Origin: Ignavibacteria bacterium
GTDB taxonomy: Bacteria; Bacteroidota; Ignavibacteria; Tepidaquicellales; Tepidaquicellaceae
Length of the DNA stretch: 45,964 nucleotides
Reading direction: 5' to 3'
Assembly (NCBI GenBank): GCA_019187405.1
Contig: JABAQZ010000030.1
Span: forward strand, 1 to 45,964
Numbering within the stretch: the stretch's first letter is position 1; each line of letters begins with the position of its first letter. The position numbers were made by a program, and so were the translations under genes. The notes beneath the pieces are model-generated. The model was not told the origin of the DNA. It saw only the letters and a list, made by a program, of their open reading frames with translations, and ran no database searches. Of the stretch, positions 1 through 45,964 are shown one piece after another.

Positions 1-126
1 TTGTTATTAATCTTTTCACTATGGAAAAAAGATCAAGAGTTTATAACAAATTACGCATGACATAACGCCGTGAATCAACATACGGGTATGTTGATTGTTG
101 TTGATTTTTAATACAGTACCTTTTTG
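1..126. repeat. Left arm of a 126-bp inverted terminal repeat
   Basis: Bases 1-126 are the exact reverse complement of 45838-45963. The arm contains a perfect 11-bp hairpin at 73-83/86-96 (AATCAACATAC, loop GG), followed on the plus strand by a T-rich stretch. The match stops at base 127. Because the same sequence faces outward at both window ends, both ends probably enter copies of one repeat, such as an insertion sequence. The length is close to a common assembler k-mer (127), so this may be an assembly-graph boundary rather than a true replicon end. No coding sequence lies in it. Confidence 0.9.
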
Positions 127-128
127 GG

Positions 129-294
129 CACCAACAACCGAACACTCTCAATTGTATCATTCAATCTGAACGTAACACTCAATCTAAACTGTCATGTAAT
201 TTGCCGGCGATGTTGGTCTTAGTGAACGAAGTGAGCGTGACCAATAACAGATAGCTTGTTGGTGACCCTCGCTATGCTCGGGAACACCAACAAG
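129..294. repeat. Structured 165-bp dispersed repeat, copy 1
   Basis: This stretch matches 4487-4651 almost base for base, with about 75 consecutive identical bases in the middle (roughly 150-226 here). It begins with CACCAACAA and ends with a hairpin whose arms are CTTGTTGGTG and CACCAACAAG around an inner CCC/GGG pair. A second hairpin has arms TTGGTC and GACCAA. There is no open frame. It resembles a REP-like or MITE-like intergenic element, or possibly a small structured RNA. It begins only 3 bp inside the terminal inverted repeat and ends 14 bp before the stop of the next gene. Confidence 0.75.
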
Positions 295-307
295 GCAAAA
301 ATTACAG

Positions 308-2206
308 TTATGGCCTTATTATACCAATAAAAGCTGAAGCGTTATTGTCTGCAACTGAAGCATCACTTGCATCTATAAAATAATTTCCATCTAAATCGGT
401 ATTTACATATCCTGTTATAAAATTAGATGCATCATTATCAATCAATGATAAATCAGTCGCATCAACAGTTCCATCCTGATTAACATCTCCTCCATAAATT
501 GCATATTCAATCGGAGAAGTATCAACTTGCTTCTGGTTATTTCCGTATGCCTTACTTGCTGCTGTTGTAAAATCATAAGTGAGAAATAGATTTGTAAAAG
601 CATTAGTGCTGCTGCCCCAGGTTTCAATTGAATTTCGATGTTTAATAACAATTCTGTAAGCAGTGGAATTAAGAACATTCCTGAAATAGAATCTGGCTTT
701 TCCAAGAGTATCGGTATATGCAATTGCGGAATCAACAATTGTTGTAGCCGCAGAGTTATAGAGGTGCACTTTTATGGAATCCGGTAAACAAGAATTAGTT
801 GCTGATTTATAAAAGCCCTGGACAAAAACATTTAGAGCCAAAACTTTATCCTGTTTAAGTTTCAACGTTGCATAATTGGTACCGGTTGTCCCGCTGAAGC
901 TTGAGCCTGTTGCATACACATTCCGGTCAGAAGTTGCATCGACGGCAATTTTAACCGGCACATCCGTCCCGCTGCCGGAATTGTTATAAGAATATTTCCA
1001 TTCGGTTGCGCCAAGTGTTGAAAATTTAAATACCGTATAATCATCTCCGGTTGAAGTTTCGTTTGACTTACCTGTTATATATACATAAGCGCTCGCATCG
1101 AATATTACTCCTGAAGCTTCATCATTTCCATTTGCGCTTCCATTATAACTTCTTGTCCATGCCGTATCTCCGAGATTATTATATTTCAGAAGAATCATAT
1201 TTGCACCTTCACCCGCTTCAAAAATCTTACCGGCAACATATATTTCAGTATTACTTCTGTAAACAATTTCGGACGGACTGTCGTCTCCGTTTCCAGTTCC
1301 GTTGATTCTTTTATTCCAGCTTTCAACACTTGCAGCAGTATAATTGATTGTGACAATGTCACTGCCGCTGCCTGTACCTGCACTCTCACCGGTTACATAT
1401 ATATCCGAACCGGCAGTTGTTTCGTTCATTGCAATTGATTTTCCAATGTCATCTCCATTGCCTGTTCCGTTATATCTCTTCACCCAACTTTGAACTCCGG
1501 AAGCATTATATTTTACAGTTGTAAAATCGTAATTTGAAGTCCCTAAGCTTTTGCCCGTTATATAAATAGAGGTGTCCGGATTATTTACTTTTATGCATGT
1601 TGCAGAATCATTTCCATTTCCTGTGCCGTTATAATTTTTAACCCATAAAGAATCCCCGGTTGAAGCATTATATTTTATGGTAACGTAATCAGCATTAGTC
1701 GGACCGGAATAAAATCCTTTACCGGTAACAAACGCTTTACCTCCTTTAACTGTAATCTTTGTTGCAATGTCATCATTATTTCCCGAACCATTATACACGG
1801 AGTTCCAGAGAATTGCTCCTGTTGAGGCATTTAATTTAATCGTAATGTAATCCAGCCCGGTTGCTTCAACTCTTGATGTAACTCCGGTGATATAAATGTT
1901 AGTGCCATCGTATGCAATATCAGTTGCTTCGTCGGTTGAATTACCTGTTCCGTTAAAAACCGAAGTCCATAGAATTGTTCCTGCGGTATTATATTTAATT
2001 GTAACAATGTCGTATCCATTAGATGCACTCATGCTTCTTCCGGTAACATAGACGTTATTGGCTGCATCAAGAACCATGGCTCTTGCATCGTCCATATTTT
2101 GTGTTCCTGAATATCTCAAAACTAAGTTTTGATTAACCTGTGAAATGCTTTTCCCGGCGAGAATAAATATAAAGAAAAGCAAAAGTGATAATGTTAAATT
2201 TTTCAT
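308..2206 (-). CDS. Secreted SBBP beta-propeller protein with dockerin tail
   Basis: The 632-residue product starts with a clear signal peptide (about residues 1-22). About eight SBBP-type repeats follow (roughly 30-440), each built on YNGTGNGDD-like turns and blocks such as DIYVTGES or DFTTVKYN, which predicts a beta-propeller. Residues about 450-560 form a transthyretin-like beta domain with the signature HRNSIETWGSS, then a YDFTTAASKAYG linker. Residues 571-632 hold two calcium-loop repeats (DVNQDGTVDATD and DLDGNYFIDASD), that is, a dockerin-type domain. Unlike several relatives in this window it lacks the NPFNPST sorting domain, so its export and anchoring route is uncertain. The ligand is unknown. 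It is transcribed alone toward the contig end. Confidence 0.85.
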   Translation of the reverse strand: MKNLTLSLLLFFIFILAGKSISQVNQNLVLRYSGTQNMDDARAMVLDAANNVYVTGRSMSASNGYDIVTIKYNTAGTILWTSVFNGTGNSTDEATDIAYDGTNIYITGVTSRVEATGLDYITIKLNASTGAILWNSVYNGSGNNDDIATKITVKGGKAFVTGKGFYSGPTNADYVTIKYNASTGDSLWVKNYNGTGNGNDSATCIKVNNPDTSIYITGKSLGTSNYDFTTVKYNASGVQSWVKRYNGTGNGDDIGKSIAMNETTAGSDIYVTGESAGTGSGSDIVTINYTAASVESWNKRINGTGNGDDSPSEIVYRSNTEIYVAGKIFEAGEGANMILLKYNNLGDTAWTRSYNGSANGNDEASGVIFDASAYVYITGKSNETSTGDDYTVFKFSTLGATEWKYSYNNSGSGTDVPVKIAVDATSDRNVYATGSSFSGTTGTNYATLKLKQDKVLALNVFVQGFYKSATNSCLPDSIKVHLYNSAATTIVDSAIAYTDTLGKARFYFRNVLNSTAYRIVIKHRNSIETWGSSTNAFTNLFLTYDFTTAASKAYGNNQKQVDTSPIEYAIYGGDVNQDGTVDATDLSLIDNDASNFITGYVNTDLDGNYFIDASDASVADNNASAFIGIIRP

Positions 2207-2313
2207 GTGTATTTTATTTTTAATTAATAAATGTTTGTTAATATTTTAAAAGTGACAATTTTTGCAACTGTAAAAATGAGCAGAAAAATTTTTTGTTAAT
2301 AATTTTTTTTAAT

Positions 2314-2619
2314 TTACGATTTGAGTATTCCGTACTCGTTAAGTTTTTCCGGATTTTCTGCATGCAGACCAATTGCTCTTTTTTCAAGAAGATAAATTAA
2401 TTCCTGTTTTTCCCGGCTTATTGCCCTTGCTTCGGAATATTTTTGTGATAAAGTGTTTCTTAATTTTTCGATTTCTTTATCTTTTGATTTTATCTCATCG
2501 ATCAATGACTGAACAAAAGAAGGATCTTCCGGCATTTGATTCCATTTATCTGCATTTTTTTCCATACCGCTTTTAAGATTTGCCAATCGCTCGGAGATTT
2601 TGGTTAGATATTTCAGCAT
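2314..2619 (-). CDS. Small coiled-coil protein of unknown function
   Basis: The 101-residue product is almost entirely charged helix. The central part (EIKSKDKEIEKLRNTLSQKY and following) has coiled-coil heptad character. There is no signal peptide or membrane segment, so it is probably cytoplasmic. The frame extends two codons upstream to a TTG at 2625, but the ATG at 2619 (MLKYLTK) is the more likely start. It is transcribed divergently from the helical protein at 2812 and lies upstream of the SBBP gene on the same strand. I do not recognise the family. Confidence 0.6.
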   Translation of the reverse strand: MLKYLTKISERLANLKSGMEKNADKWNQMPEDPSFVQSLIDEIKSKDKEIEKLRNTLSQKYSEARAISREKQELIYLLEKRAIGLHAENPEKLNEYGILKS

Positions 2620-2811
2620 ACTCAATTTTAGTTATTTAATGCGCTTTTAAACCGGTGTTTAAAAATTTTCATACAAAAATAATTACAAGAAATAGCGGTA
2701 AACAAATCAAAATATTTTAAAAACAAGAATTCTAAAAGAAGTATTTGCAGTTTAAATAGTGCATTTTTTTAAATATTTTACAATTAATTAACGAATGAAT
2801 TCAATAAGCCT

Positions 2812-4329
2812 ATGAAGAAGTCCGATGATTTGTTTTTATTAATTAAATCACTGTCAAAATCCGAAAAGAGATATTTCAAACTCACATCTTCACGGCACAC
2901 AAAGGGTGAAAAGAAAAATTATTTACGCTTATTCGAGAAAATTGATAAGCAGGAAAGATATGACGAAGCAAAACTCAAGAAAGAATTTCAGAACGAAAAA
3001 TTTACTGAGCATTTTTTTGCAATTAAAAGCTATCTTTTTGATGTCATCCTCAATTCGTTAATTGACTTTAACCGCGAAAAACAAACCGACTACAAACTAT
3101 ACGAAGATATAATAAAGATTAACATTCTTATCTCAAAAGGTTTAAATAAAAGTGCGTTAAAACTTGCGGAGAAATCGGCGGAAAAAGCAAAGGCAAATTC
3201 AAAATACTTTATGCTCGAAGAACTTCTTAATATTCAGAGCAGTAAAATTCTCTTAGCAAATATTTTTCTTCTAAAAAAGAAAGCCGGGAAAATTCATTAC
3301 GATAAACTAAAGACACTGGAGGAATTAACGAGTTACATTCATTACACAATACTTTATGAAAAGTTTAGTATTTTTTTTATCACTACTCCGCTGGCATCTT
3401 CGAATGAAGAAATAAAAAAACTCGATTGGCTTAAAAACGATCCTCTGTTCTTTGATGAAAGTAACGCAAAAGGTTATCTTGCAAAAGAAAATTTATATCA
3501 AATAAAAAGAAGGTATTATTGGTTCATCGGAGATTACGAAAAATCCGTTTACTACAGGAAAAAGGATTTGAGTCTGTATGATGAATATCCTTTAATTAAA
3601 AAAAGTGAGCCGCAAAAATATTTTTTAGCGATTCATTCTTATCTTATGCATGCCTGGTTTAATATATCATTAAGCGAGTGCGAAGAATATTTTACCCGCC
3701 TTAAAACTTCCGCAGTTAGCATACTTCAATCGGCTAAAAATGAATCGGTAATCCGCGTGGTGTTTGCAATGTTCTTTATTGCCGAAGTTCTTTGGCTTGA
3801 GAAGAAGGGTGATCAACAAAAAATATTATCGAAATTGGAAACACTGGATGAGCAGTTGAAGAAGTTTAACACTACACTTGAAACTCCTAAACTGCTGGAT
3901 ATTTATTCTGCGACAGGAGCAGCTTTATTTAGAATGGGTGATTACGGAAATGCACTTCCTCTTACAAACAATGTTTTAAATCATAAAGAATCAAACAAGT
4001 TAGGAACATTATTTCACATAAATTTAGTACGCGCAATTGTAATACATTTTGAATTGGGAAATTATGACATAATCGAATACTTAATCAAAAAACTTTCACG
4101 GATTAACATAAAGGACAGAAGGATTCTTTCTTCAGAAAAGAACCTGATAAAAACAATTAATGGACTAATTAAAACAACCTCAAAAAAAGAATGTCTTTAT
4201 TTGCTTGAAGATTTTAAGATTATGCTTGAAAAATTATCAGTATCAATGCTGGAAAAAATTTTCATAACACGATTGGGATTAATGAAATGGGTTGAGAGAA
4301 ATATCGCTAAGATAAAAAAGGAGATGTAA
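2812..4329 (+). CDS. Large all-helical protein, TPR-like, unknown function
   Basis: The 505-residue product has no signal peptide, no transmembrane segment and no catalytic motif that I recognise. It is rich in Lys, Glu, Leu and Ile and reads as consecutive helix pairs, compatible with a TPR-like solenoid, especially in residues 230-450 (for example MGDYGNALPLTNNVLNH). The N-terminal block (LLIKSLSKSEKRYFK, then a short basic stretch and a run of helices) has the same arrangement as the start of the protein at 16797-18260. They may be distant members of one family. A scaffolding role in the cytoplasm would be typical of such a solenoid, but that is inference. Confidence 0.75.
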   Translation: MKKSDDLFLLIKSLSKSEKRYFKLTSSRHTKGEKKNYLRLFEKIDKQERYDEAKLKKEFQNEKFTEHFFAIKSYLFDVILNSLIDFNREKQTDYKLYEDIIKINILISKGLNKSALKLAEKSAEKAKANSKYFMLEELLNIQSSKILLANIFLLKKKAGKIHYDKLKTLEELTSYIHYTILYEKFSIFFITTPLASSNEEIKKLDWLKNDPLFFDESNAKGYLAKENLYQIKRRYYWFIGDYEKSVYYRKKDLSLYDEYPLIKKSEPQKYFLAIHSYLMHAWFNISLSECEEYFTRLKTSAVSILQSAKNESVIRVVFAMFFIAEVLWLEKKGDQQKILSKLETLDEQLKKFNTTLETPKLLDIYSATGAALFRMGDYGNALPLTNNVLNHKESNKLGTLFHINLVRAIVIHFELGNYDIIEYLIKKLSRINIKDRRILSSEKNLIKTINGLIKTTSKKECLYLLEDFKIMLEKLSVSMLEKIFITRLGLMKWVERNIAKIKKEM

Positions 4330-4486
4330 TGGGTGTTTGAGATAGAAGTTTTGTCCGGTATAGAGATTAGTAACCTTCAGATGTTTTTAATCCTTAGTTT
4401 CAACAAAGATTCTGCCGTTGTTTGTGTTTCAAAAGTTTGCACTTATACTTTTGATTTTGTAACCATCTTATTGTAAACTTTATGGT

Positions 4487-4651
4487 CACCAACAACTGAC
4501 CACTCTCGATTGTATCATTCAATCTGAACGTAACACTCAATCTAAACTGTCATGTAATTTGCCGGCGATGTTGGTCTTAGTGAACGAAAAGAGCATGATT
4601 AACAACAGATAGCTTGTTGGTGGCACTCGCTATGCTCGGGAACACCAATAA
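4487..4651. repeat. Structured 165-bp dispersed repeat, copy 2
   Basis: Second copy of the element at 129-294, in the same orientation. The core from TGTATCATTC through TTAGTGAACGA is identical, while the hairpin arms carry a few substitutions (for example CACCAATAAG instead of CACCAACAAG). It fills most of the gap between the helical-protein gene and hicB. The rest of that gap (4330-4486) shows no gene. Confidence 0.75.
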
Positions 4652-4674
4652 GGGCATAAAAAAAATCAAGCAAC

Positions 4675-4863
4675 TTAAATGATTGCTACTTCGGTATCTT
4701 GCTTAGGCATTTTTCTAAAATCCTTCAGGTGTATATCAAGTGCTTCTCTCAAGAGTTTTAGTGTTTCTCTTTTTGTTTTTGCAGCTGCAATACAACCCGG
4801 AATGTCGGGTAAATAAGCGCTATATCCATTGCCATACTTCTTTATAATTGCTATGTAATCCAT
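4675..4863 (-). CDS. hicB: HicB-family antitoxin
   Basis: The 62-residue product matches the HicB partial RNase H fold: an N-terminal strand (MDYIAIIKKYGNGYSAYLPD), the hallmark PDIPGCIAAAKTK segment, then a helix with LLREALDIHL. In HicAB type II toxin-antitoxin systems HicB binds and neutralises the HicA mRNA interferase and usually represses the operon. This is a short HicB with no separate C-terminal DNA-binding domain, so autoregulation would need another factor. Its start is 6 bp downstream of the hicA stop, the usual toxin-first order. The toxin gene upstream is frameshifted, so this may be an orphan antitoxin. Confidence 0.85.
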   Translation of the reverse strand: MDYIAIIKKYGNGYSAYLPDIPGCIAAAKTKRETLKLLREALDIHLKDFRKMPKQDTEVAII

Positions 4864-4869
4864 CTTAAG

Positions 4870-5069
4870 TTATTTTAATTTAGGTTTTTTCAATTGAGCT
4901 TGTTTTAAAATGCTGTTCAGTATTTCCGGATGTAAATCCATACTCGGCTTACCTGCAACAGTTACAGAACCTCTTTTCAGAGGATGATGAAATTTTCTAT
5001 GGCTTCCCTTGCATGTACATAATACCACCCATCATTCTCAAGTATCTTAATGATCTCTTTAATTTTCAT
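4870..5069 (-). pseudogene. hicA: HicA toxin gene disrupted by a 1-bp frameshift
   Basis: Reading from ATG at 5069, the frame gives MKIKEIIKILENDGWYYVHAR, a typical HicA start, and then falls out of frame to a premature TGA. Shifting by one base at the CCC run at 5006-5008 restores the rest of HicA: GSHRKFHHPLKRGSVTV, then MDLHPEILNSILKQAQLK, ending in TAA at 4870. The restored product would have 66 residues, normal for HicA, and keeps the catalytic His of the GSH motif. One G appears to be missing (three instead of four on the coding strand). It is either a real inactivating deletion or a homopolymer error. The 367-bp space above it contains only an 8-bp tandem repeat. Confidence 0.85.
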
Positions 5070-5225
5070 CTTTTACTCGGTCTTGTTATCATTCGTTCAA
5101 AACACATCTTTTGTCTCATCTTAATCAATGATTGTGTATTTATTCAAATTTGCAAAAGCAAATTAAAGAATTTTGCATTAAATAATTACAATATTTTTTC
5201 CCTGATATGGAATGAATCAATCCTG

Positions 5226-5265
5226 TGAGTCTTTGAGTCTGTGAGTCTGTGACACTATGAGTCTT
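5226..5265. repeat. Tandem array of five 8-bp units
   Basis: Five consecutive octamers read TGAGTCTT, TGAGTCTG, TGAGTCTG, TGACACTA, TGAGTCTT. Four fit the consensus TGAGTCTK and the fourth is diverged. The array lies in the intergenic space between hicA and the methyltransferase, about 170 bp before the methyltransferase start. It is not part of a supported gene. Confidence 0.8.
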
Positions 5266-5436
5266 GGAGGCAAAAATGACTTTTTGCGTTTCCAAGATGC
5301 AAATGAAAAAAAATTTCCGAAAAGAAATGCAGCTAAAAAAAAGTTTCCTTGCTGATTGAACTTAGTTTTTAATATGTTTGTAACAGTTCGGTTTGATACC
5401 GGCACAACTATAAATTTAAAAAATAAAAAAACCAAA

Positions 5437-6282
5437 ATGACAGAAGAATTAAAAGAAATCAGCGAGCAGCAAAAAGAGTCCTGGAATAGATTTTCTCCGG
5501 GCTGGAAAAAATGGGATAATATGACAATGGATTTCCTGAAACCGGCTGGCGATGAAATTATGAATTTGTTAAATGTAAAAGATAACGAGATTGTGCTTGA
5601 TGTGGCAACGGGCACAGGAGAGCCGGGACTTACAATTGCATTGAAACAGAAAAAGGGGAAAGTCATTGCGACTGATCTCTCTGAAGGCATGCTCGAAGTT
5701 GCACGCGAAAATGCACTGAGACGCGGAATTGTAAATTTTGAAACTGTAAATAGTGATATTTCAGCTCTCCCGTTCGATGATAATACATTTGACGCAGTCA
5801 GCTGCAGATTCGGATTCATGTTCTTTCCTGATATGCTGCTTGCGGCAAAGGAAATGTTCAGAGTATTAAAACCCGGCGGAAGAATGGCAACATCAGTCTG
5901 GAATGTTCCCGAAAAGAATTTCTGGATCACGGCGATAACGGGTACGATCAATGATCTTATGAAACTGCCTTCACCGCCGGCCGGAGCTCCGGGAATGTTT
6001 CGCTGCGCAAAGGAAGGATTGATGTCCGCTCTGCTAATGCAAGCCGGATTTAAAAACATTAACAAAAAAGAAGTAAGTGGTAAACTTCCATGCGGAACGG
6101 CTGAAACTTACTGGGACTTTATGACTGAAATTGCCGCACCGGTTGTTGCTGCATTAAGCAAAGCAGATGAAAACATGAAACAGTTGGTTAAAGCGGAAGT
6201 CCTAAGAAAAGTAAATGAAAAATACCCCGGCGACAATGTTGCAATCGATTCAAGCGCAATAGTAATCTACGGAGAAAAGTAA
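5437..6282 (+). CDS. Class I SAM-dependent methyltransferase (UbiE-like)
   Basis: The 281-residue product has the Rossmann methyltransferase motifs in order. Motif I is VLDVATGTGEPGL, which binds S-adenosylmethionine, followed by the acidic end of strand 2 (VIATDLSEGMLEVA), then NSDISALPFDDNTFDAVSC and the FRVLKPGGRM segment. This combination is typical of the Methyltransf_11/UbiE-COQ5 group that methylates small molecules such as quinones, but the substrate cannot be read from sequence. I chose the ATG at 5437 because the 27 codons upstream in frame start with TTG and have no methyltransferase-like content. It stands alone, with a hairpin terminator just downstream. A C-methyltransferase outside quinone synthesis is an equal possibility. 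Confidence 0.88.
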   Translation: MTEELKEISEQQKESWNRFSPGWKKWDNMTMDFLKPAGDEIMNLLNVKDNEIVLDVATGTGEPGLTIALKQKKGKVIATDLSEGMLEVARENALRRGIVNFETVNSDISALPFDDNTFDAVSCRFGFMFFPDMLLAAKEMFRVLKPGGRMATSVWNVPEKNFWITAITGTINDLMKLPSPPAGAPGMFRCAKEGLMSALLMQAGFKNINKKEVSGKLPCGTAETYWDFMTEIAAPVVAALSKADENMKQLVKAEVLRKVNEKYPGDNVAIDSSAIVIYGEK

Positions 6283-6300
6283 ACCCCATAAAACTGTCCC

Positions 6301-6348
6301 GATGCTGAAGTTGTACGATACTAATGACTTCAGCATCATATTATTTTT
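6301..6348 (+). terminator. Intrinsic terminator after the methyltransferase gene
   Basis: A perfect 11-bp stem (GATGCTGAAGT at 6301-6311 with ACTTCAGCATC at 6327-6337) is followed within a few bases by a T-rich run. It sits 18 bp after the stop codon. Confidence 0.8.
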
Positions 6349-6432
6349 CAAAAAAATAATTTTTTTAAAAAAAATAGTCGGCGAAATCTGACAGCGCATT
6401 TTATTAACTAAAACAAAAATCCAAATACTAAA

Positions 6433-8895
6433 ATGAAATCATTTAAAGAAAACTTACTAAAGAAAAAATTTCCAATTCTTATACTGTTGATGTTTGCATT
6501 TCTTAAAACATGTTTTGGACAAAATACTACAAATCAGGCAGTGACCCTCAACGGAACCGACGGCTACGTAGCTATACCAAATGCAACAACTCTGTGTCCG
6601 ACAACCGGACTCACAATCGAAGCATGGGTTTATCCGTCTGAAATTTCATCTACTGCAATGACAATCGTCAGTAAGAATTATTCAACATCGTACTTTCTCG
6701 GAATCGAATCATCCGGAAGAGTATTCTTTAATCCTATTGGCTCTGCTACATTTCGCAGCAGGGAGACGAGTACAATCCCTGTTAACAAATGGACACATAT
6801 TGCCGGAACTTACGACGGTAGCACAACGACGATTTACATTAACGGACAATTAGATACTTCGACTGTTGAAATTTGGGGAGACGTTGGTGTGAACAGTGAT
6901 TCGTTATTGATCGGAGCAGATAGATTTTTGGGTTCGCTTATCTGGCACTTTAAAGGAAAACTTGACAATGTAAGAATCTGGGGAACTGCAAAGACAGCGG
7001 CAACGATTCAGCAAAACAGATTTATTCCGCTTGAAGTTTTTTCACCGACAGGGCAATATACAAACCTGCGTGCAAGTTTTCAGTTCGACGGTGATTTAAT
7101 AAACTTCAGCGGGATTGGATTTAGCGTGCAAGGATATCCCAGAGGAGGCGCAACTTTCGAGAATTATTTAAACAAAGCCGTAAATTATATGGATTACAAT
7201 AACAGTCTCGTGCTAAATGGAACGACAGATCACTTTACGGTAGCAAACAATTCATCAGCCGGTCTTAATCCGACATCGGAGATTACACTTGAAGCATGGA
7301 TCAAAAGAGACATGACAGGTGTACAGCCTACGGCGCAAAGCATTGTCAATAAAAGCGGCGGCACATCGAGAGTTGATTATTGTTTGGTTCTTTTTTCGAA
7401 TGGTCAGATAGGGTTTGGATTAAATTCAGAAACCTTCTTCATTCAGACACCTTCGCTCGTAACAAATTCCGAATGGACTCATATTGCCGCGACGTACAGC
7501 ACTATAACGGGTACCGGGATTATTTATGTTAATGGTAATCAGGCAGCCACCGGAGTTTTTCCGGGATTTCCGCTTATTCACAATAATATGGATAACCTTT
7601 ATATTGGAGGAGCAGGAGCTACTGATTATTCAAGCAGTCGTTTCAAAGGACAAATTGACGGAGTGAAAATCTGGAGCTCGAAGAGGTCATTAACTCAAAT
7701 CAGAGAAAACATGTATAAGGGAAATACATTTGAAGCAGGGCTTACGCATTTTTATTTTGATAAATATACAAATGCAATTTATGCCGGAGGAGTCAGAATT
7801 TATACTGCCAATACCTTTGCAGGCTCAGCTCACATAAGCTCCTCTCATTTAAATAAAAACAATGAGCCAACATCTCCAATGCTTCGTGATCAGACAGGCG
7901 GATTCTATTCTGAAAATTTTACAAGCAGCTATAGAAGATTTTACGTTCCTGATCATGATGCGGCAGGCATAACAGACTCTATTTATATCGCCGGTGCCGG
8001 GACGGTTTCAAATTTAAAAGTTTATGTAATGATGAATCACACTTATACCGGGGATATGAAACTTGAACTTACTTCGCCAAACGGAACTATGAGATATCTG
8101 CTCGACCGCAAAGGCGGTAATGGAAATGATATCTTTACAATATTTTCTGATGCGGCAGATTCTGTTGCGGCAATTTATTCCGACTTTAATGGCAACGGAA
8201 TTACTGCGCCATTCAGTCCGTCCATTAAACCTGACCAGCTGTTGTCTTCGTTCACAGGACAAAATAAAGAGGGCTGGTGGAAGATTCGTTTTATTGATAA
8301 TGAAAATGGAGACATCGGATACGTTCACGGATGGGGACTCAATCTCATAAGCTCCCCTGAAAGTAATCTGAAACTTACTGCGTTCATTCAGGGATTCTAT
8401 GACAGTCAAACTTTGAAAATGAAACAGGATACAATGAAAGTATTTCTTAGATCAGTGATTGCACCTTACAATATTCTTGATACATCAAAGGCGCTTGTTG
8501 ATTCCACGGGAACCGGTAATTTTAAATTTAAAAATATTTCCACCGGAACAGCTTTTTTCATTGTTGCAACTCACAGAAATTCAATCGAGACATGGAGTTC
8601 GACAGCCGGAATTTTTGGTACCGATACTTTGGAATTTGACTTTTCTACTGCATCAGGGCAGGCATTCGGTTCAAATCAGATTTTTAAAGGAGGCAGATAT
8701 TGCATATACAACGGTGACACAAATCAGGATGGTATTGTGGATGCAACCGATTATGCTTTAGTTAATAACGACGCACATAATTTTAGCCAGGGATATCTAA
8801 AGACTGATATGAACGGTGACAATGTAATTGATGCAAGCGACGCAGTTTTAGTTGACAACAATGCAAATAATTTTGTAGCAAAGATTACACCGTGA
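6433..8895 (+). CDS. Secreted LamG x2 / P-domain / dockerin protein
   Basis: The 820-residue product starts with a signal peptide (about 1-29). Two LamG/concanavalin-like domains follow: about 33-225, with TIEAWVYPSE and WTHIAGTYDG, and about 250-440, with TLEAWIKRD and WTHIAATYS. Residues about 490-640 resemble a proprotein convertase P-domain (MNHTYTGDMKLELTSPNGT, then EGWWKIRF and HGWGLNL). The C-terminal part repeats the module seen in other exoproteins here: AFIQGFYDSQ, HRNSIETWSS, DFSTASGQAFG, then dockerin loops DTNQDGIVDATD and DMNGDNVIDASD. There is no protease catalytic domain, so the P-domain is not processing a linked enzyme. LamG domains suggest carbohydrate or matrix binding, but no ligand can be named. 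It ends at the dockerin without a T9SS sorting domain. Confidence 0.88.
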   Translation: MKSFKENLLKKKFPILILLMFAFLKTCFGQNTTNQAVTLNGTDGYVAIPNATTLCPTTGLTIEAWVYPSEISSTAMTIVSKNYSTSYFLGIESSGRVFFNPIGSATFRSRETSTIPVNKWTHIAGTYDGSTTTIYINGQLDTSTVEIWGDVGVNSDSLLIGADRFLGSLIWHFKGKLDNVRIWGTAKTAATIQQNRFIPLEVFSPTGQYTNLRASFQFDGDLINFSGIGFSVQGYPRGGATFENYLNKAVNYMDYNNSLVLNGTTDHFTVANNSSAGLNPTSEITLEAWIKRDMTGVQPTAQSIVNKSGGTSRVDYCLVLFSNGQIGFGLNSETFFIQTPSLVTNSEWTHIAATYSTITGTGIIYVNGNQAATGVFPGFPLIHNNMDNLYIGGAGATDYSSSRFKGQIDGVKIWSSKRSLTQIRENMYKGNTFEAGLTHFYFDKYTNAIYAGGVRIYTANTFAGSAHISSSHLNKNNEPTSPMLRDQTGGFYSENFTSSYRRFYVPDHDAAGITDSIYIAGAGTVSNLKVYVMMNHTYTGDMKLELTSPNGTMRYLLDRKGGNGNDIFTIFSDAADSVAAIYSDFNGNGITAPFSPSIKPDQLLSSFTGQNKEGWWKIRFIDNENGDIGYVHGWGLNLISSPESNLKLTAFIQGFYDSQTLKMKQDTMKVFLRSVIAPYNILDTSKALVDSTGTGNFKFKNISTGTAFFIVATHRNSIETWSSTAGIFGTDTLEFDFSTASGQAFGSNQIFKGGRYCIYNGDTNQDGIVDATDYALVNNDAHNFSQGYLKTDMNGDNVIDASDAVLVDNNANNFVAKITP

Positions 8896-8919
8896 TAGTT
8901 CTTAAATATTTTTTAATAA

Positions 8920-8970
8920 GGGCTCGCTTTCAATTAAGTACTAACTCAAATTGATAGCGAGTCCTTTGTT
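8920..8970 (+). terminator. Probable terminator after the LamG/dockerin gene
   Basis: A long imperfect hairpin has arms GGGCTCGCTTTCAATT (8919-8934 region) and AATTGATAGCGAGTCC (8949-8964) with two mismatches. A short T-rich stretch follows. It begins about 25 bp after the stop codon. Confidence 0.65.
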
Positions 8971-9074
8971 AAATTACCGACGGCAAGAAAATTTATTTTT
9001 CCCTTTAACTATTTTGCTTATTTAGTTCTTTCATTTGTTCTTCCTTTAATGCAATTTGTTTTCAGAAGCATTTT

Positions 9075-9248
9075 TTATTTAGCCGGCTTTTTCTTTCTTA
9101 TTTCCTTATACAGCATCCTGCATGCTTTGCTTATTACCGTGTCCTGATCTGTCTGTAGTAATGACTGAATCTCCTTTATCAGTGAATGTGTCCGGGGTTT
9201 CAGCCGGTAACCTTTCGCCACCTTTTTTATTTTCTTCTTTACGATCAT
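9075..9248 (-). CDS. Small ribbon-helix-helix-like protein, 57 aa
   Basis: This short ORF starts at ATG 9248 and ends with TAA at 9075. The product begins MIVKKKIKKVAKGYRLKP, continues with a helix HSLIKEIQSLL, a turn, and a second helix DTVISKACRMLYKEI, and ends RKKKPAK. A strand resembling KGYRLKP followed by two helices is the pattern of ribbon-helix-helix DNA-binding proteins. A perfect inverted repeat (TGTACTCCGGC arms, 9265-9294) lies 17-46 nt upstream of the start, a natural operator position. The start codon and upstream region lie in a repeat whose second copy (14399-14605) carries only the first nine or so codons. A function as an autoregulated repressor is inference; no family was confirmed. 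Confidence 0.55.
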   Translation of the reverse strand: MIVKKKIKKVAKGYRLKPRTHSLIKEIQSLLQTDQDTVISKACRMLYKEIRKKKPAK

Positions 9249-9429
9249 TACACGTTTTGTTTAATGTACTCCGGCTGCGCGCCGCCGGAGTACAAATATT
9301 TTGTTCCTTCAAATTCACTTAATCTTTTTTCAAAGAACAACATTGAATATTTTCTTTTTAATGAACAATAAATACTTAACTCCATTCTGCTGTTTTTTAA
9401 CAGAATAATTTTATTGCCCGTTTATTTTA
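9223..9429. repeat. 207-bp direct repeat B, copy 1 (3' flank plus palindrome)
   Basis: This stretch matches 14399-14605 with only a few small differences. It contains the stop codon of the T9SS gene at 9422, an A/T-rich hairpin (ATTCTG/CAGAAT arms near 9385-9407), a GC-rich perfect palindrome with 11-bp arms at 9265-9275 and 9284-9294, and the first codons of the small RHH-like gene. The GC-rich palindrome stands out in this AT-rich sequence and has no T-run after it, so it looks more like a REP element or an operator than a terminator. The remaining part of the 8896-9421 gap holds only the terminator and the small gene. Confidence 0.85.
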
Positions 9430-11599
9430 CCAGCATCATCTTCTTCACTTGCTGAAATCCATTAGCTGTAATTTTATAAAAATACATCCCGCTCGACAAA
9501 TGTGATGCATCGAAGTTAATTGAATGTGTTCCAGAGTTTAATTGTTCATTTACCAGCACCGCAACTTCCCTACCCGAAATGTCATACACCGAAAGTTTTA
9601 CAATTGATGAATTCGGGATTGTAAATTTGATTGTTGTTGACGGATTGAAAGGATTCGGAAAGTTGTCTTCCAGTCTAAAAGATTCATTGACATCTTTTGC
9701 TGTTTTAGTCTCAATCATCTGAGTGCTTCGGCCGCTTAATGGTGGCTCATCCATCGGATTTCTTGAAACAATCATCTTAAAAGCATTATTGTCGACTATT
9801 AAGAAATCACTTCCATCAGTTACTAAATCTCCATTGATATCAGATGTAACATATCCGGTCAATGAGCTCAACACGGAATTGTCCATAAAGGATAAATCTG
9901 CCCCATCGATTACTTTATCCTGATCGCAATCTCCGCTGAAAACGCAATGTCTGCTTCCTTTTAATACCAGATTATTTCCGAATGCTTGTGATGAGCTTGT
10001 CGTGAAATCATAATCAGCAATTCCATTAGTTATCAATATCCCGCCACTACTCCAGGTTTCAACCGAATTTCTATGTTTTACCACTATATAATATTGGGAT
10101 CCCGGAGAACTATTATTAAAAATAAAGATTCCTTTTCCTGCTGAATCAAGTGTAGTCTTAGCAGAATCCGATATTCCAAAAGGTGGAGTCGTATTCCTCA
10201 ATAAAACTGTTACAGAATCGCGAACCATTTTGTCAGTAACTGAATTATAAAGACCTTCTATAAGTGCAGTGAGTCTTAAACCTGATTGAGAATACTTTAC
10301 GGTCGCAAGTTTAGAGGTTGACGATGCATCCGGGCTCTTACCTACTACATAAACGTTTCCCGAATTATCGATTTTCATCCCATTCAAAGTATATGCGGCT
10401 GTTGGGCTTCCGTATATTTGCAGCCAATTCTGATTTCCGTCTTTATCGTATTTTATGGTTGCAAAATTTTCAAATGAACTTTCACAACTCAGACCTGCAA
10501 CATAGATGCTACCCATCTCATCAACTTCAATTGCTTTTCCATAATCACCGTTATTTGCTCCGGCACCGTCATATCTACTTACCCATTGTTCCACACCATT
10601 TGGATTATACTTTACTGTGGCAAAATCATAGTTTCGTCCCGAGCAACTTGTACTTGCGCCAGTCACAAAAACATTTCCTGAACCGTCTACTGCAAGTGAA
10701 GTTGCAAAATCACTCAAGTATCCGTTGCATGGTCCGTTGTAACTTCTAATCCATAAAGAATCACCTGTTGTTGCATTAAGCTTCATGGTTAAATAATCTC
10801 CGCCTGTTCCCGGCGTTCCATGCACCCCGCAGACGAAAACATTTCCCGAATTATCCGCCTTTACAAAACTGCCTTCTGATCCTATTCCGGGAAGTCCAAT
10901 GTAATTATTAATCCATTCCAGGGTTCCTCCCGAATTGTATTTGATTGTTACGACATTCAATCCGGTTCTTCCGGTTGTATAAGAGTTACCGTTTTTATCC
11001 ACATCAAATCCTAACACAAAGTCGTTTGCAGTTCCGGAACTATTGTATGTCTGTGACCACTGTAAGACTCCGCTGGAATTATACTTTATTACAATATTAT
11101 CAAAACCAGTGCCGGGTGTTACTTGAGAATGTCCTGCGACATAAACATTTCCGGAATCATCAAGTTTTAGCTTGGGTGTATAATCCTCAAATCCTCTGTG
11201 AAATATTCTTGTCCATAGCGAATCGCCATTGGAATTAAATTTGATAACAAGTGCATTCATGCCTGTTGGATTGCTGTAAGTAGTGCCACTCATTATTACA
11301 TTTCCGGCATTATCCACGGCTACACAATATCCTCTGCTGTCAGGACCATTTTCATATTTTCTCTCCCATAAAATGCTGCCTGCCGAATTGTATTTAACCA
11401 GATAGGCGGCTCGATCCCAAACTATCCCGACTGAATAAACCATTCCGTTATTATCGACAGCAACCGAATGACCGATGGCGCAGCAATACCCGGGATAAGT
11501 ACTTTCTGTAGCCCACATTTGTGTGACCTGAGCGTTGCTTGAATATGCTGATACTAATAATGTTATCAGCATTGCTATTACCAATTTTAGTGTTTTCAT
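9422..11599 (-). CDS. Secreted SBBP propeller, dockerin and T9SS sorting domain
   Basis: From the ATG at 11599 the product has 725 residues: signal peptide MKTLKLVIAMLITLLVSAYS and following, then SBBP repeats over about residues 30-430 (blocks such as NVYVAGHSQ, FDNIVIKYNSSG). A transthyretin-like domain with KHRNSVETWSS and YDFTTSSSQAFGNN comes next, then a dockerin (DCDQDKVIDGADL and DINGDLVTDGSDF). The last about 80 residues are a type A T9SS sorting domain with FPNPFNPSTTI, YDISGREVAVL and YFYKI. The frame continues 24 codons upstream to ATG 11671, which has a strong AAGGAG ribosome site. I prefer 11599 because it places the signal peptide at the N-terminus and its upstream AAAAGGAAAACAAGG resembles that of the gene at 16142. 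The dockerin has a degenerate first repeat tail (MDNSVLSSLTG). Confidence 0.85.
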   Translation of the reverse strand: MKTLKLVIAMLITLLVSAYSSNAQVTQMWATESTYPGYCCAIGHSVAVDNNGMVYSVGIVWDRAAYLVKYNSAGSILWERKYENGPDSRGYCVAVDNAGNVIMSGTTYSNPTGMNALVIKFNSNGDSLWTRIFHRGFEDYTPKLKLDDSGNVYVAGHSQVTPGTGFDNIVIKYNSSGVLQWSQTYNSSGTANDFVLGFDVDKNGNSYTTGRTGLNVVTIKYNSGGTLEWINNYIGLPGIGSEGSFVKADNSGNVFVCGVHGTPGTGGDYLTMKLNATTGDSLWIRSYNGPCNGYLSDFATSLAVDGSGNVFVTGASTSCSGRNYDFATVKYNPNGVEQWVSRYDGAGANNGDYGKAIEVDEMGSIYVAGLSCESSFENFATIKYDKDGNQNWLQIYGSPTAAYTLNGMKIDNSGNVYVVGKSPDASSTSKLATVKYSQSGLRLTALIEGLYNSVTDKMVRDSVTVLLRNTTPPFGISDSAKTTLDSAGKGIFIFNNSSPGSQYYIVVKHRNSVETWSSGGILITNGIADYDFTTSSSQAFGNNLVLKGSRHCVFSGDCDQDKVIDGADLSFMDNSVLSSLTGYVTSDINGDLVTDGSDFLIVDNNAFKMIVSRNPMDEPPLSGRSTQMIETKTAKDVNESFRLEDNFPNPFNPSTTIKFTIPNSSIVKLSVYDISGREVAVLVNEQLNSGTHSINFDASHLSSGMYFYKITANGFQQVKKMMLVK

Positions 11600-11702
11600 T
11601 CCTTGTTTTCCTTTTAATTTGATTTTATAAACAGTTTGGATTTCCAATGATTTTAAAATTTTCTTTTCCATTTTGAACTCCTTTTTTTAAGAAAATTTAA
11701 TT

Positions 11703-11852
11703 TTATTTTAGATTAAAATTCCCGCCGTCGTTGATGTTCCCAAAAAACTTGTATCTGCGCATCTTTGATTTTAAGTTATCGCCGTTCAAACTTTTTAGGT
11801 CATCAACGACATTATCAATTGCGGTAATATGTATCTTGCCTTGGTTATTAAA
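11703..11852 (-). other. Open 49-codon frame, possible gene remnant
   Basis: Just downstream of the gene at 11858, a frame without a usual start codon runs from a TAG at 11853-11855 to a TAA at 11703. It reads NNQGKIHITAIDNVVDDL, then KSLNGDNLKSKMRRYKFFG and NINDGGNFNLK. The composition looks like real protein rather than random translation, so it may be the remaining C-terminus of a gene whose body was lost, perhaps when the neighbouring 3' ends were exchanged. A 10-bp inverted repeat (GTCGTTGATG / CATCAACGAC) lies at its two sides. No family is recognised. Confidence 0.25.
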
Positions 11853-11856
11853 CTAT

Positions 11857-12412
11857 TTTATTTTATAAGAACCATTCTCTTCTCTGATGTAAAGCTTTGT
11901 CCGCCGTTGTGCACCGATATCCTGTATAGATATACTCCCGTTGACAGATTTAATGCATTGAATTCAGCTGTGTGATACCCTGCAGACTTGTATTCATTCA
12001 CAAGTGTAACTATTTCCTTTCCGGTCATATCGTATACTTTCAAACTTACATTTGCATCAACAGGAAGATCATAATTAATCTTTGTTGACGGATTGAACGG
12101 ATTCGGATAGTTTTGTGATAAGCTGAATTTCTCCGGTGATCCGACTATTACTTCATTTGCAAGATTGAAGTATTCAAAGTTTCCGTTATAATCAATCTGC
12201 TTCAGTCTGTAATTGTATTTCCCCTGATCCAGTCCTCTGTCGGTGAAACTGTAATTTTTCATTTCATTGGTTGTACCATTTCCGCTCACATAGCCGACCT
12301 TTTTCCAATCGACCGGTGTCTGTGGATTTACATCTGATCTTTCTACTTCAAATCCTGAATTGTTAACTTCACGAACTGTGCTCCAGTTTAATGTAACATT
12401 GCTTCCGCTGAC
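11857..12412. repeat. 556-bp direct repeat C, copy 1 (C-terminal coding block)
   Basis: This block matches 14597-15152 without gaps and with only about half a dozen substitutions. It encodes the last about 185 residues of two otherwise different secreted proteins: the end of a fibronectin-like segment, a linker and the T9SS sorting domain. Similarity ends abruptly at the start of the GSNVTLNWSTVREV segment and again at the stop codon. Confidence 0.92.
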
Positions 12413-14323
12413 ACTCGAGATAAATGATGCAAGTTCAACAGGCAAAGCGGAATTATTTCCGCCAAATGCTACAGCAATCGGTGAACTAAATAATGGTCCT
12501 GCATTCACTAGAGAAGATCCTGTCCATCTTCTGTAACTAATTGCTGCTGTTCCTGCAGCATTCTGTATTCCGACAGTATGAGATCCAAGATTATATGCTT
12601 TATATTTTTCTATGAAAAGACTTCCCGTCAATACGTCATTATACTGATAGATTATTATTCCGTCTACTACCGGTCCAGGCATCGTTTCCAATATTACCTG
12701 GAAAGTTATATAATCTGTCGGAAGCACAGCTCCATAGTTTGGAATCTTATCATAAGTAAAAATTAATTTTGATCCGCTGACTTTATATGAAATTCTATTT
12801 TCCGGAACATCTGCATCTGAAAGGTTAAAATCTTTCCACATCGGAAACAGTCCTGGCTGAATTGCACTTGTACTTGGAATTGACAATGTGCTATTGTCAT
12901 CAAGTTTCGATGAATTATTTGTTTGTGTTAATCCGATAAGCCCATTTGTTGAAATAAAAAATGAATCATAGTTAATTCCATTAAATCTAAAATAGTCTCC
13001 CGATGGAAGAATATTGCCAAGACTCCAGTAACCGTCATCAAGAGTCCCAGTAAATATTCCCGAAGCGGCATTTACTCCGTTAACTACAAGACTTGTACTT
13101 CCTGTTGTATCTTCCCAGTAAAAAGTCGGAGTACTCGGAGCAATAGAACCGCAGGAAGTATTGTTTGCATAATAATAAGTGCTGGGGGTTAATGTAGAAT
13201 AACCGTAACTGGAATTTCCAGCTAAAGTATAACTCCCTTCAATTCTATCATTCGCTGTATTTGCATCACATACTGCAGAAGAATAAATCCAATAATCAAA
13301 ACCTATTGACGTCGATAATGGGTCAAATGTAATATCAGCATATTCTCCGGGATCTAAACTTGGAATAACTTTTGTACTAAAGTAATATGTACTTGGAGAA
13401 AAAGGATTGTTTCTATAAGTAACACTTATGTTGGTTTGAGTAGTTGTTCCTACATTCTGAAACCTTGCTTTCGGTCCTGTCAAAGCACAGTCTTCAATAT
13501 CTTTATAAGGATATAAATTAACTACAGCACGAATATCACACGAAGCTGCAGGAAATCCAAATCTTGTTTCTGGCCGGAAATTTGAAGATGATCCTATAGC
13601 ACCGGGAAGTGAAGTTGACTGGTAAGTAAAAATATTCCCTCCGGAATTCGAACATGATACTGTGGGAGTATTAGCAGCAGCCAGCACAGCATCGGTTGTT
13701 TTATAGACATAAATTATTATTACTCCGTTTCCAGGGGTGTAAGTATAAGGAGAAGTACCGGGACCACCAAATGGTAAATCAATATCAATTTCATTAAACC
13801 CGGATGGAATTGTTATAATCCCGTCATAGACTTTTGTGAAACCGGTTCCCATTGTATCAATGTAAGTTCCGCTAAGATTAAGTGCCGTACCAAGTGTATC
13901 CTTAATATAAATTCTTAAGTTTCCTGTTGTAGTTACACCTTGACTTGTCGGCGCTCCGGCTCCGATAGGATTATTCCATGTCCATCCGATTGATGTGAGG
14001 AGTAATGGAGAAGTTCCCAACACACTCATTTCAGAACCTTTTATTATATATCTGCAGTTATTAAATCTCTTACTCCCCTGAGGAGCTCTTGCGTTTGTTG
14101 AAGTAGAGTTGTTATTTTTTAAAACCGTAGTTAATCCGACCCCTCCTAAGTTAGCATCTGTAATGTTATTACTTCCGGATGAGTACATTGAATTCTGATT
14201 ATTAAATGCTGCATCTCCGTATTCATTTGTCAATACAGAATTAGTTTTATCCTGTGAGATTGAATTTGAATATGATACAAATGATAATATTATAAAGAAT
14301 AAAGTAATTAATTTCGTTTTCAT
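11858..14323 (-). CDS. Large secreted T9SS cargo protein, function unknown
   Basis: The 821-residue product starts with a signal peptide (about 1-24). Residues about 90-250 form a beta-rich region with GSEMSVLGTSPLLLTSIGWTW. Residues about 260-370 resemble an adhesin/CARDB-like beta domain (CDIRAVVNLYPYKDIEDCAL and following). Residues about 380-620 are another beta-rich region with WSLGNILPSGDYFRFNGINY. A fibronectin-like segment begins at PVELASFISSVSGSNVTLNW, and the last about 85 residues are the T9SS sorting domain (SLSQNYPNPFNPSTKI, YDMTGKEIVTL, GVYLYRI). No catalytic motif is visible, so a surface adhesin is possible. The terminal 185 residues are nearly identical to those of the next gene upstream on this strand. 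Confidence 0.82.
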   Translation of the reverse strand: MKTKLITLFFIILSFVSYSNSISQDKTNSVLTNEYGDAAFNNQNSMYSSGSNNITDANLGGVGLTTVLKNNNSTSTNARAPQGSKRFNNCRYIIKGSEMSVLGTSPLLLTSIGWTWNNPIGAGAPTSQGVTTTGNLRIYIKDTLGTALNLSGTYIDTMGTGFTKVYDGIITIPSGFNEIDIDLPFGGPGTSPYTYTPGNGVIIIYVYKTTDAVLAAANTPTVSCSNSGGNIFTYQSTSLPGAIGSSSNFRPETRFGFPAASCDIRAVVNLYPYKDIEDCALTGPKARFQNVGTTTQTNISVTYRNNPFSPSTYYFSTKVIPSLDPGEYADITFDPLSTSIGFDYWIYSSAVCDANTANDRIEGSYTLAGNSSYGYSTLTPSTYYYANNTSCGSIAPSTPTFYWEDTTGSTSLVVNGVNAASGIFTGTLDDGYWSLGNILPSGDYFRFNGINYDSFFISTNGLIGLTQTNNSSKLDDNSTLSIPSTSAIQPGLFPMWKDFNLSDADVPENRISYKVSGSKLIFTYDKIPNYGAVLPTDYITFQVILETMPGPVVDGIIIYQYNDVLTGSLFIEKYKAYNLGSHTVGIQNAAGTAAISYRRWTGSSLVNAGPLFSSPIAVAFGGNNSALPVELASFISSVSGSNVTLNWSTVREVNNSGFEVERSDVNPQTPVDWKKVGYVSGNGTTNEMKNYSFTDRGLDQGKYNYRLKQIDYNGNFEYFNLANEVIVGSPEKFSLSQNYPNPFNPSTKINYDLPVDANVSLKVYDMTGKEIVTLVNEYKSAGYHTAEFNALNLSTGVYLYRISVHNGGQSFTSEKRMVLIK

Positions 14324-14378
14324 TTTTTTGGGTTAATTATTTTTAAAATGTAAATTTAGAATTTCTCATTCATATTTT

Positions 14379-14423
14379 TTATTTCTCCCTTTTGCTACTT
14401 TTTATTTTCTTTTTTACGATCAT
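14379..14423 (-). pseudogene. Truncated second copy of the small RHH-like gene start
   Basis: Repeat B here carries the same ATG and first codons as the gene at 9248: MIVKKKIK, then SSKREK and a TAA, only 14 residues in all. The upstream palindrome (14440-14450/14459-14469) is intact. It looks like the promoter/operator end of the small gene, copied together with the 3' flank of a T9SS gene, without the body of the small gene. The start codon is at 14423. The remainder of 14324-14598 contains only repeat B. Confidence 0.45.
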
Positions 14424-14605
14424 TACACGTTTTGTTTAATGTACTCCGGCTGCGCGCCGCCGGAGTACAAATATTTTGTTCCTTCAAATTCACTTAATCT
14501 TTTTTTCAAAGAACAACATTGAATATTTTCTTTTTAATGAACAATAAATACTTAACTCCATTCTGCTGTTTTTTTACAGAATAATTTTATTGCCCGTTTA
14601 TTTTA
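14399..14605. repeat. 207-bp direct repeat B, copy 2
   Basis: Second copy of the 9223-9429 element in the same orientation, including the GC-rich 11-bp-arm palindrome and the small A/T hairpin. Its right end overlaps the left end of repeat C by the nonamer TTTATTTTA, which contains the stop codon of the gene at 14598. Confidence 0.88.
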
Positions 14606-15152
14606 TAAGAACCATTCTCTTCTCTGATGTAAAGCTTTGTCCGCCGTTGTGCACCGATATCCTGTATAGATATACTCCCGTTGACAGATTTAATGCATTG
14701 AATTCAGCTGTGTGATACCCTGCAGACTTGTATTCATTCACAAGTGTAACTATTTCCTTTCCGGTCATATCGTATACTTTCAAACTTACATTTGCATCAA
14801 CAGGAAGATCATAATTAATCTTTGTTGACGGATTGAACGGATTCGGATAGTTTTGTGATAAGCTGAATTTCTCCGGTGATCCGACTATTACTTCATTTGC
14901 AAGATTGAAGTATTCAAAGTTTCCGTTATAATCAATTTGCTTAAGTCTGTAATTGTATTTCCCCTGATCCAATCCTCTGTCCGTGAAACTGTAATTTTTC
15001 ATTTCATTGGTTGTACCATTTCCGCTCACATAGCCGACCTTTTTCCAATCGACCGGTATCTGTGGATTTACATCTGATCTTTCTACTTCAAATCCTGAAT
15101 TGTTAACTTCACGAACTGTGCTCCAGTTTAATGTAACATTGCTTCCGCTGAC
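14597..15152. repeat. 556-bp direct repeat C, copy 2
   Basis: Second copy of the block at 11857-12412 at a constant offset of 2740 bp with no indels. Differences are scattered single bases, for example in the CAATTTGCTTAAG segment. It supplies the whole C-terminal 185 residues of the gene at 14598. Confidence 0.92.
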
Positions 15153-16142
15153 TGTGGAAATGAATGAAGACATCTCAACGGGCAAAGGAATATCAGACAG
15201 GTATCTTGAAATTCCACCGTTATCTCTTACTGCCCAGATGAATAATCCGTGCGGGGATAAATTCATGTGGGTATATGTGCCGGTTGCTGTGTAATCGCTT
15301 GTCCAACTGCCGCCGTCATTTGTTGATTTATAAACGGATGAACCCCTGACATAGAACCATGTACTACCGGCTCCGGTTATACCTAATATATTACCTGTTC
15401 CTATTGCATTCACATTTGTCCAGTTGAATCCTCCGTTAGTAGAATAAAGCATGATATTGCCGCCGGTCATTAATCTTACACTAGAGTTTGCCCATACTGA
15501 CATTGAGTTTACAAGACCTGGCGTTGGATGTGTCAGTACCGTACCGTCTGCAAAAGGCTGATATATTCTTGTATTGTTGGTACCATAATAGATAAAGTAG
15601 CTTACACCATTCGGTTGACAAGCTGAATTATTCCATCCATACTCTCCGGGAGGAGCGGGATTGTATATTCCGGTGGAATCCCATGTGGTGCCAAAATCAA
15701 AACTAATAAATTGTGACCATCTTCCGCCCACAGGATCTCCATGCATACCACATACAGGAACTCCGTTGAATTTATTGATTGAATTTATAAATCCTCCGGG
15801 CTGATTGAATGTCTGTGTCCATGTCACGCCGCCGTCTGTTGTTTTGTAAACAACACCGGCTGTAAGACTTGCACCGCCGACTAAAGCAGTCATGGCATCT
15901 AAACCCCGAATGGTGTATAGACCTACAGAGGAATTTGGGGAATTTGTAACTATCCAATTAGTACCAGAATTGATTGTTCGTAAGACAACTCCGTTTTCAC
16001 CGCATGCCCAGACGACATTGTTATCCACTGCGGATACGGAATAAATTGCGGTAGTGATGCCTGATGACTGCTCAGTCCATTGTGCTGAAATGTTTCCTGA
16101 AAAACAAATGATACAAAATAAAGAAGTGAAAAATGTTTTCAT
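14598..16142 (-). CDS. Secreted BNR/YCF48-like propeller with T9SS sorting domain
   Basis: The 514-residue product has a signal peptide ending near SGNISAQ, then a beta-propeller of BNR/YCF48 type over about residues 25-320. Typical blocks are VLRTINSGTNW, VYKTTDGGVTW, FDFGTTWD, YSTNGGFNW and VYKSTNDGGSW. The fibronectin-like segment and sorting domain (NYPNPFNPSTKI to MVLIK) follow and are nearly identical to the 11858 product. In YCF48-like proteins the propeller is a protein-binding scaffold; in T9SS exoproteins its target is usually unknown. The upstream AAAAGGAAACAAAG just before the ATG is a plausible ribosome site. The downstream flank is repeat B, shared with the 9422 gene, so the 3' end is a mosaic. 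Confidence 0.87.
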   Translation of the reverse strand: MKTFFTSLFCIICFSGNISAQWTEQSSGITTAIYSVSAVDNNVVWACGENGVVLRTINSGTNWIVTNSPNSSVGLYTIRGLDAMTALVGGASLTAGVVYKTTDGGVTWTQTFNQPGGFINSINKFNGVPVCGMHGDPVGGRWSQFISFDFGTTWDSTGIYNPAPPGEYGWNNSACQPNGVSYFIYYGTNNTRIYQPFADGTVLTHPTPGLVNSMSVWANSSVRLMTGGNIMLYSTNGGFNWTNVNAIGTGNILGITGAGSTWFYVRGSSVYKSTNDGGSWTSDYTATGTYTHMNLSPHGLFIWAVRDNGGISRYLSDIPLPVEMSSFISTVSGSNVTLNWSTVREVNNSGFEVERSDVNPQIPVDWKKVGYVSGNGTTNEMKNYSFTDRGLDQGKYNYRLKQIDYNGNFEYFNLANEVIVGSPEKFSLSQNYPNPFNPSTKINYDLPVDANVSLKVYDMTGKEIVTLVNEYKSAGYHTAEFNALNLSTGVYLYRISVHNGGQSFTSEKRMVLIK

Positions 16143-16796
16143 CTTTGTTTCCTTTTTTTAAAGTTAATAAATGTTCTTTAGAATTTGTTGCCTTTAAGTT
16201 TTTAATGTATAAATTTGATGAATCTCTTTTGGTATATGAGTCAGTAAACTTTTTTGAAAGCTCAAAATAACATTGCGGCTTTCAAAGTTGTGATAATCAG
16301 AAAGAACAGGATTCAGAATATAAAAACCGGTTTTTGTAATTCATCTATGAGTTGTATCTGATGTTTATATTATGTGCGCTTACTGTGCTCACCCTGCGCA
16401 CTTTTTCGTGCACAATACAAAACTATGTCAATTAATATTTTTATCAAAAGAAAGTTTTTCCCGATTATTACAATAAAATTGTTTTCGAGAATTCTGATTT
16501 TGGAATACAGAAAGGCATTATGAATTGTTTAAGAAGTTTTTTGCAGTAAGCTGATGAAAATCACATTACAGTTTTATCTATGATTTGATTTGTCTCAAAC
16601 CTCCTTACCAAGTCCCAGCTCCTCAATCCTCTAAACCCAGCCTTAAAAATTGAGGATACAACAGAATTGAAGTTTTGTAACACTCCCTTACTTAGAAGGA
16701 AAAAGGAGGGTTCATTTTGGAGAAATTTATAAATTAGCAAGCAGTCTTTACCTCTGTAAAGCTCTGATTGATATACATCCGCTAAATCAGAAGCGG
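16143..16796. other. 654-bp intergenic region without a supported gene
   Basis: The region lies between the start of the 14598 gene and the end of the 16797 gene, both on the minus strand, so it contains the promoter and leader of the former. I see a small imperfect inverted repeat at about 16397-16425 (TGCGCAC and GTGCACA around a T-run), an imperfect CTCCC/GGAGG hairpin near 16683-16710, and a weak CCGCT/AGCGG hairpin near 16780-16795 just below the 16797 stop. No frame on either strand looks coding. Confidence 0.5.
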
Positions 16797-18260
16797 TTAT
16801 TTCATTTTTTTAAACGAGTATATTTTTTCAGTCAGCCAGAATTTAAACGAAAATCCTTTTTCGAGATTAATGCTTTTTTCAATGGCATTAACATCTCCGT
16901 AAGTTTTGGAAATTTTAACTTTTAATAGTTTTTTGTAATAATTAATAAACTTACGGCTGTTGTTCCTCAATTGCTCGGATACATTTTTATTTTTTTTAAG
17001 AAAATGCTGGTAGGAATCTAAAAGCGAATATGCTTCATCTGTGTAATCAAGCTCAAAGTAAAGAATAAGATAAAGATGTCTGATATCATAATTTAAATAC
17101 ACAAATATAAGTTCTACTTCAGAAAGATATTCAAGAGATTTTCCATAATTGTTTCTTCTTAATTCAATAAGAGCTAAACCAAAATTGTAAAATGAGTTTC
17201 TCCTCTCTGAATTAATTGTATCCGTATATTCATTCATAAATGATTTTGCTTCTTTCAGCTGTTTAAGTTCGATAAAATTCAAAAGAATTAATCTGTAGAG
17301 TATCATTGACATGGCAGATTTATTTTCCGTTGACTCCCCCATGTCATGGAGAATATTTTTGTACAGAATGTTGAGTTTCCGGATATCGGTATATTTGTTA
17401 TAGTAATTATGAATAATGGAATAAATGCTTATTCTATGGTCAAATCTCAGCATCTGCTTACATTCATAAAATTTTGCTTCCAGTTTTTTCAGAATATCAA
17501 CATTGTCGTTATCCAAAGAATATGCAAATTCATAAAAGTAAAGATCAAGAATGTCTTTGTCATTTTTATTAATACCGGTTTTATTTTCCAGGTACGGAAT
17601 AAATTTCTTTAAATCGAAACTCTTTGCAAAATGCAGGATTAAATCATCATCGGTGATTCGGTTAAAACTAAATTTTCTTTTCCATGAGATATCAATAAAA
17701 TTTGCAGCGCATACAAAGAAGAAACATAACAAATAAATTTGTCCTTCGATAAGACCACTGTCTGAGACGTTGTGATTGAATTTATTTTTAACATCCATCA
17801 TATAAAGATGATATAATTCCACAAAATGAAAACTTGTCAAATCTTTTTTCAATACAGATATCTCCTTCATTGTATCATAAAATAATTTATCAAAGTTTTT
17901 ATCAAGATTTCTATCGATAAATGAGTCAAGCAATAATACTCTGTTTTTTATTTTGTTTAATTTAAATGATGTGTATATAAGATATTCTTCGGCGAGTTTT
18001 ACTAATTCCGCCGACATCACTCTTAACAGATTTTCGGATTTAAGTTTGTTGTATTTTTCTTTCGGAAATAATTTCCGGAATACTTTTTCATAAGTAAAAT
18101 TTGGATTATTAAAATCCGGATAATACTGTTTAATAATTTTATAAAATGACTTTAAGTCTCGAGTGCGTGAAAAAAACGGCGAAGCTACAAATTTTTCAAA
18201 TTCTTTAATTTCATGTGGTGTGAAGGAATGAAGTATATCAACAAGTTTAGTTCTTTTCAT
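16797..18260 (-). CDS. Large all-helical protein of unknown function
   Basis: The 487-residue product has no signal peptide or transmembrane segment. It starts MKRTKLVDILHSFTPHEIKE, continues FEKFVASPFFSRTRDL, and then gives a long run of amphipathic helices rich in Tyr, Leu, Lys and Asn, compatible with a TPR-like solenoid. The N-terminal pattern (L..L.SFT..E.KEF.KF, a basic turn, then several helices) parallels the protein at 2812-4329 (LLIKSLSKSEKRYFK). I recall similar unannotated proteins in Bacteroidota-type genomes but cannot name a family. It is flanked by long AT-rich gaps and is probably monocistronic. A cytoplasmic scaffold role is inference. Confidence 0.75.
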   Translation of the reverse strand: MKRTKLVDILHSFTPHEIKEFEKFVASPFFSRTRDLKSFYKIIKQYYPDFNNPNFTYEKVFRKLFPKEKYNKLKSENLLRVMSAELVKLAEEYLIYTSFKLNKIKNRVLLLDSFIDRNLDKNFDKLFYDTMKEISVLKKDLTSFHFVELYHLYMMDVKNKFNHNVSDSGLIEGQIYLLCFFFVCAANFIDISWKRKFSFNRITDDDLILHFAKSFDLKKFIPYLENKTGINKNDKDILDLYFYEFAYSLDNDNVDILKKLEAKFYECKQMLRFDHRISIYSIIHNYYNKYTDIRKLNILYKNILHDMGESTENKSAMSMILYRLILLNFIELKQLKEAKSFMNEYTDTINSERRNSFYNFGLALIELRRNNYGKSLEYLSEVELIFVYLNYDIRHLYLILYFELDYTDEAYSLLDSYQHFLKKNKNVSEQLRNNSRKFINYYKKLLKVKISKTYGDVNAIEKSINLEKGFSFKFWLTEKIYSFKKMK

Positions 18261-18666
18261 AAATAGTATTTTTTAACGGTTTTTAGAATAAGACTAAAAT
18301 TATTTTTCCGAATTATTGCTGTTGCAGAAAAGATTTTTCTTAAACAATAATCGATACAAATAGATATTATATATTTTTCATATAAAAATTAAATAATAAA
18401 TTTCTTTAAAAGATACTATAAAAGAGATATACGTTATTTGTAGCACAATGCAGCTGCATCGATGTGAGTCAATGGCAGCAAAAGATCAATCAAAGCCGGA
18501 ATTTTATTTTTAGCGGTTATTCCCGGTTTATGTTCCTTCAGATAAATGCTTAATTGAAGAGATATCCTTTCTTAATTAATCAACTGAAAAATATTCTTAT
18601 AATATAAAATGTCATTCCCAGAAGACTTCTTTATTTGAAGTCGTCTGAAGTTTAAAGTCTGAAGTA
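18261..18666. other. 406-bp AT-rich intergenic region with a hairpin
   Basis: Most of this gap is plain AT-rich sequence holding the promoter of the 16797 gene. At 18620-18646 there is a hairpin (AGAAGACTTC/GAAGTCGTCT, one mismatch, 7-nt loop) 20-47 bp below the stop of the amidotransferase gene, a possible weak terminator for it although no strong T-run follows on the minus strand. A 21-codon plus-strand frame near 18450 (MQLHRCESMAAKD...) was seen but is not supported as a gene. Confidence 0.45.
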
Positions 18667-19452
18667 TTACAATACATTATCAAGATTAGAAAATACTATT
18701 TTACCTTTTTTAAATATCTTCAGCTCGCCCGGTAAAAAACTTTCCCAAGCTTCATTTGTTAATGGATTAGTTGCCATAATGTAACCATACTGAGTTGGTC
18801 TTTTTTCTAAGAACAACTCGACTTCAAGTTCGTCGTCGAGAAGTCTTATGGTTTCAAAAGGAGCTTCTCTTTTGACAAAACAGAAATCCTTAAATTCATT
18901 TACATCATTAAAGCAAAATAAAAATTCTCCGTCCGAAAAAATACAATTGAATGTACCGTAATCATTAATCTCTTTAAGCCGAGAGCTTAACCACATAAAA
19001 TGCTCATCATTCCAGCATGAAATATTTCTTGATTCAATTTCATTTAAAATATAACAGAATGCAAACTCAGAATCGGTTTCTCCTACAGGTTTAAATCTAC
19101 CGATATTTAACTTGTTGAAATCATACATAGAGCCGTTATGCGCAAAGACATATTCTCTGCCGTTTAATTCTCTCACAAAAGGATGCGTGTTTTTATGCGA
19201 GATGTTACCAACGCTTGATTTTCTTACATGCATTACGAAAATCTCCGAGTAAATCTCTTGATAATTTCTGATAAATTCGGAAAGAAAACTTTTATCAGCT
19301 TCGAGAGGCTCTTTAAAAACCTGAACTGATTTATCGGGAAAATAAGCAAACCCCCATCCGTCGGGATTTCGTTTGCTCTTTTGTCTGAATCCTTTTAAGG
19401 ATATGTTTGGTCTTACCGGTTCGTTAAATGAAATTCCTAATATTTCACACAC
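18667..19452 (-). CDS. Class II glutamine amidotransferase (YafJ/EgtC-like)
   Basis: The product is about 261 residues and begins (M)CEILGIS, so after removal of the initiator the Cys is N-terminal and can act as the Ntn-hydrolase nucleophile. Other family marks are NPDGWGFAYF, FVMHVRKSSVGNIS, NTHPF and the FAHNGSMYDF block. These define the YafJ/EgtC group of class II glutaminase-like enzymes. EgtC acts in ergothioneine synthesis, but no ergothioneine gene is nearby, so the substrate (a gamma-glutamyl amide) is unknown. There is no ATG directly before the Cys codon; a GTG or other non-ATG start is the likely solution. It is divergent from lpdA, sharing a 140-bp promoter region. Confidence 0.85.
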   Translation of the reverse strand: MCEILGISFNEPVRPNISLKGFRQKSKRNPDGWGFAYFPDKSVQVFKEPLEADKSFLSEFIRNYQEIYSEIFVMHVRKSSVGNISHKNTHPFVRELNGREYVFAHNGSMYDFNKLNIGRFKPVGETDSEFAFCYILNEIESRNISCWNDEHFMWLSSRLKEINDYGTFNCIFSDGEFLFCFNDVNEFKDFCFVKREAPFETIRLLDDELEVELFLEKRPTQYGYIMATNPLTNEAWESFLPGELKIFKKGKIVFSNLDNVL

Positions 19453-19591
19453 GCTATGAAATTTAATTAAGGCGAGTTTAAATATTTTTAAAATAATGTT
19501 AAACTCAAAAATAATTGAAACATCTTATTACATTGAGATATGAATTCAATATTAGTAAATTGATATAGATTAAAGTAAATAAATTTAATAA

Positions 19592-20983
19592 ATGAATCAG
19601 TTTGATGTAATTGTAATTGGAAGCGGACCGGGAGGATATACCACTGCCATCAGAGCTTCACAGCTTGGTTTTAAAACGGCAATAATCGAAAAAGAACAGC
19701 TCGGAGGCGTTTGTCTTAATTGGGGATGCATTCCGACTAAAGCTCTTTTGAAAAATGCCGAGCTTATGAACAGCATGAAACACATGCAAAACTTCGGTAT
19801 CACTTTTGATAATCTGAATTTTGATTTTGAAAAAATTATTTCAAGATCGAGAGGAGTTGCAGATGTTTCCGAAAAAGGCGTCAGATATCTCATGAAAAAA
19901 AATAAAATTGAAGTTTTTGAAGGAGCTGCTCTATTTAATAAAGATAAATCTTTATCTGTTTTAAATAAATCAGGCAAGGAAATTAATAAACTTTCGGCGG
20001 ATCATATCATAATTGCAACGGGTGCAAGGGCAAGGACTATAGGAAACATTAATTTTGACGAAGAAAAAATTATGTCTTCCACAGGAGCAATGATTGCAAA
20101 AAAAGTTCCTCAAAAGCTGACTATAGTTGGCAGCGGTGCAATAGGAATTGAATTTGCATATTTTTACAATGCATTCGGAAGCGAAGTTACTATTATTGAA
20201 ATGCTTCCCAATATACTTCCTGTCGAAGACAAGGATATATCAGATGTTGTTGCAAAAGAATTCAAAAAAAACGGGATTAAAATCTTAACGGAGACTAAAA
20301 CCGAATCGGTTGAAATTAAGAATGATAAAGTCGTAACAAAAGTTTCCGGAAAAAATAATGAAGAGCTTATCTCAGATGTGGTATTGATAGCCATAGGTGT
20401 ACAGGGTAATATAGAAAAACTCGGACTGGAGAACATCGGTGTGATTACCGAAAAAAACAGCATAAAGGTTGACAAAAATTATAAGACAAACGTCGAAGGC
20501 ATTTATGCAATTGGTGACGTAATAGGTCCTCCATGGCTTGCTCATGTAGCTTCATCTGAAGGAATAAACTGCATAGAAAAAATCAAAGGTATGCATGTCC
20601 CTGATATAGATTACAGCACAATTCCAGGTTGTACTTATTGTCAGCCGCAAGTTGCTTCCGTAGGATTAACCGAAAAGAAAGCAAAGGAAGAAGGTTATGA
20701 TATAGCTGTCGGTAAATTCCCCTTCTCAGCCAGCGGCAAATCCAGAGCAATGGGAGATACTGCAGGAATGATAAAAGTTATTTTTGATAAAAAATATGAT
20801 GAACTAATCGGAGCGCATATTGTCGGCGCTGAAGCTACCGAGTTGATTACAGAGTTTGTACTTGCAAAATCTTTGGAAGCAACTCATGAACAGATACTTA
20901 AAACAGTTCATGCACACCCAACTCTGAGCGAAGCTAATATGGAAGCAGTTGGCGTGGCTTACAATGAAGCTATTAATATCTAA
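19592..20983 (+). CDS. lpdA: Dihydrolipoyl dehydrogenase
   Basis: The 463-residue flavoprotein reoxidises dihydrolipoamide in 2-oxoacid dehydrogenase or glycine cleavage complexes, passing electrons to NAD+. The FAD-binding GSGPGGYTTAIRA lies at residues 10-22. The redox disulfide is CLNWGC (Cys41, Cys46). The NAD-binding site reads IVGSGAIGIEFAY, followed by the second FAD motif YAIGDVIGPPWLAH. The C-terminal dimer interface carries the catalytic HAHPTLSE. The length is normal. No E1 or E2 subunit gene is adjacent; the two small membrane-associated genes that follow on the same strand (64 bp and 24 bp gaps) are not obviously related. Confidence 0.96.
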   Translation: MNQFDVIVIGSGPGGYTTAIRASQLGFKTAIIEKEQLGGVCLNWGCIPTKALLKNAELMNSMKHMQNFGITFDNLNFDFEKIISRSRGVADVSEKGVRYLMKKNKIEVFEGAALFNKDKSLSVLNKSGKEINKLSADHIIIATGARARTIGNINFDEEKIMSSTGAMIAKKVPQKLTIVGSGAIGIEFAYFYNAFGSEVTIIEMLPNILPVEDKDISDVVAKEFKKNGIKILTETKTESVEIKNDKVVTKVSGKNNEELISDVVLIAIGVQGNIEKLGLENIGVITEKNSIKVDKNYKTNVEGIYAIGDVIGPPWLAHVASSEGINCIEKIKGMHVPDIDYSTIPGCTYCQPQVASVGLTEKKAKEEGYDIAVGKFPFSASGKSRAMGDTAGMIKVIFDKKYDELIGAHIVGAEATELITEFVLAKSLEATHEQILKTVHAHPTLSEANMEAVGVAYNEAINI

Positions 20984-21047
20984 TTTGAAATAATAAGTAA
21001 ATTAATTTATATTTTACTAAACAAACTTAAAAACGGAGATTTAAAAA

Positions 21048-21467
21048 ATGGAAGATAATAAAACAGCAAAAGGTATTTTACTGGGCTTTGTTACCGGGTC
21101 GGTAGTCGGTGCTGCAATTGCACTTCTCTTCGCTCCTAAATCAGGAAGAGAATTGAGAAACGACATCAGACTTAAGAAAGATGAATTCCTCGATGATACA
21201 TCAGAGTATCTTCAAATTGCAAAAACAAAAGCCGGCGATCTCATCAATGAAGGCAAAAGGAAATCCGAAGAGCTTATTTCCGAGGCAAAGAAAAAAGCCG
21301 GCTCTTTGATTGACGACGCTAATTTAATTTTGACAGAGGCAAAACAAAAAGCTAATACCGCTATTGAAAATGCCAAAGGAAAATTTGCCGGAGAATCGGA
21401 CAGAGTTAAAGATGCTTTTAAAGCCGGCATCGAGGCTTACAATCAGGAAAAATCGAAGAATTCGTAA
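21048..21467 (+). CDS. YtxH domain protein
   Basis: The 139-residue product has one hydrophobic segment (ILLGFVTGSVVGAAIALLFA, residues about 9-28) followed directly by PKSGRELRNDI, the YtxH hallmark. The rest is a long amphipathic, Lys/Glu/Ala-rich helix with repeated KAG/SEE blocks. YtxH proteins are small, stress-associated inner membrane proteins; their exact function is unknown. A GGAG-like ribosome site (ACGGAGATTTAAAAA) precedes the ATG. The next gene, also an anchored helical protein, is only 24 bp downstream and the two probably work together. Confidence 0.9.
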   Translation: MEDNKTAKGILLGFVTGSVVGAAIALLFAPKSGRELRNDIRLKKDEFLDDTSEYLQIAKTKAGDLINEGKRKSEELISEAKKKAGSLIDDANLILTEAKQKANTAIENAKGKFAGESDRVKDAFKAGIEAYNQEKSKNS

Positions 21468-21491
21468 TATTCAATTTAAGAAGCATTTAAT

Positions 21492-22031
21492 TTGCAAGAG
21501 TTCATTCAATATCTTCAGATAATTACGGATATCATCGTTATAATTCTTTTCATAGGAATTATGATTTCCTTTTTTTATTTACTGAAAATTCTGAAAACGG
21601 CAACTTCAAAATTCGAAGAGCTTACTGCTGAAGTGAAAGATGTTAAAGCAAAACTTAACCCGGTAATTGAAAAATCAGGTTTAGTTGCTGATAACGTAAA
21701 CTTAATTTTATCTAAAGTTAAGGATAATATTGATTTACTTGAAACCTCAGTTACAAAAATCAATAATGTGGTTGACGATGTTGTGGAATTCGAGAGGAAA
21801 GTTCAGAGCAAAATCGAACCACCCGTTATGGAAACCGCAAACACTATTTATGCTTTGTCGGCAGGTATAAAAACTTTTTTCGACAGCTATAAAAGCAGCA
21901 GAGCTAAAAAACCTGACTTGATTGAAGGATTTAATTTAAATTCTGATAATGAAATCGAATCCCAATTAAAAGAAAATACCGACATGGAACTTCAGAATGT
22001 TAACACCAAGCTCAATGATCTGCAAAACTGA
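21492..22031 (+). CDS. Membrane-anchored helical protein (DUF948-like)
   Basis: The 179-residue product has one transmembrane helix (about residues 8-31, IITDIIVIILFIGIMISFFY) and then a long soluble helical region with ELTAEVKDVKAKLNPVIEKS and LETSVTKINNVVDDVVEF, the pattern of DUF948 and similar proteins paired with YtxH. The start is a TTG at 21492 with AAGAAG upstream; the first ATG (21561) would cut off the membrane helix. It is the last gene of the lpdA-ytxH run. A structural or stress role at the cytoplasmic membrane is inference from the pairing. Confidence 0.75.
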   Translation: MQEFIQYLQIITDIIVIILFIGIMISFFYLLKILKTATSKFEELTAEVKDVKAKLNPVIEKSGLVADNVNLILSKVKDNIDLLETSVTKINNVVDDVVEFERKVQSKIEPPVMETANTIYALSAGIKTFFDSYKSSRAKKPDLIEGFNLNSDNEIESQLKENTDMELQNVNTKLNDLQN

Positions 22032-22286
22032 TCATCTTATTAAGTCAGATATTAAATAAAAAAAGGTTTTTGCAGTTTCAATAACTCCTGGTTTACTTTC
22101 AAGAATTATTATGAGAAATAATAATTTAATTTTTCTGAAACCAACATCATAAGTTTTGCATTTGCATTTCAATATGCGGAAGCAAGAGGATTTGTTTTCC
22201 TTCACTTCTCCTCATTCAGCGAAATTCATTTCCGGTAAATTTTTGTCGTAGAACTCGTTAAACTATTATCTGCATAATATAGGGAT

Positions 22287-23303
22287 TCAAGGAAGTACAA
22301 TAATTTTTCCGAATTGCTCCGAGTTGCTCATTCTTTGAAATGCTTTATGAATATCATCCAGCACAAACTCACTGTCAACAACCGGTTTAATCTTAAACTC
22401 ATTTACAAAACCAAGCATCCGCATAAAATCGTTTTGCGAGCCCATAGTAGTGCCGAAAATTTTTAACTGCTTCCAATAAAGCTTATGAAGATTGATATTG
22501 CCGGAATCTCCGATGGATGCTCCATAAGATACAATTCTCCCGCCGTTACTGCACAATTGTATAAATTTCGAAAAATCAAAACCGCCAGCGCTGTCAAAAA
22601 CAATATCAATGCTTTTTTGTGATTTATCCGCCAAATCTTCTGCCCAGTTTTCATTTTTATAATTGACTCCCGATAATGCTCCAAGATTTAAAGCTTTGTT
22701 GATTTTCCTTTCGTCGGATGACGTTATAAAAACTTTTGCTCCGATACCGAGTGCAAACTTAAAAGCCGTGCAGGCAACTCCTCCGCCGATGCCCGTAATT
22801 AAAATTCTGTCATTCTCCGTAATACCTGCTTTTACAAATAATCCTCTGTAAGCAGTAACGCCCGCAAGCGGAATTGCCGATGCTTCGCTGAAATTTAAAT
22901 GTTCAGGTTTCTTATAAATATATTCAAAGCGAACTTTTACAAATTCAGCCAGAGTACCGTTTTCGGGCATACCGAATATAGAAAAATCCCTGCCCTGAAA
23001 TTCCTCGTTATTACCCCAGTTAATACCCGGATTGATAATTACTTCATCCCCTTCTTTAATTTTATCCGCATTTTTTCCTTTTGCGTAAACTATTCCGGAG
23101 CAGTCGGAACCAAGAATTACGGGAAGTTTTATTTTGGAATATTTTCCATTCGTAATCCACAAATCTCGGTGATTCAGCGAAGCGGCTTTTACCTGAATGA
23201 GAACTTCATTCTCGTTAATTTCCGGTAGTGGAACTTCTTCCAGGATGTAATTTTTTTTCAGATCATCAGTTGATCCTGTTCTGACTAAAACTGCTGCTTT
23301 CAT
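22287..23303 (-). CDS. MDR-family NADPH:quinone/alkenal-type oxidoreductase
   Basis: The 338-residue product is a medium-chain dehydrogenase/reductase. The N-terminal catalytic domain has AASLNHRDLWITNG and GSDCSGIVYAKG, and the Rossmann domain has ILITGIGGGVACTAFKFA at about residues 165-182 for NAD(P)H. The four-Cys structural zinc lobe is absent, so it belongs with the quinone-oxidoreductase-like members rather than the zinc alcohol dehydrogenases. The substrate is not predictable. The start lies 1 bp after the stop of xth, so the two form a tight operon (xth first). The region 22032-22286 downstream holds no gene. Confidence 0.85.
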   Translation of the reverse strand: MKAAVLVRTGSTDDLKKNYILEEVPLPEINENEVLIQVKAASLNHRDLWITNGKYSKIKLPVILGSDCSGIVYAKGKNADKIKEGDEVIINPGINWGNNEEFQGRDFSIFGMPENGTLAEFVKVRFEYIYKKPEHLNFSEASAIPLAGVTAYRGLFVKAGITENDRILITGIGGGVACTAFKFALGIGAKVFITSSDERKINKALNLGALSGVNYKNENWAEDLADKSQKSIDIVFDSAGGFDFSKFIQLCSNGGRIVSYGASIGDSGNINLHKLYWKQLKIFGTTMGSQNDFMRMLGFVNEFKIKPVVDSEFVLDDIHKAFQRMSNSEQFGKIIVLP

Positions 23304-23304
23304 T

Positions 23305-24111
23305 TTAAGTTATTAATTCAATTGATATCGGACAGTGGTCGCTTCCCATAACCTTGGAATGTATTTCTGCTTTTTTAATTTTTTCGGACAAGTCTTCCGA
23401 CACCATAAAATAATCAATTCTCCACCCAATGTTTCTGTCGCGAGCTCTTGAAATCTGATCCCAGTAAGTATATTGCTCCGGCTTGTCATTAAACTTTCTG
23501 AATATATCAACATAACCAAGATTAATAATCCTGTCTATCCATTGTCTTTCTTCGGGAAGGAATCCGGATGTTTTTGTATTTTCCTTTGGTCTTGCAAGGT
23601 CAATCTCTTTATGGGCTGTATTAAAGTCCCCTGTTACAATTATCCCCTTTCTGCCTTTGTAATTTTTTTCAAGATAAAAAAACAATTCATCGTAAAAATC
23701 GAGTTTGTATTTTACTCTTTCCGGTCCCCTGCCTCCGTTGGGGAAATAGACGTTAGCAAGCAGAAATTTTTCATATTCCGCAAATATCACTCTTCCTTCA
23801 ATATCAAAAAAATAATTATCAAATCCGTTTTTAATATTTAGCGGCATCAATTTTGTATAAACAGCCACGCTTGAATAACCTTTTTTCTCGGCAGAAAACC
23901 AGTATGATAAATATCCGTCAATATTTTTTATCGAATCTTCAAGCTGCTCGGATTGAGCTTTTGTTTCCTGAAGACATATTATATCTCCTTTGGTTTTGCC
24001 GAACCAATTCATGAATCCTTTATTCTGAATCGCCCTGATTCCGTTTACATTCCATGAATAAATTTTAATTGTTTTGGATTTGCCTGCAGGAGCTGATTTT
24101 GCTTTGCTCAT
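23305..24111 (-). CDS. xth: Exodeoxyribonuclease III
   Basis: The 268-residue product carries the exonuclease III/AP-endonuclease motifs in order: SWNVNGIRA, CLQETKAQ, NVYFPNGGRG, the metal/catalytic block TGDFNTAHKEIDLA, WRIDYFMVS, and the terminal GSDHCPI with the active His. The enzyme cleaves 5' of abasic sites and removes 3' blocking groups in base excision repair. The first 14 residues are a short Ala/Ser/Lys extension before the domain. It is divergent from the AddAB-like pair, with 65 bp between starts, placing two repair functions side by side. Confidence 0.94.
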   Translation of the reverse strand: MSKAKSAPAGKSKTIKIYSWNVNGIRAIQNKGFMNWFGKTKGDIICLQETKAQSEQLEDSIKNIDGYLSYWFSAEKKGYSSVAVYTKLMPLNIKNGFDNYFFDIEGRVIFAEYEKFLLANVYFPNGGRGPERVKYKLDFYDELFFYLEKNYKGRKGIIVTGDFNTAHKEIDLARPKENTKTSGFLPEERQWIDRIINLGYVDIFRKFNDKPEQYTYWDQISRARDRNIGWRIDYFMVSEDLSEKIKKAEIHSKVMGSDHCPISIELIT

Positions 24112-24176
24112 AAAATCATATAAATTTTTTTTATAAAGTTAATTAACTATTTTCAAACAAAATATACTAAACCCAA

Positions 24177-26852
24177 ATGATTAAGAAAGCTAAATCAATA
24201 AAAAATATTTTCGATGAGATAAAAGATTTTGATTTGGTAATTACCAATGATGCTCCGCTTGCAACCGCTCTCAATAAACTTGTAAATCATCCCCGCCTCG
24301 GATATCTTGCCATGACTCCGAGACAGATTGCTTCGGATTTTGCAGGTATTTATATGAATGGGATTTTTGAAAAAAGTGAAATTATGCTAAGTATCTGCAG
24401 AGATTCAGGAAAACCTCTTAAGTTAATCCATGGTTTGCTTTCTAAGATTTATGACATGTGGAATTACAATGCAAAGCTTGAATTCTTGGAGCAGTATCTA
24501 TCAGAATATGAAATTAAAATTCTCAACATGCTCAAAGATTATCCATCTGTGGAAACTGCAATGGAAAATTTTAACGAAGATTTTTTTGTATCAAAAAAGA
24601 TTGCAGTTGTCGGCGAAGATTTGTTTACGCTTCTTGACAAAGAAGTGTTTCCGAGAAAATCTTCTCCCGCAGCAATCTTTGATGTGTTTGAAGAGTCTGC
24701 TTATAAAATTGACAAAACTTTTTTATTTTCAAACACAAACAGTCTTGTTGATAATATTGCCGGGCTTATTGAAAATGATATTGCAGGACAAACTGCTATC
24801 GTTGTATCGCCTCAGTCAAATTTTCATGAGCTGATAAGAATAAGACTGAAGGAAAAAGGAATAAAAATCGAAGAGAAATCACTTCTAAGCAGTAACATGA
24901 CAGTAAGGAAGCTGATAAATTTTATTGAGTTTTCTTTGAATTCTGATAGCGCTGATGTCAGAGAATTTGCTTACACTGCAGTCAATTTTAATCTCAATCT
25001 TCCGAAAGAATTTTATAATTATGATATGGGAATGTATGTCGGTCTTGCAATAAATGATAATTCAATTAAATCACTCGTTAAAATCTCCCGTGATATATCC
25101 AAATTAACATATAAAGGATTGTTAGAGAAATTATCGGGCTTAAATCAATTTATACTGCAGGAAGAATTCCATACAGCGATCGAGCTGATGAATCTAAGCG
25201 AAGTTAAAATTAATCACGATAATTTCGAATCTCTAAAATATTTTCTGAGAGAAATTGATGCCGAAATGAAGTCTGAAGCCGGAGGAGTTATATTTGTTAA
25301 TGCTTTGAATTCAGCATTCATTGACAGAGATATTGTATTTTATATTGGATTGGATAACAGCTGGATGAAATTGTTTCCGGAAAAAGATTATCTTGATAGA
25401 AATGAAGAAGAAAAAAAGAATCTGCTAAGATTTCAGATTCTTTTACAACAGGGTTCGCAAAGATATTATTTTGTCCGGAATATTTCTGAATACAAAGAAG
25501 TAATTCCATGTTATTATTTTTCTCAGATTTACGGCAGAAAAATAAACAACTTCAAAGACGAAATTTTTAATCCGGTAATTGCGACAAACAAAATTAAGAA
25601 AGCAAATTATGAAATAAAAAGAAAAGTAAAACAGTCAGACTCCATTCAGACGATAACATCATTATCTCCAACTTCGCTAAATAACTATTTTTTCTGTCCT
25701 AAATACTATTCAGTCTCAAAGCTCCTGACATCAGAGCATGCACAGAACATGACAAGAGGTTCTCTGATGCACAACTTTGCGGAATTATATTTCAATCATC
25801 CGGATTTTGCAATTAAAAAAATTAATGAAATTAAAAATATAATGACTGATGAGCTGAAGCTGTTTAATTCAAATCTGAATTCCGATTATATTAATTCAGA
25901 GTTTGACATAGCAATTCGCAATGTCATTAGATTTATAGATTCGCAAAATATCAAAAAAGTTAAGTCTCAAAAACCGCAGTCTCCTGAGGACAATTTATTG
26001 ATGAGGCATTTCGGAAAAGACAAAATTTATATTAACACTGAAAGATGGATAAATGACACCGCAGGTTCGGGAATAAAAGGAAAGATAGATCTTTATTACG
26101 ACAGCACAATTGTTGATTACAAAACTTCAGCAACAGCAAAAAAAGAATCTGCAATTTCGCTTCAGTCCAATCCTGATGTGATTAAAATGGAAGAATATCA
26201 GAATTTTGATTTTCAGGCAATGGCATATCTGACAGCGTATAAGACCAACGAAATGGAGAAACTTTTCATTTACAATTACCTCCTTTCGAATTCAAAAGAT
26301 TACATAACTGATCAGGAAATAACCGACAAAAATCTTGTAAGCATAAGATTCATCAACTTGAATTTTTTCGATTATATTAAATCGGACGAATTCATAAATA
26401 GATTGATACAGAATGAAAAGACGGAAAAACTCATGGATAAGGCAGGAAAATTTTTTTTCATAAGACTTTTTGATAATCTGAATCTAAGTTACGAAGATTA
26501 TTTTAACAAAGAAAAATTAAAATCGCGGGTAATTGAAACTGCCGTTTCATTGCTTAATGAATTAAATCTTAAATACTCTGATTTCGGAAACAAAAGACAT
26601 GATACTTTCATAAAAGATTGTATTGTTCCTATTGGAGAAACAATTTTTAAAATCCGGACAGGTAATGATGAAACCGGATTTTTATTTAAAGATGATTCGG
26701 ATAAATTTGTTTCGTTTGTAAAACAATGCATTTCGGAGATTAATGAATTCAACAAATCGGTTTACCCGTTCAGACCGGCATTCGGTTTAAGCGAAACATG
26801 CAAAGGCTGCAGCATTAACAATCTATGTATAGGAAATAAAATATGGCATTGA
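24177..26852 (+). CDS. AddB-like PD-(D/E)XK nuclease with Fe-S cysteines
   Basis: The 891-residue product resembles AddB, the partner of AddA in bacterial double-strand-break resection. The N-terminal half is a UvrD-like fold without a visible Walker A motif, so ATP hydrolysis is not expected. The C-terminal half is a RecB-family nuclease: RGSLMHNFAEL, GKIDLYYDSTIVDYKT (Asp and Asp-x-Lys active residues) and a YQNFDFQAMAY helix. Four cysteines, one at residue 507 (FFCPKYY) and three at 875, 878 and 884 (CKGCSINNLC), match the AddB/Cas4 iron-sulfur staple spacing. It is shorter than Bacillus AddB (about 1150). Its last 10 bp overlap the start of the helicase gene, so translation is probably coupled. 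Confidence 0.82.
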   Translation: MIKKAKSIKNIFDEIKDFDLVITNDAPLATALNKLVNHPRLGYLAMTPRQIASDFAGIYMNGIFEKSEIMLSICRDSGKPLKLIHGLLSKIYDMWNYNAKLEFLEQYLSEYEIKILNMLKDYPSVETAMENFNEDFFVSKKIAVVGEDLFTLLDKEVFPRKSSPAAIFDVFEESAYKIDKTFLFSNTNSLVDNIAGLIENDIAGQTAIVVSPQSNFHELIRIRLKEKGIKIEEKSLLSSNMTVRKLINFIEFSLNSDSADVREFAYTAVNFNLNLPKEFYNYDMGMYVGLAINDNSIKSLVKISRDISKLTYKGLLEKLSGLNQFILQEEFHTAIELMNLSEVKINHDNFESLKYFLREIDAEMKSEAGGVIFVNALNSAFIDRDIVFYIGLDNSWMKLFPEKDYLDRNEEEKKNLLRFQILLQQGSQRYYFVRNISEYKEVIPCYYFSQIYGRKINNFKDEIFNPVIATNKIKKANYEIKRKVKQSDSIQTITSLSPTSLNNYFFCPKYYSVSKLLTSEHAQNMTRGSLMHNFAELYFNHPDFAIKKINEIKNIMTDELKLFNSNLNSDYINSEFDIAIRNVIRFIDSQNIKKVKSQKPQSPEDNLLMRHFGKDKIYINTERWINDTAGSGIKGKIDLYYDSTIVDYKTSATAKKESAISLQSNPDVIKMEEYQNFDFQAMAYLTAYKTNEMEKLFIYNYLLSNSKDYITDQEITDKNLVSIRFINLNFFDYIKSDEFINRLIQNEKTEKLMDKAGKFFFIRLFDNLNLSYEDYFNKEKLKSRVIETAVSLLNELNLKYSDFGNKRHDTFIKDCIVPIGETIFKIRTGNDETGFLFKDDSDKFVSFVKQCISEINEFNKSVYPFRPAFGLSETCKGCSINNLCIGNKIWH

Positions 26853-29770
26853 AATCGGCAAACAATCCGCAGGATATTTTAATTGAATCACTTGACGGAA
26901 TATATCTTGTGGATGCAGGCGCAGGTACGGGAAAAACATATTCCATAGTGAGAAGATACGGAAATCTACTTGATAAAAAAGTAAAGCCGGAAGAAATTCT
27001 TCTGATAACTTTCAGCAGAAATGCTGCCGAGCAGATGAAAGATGAAGTAATTACAAACTTATCAGGTAAGATTAGCATAAGCCGGTTACTTGAAGCTCCA
27101 ATCATGACTTTCCATTCCTTTTGTTCAAAAGTAATTAAGTCAGCGGGAACTGATTCTCCTTTAACTATGGGAATCAATGAAAACATCAGCGGTAATTTTG
27201 ACATACTCGAAGAGAAAACGATCGAGCGAGAACTTTTCAGAAGATTTTATTTTACATTCAGAAAAAACAACTCAAAAGGATTTGAAGAGATTTTTCAGTC
27301 ACTTGAAAATAAAATAGACGATGTTCTTAGTATGATTAAAAAGCTCTGCAGCAAAGGAATCTTTCCCGGAAAGAAATCATGGAATGAATCTGACCTTGCT
27401 TCATTAACGGGAAACTTTGAAAGATTTTCCGAAGAATTTGATCGTCTCAATGCTCCCAAACCCGGGAAGAAAAAAGATGTTGTCAATAACGATATTTCAA
27501 TAAGTTTTAAAAAACTGATTAGGGAAAAACTCTATTTAGAAATAGACGAATCAAAAATTTTTAATGAACATGTCCTTAATCCGGATTCCAAGGAATACAT
27601 TTTTTTTGATGACAGTCAGAAAAATTTTATTGAATTCTTCAGGCGGGTTTATATTTCTTATATTGAGTTTTTGCTTAAGAAAAACATGCTCAACTATGAA
27701 TTTCTTGTCATGTTTGCTTACATATCAATTTTGAAAAATCAAAATTTCAGAAAAAAGATTCAGTATCGATACGTTATGATTGATGAATTTCAGGATACAG
27801 ATGAAATACAATTCAAGCTGATAATGCTCTTATGTAAAAACATAAATGACACTGCAAACCTATGTGTTGTAGGCGACTGGAAACAAGGCATTTACGGATT
27901 CAGAAATACTAATATAAAAAACATTACGGATTTTTCCGAGAATCTTACTGCTTACAAGAATGAACTTAACTCAACCGAAAAAATAATTGAATATGATGTA
28001 ACTAAGCATAAAAGAATCATCTTTGAAAATAATTACCGGAGCTCGAAACTTATACTAAACTTCAGCAAAGATACTTTGCTTATTAAAGCTACCAAAAACG
28101 AAGAACCCGATTCGGAATTCGTTAAAAAGTTTTTTGAAAATCCTCTTCTCCCAATGAGAAAACTGGATGATATGACGGAAATTAATTTTTATGAAGCAGA
28201 GGATAAATCATCGGAATATAATCTGCTGATACAGAAAATATCCGAGCTTGTAAACGAAAATAAAAAATATAAAATCCGAGAATTTGATAAAGATGGAAAT
28301 TCAATTGAAAGAAATGTTCGATATTCTGACATTTGTGTGCTTTCGAGAAACCGAAATTTCTGCCTGGAGTTTCAGAGAGAAGCGTTGAAGCAAGATATAC
28401 CTGTAAATTATTCCGGAGGAATGGAGATTTTCTTAAGCGAGCAGGGAATACTTGTTAATGCCTGGCTTAAACTGTTACTTAATGACAGAGATATATCAGG
28501 CTGGCTGCCCGTGTTGGATAAAGAAGGATATGCATATTCTGAAATTAACAAGTTTGCAGAAATTCTCGTTAAGGAAAGTTCCGGAAATACCTTATATAAT
28601 TCATATCCCGATGAAAAGCTTGGAAATTTTTTGAATCATTTAAAGAATAATTCATCAGACATTCAGTTTGCTGCGGGGACAGTTCTCAATCGATATGGCT
28701 TTGATGATGCAGTCAGTATAAAAATTACCGAGGTTATCAGCAATTGGATTAATTCAGGTTTGACTTCTTTGTCTGATATTGTCAGACTTATTGACAATTC
28801 TTCAGATGATGAATTCAGTATAGATTACGGGGATATATCTGACGCAGTCTTAACCCAGACAATCCATAAATCAAAGGGATTGGAATATCCCGTTGTAATA
28901 ATTGCAAACATGAATGTAAAAGTTTTTCCGGATACAAAGGGAGAGCAGGGAGTGATTTCATTTGTTGACAATGCAGGGCTAAGACTGAAGACACAATTCG
29001 GTTTCAACGGGAAGTATTATTATAAATTCAGCAACTGGCATACGGATTTTACAAATGCTGTTTTGAAACAAAAGGATTATGACGAGGAAAGAAGACTTCT
29101 TTATGTCGCAGTTACCAGAGCAAAACAGTATTTATTTTTTACTTCATATTCTCCTTCAATATTTTTCACTGAACTTTCAGAAAAATCCGGCATTCGAGCC
29201 GAGAATGATTTTAGTTACGGTGTTTTACCCGTAAAAACAGCAAAGATTTCAGAAGCTATATCCATTCCTAAACCGCATAAAAAAGAAAATCAGGTAAAGC
29301 TGGTTTCTGTACATTCGCTAATGGAAAAACATGAGCAGGATATAGCCGAATCATTTAAAAGTGGAAATGATTTTGAATTCAGAAAATCCTTGGGTTCGGC
29401 TGAAAAAGGCATACTTATTCACAGACTTGCACAAAAGCTCGCTGCAGGAATTGAGATTGAATCCAAACTTCCTGAAGTAAACAAAATCAAAAAATTCCTG
29501 CAAGGTTTGAATTCGTCAAAGCTAATGTCTGAAGTGAATATCATTTATCCAAAAGATAACGAAGTAATCAGAGGAACGATCGATCTTCTCGCTTTTTATG
29601 AAGATAAAATTGTAATTTATGATTACAAAACTGACGAAAGTAAAAACAATCTTCCCAAATATAAAATACAGATGAATATTTATAAGGAATGTCTTCAGCA
29701 AATATACGCTGATAAACCGGTTGAATGCAAGATTTATTTCCTTACCCTCGATGAATTTGTTGATGTCTAA
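26843..29770 (+). CDS. AddA-like UvrD/Rep helicase-nuclease
   Basis: The 975-residue product is a superfamily 1A helicase fused to a nuclease. Helicase motifs: GAGTGKT (26-32, Walker A), LITFSRNAAEQMK, MIDEFQDTD (motif II), GDWKQGIYGFRN (III), TIHKSKGLEYPVV (V) and YVAVTRAKQ (VI). The C-terminal about 170 residues form a RecB-type nuclease with KGILIHRLAQ, GTIDLLAFYEDK, IYDYKTD and a QMNIYKE helix. With the AddB-like protein this gives two nucleases and one motor, as in AddAB, for resecting DNA ends before RecA loading. Motif III with GDWKQG instead of GDPKQS is a deviation from standard AddA. Chi recognition cannot be judged. Confidence 0.85.
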   Translation: MALKSANNPQDILIESLDGIYLVDAGAGTGKTYSIVRRYGNLLDKKVKPEEILLITFSRNAAEQMKDEVITNLSGKISISRLLEAPIMTFHSFCSKVIKSAGTDSPLTMGINENISGNFDILEEKTIERELFRRFYFTFRKNNSKGFEEIFQSLENKIDDVLSMIKKLCSKGIFPGKKSWNESDLASLTGNFERFSEEFDRLNAPKPGKKKDVVNNDISISFKKLIREKLYLEIDESKIFNEHVLNPDSKEYIFFDDSQKNFIEFFRRVYISYIEFLLKKNMLNYEFLVMFAYISILKNQNFRKKIQYRYVMIDEFQDTDEIQFKLIMLLCKNINDTANLCVVGDWKQGIYGFRNTNIKNITDFSENLTAYKNELNSTEKIIEYDVTKHKRIIFENNYRSSKLILNFSKDTLLIKATKNEEPDSEFVKKFFENPLLPMRKLDDMTEINFYEAEDKSSEYNLLIQKISELVNENKKYKIREFDKDGNSIERNVRYSDICVLSRNRNFCLEFQREALKQDIPVNYSGGMEIFLSEQGILVNAWLKLLLNDRDISGWLPVLDKEGYAYSEINKFAEILVKESSGNTLYNSYPDEKLGNFLNHLKNNSSDIQFAAGTVLNRYGFDDAVSIKITEVISNWINSGLTSLSDIVRLIDNSSDDEFSIDYGDISDAVLTQTIHKSKGLEYPVVIIANMNVKVFPDTKGEQGVISFVDNAGLRLKTQFGFNGKYYYKFSNWHTDFTNAVLKQKDYDEERRLLYVAVTRAKQYLFFTSYSPSIFFTELSEKSGIRAENDFSYGVLPVKTAKISEAISIPKPHKKENQVKLVSVHSLMEKHEQDIAESFKSGNDFEFRKSLGSAEKGILIHRLAQKLAAGIEIESKLPEVNKIKKFLQGLNSSKLMSEVNIIYPKDNEVIRGTIDLLAFYEDKIVIYDYKTDESKNNLPKYKIQMNIYKECLQQIYADKPVECKIYFLTLDEFVDV

Positions 29771-29816
29771 AATCAATAGCCGTTAACATTGTAAATAAAA
29801 CGATTAAATATTATTT

Positions 29817-30293
29817 TTGAAAAAAATTATTTTTATGTTATCTCAAAAATCTTACATTAAAGCAATTGTATCAACAGCCGTTTTATTCGTTTCACTTAAC
29901 ATTTATTCCTGCTGCGTCTTTAAGACTGATCCTCCTGACTTAAGACTTGTTTCTCAGTCATTTCCTTCACAGGTCAGAAACGGACATAGATTCGATCTGA
30001 AGTTTACAGTAGGAAATTTTTCCAATACCGATTGTAATGCGGAAACTACAAAGCAGGGAGTAGTTAATCTGAAGATGATCAGAGATTCAACCATAATACA
30101 GGTTAACAATACCGAAACTCTCAATGAGCTCGAAGACAGTAAAACACAGGAATTTAATTTCAGCGTGCTCATAGAAGGCCAGGGAGTTAACGGAGTTTAT
30201 GAACTTATTTTTACAATTGATCCAAATAACACAACCGGCGATGCATACAGAGATAACAACACATTTAAAAGCTCTGTAACAGTTATTCAGTAA
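29817..30293 (+). CDS. Small lipoprotein with CARDB-like domain
   Basis: The 158-residue product has a signal peptide ending at NIYSCC (Cys32 the likely lipidated residue, though the Tyr at -2 is unusual). The rest is one beta-sandwich of CARDB type: PDLRLVSQSFPSQVRNGHRF, FDLKFTVGNFSNTDC, and the terminal DPNNTTGDAYRDNNTFKSSV. CARDB domains are extracellular adhesion-like folds. The start given is TTG 29817 (MKKIIF); the ATG at 29835 is the alternative and leaves the signal peptide intact. It follows the AddA-like gene by 46 bp but is unrelated in function. Confidence 0.7.
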   Translation: MKKIIFMLSQKSYIKAIVSTAVLFVSLNIYSCCVFKTDPPDLRLVSQSFPSQVRNGHRFDLKFTVGNFSNTDCNAETTKQGVVNLKMIRDSTIIQVNNTETLNELEDSKTQEFNFSVLIEGQGVNGVYELIFTIDPNNTTGDAYRDNNTFKSSVTVIQ

Positions 30294-31351
30294 CATTCTG
30301 TAAAATTGTTTACTGCAAGGTTACTCGTGTTTTTATTTTGGTAAATAACTTTGTTTTGATTTTATCTTAATCCTGCAAAAGGCTCTGATGAGTTTAGCAA
30401 AGAATGTTTAGTAGGTTAGATTTAATTTTTCAAAAAGTAATACCGTATTTTGTAAGATACATTTTGAGAAAGTAAGAAAAGGAATTACTCCTGATCAGAT
30501 GTACTTTGTGTCAATTTGTTAATACTAAAGTATTGAAACAGAAAATTCCGGGAAAATCGGTATGATAGTTAAGTATTATTTTATCCTGGTTGAAAAATAC
30601 CTATTCATCAAAAATACCGCTCAAGTATTCGGTAAACCCGCATAAAGAATATTATTTCCTTTCTCAGGAGCGGTAATTCAAAAAAATGAAATTCAATTAA
30701 AGTGATTTCATGATAACAAGAAGTCAGAATAACAAACTACTGTTTACATTTCTTAAATCAGTTTCGTGAAAATTATTATTACCCGAAAGATGCAAGCAGC
30801 TTAATGCAACAGGTGTTAGTTCATTTTTCAATGAGGGATTGGATTATATTTTAAGTAAATTTTCTTGAAGTAGATGTAATTTTGTTCCCAAACTTCGGTA
30901 TTGGAGTATTTTCAATCGAAGAATTTTTAAATTTCTATCAATTATATAAAGGAGATGGTAAATTTTGATTTGCTAATTATCGATTTTGAAATGATAAAGA
31001 AGACGGAAGTAACGGATAATGCTGCAACGAATGTACAGTTTTAATGCTTAGTATTTCAAAATAAAATATTGTCGTTAATAATTGTTTTTCTCTTAATATT
31101 TTTAAAACTAATAATTCATAATATGCAGACTGTTGACATTATCTGGATTATCGGGCTTGCAGGTTTTTTTTATTTCACTTTCATAAGAAAGCAAAACACC
31201 GGCAGACAGTAATAATCAGAAATTTAATTTTTAAAAAAGTACATCAGCATAATGCTAAAGCATCAAAGTGTAAGATTAAGAATAAGATTATCATTTTAAA
31301 TTAACTTAATCCTGCAGTTTCAGTTTCATATATTTGCATAAAAAAATAATT
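30294..31351. other. About 1 kb AT-rich gap with possible gene decay
   Basis: This gap separates the CARDB lipoprotein gene from ettA. One plus-strand frame looks like eroded coding sequence: it reads KIHFEKVRKGITPDQMYFVS at about 30455-30520, hits two stops, then continues GMIVKYYFILVEKYLF and KNTAQVFGKPA to about 30645 before another stop. I cannot assign a family with confidence. A small membrane micro-ORF lies at 31123-31212. The rest shows no gene, no tRNA and no repeat. Confidence 0.4.
31123..31212 (+). CDS. Candidate 29-aa single-pass membrane microprotein
   Basis: ATG at 31123 opens a 29-residue frame: MQTVDIIWIIGLAGFFYFTF, then IRKQNTGRQ and TAA. It is a textbook small single-span protein: one hydrophobic helix and a positively charged C-terminal tail on the cytoplasmic side. 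It lies 140 bp before ettA on the same strand. No ribosome site is obvious and the gap is AT-rich, so chance is possible. Confidence 0.35.
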   Translation: MQTVDIIWIIGLAGFFYFTFIRKQNTGRQ

Positions 31352-33028
31352 TTGGCAGACAATAAAATAATCTTTTCAATGGTGGGAGTAAGCAAGACCT
31401 TCCCTCCTCACAAGCAGGTATTAAAAAACATTTACCTTTCGTTTTTTTATGGAGCAAAAATCGGAATAATCGGACTTAACGGTTCGGGTAAATCGACTTT
31501 GCTTAAAATCATAGCAGGACTTGAAAAAAATTTTGAAGGCGAGGTTCACTTTACAAAGAATTACAGCATTGGCATTCTTCTTCAGGAACCTGAGATAGAT
31601 GATTCAAAAACAGTAAAGGAAGTCGTCAGCGAAGGAGTTCAGGAAATCATGGATATTCTGAAAGAGTATGAGGAAGTGAATAATAAATTTTCCGAACCGA
31701 TGGATGATGATGAGATGACAAAGCTCATTGAAAGACAGGGAGAGCTTACGGAAAAAATAGAGCATCTGAACGGCTGGGAAATTGATTCGAAACTCGAGAG
31801 AGCTATGGATGCATTGAGAACTCCCGACGGTGATACTCCCGTAAAAAATCTTTCCGGCGGAGAAAGACGCAGAGTGGCATTGTGCAGACTGCTTTTGCAG
31901 GAGCCTGACATTCTGCTTCTGGATGAACCGACAAATCATCTCGACGCTGAATCCATAGATTGGCTCGAACAGCATTTGCAGCAGTATAAAGGAACAGTCA
32001 TTGCAATTACTCATGACAGATATTTTCTTGACAATGTAGCTGGTTGGATTCTTGAACTTGACAGAGGCGAAGGTATTCCATGGGAAGGCAATTACTCTTC
32101 ATGGCTCGATCAAAAAACCAAACGTCTCGAAATGGAGGAAAAGCAGGAAAGTAAAAGAAGAAAAACCCTCGAACATGAACTTGAATGGGTAAGAATGTCT
32201 CCAAAAGCGCGGCATGCCAAATCCAAAGCGCGTCTTCAGGCTTATGACAGAATGATGAATGAAGATACAAAGAAGAAAGAAGAACAACTTGAGATATTCA
32301 TACCAAATGGTCCTCGTCTCGGCAATAAAGTTATTGAAGCAATTAACGTTTCAAAGTCATTCGGCGATAAAATATTGTATGATAATCTCAATTTTTCTCT
32401 TCCTCCTGCCGGAATTGTAGGAGTAATCGGCGCTAATGGAACAGGAAAAACAACTTTATTCCGGCTTATGCTCGGCACAGAGAAACCTGATAAAGGTAGT
32501 TTTGAAATCGGCGAGACAGTTCAGCTTGGTTATATCGATCAGTCACATTCTGAAATAGATCCCGAAAAAACCGTATGGGAAGTAATTTCAGGTGAGAATG
32601 AATTTATAGAAATTGAAGGAAAGCAGTTTAATTCGAGAGCTTATGTTGCAAGATTTAATTTCAGCGGAGCTGATCAGGGCAAAAAAGTTAACATGCTTTC
32701 CGGAGGCGAGAGAAACAGACTTCATCTTGCAATGACTTTAAAATCGGAAGCAAACGTTTTGCTTCTCGATGAACCTACAAACGATATCGACGTGAATACA
32801 TTGAGAGCTCTCGAGGAAGGTCTGGAAAATTTCGCCGGTTGTGCTGTGATAATTTCACATGACAGATGGTTTCTTGACAGGATAGCGACTCACATACTTG
32901 CATTTGAAGGCGATTCGAATGTCGAATTCTTTGAAGGAAGCTATACTGAATATGAAGAATTCAAGAAGAAAAAATTCGGTTATAACGAACCTAAAAGAGT
33001 CCGATACAAAAAGTTAGTTGATAATTAA
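31352..33028 (+). CDS. ettA: Energy-dependent translational throttle protein EttA (ABC-F)
   Basis: The 558-residue product has two ABC domains in one chain and no membrane segment. The first has Walker A GLNGSGKST at 41-49, signature LSGGERRRVALCRLL and Walker B LLLDEPTNHLD. The second has GANGTGKTT, LSGGERNRLHLAM and LLLDEPTNDID. The arm insertion in domain 1 (EHLNGWEIDSKLERAMDALR) and the WILELDRGEGIPWEGNYSSW segment identify the EttA subgroup, which binds the ribosomal E site and gates entry into elongation according to the ADP/ATP ratio. I place the start at TTG 31352 (MADNKIIFSMVG), which matches the usual EttA N-terminus; an in-frame TTG at 31334 would add six residues. Confidence 0.93.
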   Translation: MADNKIIFSMVGVSKTFPPHKQVLKNIYLSFFYGAKIGIIGLNGSGKSTLLKIIAGLEKNFEGEVHFTKNYSIGILLQEPEIDDSKTVKEVVSEGVQEIMDILKEYEEVNNKFSEPMDDDEMTKLIERQGELTEKIEHLNGWEIDSKLERAMDALRTPDGDTPVKNLSGGERRRVALCRLLLQEPDILLLDEPTNHLDAESIDWLEQHLQQYKGTVIAITHDRYFLDNVAGWILELDRGEGIPWEGNYSSWLDQKTKRLEMEEKQESKRRKTLEHELEWVRMSPKARHAKSKARLQAYDRMMNEDTKKKEEQLEIFIPNGPRLGNKVIEAINVSKSFGDKILYDNLNFSLPPAGIVGVIGANGTGKTTLFRLMLGTEKPDKGSFEIGETVQLGYIDQSHSEIDPEKTVWEVISGENEFIEIEGKQFNSRAYVARFNFSGADQGKKVNMLSGGERNRLHLAMTLKSEANVLLLDEPTNDIDVNTLRALEEGLENFAGCAVIISHDRWFLDRIATHILAFEGDSNVEFFEGSYTEYEEFKKKKFGYNEPKRVRYKKLVDN

Positions 33029-33152
33029 TTTTTAAATAAGCTTAGCGAAATCTAAAGCAAAGATTAAAGGAAGATTGCTTTTCACAAATTAAGTAATTTG
33101 CTTCTTGAAGTTTATCCCGATTCATGTAATCTTCTGTTGTAAATTTATCGAA

Positions 33153-33845
33153 ATGAATCTTATTGATGAACTTAAAGATTTCCTCTTTCCTAAGACATGT
33201 GTAATATCGGGAGAATTAATTAAAGAAGATAACTCCAACTCTTACATTAATGATGAAAGTCTAAATATGCTTGAAAGGCTTTCACAAAAGGATTTGCAGG
33301 AACTTTCTGAAAAAACCGATTCAGATTATGCAATCAGTCTCTTCAGCTTCAGAGAAAGTGATGATTTCTCAAAAATTATTTATGAACTTAAATATGCCGG
33401 GAAGAAAAATTTGGGAACATTTCTCGGCAGATTGCTCGGCTATGAATTACTGATTCATTTGCATAATAAGGGAATATCCGGAAAAGAAATCCTTGTTCCT
33501 ATACCTCTGTATAAATCAAAGAAGCGCGACCGCGGTTATAATCAGTCCGATTATCTGTGTAAAGGAATAAGCGAAATATTGGAAGTTAATTTTAAACCTG
33601 ATCTTCTGCTCAGAGTTAAAAATACAAATACTCAGACAAAACTCAACAGGCTTCAAAGAGCTGAAAATGTAAAAGATGCTTTTAAGCTCAACGTCAAATA
33701 TGCGAAGGATATAAAAAATAAAAATATAATTTTGATTGATGATGTAATTACCACAGGTTCAACAGTTAATGAAGCGATAAAGCTATTAAGGCTCAAAGGC
33801 GCTGGAGAAATAACAGTTTGCTCGGCGGCTATGGCAAGGGATTAA
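33153..33845 (+). CDS. comF: ComF-family phosphoribosyltransferase-like protein
   Basis: The 230-residue product has a type I phosphoribosyltransferase domain. Marks are LFSFRESDDFSKIIYELKYA (ComF-specific), LVPIPLYKSKKRDRGYNQS and the PRPP loop ILIDDVITTGSTVNEA near residues 190-207. In competent bacteria ComF supports DNA uptake; elsewhere the role is unclear. The N-terminal zinc finger usual in ComF is reduced to a single Cys (FPKTCVISG), so metal binding there is unlikely. ATG 33153 is preferred over the TTG 16 codons upstream, because MNLIDELKDFLFPKTC is the normal ComF start. Confidence 0.88.
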   Translation: MNLIDELKDFLFPKTCVISGELIKEDNSNSYINDESLNMLERLSQKDLQELSEKTDSDYAISLFSFRESDDFSKIIYELKYAGKKNLGTFLGRLLGYELLIHLHNKGISGKEILVPIPLYKSKKRDRGYNQSDYLCKGISEILEVNFKPDLLLRVKNTNTQTKLNRLQRAENVKDAFKLNVKYAKDIKNKNIILIDDVITTGSTVNEAIKLLRLKGAGEITVCSAAMARD

Positions 33846-33850
33846 AAAAA

Positions 33851-33878
33851 ATCCCGGCAGACTTTGAACTGCCGGGAT
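33851..33878. terminator. Bidirectional terminator between comF and the beta-helix gene
   Basis: A perfect 10-bp stem (ATCCCGGCAG at 33851-33860, CTGCCGGGAT at 33869-33878) lies between two convergent genes. Seven A residues before it give a T-run on the minus strand, so it terminates the 33912 gene well. The plus-strand side has only a short AAATTT. Confidence 0.85.
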
Positions 33879-33911
33879 AAATTTGTATCATTGGATCACA
33901 GATGAATCACA

Positions 33912-36089
33912 TCATTCGCCGAATACATTCGGTATCTGATGAATTACTCTTCTGTCGGATAAATTCTTTACAGATGACTTTACGAAATTTGCATCTGTCG
34001 GAGCAGGTTCCGTTCCGGGGAGTAATATTGCTGACACAAAATTTGAAGCATTATTGTCAACAATAGCTGCATCTCCTCCATCAACAATTCCATCGTCATT
34101 AACATCAGTACTTAAATGACAACCGAGTGCAAAATTTGATGCATCATTATCTACTGGCGCTCCATCTCCTCCGTCAACAATATCATCCTGATTGACATCA
34201 CCATTAAAAATTTCATAAGGCGCAGCAGTTCCGGCGAGATTTCCTCCGTAAGCCTGCGATGGCGACGTGGTAAAATCATAAGTTCCCGTCGGCGCAGCAA
34301 AGCTTATCGGATTTGCGCTTTGCGTTCTGATTGAGTGTTTGGTTAATACTTCAAGATAATAGCTTCCACTTCCTATGCCCGGTCCAAAGTAAATTTTGAC
34401 ACAAGCTACACTTGTGGAAATTATCCATTCTCTCACTCTGTACCATGAGCAATCCCAGATTTCATAAGGAGGAATGGTGTATCTCAGCCAGATACATACT
34501 CTGTATGAATAACAGACAATTTCTTCTAACTTGAAATAAATCTGATAACATTTTTTACCTCCATAAAACTCATCGCAGCCTCTGTAAGTGAATAAATTAG
34601 TACTTGTAATTGCACGCGAATCTCCGTTAAAGTCAACACTTATTCCCGGAATTTCTTTTGCATCCATATTCGCACCTACATTTGATGTTAGTGAAAGTAG
34701 CGAAAGTGATACAAACTCAACGGGGATAAAAGCTGTATTCTGCTCCTGATCTGCATCACAGAGTGTATCTTTATAAGATTCCTGACCGCCAAAACCTCTG
34801 TAAACCGTTGTGTTATATCCTGCATCCCAGCCTCTTGACGTAGTATCCGTAGTAAATGAGATATTATGATCTGCTTCAACTGTTACACCGGGTGTTGGAT
34901 AATAAAGGAACTGTCCTACAAATAACGAATTAACTCCACCGTCAGTTCTGTCGTTTTTTGAAATATTATTGTAAACTTTAACAGTGCTTGGACCGGCAAC
35001 ACCGTCAATTCCTATCGGCAGACATTCAACATCAGCATCAGTAGTTCCGGAGCTCCCTGCTATTCTGATACTATTGTAATACACACCACATGAATAATTA
35101 GTTGTATTGGCATTTGAAGTAGGGTAAATTCCGTAAACATAAGTAGCCGTTGAAATACAGCTGTTTAAAGCCACCATGTTATTGCTCAATTCTATTGAAG
35201 TTACAGGAGTAATTATCGGAGCAGTAAAAGTTACAGGGATAGTAATTATACCTATAAATCCTCCTGCCACTGTTCCTGTCAGGTCATGAATCCAGTTTCT
35301 TCTTACAATGTTTGTTCCGCAGCCCTGAATATTGATTGCTCTTGATCCGCCGGGATCGTTTGGAACTGCAGCATCATGAAGTACTTGATTCATTTCAACT
35401 GTATTATCACTTACTTCAGAGCCGATAAAAATTCCAAGTGATGTAAAGTTTTTGATTGTACATCCTCTCACGGTTGTTCTTTCGTTTATATAAACTCCGG
35501 CAGTGCCGAAATTTTGGATTCCTCTTCGGAAACCGTTGGTGGTAACATTTTCAATTATGTTATCATTGTTACCTCCGGAACCTACAATAGATTGTCCAAT
35601 GTTTACTCCCCTGCCGCCGTTCGTTGCGCCGATTGCGCCAAGACCTACACAGGTAAGATTCATGATTCTATTGTTTGTTGCTCCGTTGGAACATTGAATA
35701 CCGTTAGCGCTTGTTCCGGCATTGGGATTAATTACCGTTAAAGAATGTCCTCCGGTATTAATTCCGTCTATTAAGACGTTATCTGCGCCGTTTAAATCTA
35801 TTACAGAAGCATTAAAGTTGCCTGAAACAGTTTGCGGACCTTGCGGAATTATAATGCAAGTTGCAAATACACCACCGAGTAAAGTAGCTGTACCAGGTTC
35901 AACGGTGCTACCTACAATAGTTACTGTTATTGCTCCTGCTCCGTGAGCTCCTCCGTTTATAGCCGCAAATGCAGCTTGTAAAGTAGGATATGTAGCGGGA
36001 ACGGGATTGACGTTTACGTTTTGCGCAAACGAATTTAAGTTCATTGCAAAAAGCAAAGCAATGACCGAAAGAGAAAATAATTTCTTCAT
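33912..36089 (-). CDS. Secreted beta-helix protein with dockerin tail
   Basis: The 725-residue product has a signal peptide (about 1-22). Residues about 25-430 form a right-handed parallel beta-helix, with YPTLQAAFAAINGG at the start and many short strands such as NRIMNLTCVG, NIIENVTTNGF and NTVEMNQV, as in pectate-lyase-like or adhesin helices. A Cys-rich beta domain (about 510-600, with KLEEIVCYSYRVCIWLRY) replaces the usual HRNSxETWS domain: here the line reads TKHSIRTQS. It is followed by YDFTTSPSQAYGGN and a dockerin (DVNQDDIVDGGD and DVNDDGIVDGGD). No NPFNPST domain is present; the C-terminus is a 35-residue tail. No polysaccharide-lyase catalytic residues could be identified. Confidence 0.82.
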   Translation of the reverse strand: MKKLFSLSVIALLFAMNLNSFAQNVNVNPVPATYPTLQAAFAAINGGAHGAGAITVTIVGSTVEPGTATLLGGVFATCIIIPQGPQTVSGNFNASVIDLNGADNVLIDGINTGGHSLTVINPNAGTSANGIQCSNGATNNRIMNLTCVGLGAIGATNGGRGVNIGQSIVGSGGNNDNIIENVTTNGFRRGIQNFGTAGVYINERTTVRGCTIKNFTSLGIFIGSEVSDNTVEMNQVLHDAAVPNDPGGSRAINIQGCGTNIVRRNWIHDLTGTVAGGFIGIITIPVTFTAPIITPVTSIELSNNMVALNSCISTATYVYGIYPTSNANTTNYSCGVYYNSIRIAGSSGTTDADVECLPIGIDGVAGPSTVKVYNNISKNDRTDGGVNSLFVGQFLYYPTPGVTVEADHNISFTTDTTSRGWDAGYNTTVYRGFGGQESYKDTLCDADQEQNTAFIPVEFVSLSLLSLTSNVGANMDAKEIPGISVDFNGDSRAITSTNLFTYRGCDEFYGGKKCYQIYFKLEEIVCYSYRVCIWLRYTIPPYEIWDCSWYRVREWIISTSVACVKIYFGPGIGSGSYYLEVLTKHSIRTQSANPISFAAPTGTYDFTTSPSQAYGGNLAGTAAPYEIFNGDVNQDDIVDGGDGAPVDNDASNFALGCHLSTDVNDDGIVDGGDAAIVDNNASNFVSAILLPGTEPAPTDANFVKSSVKNLSDRRVIHQIPNVFGE

Positions 36090-36315
36090 TTCCTTCCTAA
36101 TTAAATTAGAAAAATTGGTTGATTTAAGTTTGACTAAACCTAATGCAAAAAATTGAAAGATTCCACATATTTTTTGAGAATATTAATTTTTCTTTAAGAA
36201 TTATAAATCAAGATTTCTTGCAAAGAAAAGTTTATTTCCAGCACTTTTTCAGAATTTGGTTCAATGTTTATCGGTATTACTTTATTCCTACTTAATGTTT
36301 GACACTTAAATGACA

Positions 36316-36346
36316 CCCCTCATACGCTAAATGTATTCCCCCATAC
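36316..36346 (+). promoter_or_regulatory. Possible activator site: direct repeat with 21-bp period
   Basis: The motif CCCYCATAC occurs twice in the same direction, ending at 36325 and 36346, exactly 21 bp apart (two helical turns). It lies in the 398-bp divergent region between the beta-helix gene and the lipoprotein/T9SS island, about 70 bp upstream of a possible -7 element. Such spacing is typical of direct-repeat binding sites for dimeric response regulators such as the LytTR type. No regulator gene is in the window. The rest of 36090-36487 shows no gene. Confidence 0.35.
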
Positions 36347-36412
36347 ACAACCTGTAAATTATTTCATGAAATTAGAGTAACCGCATTTATTCAATGTCAA
36401 AATGCCTTGCTG

Positions 36413-36420
36413 TAATTTTG
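36413..36420 (+). promoter_or_regulatory. Possible Bacteroidota-type -7 promoter element
   Basis: TAATTTTG fits the TAnnTTTG consensus used by the primary sigma factor of Bacteroidota. It lies 68 bp before the first ATG of the lipoprotein/T9SS island. A convincing -33 TTG at the right spacing is not visible. Confidence 0.3.
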
Positions 36421-36487
36421 TATCAGTTCTTTCGGATATATGCTAATTCAATTAACCAACAATTTTTTAAAATTAAACTTAAATAAA

Positions 36488-36913
36488 ATGACAAACTTCA
36501 AAAGTTCTTTATCAGTAATTGCAATGCTGATATCGGCTGTGATTACCGGATGCAGCGATAGTCCTTTATCCTTTAACAATCCGGAATCTTCAGCAATAAG
36601 TTCATCTTCGGAAACATTCGATGCCAATAGCAGACTGAGCACTTACTCCGAAAAAATAAAACTGAAATCAGGAGAATCTTTTACAATTACAAAAGAGCAG
36701 GCAAATCTCGTGAGTTTCAGAGAAGTAAGAGTATCAGAATGCAAGCCGGATGAAGTCAGGATCTGGTCAACGACAATTGATTCTGATCTTAGCTGTCACT
36801 GGTTCGGCTATAATGGTTTCGGACTGGACGATATAACAATAGAAAATACCGGAAAACTTAATAAAGTAATTGACTTTTCACTTTCCGGTGTAGCACTAAA
36901 ACCAACAAAATAA
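36488..36913 (+). CDS. Small lipoprotein A of the surface island
   Basis: The 141-residue product starts MTNFKSSLSV and has a lipobox ending VITGC (Cys22), so it is a lipoprotein. A Ser-rich linker (about 23-50) leads to a beta domain: KLKSGESFTITKEQ, VRVSEC, WSTTIDSDLSCHW and the near-terminal DITIENTG, then DFSLSGVAL. The Cys pair is spaced C-x17-C, probably a disulfide. The layout is shared with the lipoproteins at 40217 and 40731. The frame opens earlier, at 36440, but the ATG at 36488 places the signal peptide properly. The next gene, a T9SS cargo protein, follows after 33 bp. Function unknown; a surface or periplasmic partner of the cargo is inference. Confidence 0.72.
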   Translation: MTNFKSSLSVIAMLISAVITGCSDSPLSFNNPESSAISSSSETFDANSRLSTYSEKIKLKSGESFTITKEQANLVSFREVRVSECKPDEVRIWSTTIDSDLSCHWFGYNGFGLDDITIENTGKLNKVIDFSLSGVALKPTK

Positions 36914-36946
36914 TTTTAACAAAACAAAATCTTGAAAGGAAACAAA

Positions 36947-37900
36947 ATGAAAACCTTAAAGAATGTAACAAAGACGATAGCCCGTATATTTGCGGTATTA
37001 CTGGCGGCATTCATTCTTGTTCCAAAGAATAATTCAACCGCTCAGATTCATGAAATCTCTCTGAAGGTAAAAGTCAAAGCCGGAGTACAAGGGTACTTTA
37101 ATGCATCTACTGGAAAACTTTGCCGAGATGTTCCTATGCATGTCGAATTAAGACAATGTAAATCTCCGTATGATCTTGTATCAAGCACAGATATTTTAAT
37201 CGACAAAAATACAATGACGGCAATTGCAAATTTTGACATAGCCGAAAGCGAAACATATTACATTGTATTAAGACACAACAATGCACTTGAAGTATGGAGC
37301 AAAGACGGCGGCGAATTTCTTACAGCAGGAATTGTAAACGAATTTGATTTTACGTCCTCTGGAAGCGCTTATGGTGACAATCAATATGATAACGGGAAAT
37401 ACAGATTTATGTATAGCGGCGACGTTGACCAAAACGGAATTATTGACGGAGCAGATTTAGCTTTGGTAGATAATGCATTAACAGCTTTTGCTGTAAATGA
37501 TCCCAGTGACTTAAACGGCGACGGCTGGGTTGACGGCAGCGATCTTTTAATTGCTGAGGAAAACTCTACAAAGTACTTGGTCGTAAGCGCTCCTGAGGGA
37601 ACTGAAAACTCTTACGCTTCTTCCAATATTAAAAATCTTGATAGGAATTCAGGAACTAACTATCCTAATCCTTTTAATCCGACAACAAATATAGGATTTA
37701 ATCTTCCATCACAATCACAGGTAAATCTCTCGATATATGACATTACCGGAAGACTCGTGAAAACACTTGTAAATCAGATATTATCGTCAGGATATCATGA
37801 ATATAAATGGGATGCAGGAAACATGGCAAGCGGAACTTACTTCTATAGAATCACCTCTCCCGGATTTGAAGTTACAAAGCAAATGAACTTGATTAAATAA
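36947..37900 (+). CDS. Minimal dockerin protein with T9SS sorting domain
   Basis: The 317-residue product has a signal peptide (about 1-33), then only the shared C-terminal module. A transthyretin-like domain (VKAGVQGYFNAS, YYIVLRHNNALEVWSKDGG) comes first, then FDFTSSGSAYGDNQ, then a dockerin with DVDQNGIIDGADL and DLNGDGWVDGSDL. A short linker leads to the sorting domain (NYPNPFNPTTNI, YDITGRLVKTL, GTYFYRI). In other proteins this module follows a propeller, LamG pair or beta-helix; here nothing precedes it, so it may be an adaptor or anchoring unit. ATG 36947 is preferred because AAAGGA lies 6 nt upstream. It lies between two small lipoprotein genes. Confidence 0.83.
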   Translation: MKTLKNVTKTIARIFAVLLAAFILVPKNNSTAQIHEISLKVKVKAGVQGYFNASTGKLCRDVPMHVELRQCKSPYDLVSSTDILIDKNTMTAIANFDIAESETYYIVLRHNNALEVWSKDGGEFLTAGIVNEFDFTSSGSAYGDNQYDNGKYRFMYSGDVDQNGIIDGADLALVDNALTAFAVNDPSDLNGDGWVDGSDLLIAEENSTKYLVVSAPEGTENSYASSNIKNLDRNSGTNYPNPFNPTTNIGFNLPSQSQVNLSIYDITGRLVKTLVNQILSSGYHEYKWDAGNMASGTYFYRITSPGFEVTKQMNLIK

Positions 37901-37911
37901 TGTAAAGAACG

Positions 37912-37947
37912 ATTTATCCGGACCGGCTGAAACCGGTTCGGATAAAT
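37912..37947 (+). terminator. Strong hairpin after the minimal dockerin gene
   Basis: A 15-bp stem with one G-T mismatch (ATTTATCCGGACCGG at 37912-37926, its complement at 37933-37947) begins 12 bp after the stop. An A-rich, not T-rich, stretch follows on the plus strand, so it may stabilise or process the mRNA rather than terminate. The next gene follows 22 bp later. Confidence 0.6.
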
Positions 37948-37968
37948 AAAAAACTAAAAGGAGAAAAA

Positions 37969-38460
37969 ATGAAAAAGGTAATAATAAAAATAAATTTTCT
38001 GATTGCTGTATTCATATTCCTAAGCTCTATTCAAGGATGCGATAATTCAGTTTCACAAAAAACGGAATCGGAATCTTCAGGAAGTTCGGCCGGATTAAAC
38101 CATAAAGAAAACGGATCGGACATAAATTCAATAAAGATAGGAATGGAAATCAGTTTCGGAAAAAATTCTCTCAGCATGAATAAACTTCTCGAGTCAAACA
38201 TAGGAACGCATTTTAATAAAGTTACCAAAATCGATGCAAAGATTGCCCCGGGCAAAGAGTTAGATTTACAGGAAATCCAGCCAAACGGAATCTTTGGCCT
38301 TTTTCTGAATTCAAGCGATATCTTCATTCTAAAAAATTCAGATGGCATGATGTTTAACAGTAAATCATTGCTTCTCGAGAAATGCAGTTTTATAGATCTG
38401 ATAGTAATAAATCCAACCGCTGCTGAAATATCGATTACGGGATTTGTTGCAGGAGAATAA
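37969..38460 (+). CDS. Small lipoprotein B of the surface island
   Basis: The 163-residue product has a signal peptide with lipobox SSIQGC (Cys24) and a Ser-rich linker (about 28-42). The beta-rich domain contains KIGMEISFGKNSLSMNKLL, KIAPGKELDLQEIQ, MMFNSKSLLLEKCSF and the C-terminal LIVINPTAAEISITGFVAGE. It resembles lipoproteins A, C and D in general layout but lacks their paired cysteines, having a single late one. A perfect AAAGGAGAAAAA ribosome site precedes the ATG. It is followed after 34 bp by an SBBP/T9SS gene, so it is again paired with a secreted cargo protein. Confidence 0.7.
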   Translation: MKKVIIKINFLIAVFIFLSSIQGCDNSVSQKTESESSGSSAGLNHKENGSDINSIKIGMEISFGKNSLSMNKLLESNIGTHFNKVTKIDAKIAPGKELDLQEIQPNGIFGLFLNSSDIFILKNSDGMMFNSKSLLLEKCSFIDLIVINPTAAEISITGFVAGE

Positions 38461-38494
38461 TACAATAATTTTTTAAACTATTTATTTATAAAAA

Positions 38495-40189
38495 ATGAAA
38501 TACATAAAAATATATATAACACTGATAATGATTTTGGCAAGCATCGTCTCGTTTGATTTAAAAGCTCAGACGGTAGTATCCTGGATGCAGATTTTCAATA
38601 ATTCTGAATATACGAACCCTTATAAAATGATATTTGATAAGCAAGAAAACTTAATGGTATCCGGTATATCGAAATTTAATAACAAAGTAATTCTGCTAAG
38701 GTATTTACCATCGGGAAAACTTCAGGATAAAAATTTTCTGAGTCTTTTTAATTATTCTACTCTTTCGGGATTTCACGTAAGTCCGGATAACAGTATAATT
38801 ATTCAGACAAACCAAACTATACTGCCAAGTATAAACAATTTAAGTCTTCACAAAATGTCAAATGATTTCAAGTTCTCTAATGCCGTATTTTTCTCAGGTG
38901 ATAATCAATATGTAAATGGAAAATCTTCAGCCATAGATCCATACGGAAATATTTATGTCGCATGCGATTATATATCCAGCAACGGCGAATCGGTAATAAG
39001 TCTTTTGAAATTTTCCAAAGATTGTGAATTATTGTGGGAGAAGAAATGCTCCAATAACTCTTATAAAAATAATAAGGCTGTCTCGGTAAAATGTGATATA
39101 TATGGCTTTGTTTACATTGCAGGAATAAATAATCTTGACGGTACCGATCCGGAATTCTTTGTAAAAAAATTCAGCGAATCCGGCAAGAATTATTGGACAT
39201 CAAATATTGAAGGTGTATTAAATAATGATGATAATATTGTCTCGGTAGAATTGATGAACATTAAGACAGATGAAAAAAGCAATGTATATCTGGCAGGTTC
39301 GACGGGAGGAAATTTTGGGAAGGATATTTTTTTGGTTAAGTTAAATACCGAGGGAAACTTCGAATGGAATCGTGAATTTGATTTTACAAAATATTATTCC
39401 AGTCGGACAGTCAAAGGAAACAGAATATTCAGTGATTCACCATACGATATGGAAACCGACATTCAAGGAAACGTTTATATTACGGGAAGTTCAGAATCGA
39501 AAAAAGAAAGTTATTTAGTTACACTGAAATATGGAAGCAGCGGGAATGTGCAGTGGGCAAATTTTTATAAGTCTCCTTCATATTTAGAAAGCCAAAACGT
39601 TCCTGTTGATTTGTTCGTTGATAAATCGGGCAATTCATACATTACCGGCTATCAGAAAGCGCTTAACCTTCATGCAGACTTTGATCCAGGCAAAGACATT
39701 CTCACACTGAAATATTCATCCGAAGGTGCTGAAGTCTGGAGCGAAATCAAAGGCGGCGAAGGCGATATTGGTCATAATGATGATATCGGTAAATCAGTGC
39801 TCGTAAATGATAACGGTGATGCCTTTGTTCTCGGTCAGCTTTCCATATTTCCACAAACATCCGCTTATTGCATAATCAAATATGGCAGTCAAAATTCATC
39901 AACAGTTAATGCAAAAGATAGCAAAGAAAAATTCAGACTTAACAACAATTATCCGAATCCTTTTAATCCGTCAACAATTATTAGCTTTGAAATTCCTGAA
40001 GCAGCAAATGTATCTCTGAAAATTTATGACATCACTGGAAAAGAAATCTCTTCCCTTTTCAAGGGAATGCTAAACAAAGGATATCATGAGTTTGAATGGA
40101 ATGCTGCTCAGTTGTCAAGCGGAGTTTATTTTTATAGATTACAAGCCGGCTCTTTTACAAATACTAAAAAAATGCACTTAATTAAGTGA
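38495..40189 (+). CDS. Secreted SBBP-like propeller with T9SS sorting domain
   Basis: The 564-residue product has a signal peptide (about 1-24, ending near DLKAQ). Residues about 35-480 are SBBP-like propeller repeats (NIYVACDYISSNGESVISL, FVYIAGINNLDG, SNVYLAGSTGG, NVYITGSSES, NSYITGYQKA, DAFVLGQLS), less regular than in the 308 product. The last about 80 residues are a T9SS sorting domain: NYPNPFNPSTII, YDITGKEISSL, GVYFYRL. It has no dockerin or HRNSxETWS module. Target unknown. Lipoprotein C follows after 27 bp on the same strand. Confidence 0.85.
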   Translation: MKYIKIYITLIMILASIVSFDLKAQTVVSWMQIFNNSEYTNPYKMIFDKQENLMVSGISKFNNKVILLRYLPSGKLQDKNFLSLFNYSTLSGFHVSPDNSIIIQTNQTILPSINNLSLHKMSNDFKFSNAVFFSGDNQYVNGKSSAIDPYGNIYVACDYISSNGESVISLLKFSKDCELLWEKKCSNNSYKNNKAVSVKCDIYGFVYIAGINNLDGTDPEFFVKKFSESGKNYWTSNIEGVLNNDDNIVSVELMNIKTDEKSNVYLAGSTGGNFGKDIFLVKLNTEGNFEWNREFDFTKYYSSRTVKGNRIFSDSPYDMETDIQGNVYITGSSESKKESYLVTLKYGSSGNVQWANFYKSPSYLESQNVPVDLFVDKSGNSYITGYQKALNLHADFDPGKDILTLKYSSEGAEVWSEIKGGEGDIGHNDDIGKSVLVNDNGDAFVLGQLSIFPQTSAYCIIKYGSQNSSTVNAKDSKEKFRLNNNYPNPFNPSTIISFEIPEAANVSLKIYDITGKEISSLFKGMLNKGYHEFEWNAAQLSSGVYFYRLQAGSFTNTKKMHLIK

Positions 40190-40216
40190 ATTCATAAACC
40201 TAAAAAATTAGCAATC

Positions 40217-40654
40217 ATGAAAACCATAAAATCAATAACAGCAGCTCTGGTAATCTGCACAATGTTTATAATTACCGCCTGCAAAGAAAATCAAAATTCT
40301 CTTGTAACATCGGGAAGTCCGTCTGAAATTGGTAGAAACCCCGGAAATTCGGAAGTTCCTGTTTTTGAAACAGAAATTACCCTGAAACCCGGTCAGTCTT
40401 CCGACCTTACGGATAACATAAAAAATAAATCCATTTCAGGCTTGGAGATTCTCAATCTTTCAAATTACGGAAACATAGTTTGCAGTGATATCGGTATTTA
40501 TTTCAACGATAAAACTGACGGAGCTGATGAATATTTCTCTGCATGTCTTGCTCATCAGGAAATTTTCACTGTTACAAAACTGACAAAAGGAAATTATGTT
40601 AAAATTGAAAATCAATCTGAAAGAACACTGACGCTTCAAGTTAAGATATGGTAA
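40217..40654 (+). CDS. Small lipoprotein C of the surface island
   Basis: The 145-residue product has a lipobox FIITAC (Cys22) and a Ser/Gly/Asn-rich linker (about 25-50). The beta domain has ITLKPGQSSDLTDN, VCSDIGIYFND, YFSACLAHQ and the terminal VKIENQS, then TLTLQVKIW. The two cysteines are spaced C-x20-C, comparable with A and D. I do not recognise a named family. It ends 9 bp before a strong hairpin terminator. Function unknown. Confidence 0.72.
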   Translation: MKTIKSITAALVICTMFIITACKENQNSLVTSGSPSEIGRNPGNSEVPVFETEITLKPGQSSDLTDNIKNKSISGLEILNLSNYGNIVCSDIGIYFNDKTDGADEYFSACLAHQEIFTVTKLTKGNYVKIENQSERTLTLQVKIW

Positions 40655-40663
40655 TAAAAATCT

Positions 40664-40692
40664 GCATCGCGCATGCTTGTCATGCGCGATGC
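40664..40692 (+). terminator. Terminator hairpin after lipoprotein C
   Basis: A perfect 12-bp stem (GCATCGCGCATG at 40664-40675, CATGCGCGATGC at 40681-40692) with a 5-nt loop begins 9 bp after the stop. A weak TAAATAAAAAT stretch follows. It splits the island into 36488-40654 and a last monocistronic gene. Confidence 0.75.
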
Positions 40693-40730
40693 TAAATAAA
40701 AATTATTTAATAAACTTAAAATAAATTAAA

Positions 40731-41177
40731 ATGAACTGCATAAAATTAATAAAATCAGTTATTGCTGTATTAGCTGTCGCATTTACAACAGGCTGCAGCG
40801 ATTACATTACATCAACTGATTCAAGCTCAAATACATCAGCTTCAGTTTCAGCGCCGGTAAAACATGCAGGAACTATGGAAGTATATTGTAGATTAAAACC
40901 TTTTAAATCGGTTACAATCGACAGAGAAAACACAACTCTTGAAAGATTTTACTCTGTAAGAGTTAATGAAGAATCAAACGATATTAATGACACATATCAA
41001 GCTTCTGTTTGCGGGAAAATTTCGATCTCAGGTGATTCGGAAGTATCAACACAGACTTTGAATTGCATAAATACCGGATTTGATGTTTCCTCAATTACGA
41101 TCGAGAACAAATCCTCGGAATTATTAGATCTGCATGTAACAGTTACAGGCAAATTAAAACCAATCGATACAAAATAA
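40731..41177 (+). CDS. Small lipoprotein D of the surface island
   Basis: The 148-residue product has a lipobox FTTGC (Cys22) and a linker of Ser, Thr and Asn (about 25-45). The beta domain has EVYCRLKPFKSVTIDREN, YSVRVNEESN, SVCGKISISGD, TQTLNCINTG and the terminal SSITIENKSSE, then LDLHVTVTGKL. The Cys pair is C-x17-C, exactly the spacing of lipoprotein A. The ITIEN strand and flanking residues align with A and C. It is followed by its own terminator. Function unknown. Confidence 0.72.
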   Translation: MNCIKLIKSVIAVLAVAFTTGCSDYITSTDSSSNTSASVSAPVKHAGTMEVYCRLKPFKSVTIDRENTTLERFYSVRVNEESNDINDTYQASVCGKISISGDSEVSTQTLNCINTGFDVSSITIENKSSELLDLHVTVTGKLKPIDTK

Positions 41178-41182
41178 GATAA

Positions 41183-41211
41183 CAGCCCGGATCATACGGG
41201 CTGCTTTTTTT
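41183..41211 (+). terminator. Intrinsic terminator at the end of the surface island
   Basis: A perfect 7-bp GC-rich stem (CAGCCCG at 41183-41189, CGGGCTG at 41197-41203) is followed by C and seven T. It lies 5 bp after the stop of lipoprotein D and 14 bp before the end of the convergent CHAD gene. Confidence 0.92.
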
Positions 41212-41224
41212 AATATAAAAATAC

Positions 41225-42070
41225 TCAGTTTTCCTGCTTAATGCATTTCAACAAATTATCAATTTCGGGAATAAGATATCCGAGCATAACTCCGTTTTGA
41301 TGTTTAAGTTCATTTTCAAGATTGATTAATTCCTTACCTGGTGATTCATTGTACTTTTTCAGATTATTAAAAAATTCCGACAAAGATACGAGCAGAATTA
41401 TGTTATCGTGCCATTTACCAAGATTCTCTTCCGTATTTTTTACAAGTTTCAAAAAATTTTTCAGCGCTTTGGATTCTTTTATTAAAAAAAGTATATCCGA
41501 AGCAGCATGAAGCTCTTTGAGCAATTTTCTTATTTCATGAATCTGCTCCGTGCTTTTTTCAGATTCAAGATGCCTTTTAATTTTTTTTGCGGAGCGAATG
41601 ATAAATTTTACGCACTCATTTTCAATTTCTGCAGATGGAAGTTCTGTAATGAGTTCCTTTACGAGATTTTCGGATTCTGAATATTTTTGAAAATTAAAAT
41701 CGGCTAACGAATTTCTAATGCTTTTCAGCGCTTGCTCTTTCGATGCATCGATATATCCAATCAGCTTTTTTACACTCTCCGCAGATTTGTAATTATCAAG
41801 GATCTTAGTCTTAATTTGAATATCCCGGAGCTTTCCGGTTTCTCTAAAAATTTTTTTAAACAATATCGCATGCTGTTTTTCAGAAAACATTTTCCCGGAA
41901 AGTCTTTCAAGCAATTTATACAATGCTCTGAGTTTTTTAATGTTTACTCTGATATTATGAATATTGTTTACCCCCGGGTTATCAATCGAAATCGTTACGG
42001 TTTTCGATAATGAAGAAGATATATCATCGTGATATTTCAGTAAGACCGTCTTTATCCGCGATTTACTCAT
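41225..42070 (-). CDS. CHAD domain protein
   Basis: The 281-residue product is one CHAD (conserved histidine alpha-helical) domain of two helical repeats. The first carries HNIRVNIKKLRALYKLLE, the second IHEIRKLLKELHAASDIL, each with the conserved His and basic residues that bind polyphosphate. It has no CYTH triphosphatase partner and no membrane segment. CHAD proteins associate with polyphosphate granules, so it may organise polyphosphate or related anions. It is convergent to lipoprotein D, with a terminator between, and is divergent from the lyase pair across a 1-kb gap. Confidence 0.9.
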   Translation of the reverse strand: MSKSRIKTVLLKYHDDISSSLSKTVTISIDNPGVNNIHNIRVNIKKLRALYKLLERLSGKMFSEKQHAILFKKIFRETGKLRDIQIKTKILDNYKSAESVKKLIGYIDASKEQALKSIRNSLADFNFQKYSESENLVKELITELPSAEIENECVKFIIRSAKKIKRHLESEKSTEQIHEIRKLLKELHAASDILFLIKESKALKNFLKLVKNTEENLGKWHDNIILLVSLSEFFNNLKKYNESPGKELINLENELKHQNGVMLGYLIPEIDNLLKCIKQEN

Positions 42071-43047
42071 CAGCCTAAAATATTAAAATAATTTTCTTAA
42101 TTATACATTATTTAATAAATAATAAAAATGGTTTACTTCAATTTTTAAATACCATAATATAAAAAAACATGAAACCAATTTTTACATATTATATTGTGTT
42201 GTTACACCAATGAAATTCGTTGCTTTGTATTCTGCAAAAATACAATCCGTCCATTTAAAAAAATAAGCACTGTTTTAAACTATCGGAAGATATTTCGCAC
42301 AAAATTTGCTGGATCATTAATAATTAACCAAATTGAATTCTTGCCGCAGCGAAATAATAAACAAATAAAGTAACTATTAATACAACTTAAAAATTTTTAC
42401 TTATTTTATCTCATTTTAAGATTGAGAAGAAAAATTATTTGATAAACTTTGCTGTTTGGATTGAATTTATAAATTTACTTATCAATGATTTTTAAAACAA
42501 AATTATTCTTTAATTTTAATATATAAAGTTGATAATTTTTGTTCAAACACAAATTTAATTTACTGATACAGTCGTTGCCTCAAATGCCGCTGTTCAGGTT
42601 TTTTCAAGAATTAATATCTTTACACTTTGTTTGAGGATGCAAAATATTTCTACAGTGTATAAAAAAATATGCATTCAGAGCCCGGCGTATTTTCAATATC
42701 AGAGAACATTTTATCCGTAAATCAGATAATTAAATATTTCACTTAGCATCATGCACCCGAAACAGCAACAATCATAAAATTCGATTTATTGACTTTCAAT
42801 TCAGACATTACTTTTACAATTTAGGTTGGGTTTATATTACAATTGAAAACAATATTTCGAATTATATATTGTCTCTGACAAAATACAGAAGTCAGAAGAT
42901 GAAATGATTACAACTTTAAAATAACGAACACTTTGCGTGAAGATGTTTTTTTTATTTCCTGAAATTCAATATTTTTTTATACAATTGTGATATTTATCAT
43001 ACTCTGAAAAAATTTATTTAATTAATTTGATTTTAAAAAATAAACAA
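42071..43047. other. 977-bp very AT-rich gap upstream of the lyase pair
   Basis: The gap separates the CHAD gene from tpl. Two or three tiny frames (for example MKFVALYSAKIQSVHLKK near 42210 and MPLFRFFQELISLHFV near 42585) have no clear ribosome site. None has a Trp codon, so there is no sign of a TnaC-type leader peptide. No terminator-like hairpin, tRNA or repeat was found. The promoter of tpl-tnaA must lie here but was not identified. Confidence 0.45.
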
Positions 43048-44436
43048 ATGACAAGCAAGTTTATCAAACGCTCTTGGGCTGAACCATATAAAATCAAAAT
43101 GGTGGAACTGCTGAACATTACAACAAAAGCTGACAGGATGAGAGCCATTAAGCAAGCCGGATTCAATACTTTCCTTTTAAAATCACGAGATGTATATATC
43201 GATTTGCTTACTGACAGCGGAACATCAGCCATGAGTGACAGACAGTGGTCGGGAATGATGCTTGGAGATGAAGCGTATGCAGGAAGTGAAAATTTTTATC
43301 ACCTTGAAGAAGCCGTAAGAAAAAATTACGGTTACAAATACGTTATCCCTACTCATCAAGGAAGAGGTGCAGAAAATATTCTATCAAAGATACTCATAAA
43401 ACCGGGAGACATTATTCCGGGAAACATGTATTTTACCACTACAAGACTCCATCAGGAGCTTGCAGGCGGAACATTTGCAGATGTAATCATAAAAAAAGCA
43501 CATGATCCTGATGATGAATTTCCATTTAAAGGAAATATAGACATACAGAAGCTTGAAAATCTTATAAAAAAGACCGGGTCTAAAAAAATTCCATATATTT
43601 CAGTAGCAACAGCAGTTAACATGGCAGGAGGTCAGCCTATATCAATGAGCAATCTGAGAGAATTGAGAAAGATGACAGATAAGTACGGTATAAAAATAAT
43701 ACATGATATGACCAGGGTTGCCGAGAATGCTTATTTTATAAAGCGGAAGGAAAAAGGTTTTTCTAAAAAGAAAATTGTGGATATTGTCAAAGAAATATGT
43801 TCTTATACAGACGGTGCAACCATGAGCGCAAAGAAAGATGCACTTGTAAATATCGGGGGTTTTCTTGCCATCAATGATAAAAAAATATATGAAGAAGCAA
43901 GAAATCTTGTGGTAGTTTATGAAGGACTTCATACATACGGAGGACTTGCTGGAAGAGATATGGAGGCAATTGCAATTGGAATTACTGAATCGGTGGATGA
44001 AGATCATATTAGAGCAAGAATAGGACAGGTGGAATATCTTGGGAATAAAATGCGTGATTTTGGAATTCCGATTGTGCTTCCGATAGGCGGACATGGAGTT
44101 TTTCTGAATGCAAAAAAATTTCTTCCTCACATTAAGCAAACAAATTATCCTGCGCAGACTCTTGCTGCAGAAATCTATATTGACTCCGGAGTAAGAAGCA
44201 TGGAAAGAGGCAATGTATCTTCCGGTAGAAATCCGGAAACCGGAAAAGAGTACCTGCCTGATCTTGAGCTTGTAAGACTAACAATTCCCAGAAGAGTTTA
44301 TACTCAAGCACACATGGATGTTGTCGCAGAATCAGTGGAATCGGTTTATTCAAACAGAAAAAAAATCAAAGGTCTTAAAATGATATACGAACCCAAATAC
44401 CTGAGATTCTTTCAGGCAAAATTTAAAAAACTTTAA
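43048..44436 (+). CDS. tpl: Tyrosine phenol-lyase
   Basis: The 462-residue PLP enzyme breaks L-tyrosine into phenol, pyruvate and ammonia. It is a beta-eliminating lyase with SAKKD around the PLP lysine (Lys263). Residues that separate it from tryptophanase are present: Met385/Arg387 in SMERG (TPL Met379/Arg381, Arg for the phenol ring) and Phe454 in LRFF (TPL Phe448). GNMYFTTTRLHQE and VVVYEGLHTYGGLAGRD are also TPL-type. The frame begins at TTG 43027, but ATG 43048 gives the normal length. tnaA follows after 19 bp, so the two are probably one transcript. The related activity on DOPA is possible. Confidence 0.9.
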   Translation: MTSKFIKRSWAEPYKIKMVELLNITTKADRMRAIKQAGFNTFLLKSRDVYIDLLTDSGTSAMSDRQWSGMMLGDEAYAGSENFYHLEEAVRKNYGYKYVIPTHQGRGAENILSKILIKPGDIIPGNMYFTTTRLHQELAGGTFADVIIKKAHDPDDEFPFKGNIDIQKLENLIKKTGSKKIPYISVATAVNMAGGQPISMSNLRELRKMTDKYGIKIIHDMTRVAENAYFIKRKEKGFSKKKIVDIVKEICSYTDGATMSAKKDALVNIGGFLAINDKKIYEEARNLVVVYEGLHTYGGLAGRDMEAIAIGITESVDEDHIRARIGQVEYLGNKMRDFGIPIVLPIGGHGVFLNAKKFLPHIKQTNYPAQTLAAEIYIDSGVRSMERGNVSSGRNPETGKEYLPDLELVRLTIPRRVYTQAHMDVVAESVESVYSNRKKIKGLKMIYEPKYLRFFQAKFKKL

Positions 44437-44455
44437 TTTATCACTTCAAATAATT

Positions 44456-45832
44456 ATGAACTATAAAACTATTTTTGAACCGTTTAGAATAAAATCAATA
44501 GAGCCAATAACGATTACTACTGAGGATCAGAGAAACAGTTATCTTGAGAAGGCTTATTACAATCCTTTTCTGCTCGATTCCGATCAAGTAATGATTGATC
44601 TGCTTACAGACAGCGGAACATCTGCCATGAGTGCAAATCAATGGGCAGGAATGATGATCGGAGATGAATCTTATGCAGGTGCAAAAAGTTGGAATCATAT
44701 GCATTCAGTAATTAAGGATTTAACCGGATATCATCACATACTTCCCACTCATCAGGGGAGAGCTGCAGAAAGGATTCTTTACACGCTTCTTGGCGGCAAT
44801 GGAAAAACATTTATCAGCAATACACACTTTGATACAACCAGAGCTAACATAGAATATACAGGTGCGGAGGCAATTGACATTCCAATTCCCGAAGCCACTC
44901 ATCCGCAAGAGATACATCCATTCAAAGGGAATATGGATATTGAAAAGTTGGAAGAAATTATAAAAGAAAAAAAACCTGAAAACATAGGTTGTGTTATCCT
45001 CACTGTAACTAATAACAGCGGAGGAGGTCAGCCGGTCAGCATGAAAAATGCAAAAGATGTTAGAAGCATTTGTAAAAAATACAACGTAAATTTTTTCCTG
45101 GACTGTTGCAGAATTGCAGAAAATTCATATTTCATCAAACACAGAGAAAAGGAATACGAAAGTAAAACTTACAAGGAAATCGCGCAGGAAATGTTTTCTT
45201 TGGCGGACGGCGCTGTCATGAGTGCAAAAAAAGACGGTCTGGTAAACATGGGAGGTTTTTTGGCTATTGAAGACGAGAAGCTGTCAGAAAAATGCAGCAA
45301 CCTTTTAATTATTACGGAAGGATTTACTACATACGGAGGATTATCCGGAAGAGATATGGAAGCCATAGCAATTGGTCTTAAAGAAATCTTTGAACCGGAT
45401 TATCTATTATATAGAATTGTCAGCACTGCATATCTCGGCGAAAATCTTCATAAAATGGGAGTTCCTTTAATGCTTCCGATTGGAGGACATGCTGTTTACA
45501 TTGATTCGAAAGAGCTTTATCCACAGATTCCGGTTGAGCAGTATCCGGGTCAGGCTCTGGTTTGCGAGCTATATCTAAAAGGAGGAGTAAGAGCTGTGGA
45601 AATAGGTTCAGTCATGTTCGGAAAATATTCCGAAAAGAATAAACTGATCCCGGCTTCCATGGAGTTGGTGCGTCTTGCAATTCCAAGAAGAGTTTACACA
45701 CAAAGCCACATTGAATATGTAATAGAAGTATTTGAAAAGATACTCGAAGATAAGGACAAAGTTAGAGGCATGGAAATTACTTTTGAGACTTTATTTTTAA
45801 GACATTTCACGGCTCATTTTAAACGATTATAA
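44456..45832 (+). CDS. tnaA: Tryptophanase (tryptophan indole-lyase)
   Basis: The 458-residue PLP enzyme splits L-tryptophan into indole, pyruvate and ammonia. The PLP lysine is Lys259 in SAKKD. At the selectivity positions it has VEIGS (Val381/Ile383, as Val394/Ile396 of E. coli TnaA) and LRHFTA with His450 (E. coli His463), in contrast to the Arg/Phe pair of its neighbour. The C-terminal end is intact. It probably shares a transcript with tpl. No aromatic amino acid permease is next to them, and none could be seen before the window ends. The terminal inverted repeat starts 5 bp after the stop codon. Confidence 0.88.
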   Translation: MNYKTIFEPFRIKSIEPITITTEDQRNSYLEKAYYNPFLLDSDQVMIDLLTDSGTSAMSANQWAGMMIGDESYAGAKSWNHMHSVIKDLTGYHHILPTHQGRAAERILYTLLGGNGKTFISNTHFDTTRANIEYTGAEAIDIPIPEATHPQEIHPFKGNMDIEKLEEIIKEKKPENIGCVILTVTNNSGGGQPVSMKNAKDVRSICKKYNVNFFLDCCRIAENSYFIKHREKEYESKTYKEIAQEMFSLADGAVMSAKKDGLVNMGGFLAIEDEKLSEKCSNLLIITEGFTTYGGLSGRDMEAIAIGLKEIFEPDYLLYRIVSTAYLGENLHKMGVPLMLPIGGHAVYIDSKELYPQIPVEQYPGQALVCELYLKGGVRAVEIGSVMFGKYSEKNKLIPASMELVRLAIPRRVYTQSHIEYVIEVFEKILEDKDKVRGMEITFETLFLRHFTAHFKRL

Positions 45833-45837
45833 AGTAT

Positions 45838-45963
45838 CAAAAAGGTACTGTATTAAAAATCAACAACAATCAACATACCCGTATGTTGATTCACGGCGTT
45901 ATGTCATGCGTAATTTGTTATAAACTCTTGATCTTTTTTCCATAGTGAAAAGATTAATAACAA
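45838..45963. repeat. Right arm of the 126-bp inverted terminal repeat
   Basis: Exact reverse complement of bases 1-126, including the 11-bp hairpin (45868-45891). It begins 5 bp after the tnaA stop. The final base, 45964, is outside the match, so the two ends are offset by one position. Confidence 0.9.
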
Positions 45964-45964
45964 A

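Follow-up and report, generated by a model that had tools for sequence, protein, structure and literature searches.

Four small lipoprotein genes interleaved with two genes for T9SS cargo raise the question of whether this locus encodes a surface system, and which of its parts belong together. We examined it in a window of 45,964 nucleotides (the whole stretch of DNA that was analyzed) from an Ignavibacteria bacterium with a 3.78-Mb genome, called G000 here; C1, C5, and C8 are other contigs of the same genome. A sequence-only reading of the window had proposed that the four lipoproteins form one undescribed family and that each has its own surface partner. Its gene calls are confirmed, as all six genes are open from 36488, 36947, 37969, 38495, 40217, and 40731 and all lie on the + strand.

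The gene order is lipoprotein LP1 (36488–36913, 141 aa), a T9SS cargo gene (36947–37900), LP2 (37969–38460, 163 aa), a second cargo gene (38495–40189), LP3 (40217–40654, 145 aa), and LP4 (40731–41177, 148 aa). LP1 has a second in-frame ATG at 36440, and its signal peptide is obtained from the 36488 start. The genes are separated by gaps of 27–76 bp, and LP4 is followed by a hairpin with a T run that resembles an intrinsic terminator (41183–41210, + strand). This arrangement fits one operon, and 36488–41177 is probably a single transcription unit closed by the hairpin. Two strong inverted repeats also lie between genes on the + strand, one at 37912–37947 (15-nt arms, 93% complementary) and a perfect one at 40664–40692 (12-nt arms). 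Both lack a coding-strand T run and are possibly RNA processing or stability hairpins.

Visual inspection of the N-termini identified the lipoboxes ITGC, IQGC, ITAC, and TTGC in LP1 to LP4, at a position that is kept in homologues. By the criterion of a signal peptide plus a lipobox cysteine, all four are bacterial lipoproteins. LP1, LP3, and LP4 have a common layout consisting of lipobox Cys22, an LKxxxS segment (LKSGES, LKPGQS, and LKPFKS, respectively), C-x(17-20)-C, and a late [IV]xIEN strand (ITIEN, VKIEN, and ITIEN). LP2 has its lipobox cysteine at position 24 and a single late cysteine (KCSFIDL). These motifs had been described correctly from the sequence.

We then asked how the lipoproteins are related. 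Relatives were collected by a search with each protein followed by a profile search of related genomes, and signal peptides were removed before leave-one-out HMMs were built. The mature domains of LP1, LP3, and LP4 scored 52.6, 28.9, and 78.5 bits, respectively, and the maximum over 500 shuffles of each was 10.2. The resulting family A has 13 members: LP1, LP3 (the most divergent of the three in the window), LP4, and one gene each on C1 and C8 in G000, two in G011 (UBA2330), four in G022 (MAG-299), and two in G009 (SSF19). Any one of them scores 23–86 bits against a profile built from the remaining twelve (500 shuffles each, maximum 12.2), and C-x(15-21)-C is present in 13/13. LP2 scores only 3.6 bits against the family-A profile, which 20 of 500 LP2 shuffles reach as well, and hhalign gives a probability of 3% for A versus B with only the last strand pair aligned. 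At the sequence level, LP1, LP3, and LP4 are thus homologous in their mature domains and form one undescribed family, and LP2 belongs to a separate family B. The single family proposed earlier holds for three of the lipoproteins and fails for LP2. Four genomes carry exactly one family-B gene each; the four proteins are 41–53% identical, with a conserved LE[KR]CSFIDL. In G011, LP1 has an orthologue-like partner at 48% identity and LP4 has one at 35%. By comparison, ahcY identity among these genomes is ~90%, which indicates that family A is fast-evolving.

Searches of Pfam, NCBIfam, and PHROGs with the lipoproteins gave stray weak matches to single members only, and a profile search of solved structures gave a best E of 2.3. 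None of the libraries searched describes either family. A viral origin was also considered and set aside: family B has no relative in viral contigs, family A is too divergent for that search, and the viral fold matches are uncharacterized proteins at a TM of about 0.45. The alignments of A and B suggest no residue pattern that would point to catalysis.

Next, we modeled both domains. The family-A model, built on LP4 with 13 sequences, has a pLDDT >90 over its core and eight strands; the family-B model, built on LP2 with four sequences, has a mean pLDDT of 75 and also eight strands. We looked for folds that differ from one another and found that both domains are predicted to be eight-stranded and jelly-roll-like, of the same general class. 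In family A, a disulfide probably staples the domain. PDB matches for both include jelly rolls as well as cupin-like sandwiches, mutually tied and all at Z ≤8.3, which is no better than the typical background stated for the comparison tool; we therefore assign no specific fold relative. For instance, GOLD domain 5gu5 aligns to A with a Z score of 7.6 (rmsd 3.1 over 85 residues) and to B with 7.1 (rmsd 2.6 over 80 residues). The Bacillus appendage subunit Ena1B (7a02) is among the matches for both. For family A it ranks first in Foldseek at E 1.6e-3, a weak lead with no PDB match at E 1e-3 or better, and Ena2A, Ena3A, and Ena1C are among the best 25 structure alignments. The LP4 model aligns to 7a02 over 93 residues with a Z score of 7.2 and an rmsd of 7.0, on a par with unrelated folds. 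Cohesins are known to bind dockerins; their absence from the structure matches listed excludes nothing.

How widespread is the locus? Of 294 class genomes, four contain family B, and only these four have full-length matches to family A; other family-A profile matches in the 294 genomes cover signal peptides or N-terminal stretches only. A scan of 84,980 species genomes with a family-B pattern returned only the same three genomes besides G000. As far as found, the module is rare and confined to one family of Ignavibacteria. The expected recurrence of lipoproteins with T9SS genes is borne out in these four genomes, as all four clusters contain T9SS-tailed genes. The order is LP1-like, cargo, LP2-like, LP4-like in G011; LP2-like, A, SBBP cargo, three further A genes, and a small secreted protein in G022; and cargo, kinase, regulator, LP2-like, two A genes, and a small protein whose sorting tail is weak in G009. 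The surroundings are comF/CHAD genes in G000, era/phosphatase-like genes in G011, and the interval between a response-regulator gene and ahcY in G009 and G022, so the clusters occupy at least three different genomic positions.

The cargo genes themselves are readily classified. The product of 36947–37900, a stand-alone beta plus dockerin-like module, scores 43.8 bits to PF18962 (cut-off 27) and 41.0 to TIGR04183 (cut-off 23). The product of 38495–40189, an SBBP-repeat beta-propeller, scores 42.8 and 48.1 bits against the same models and cut-offs. Judged by these sorting-domain matches, both are ordinary T9SS type A cargo. Sorting tails of this kind number at least 150 per genome in every genome tested, so adjacency of lipoprotein and cargo alone is weak evidence and could be due to chance. 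G000 alone carries about 99 copies of the 36947-type module, and the 36947-type cargo of the G011 cluster is not G011's best match to the window's protein. The SBBP cargo behaves differently, as among the G022 proteins it matches the copy inside the lipoprotein cluster best (E 3e-37 vs 1e-19 for the next protein), and a best match inside the cluster of another genus argues for a real linkage between the lipoproteins and the SBBP cargo. The lipoprotein-to-cargo counts are 4:2, 3:1, 5:1, and 3:1 over the four clusters, and the two solitary family-A genes on C1 and C8 have no adjacent cargo. Together with the abundance of T9SS tails, these counts leave one-to-one pairing, as the sequence-only reading had it, unsupported.

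Other secreted proteins in the window have related features. The beta plus dockerin-like module (37046–37651, with similar stretches at 8368–8895 and 9755–10276) occurs in about 60–130 copies per genome, most of which sit at an end of a larger secreted protein. The adjacent T9SS proteins at 11858–14323 and 14598–16142 are almost identical over their C-terminal ~190 residues, which suggests a recent duplication or gene conversion. A secreted protein at 33912–36089 on the − strand has a dockerin-like pair and an unusual Cys/Tyr-rich mid-stretch but no sorting domain; it is possibly diverged or frameshifted.

By comparing the upstream regions of the window cluster and the C8 family-A gene, we found a common 15-mer, TGTATTCCCCCATAC. 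It lies at 36332–36346 on the + strand, 142 bp upstream of the LP1 start codon, and a search of the whole G000 genome found exactly two copies, the second 130 bp upstream of the start codon of the C8 gene. The consensus for the −7 box in Bacteroidota is TAnnTTTG (PMC9723704), and a match, TAATTTTG, lies at 36413–36420 on the + strand, 75 bp past the C that opens the CCCC core. In G011, the LP1 orthologue is likewise preceded by this box and a downstream TATCAGTTCTTT. The distance from core to box is 73–76 bp in three promoters (G000, G011, and the G009 cargo). A relaxed version of the element, WCCCCYAYA, has six non-redundant matches in about 270 kb of sequence; five are intergenic and immediately precede cluster or family-A genes of G000, G011, and G009. 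It is found in 5 of 7 upstream regions, compared with 0.1 on average and never more than 2 over 2000 Markov simulations. These statistics are optimistic because the pattern was chosen after inspecting the sequences, a bias that affects the exact 15-mer count less. The G022 cluster has no clear copy of the CCCC element, and a sigma-70 promoter scan gave no more matches than shuffles. On C1, the stretch upstream of the family-A gene (L008 8957–9763) is filled with copies of a ATCACGGATTACACGGATT-type repeat.

A candidate for the controlling regulator comes from the neighboring genes. A Reg_prop/Y_Y_Y histidine kinase and a NarL-type regulator adjoin the G009 and G022 clusters, and such a pair is also found just downstream of the C1 paralogue; kinases of this type above the cut-off number only 2–8 per genome. 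The G009 and G022 sites are one ancestral site with the order kinase, regulator, ahcY, and the same order is found without lipoproteins in G000, G011, G012, G021, and G001. In the seven genomes examined, the interval between regulator and ahcY is empty or holds a small secreted protein or, in G009 and G022, the lipoprotein cluster. Three opposite-strand genes part the kinase from the regulator in G000. The G000 and G011 clusters have no adjacent kinase. Since the arrangement exists without the lipoproteins, adjacency is weakened as proof of regulation, and the link of the clusters to a kinase and NarL-type regulator is suggestive only.

Taken together, the locus is most likely a co-regulated outer-membrane lipoprotein/T9SS surface module. 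We observed the family relation, the co-conservation, the common promoter element, and the cargo signals directly; function, exposure, and kinase control we infer. Three family-A lipoproteins and one of family B would be anchored in the outer membrane via the acylated cysteine, each presenting a small domain, predicted to be jelly-roll-like, at the end of a flexible linker rich in Ser and Asn, with a probable disulfide staple in family A. They would be made together with two T9SS-exported proteins, one a beta-propeller, as a predicted operon driven by the TAnnTTTG promoter. The upstream CCCC(C/T)A(C/T)A would be a putative regulator site, and the candidate regulator is a NarL-type response regulator paired with Reg_prop/Y_Y_Y kinases like those beside the clusters of two other genera. 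Most likely, the lipoprotein domains would serve as binding or docking heads that act with the exported propeller in an inducible surface coat or binding layer. We hold this fuller picture of 36488–41177 as a co-regulated cell-envelope module only tentatively, although it is the reading that we favor. A bolder form of it is very doubtful, namely that A and B are lipid-anchored jelly-roll blocks that assemble with T9SS propeller and dockerin-like proteins into an inducible lattice or fiber, undescribed in any bacterium and switched via CCCC(C/T)A(C/T)A.

Surface exposure is where a different account has most to say. In Capnocytophaga, the minimal surface-export motif is K-(D/E)2 or Q-A-(D/E)2 after the cysteine (PMC5080379). 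It is absent from the N-termini of LP1 to LP4, where the cysteine is followed by SDS, DNS, KEN, and SDY, each with a single acidic residue, so a periplasm-facing location is possible. The lipoproteins might then aid the envelope from within by holding or guiding T9SS cargo, or by protecting the outer membrane under kinase-sensed stress. The probable disulfide would suit the oxidizing periplasm, and the jelly-roll matches include a periplasmic lysozyme inhibitor. We nevertheless consider this account unlikely: the motif is that of Capnocytophaga and the export signal of Ignavibacteria may differ, and T9SS cargo is abundant in relatives of the four genomes that are without the lipoproteins, which argues against a role as general secretion factors.

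The same abundance bears on a view that we find rather improbable, in which a fast-duplicating, lineage-specific lipoprotein family has no fixed partner and T9SS genes adjoin it since they are ubiquitous. The many sorting tails and 36947-type modules, the three to five lipoproteins per cluster, the solitary copies on C1 and C8, and the G011 36947-type cargo all fit it. Yet the SBBP cargo is orthologous across differently placed clusters, family B is always present and always single-copy, and the promoter element is common to clusters. Finally, family A could form lipid-anchored fibers or a lattice of packed jelly-roll subunits like Ena appendages. Its tandem paralogues with flexible N-terminal arms and the Ena matches above are in keeping with this, but the structural scores (Z 6.7–7.2) are shared with unrelated jelly rolls, sequence similarity and the N-terminal Cys-Cys connector are missing, and the N-terminus is a lipid anchor, making it the most improbable of these proposals.

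For the favored reading, a co-regulated outer-membrane module, what is new is two undescribed lipoprotein families tied to T9SS proteins by conservation across genomic places and by a promoter element. Should the lipoproteins prove to dock cargo or to form a coat, they would offer a route for retaining T9SS products beyond the known lipopolysaccharide anchoring. The four-genome range limits general importance, and the surface biology of the phylum is almost unstudied.

Among known systems, the locus differs from SusCD-type utilization loci, with no SusC or SusD match among the six cluster proteins. Ena endospore appendage subunits (7a02, 9i0y, 8pdz, and 9t3p) have a small jelly-roll past a flexible N-terminal arm, a plan that is predicted for family A, and both have clustered paralogues; Ena subunits are linked to other subunits through an N-terminal Cys10-Cys11 connector (PMC8619143), whereas only the lipobox cysteine precedes the domain in most family-A members. 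The host here is Gram-negative, a lipid anchor stands in place of the connector, and the fold match is unspecific. Reg_prop/Y_Y_Y and NarL-type pairs lie next to two clusters and one of the solitary family-A genes, but they also stand beside ahcY without lipoproteins, and none is at the window cluster. The sorting domain of T9SS type A cargo is present in the two exported proteins and absent from LP1 to LP4. The LES lipoproteins of Bacteroidota differ in their export signal and in that the domains here have no Pfam or NCBIfam match, yet both have a lipobox, an acylated cysteine, a linker, a small domain, and co-encoded secreted surface proteins.
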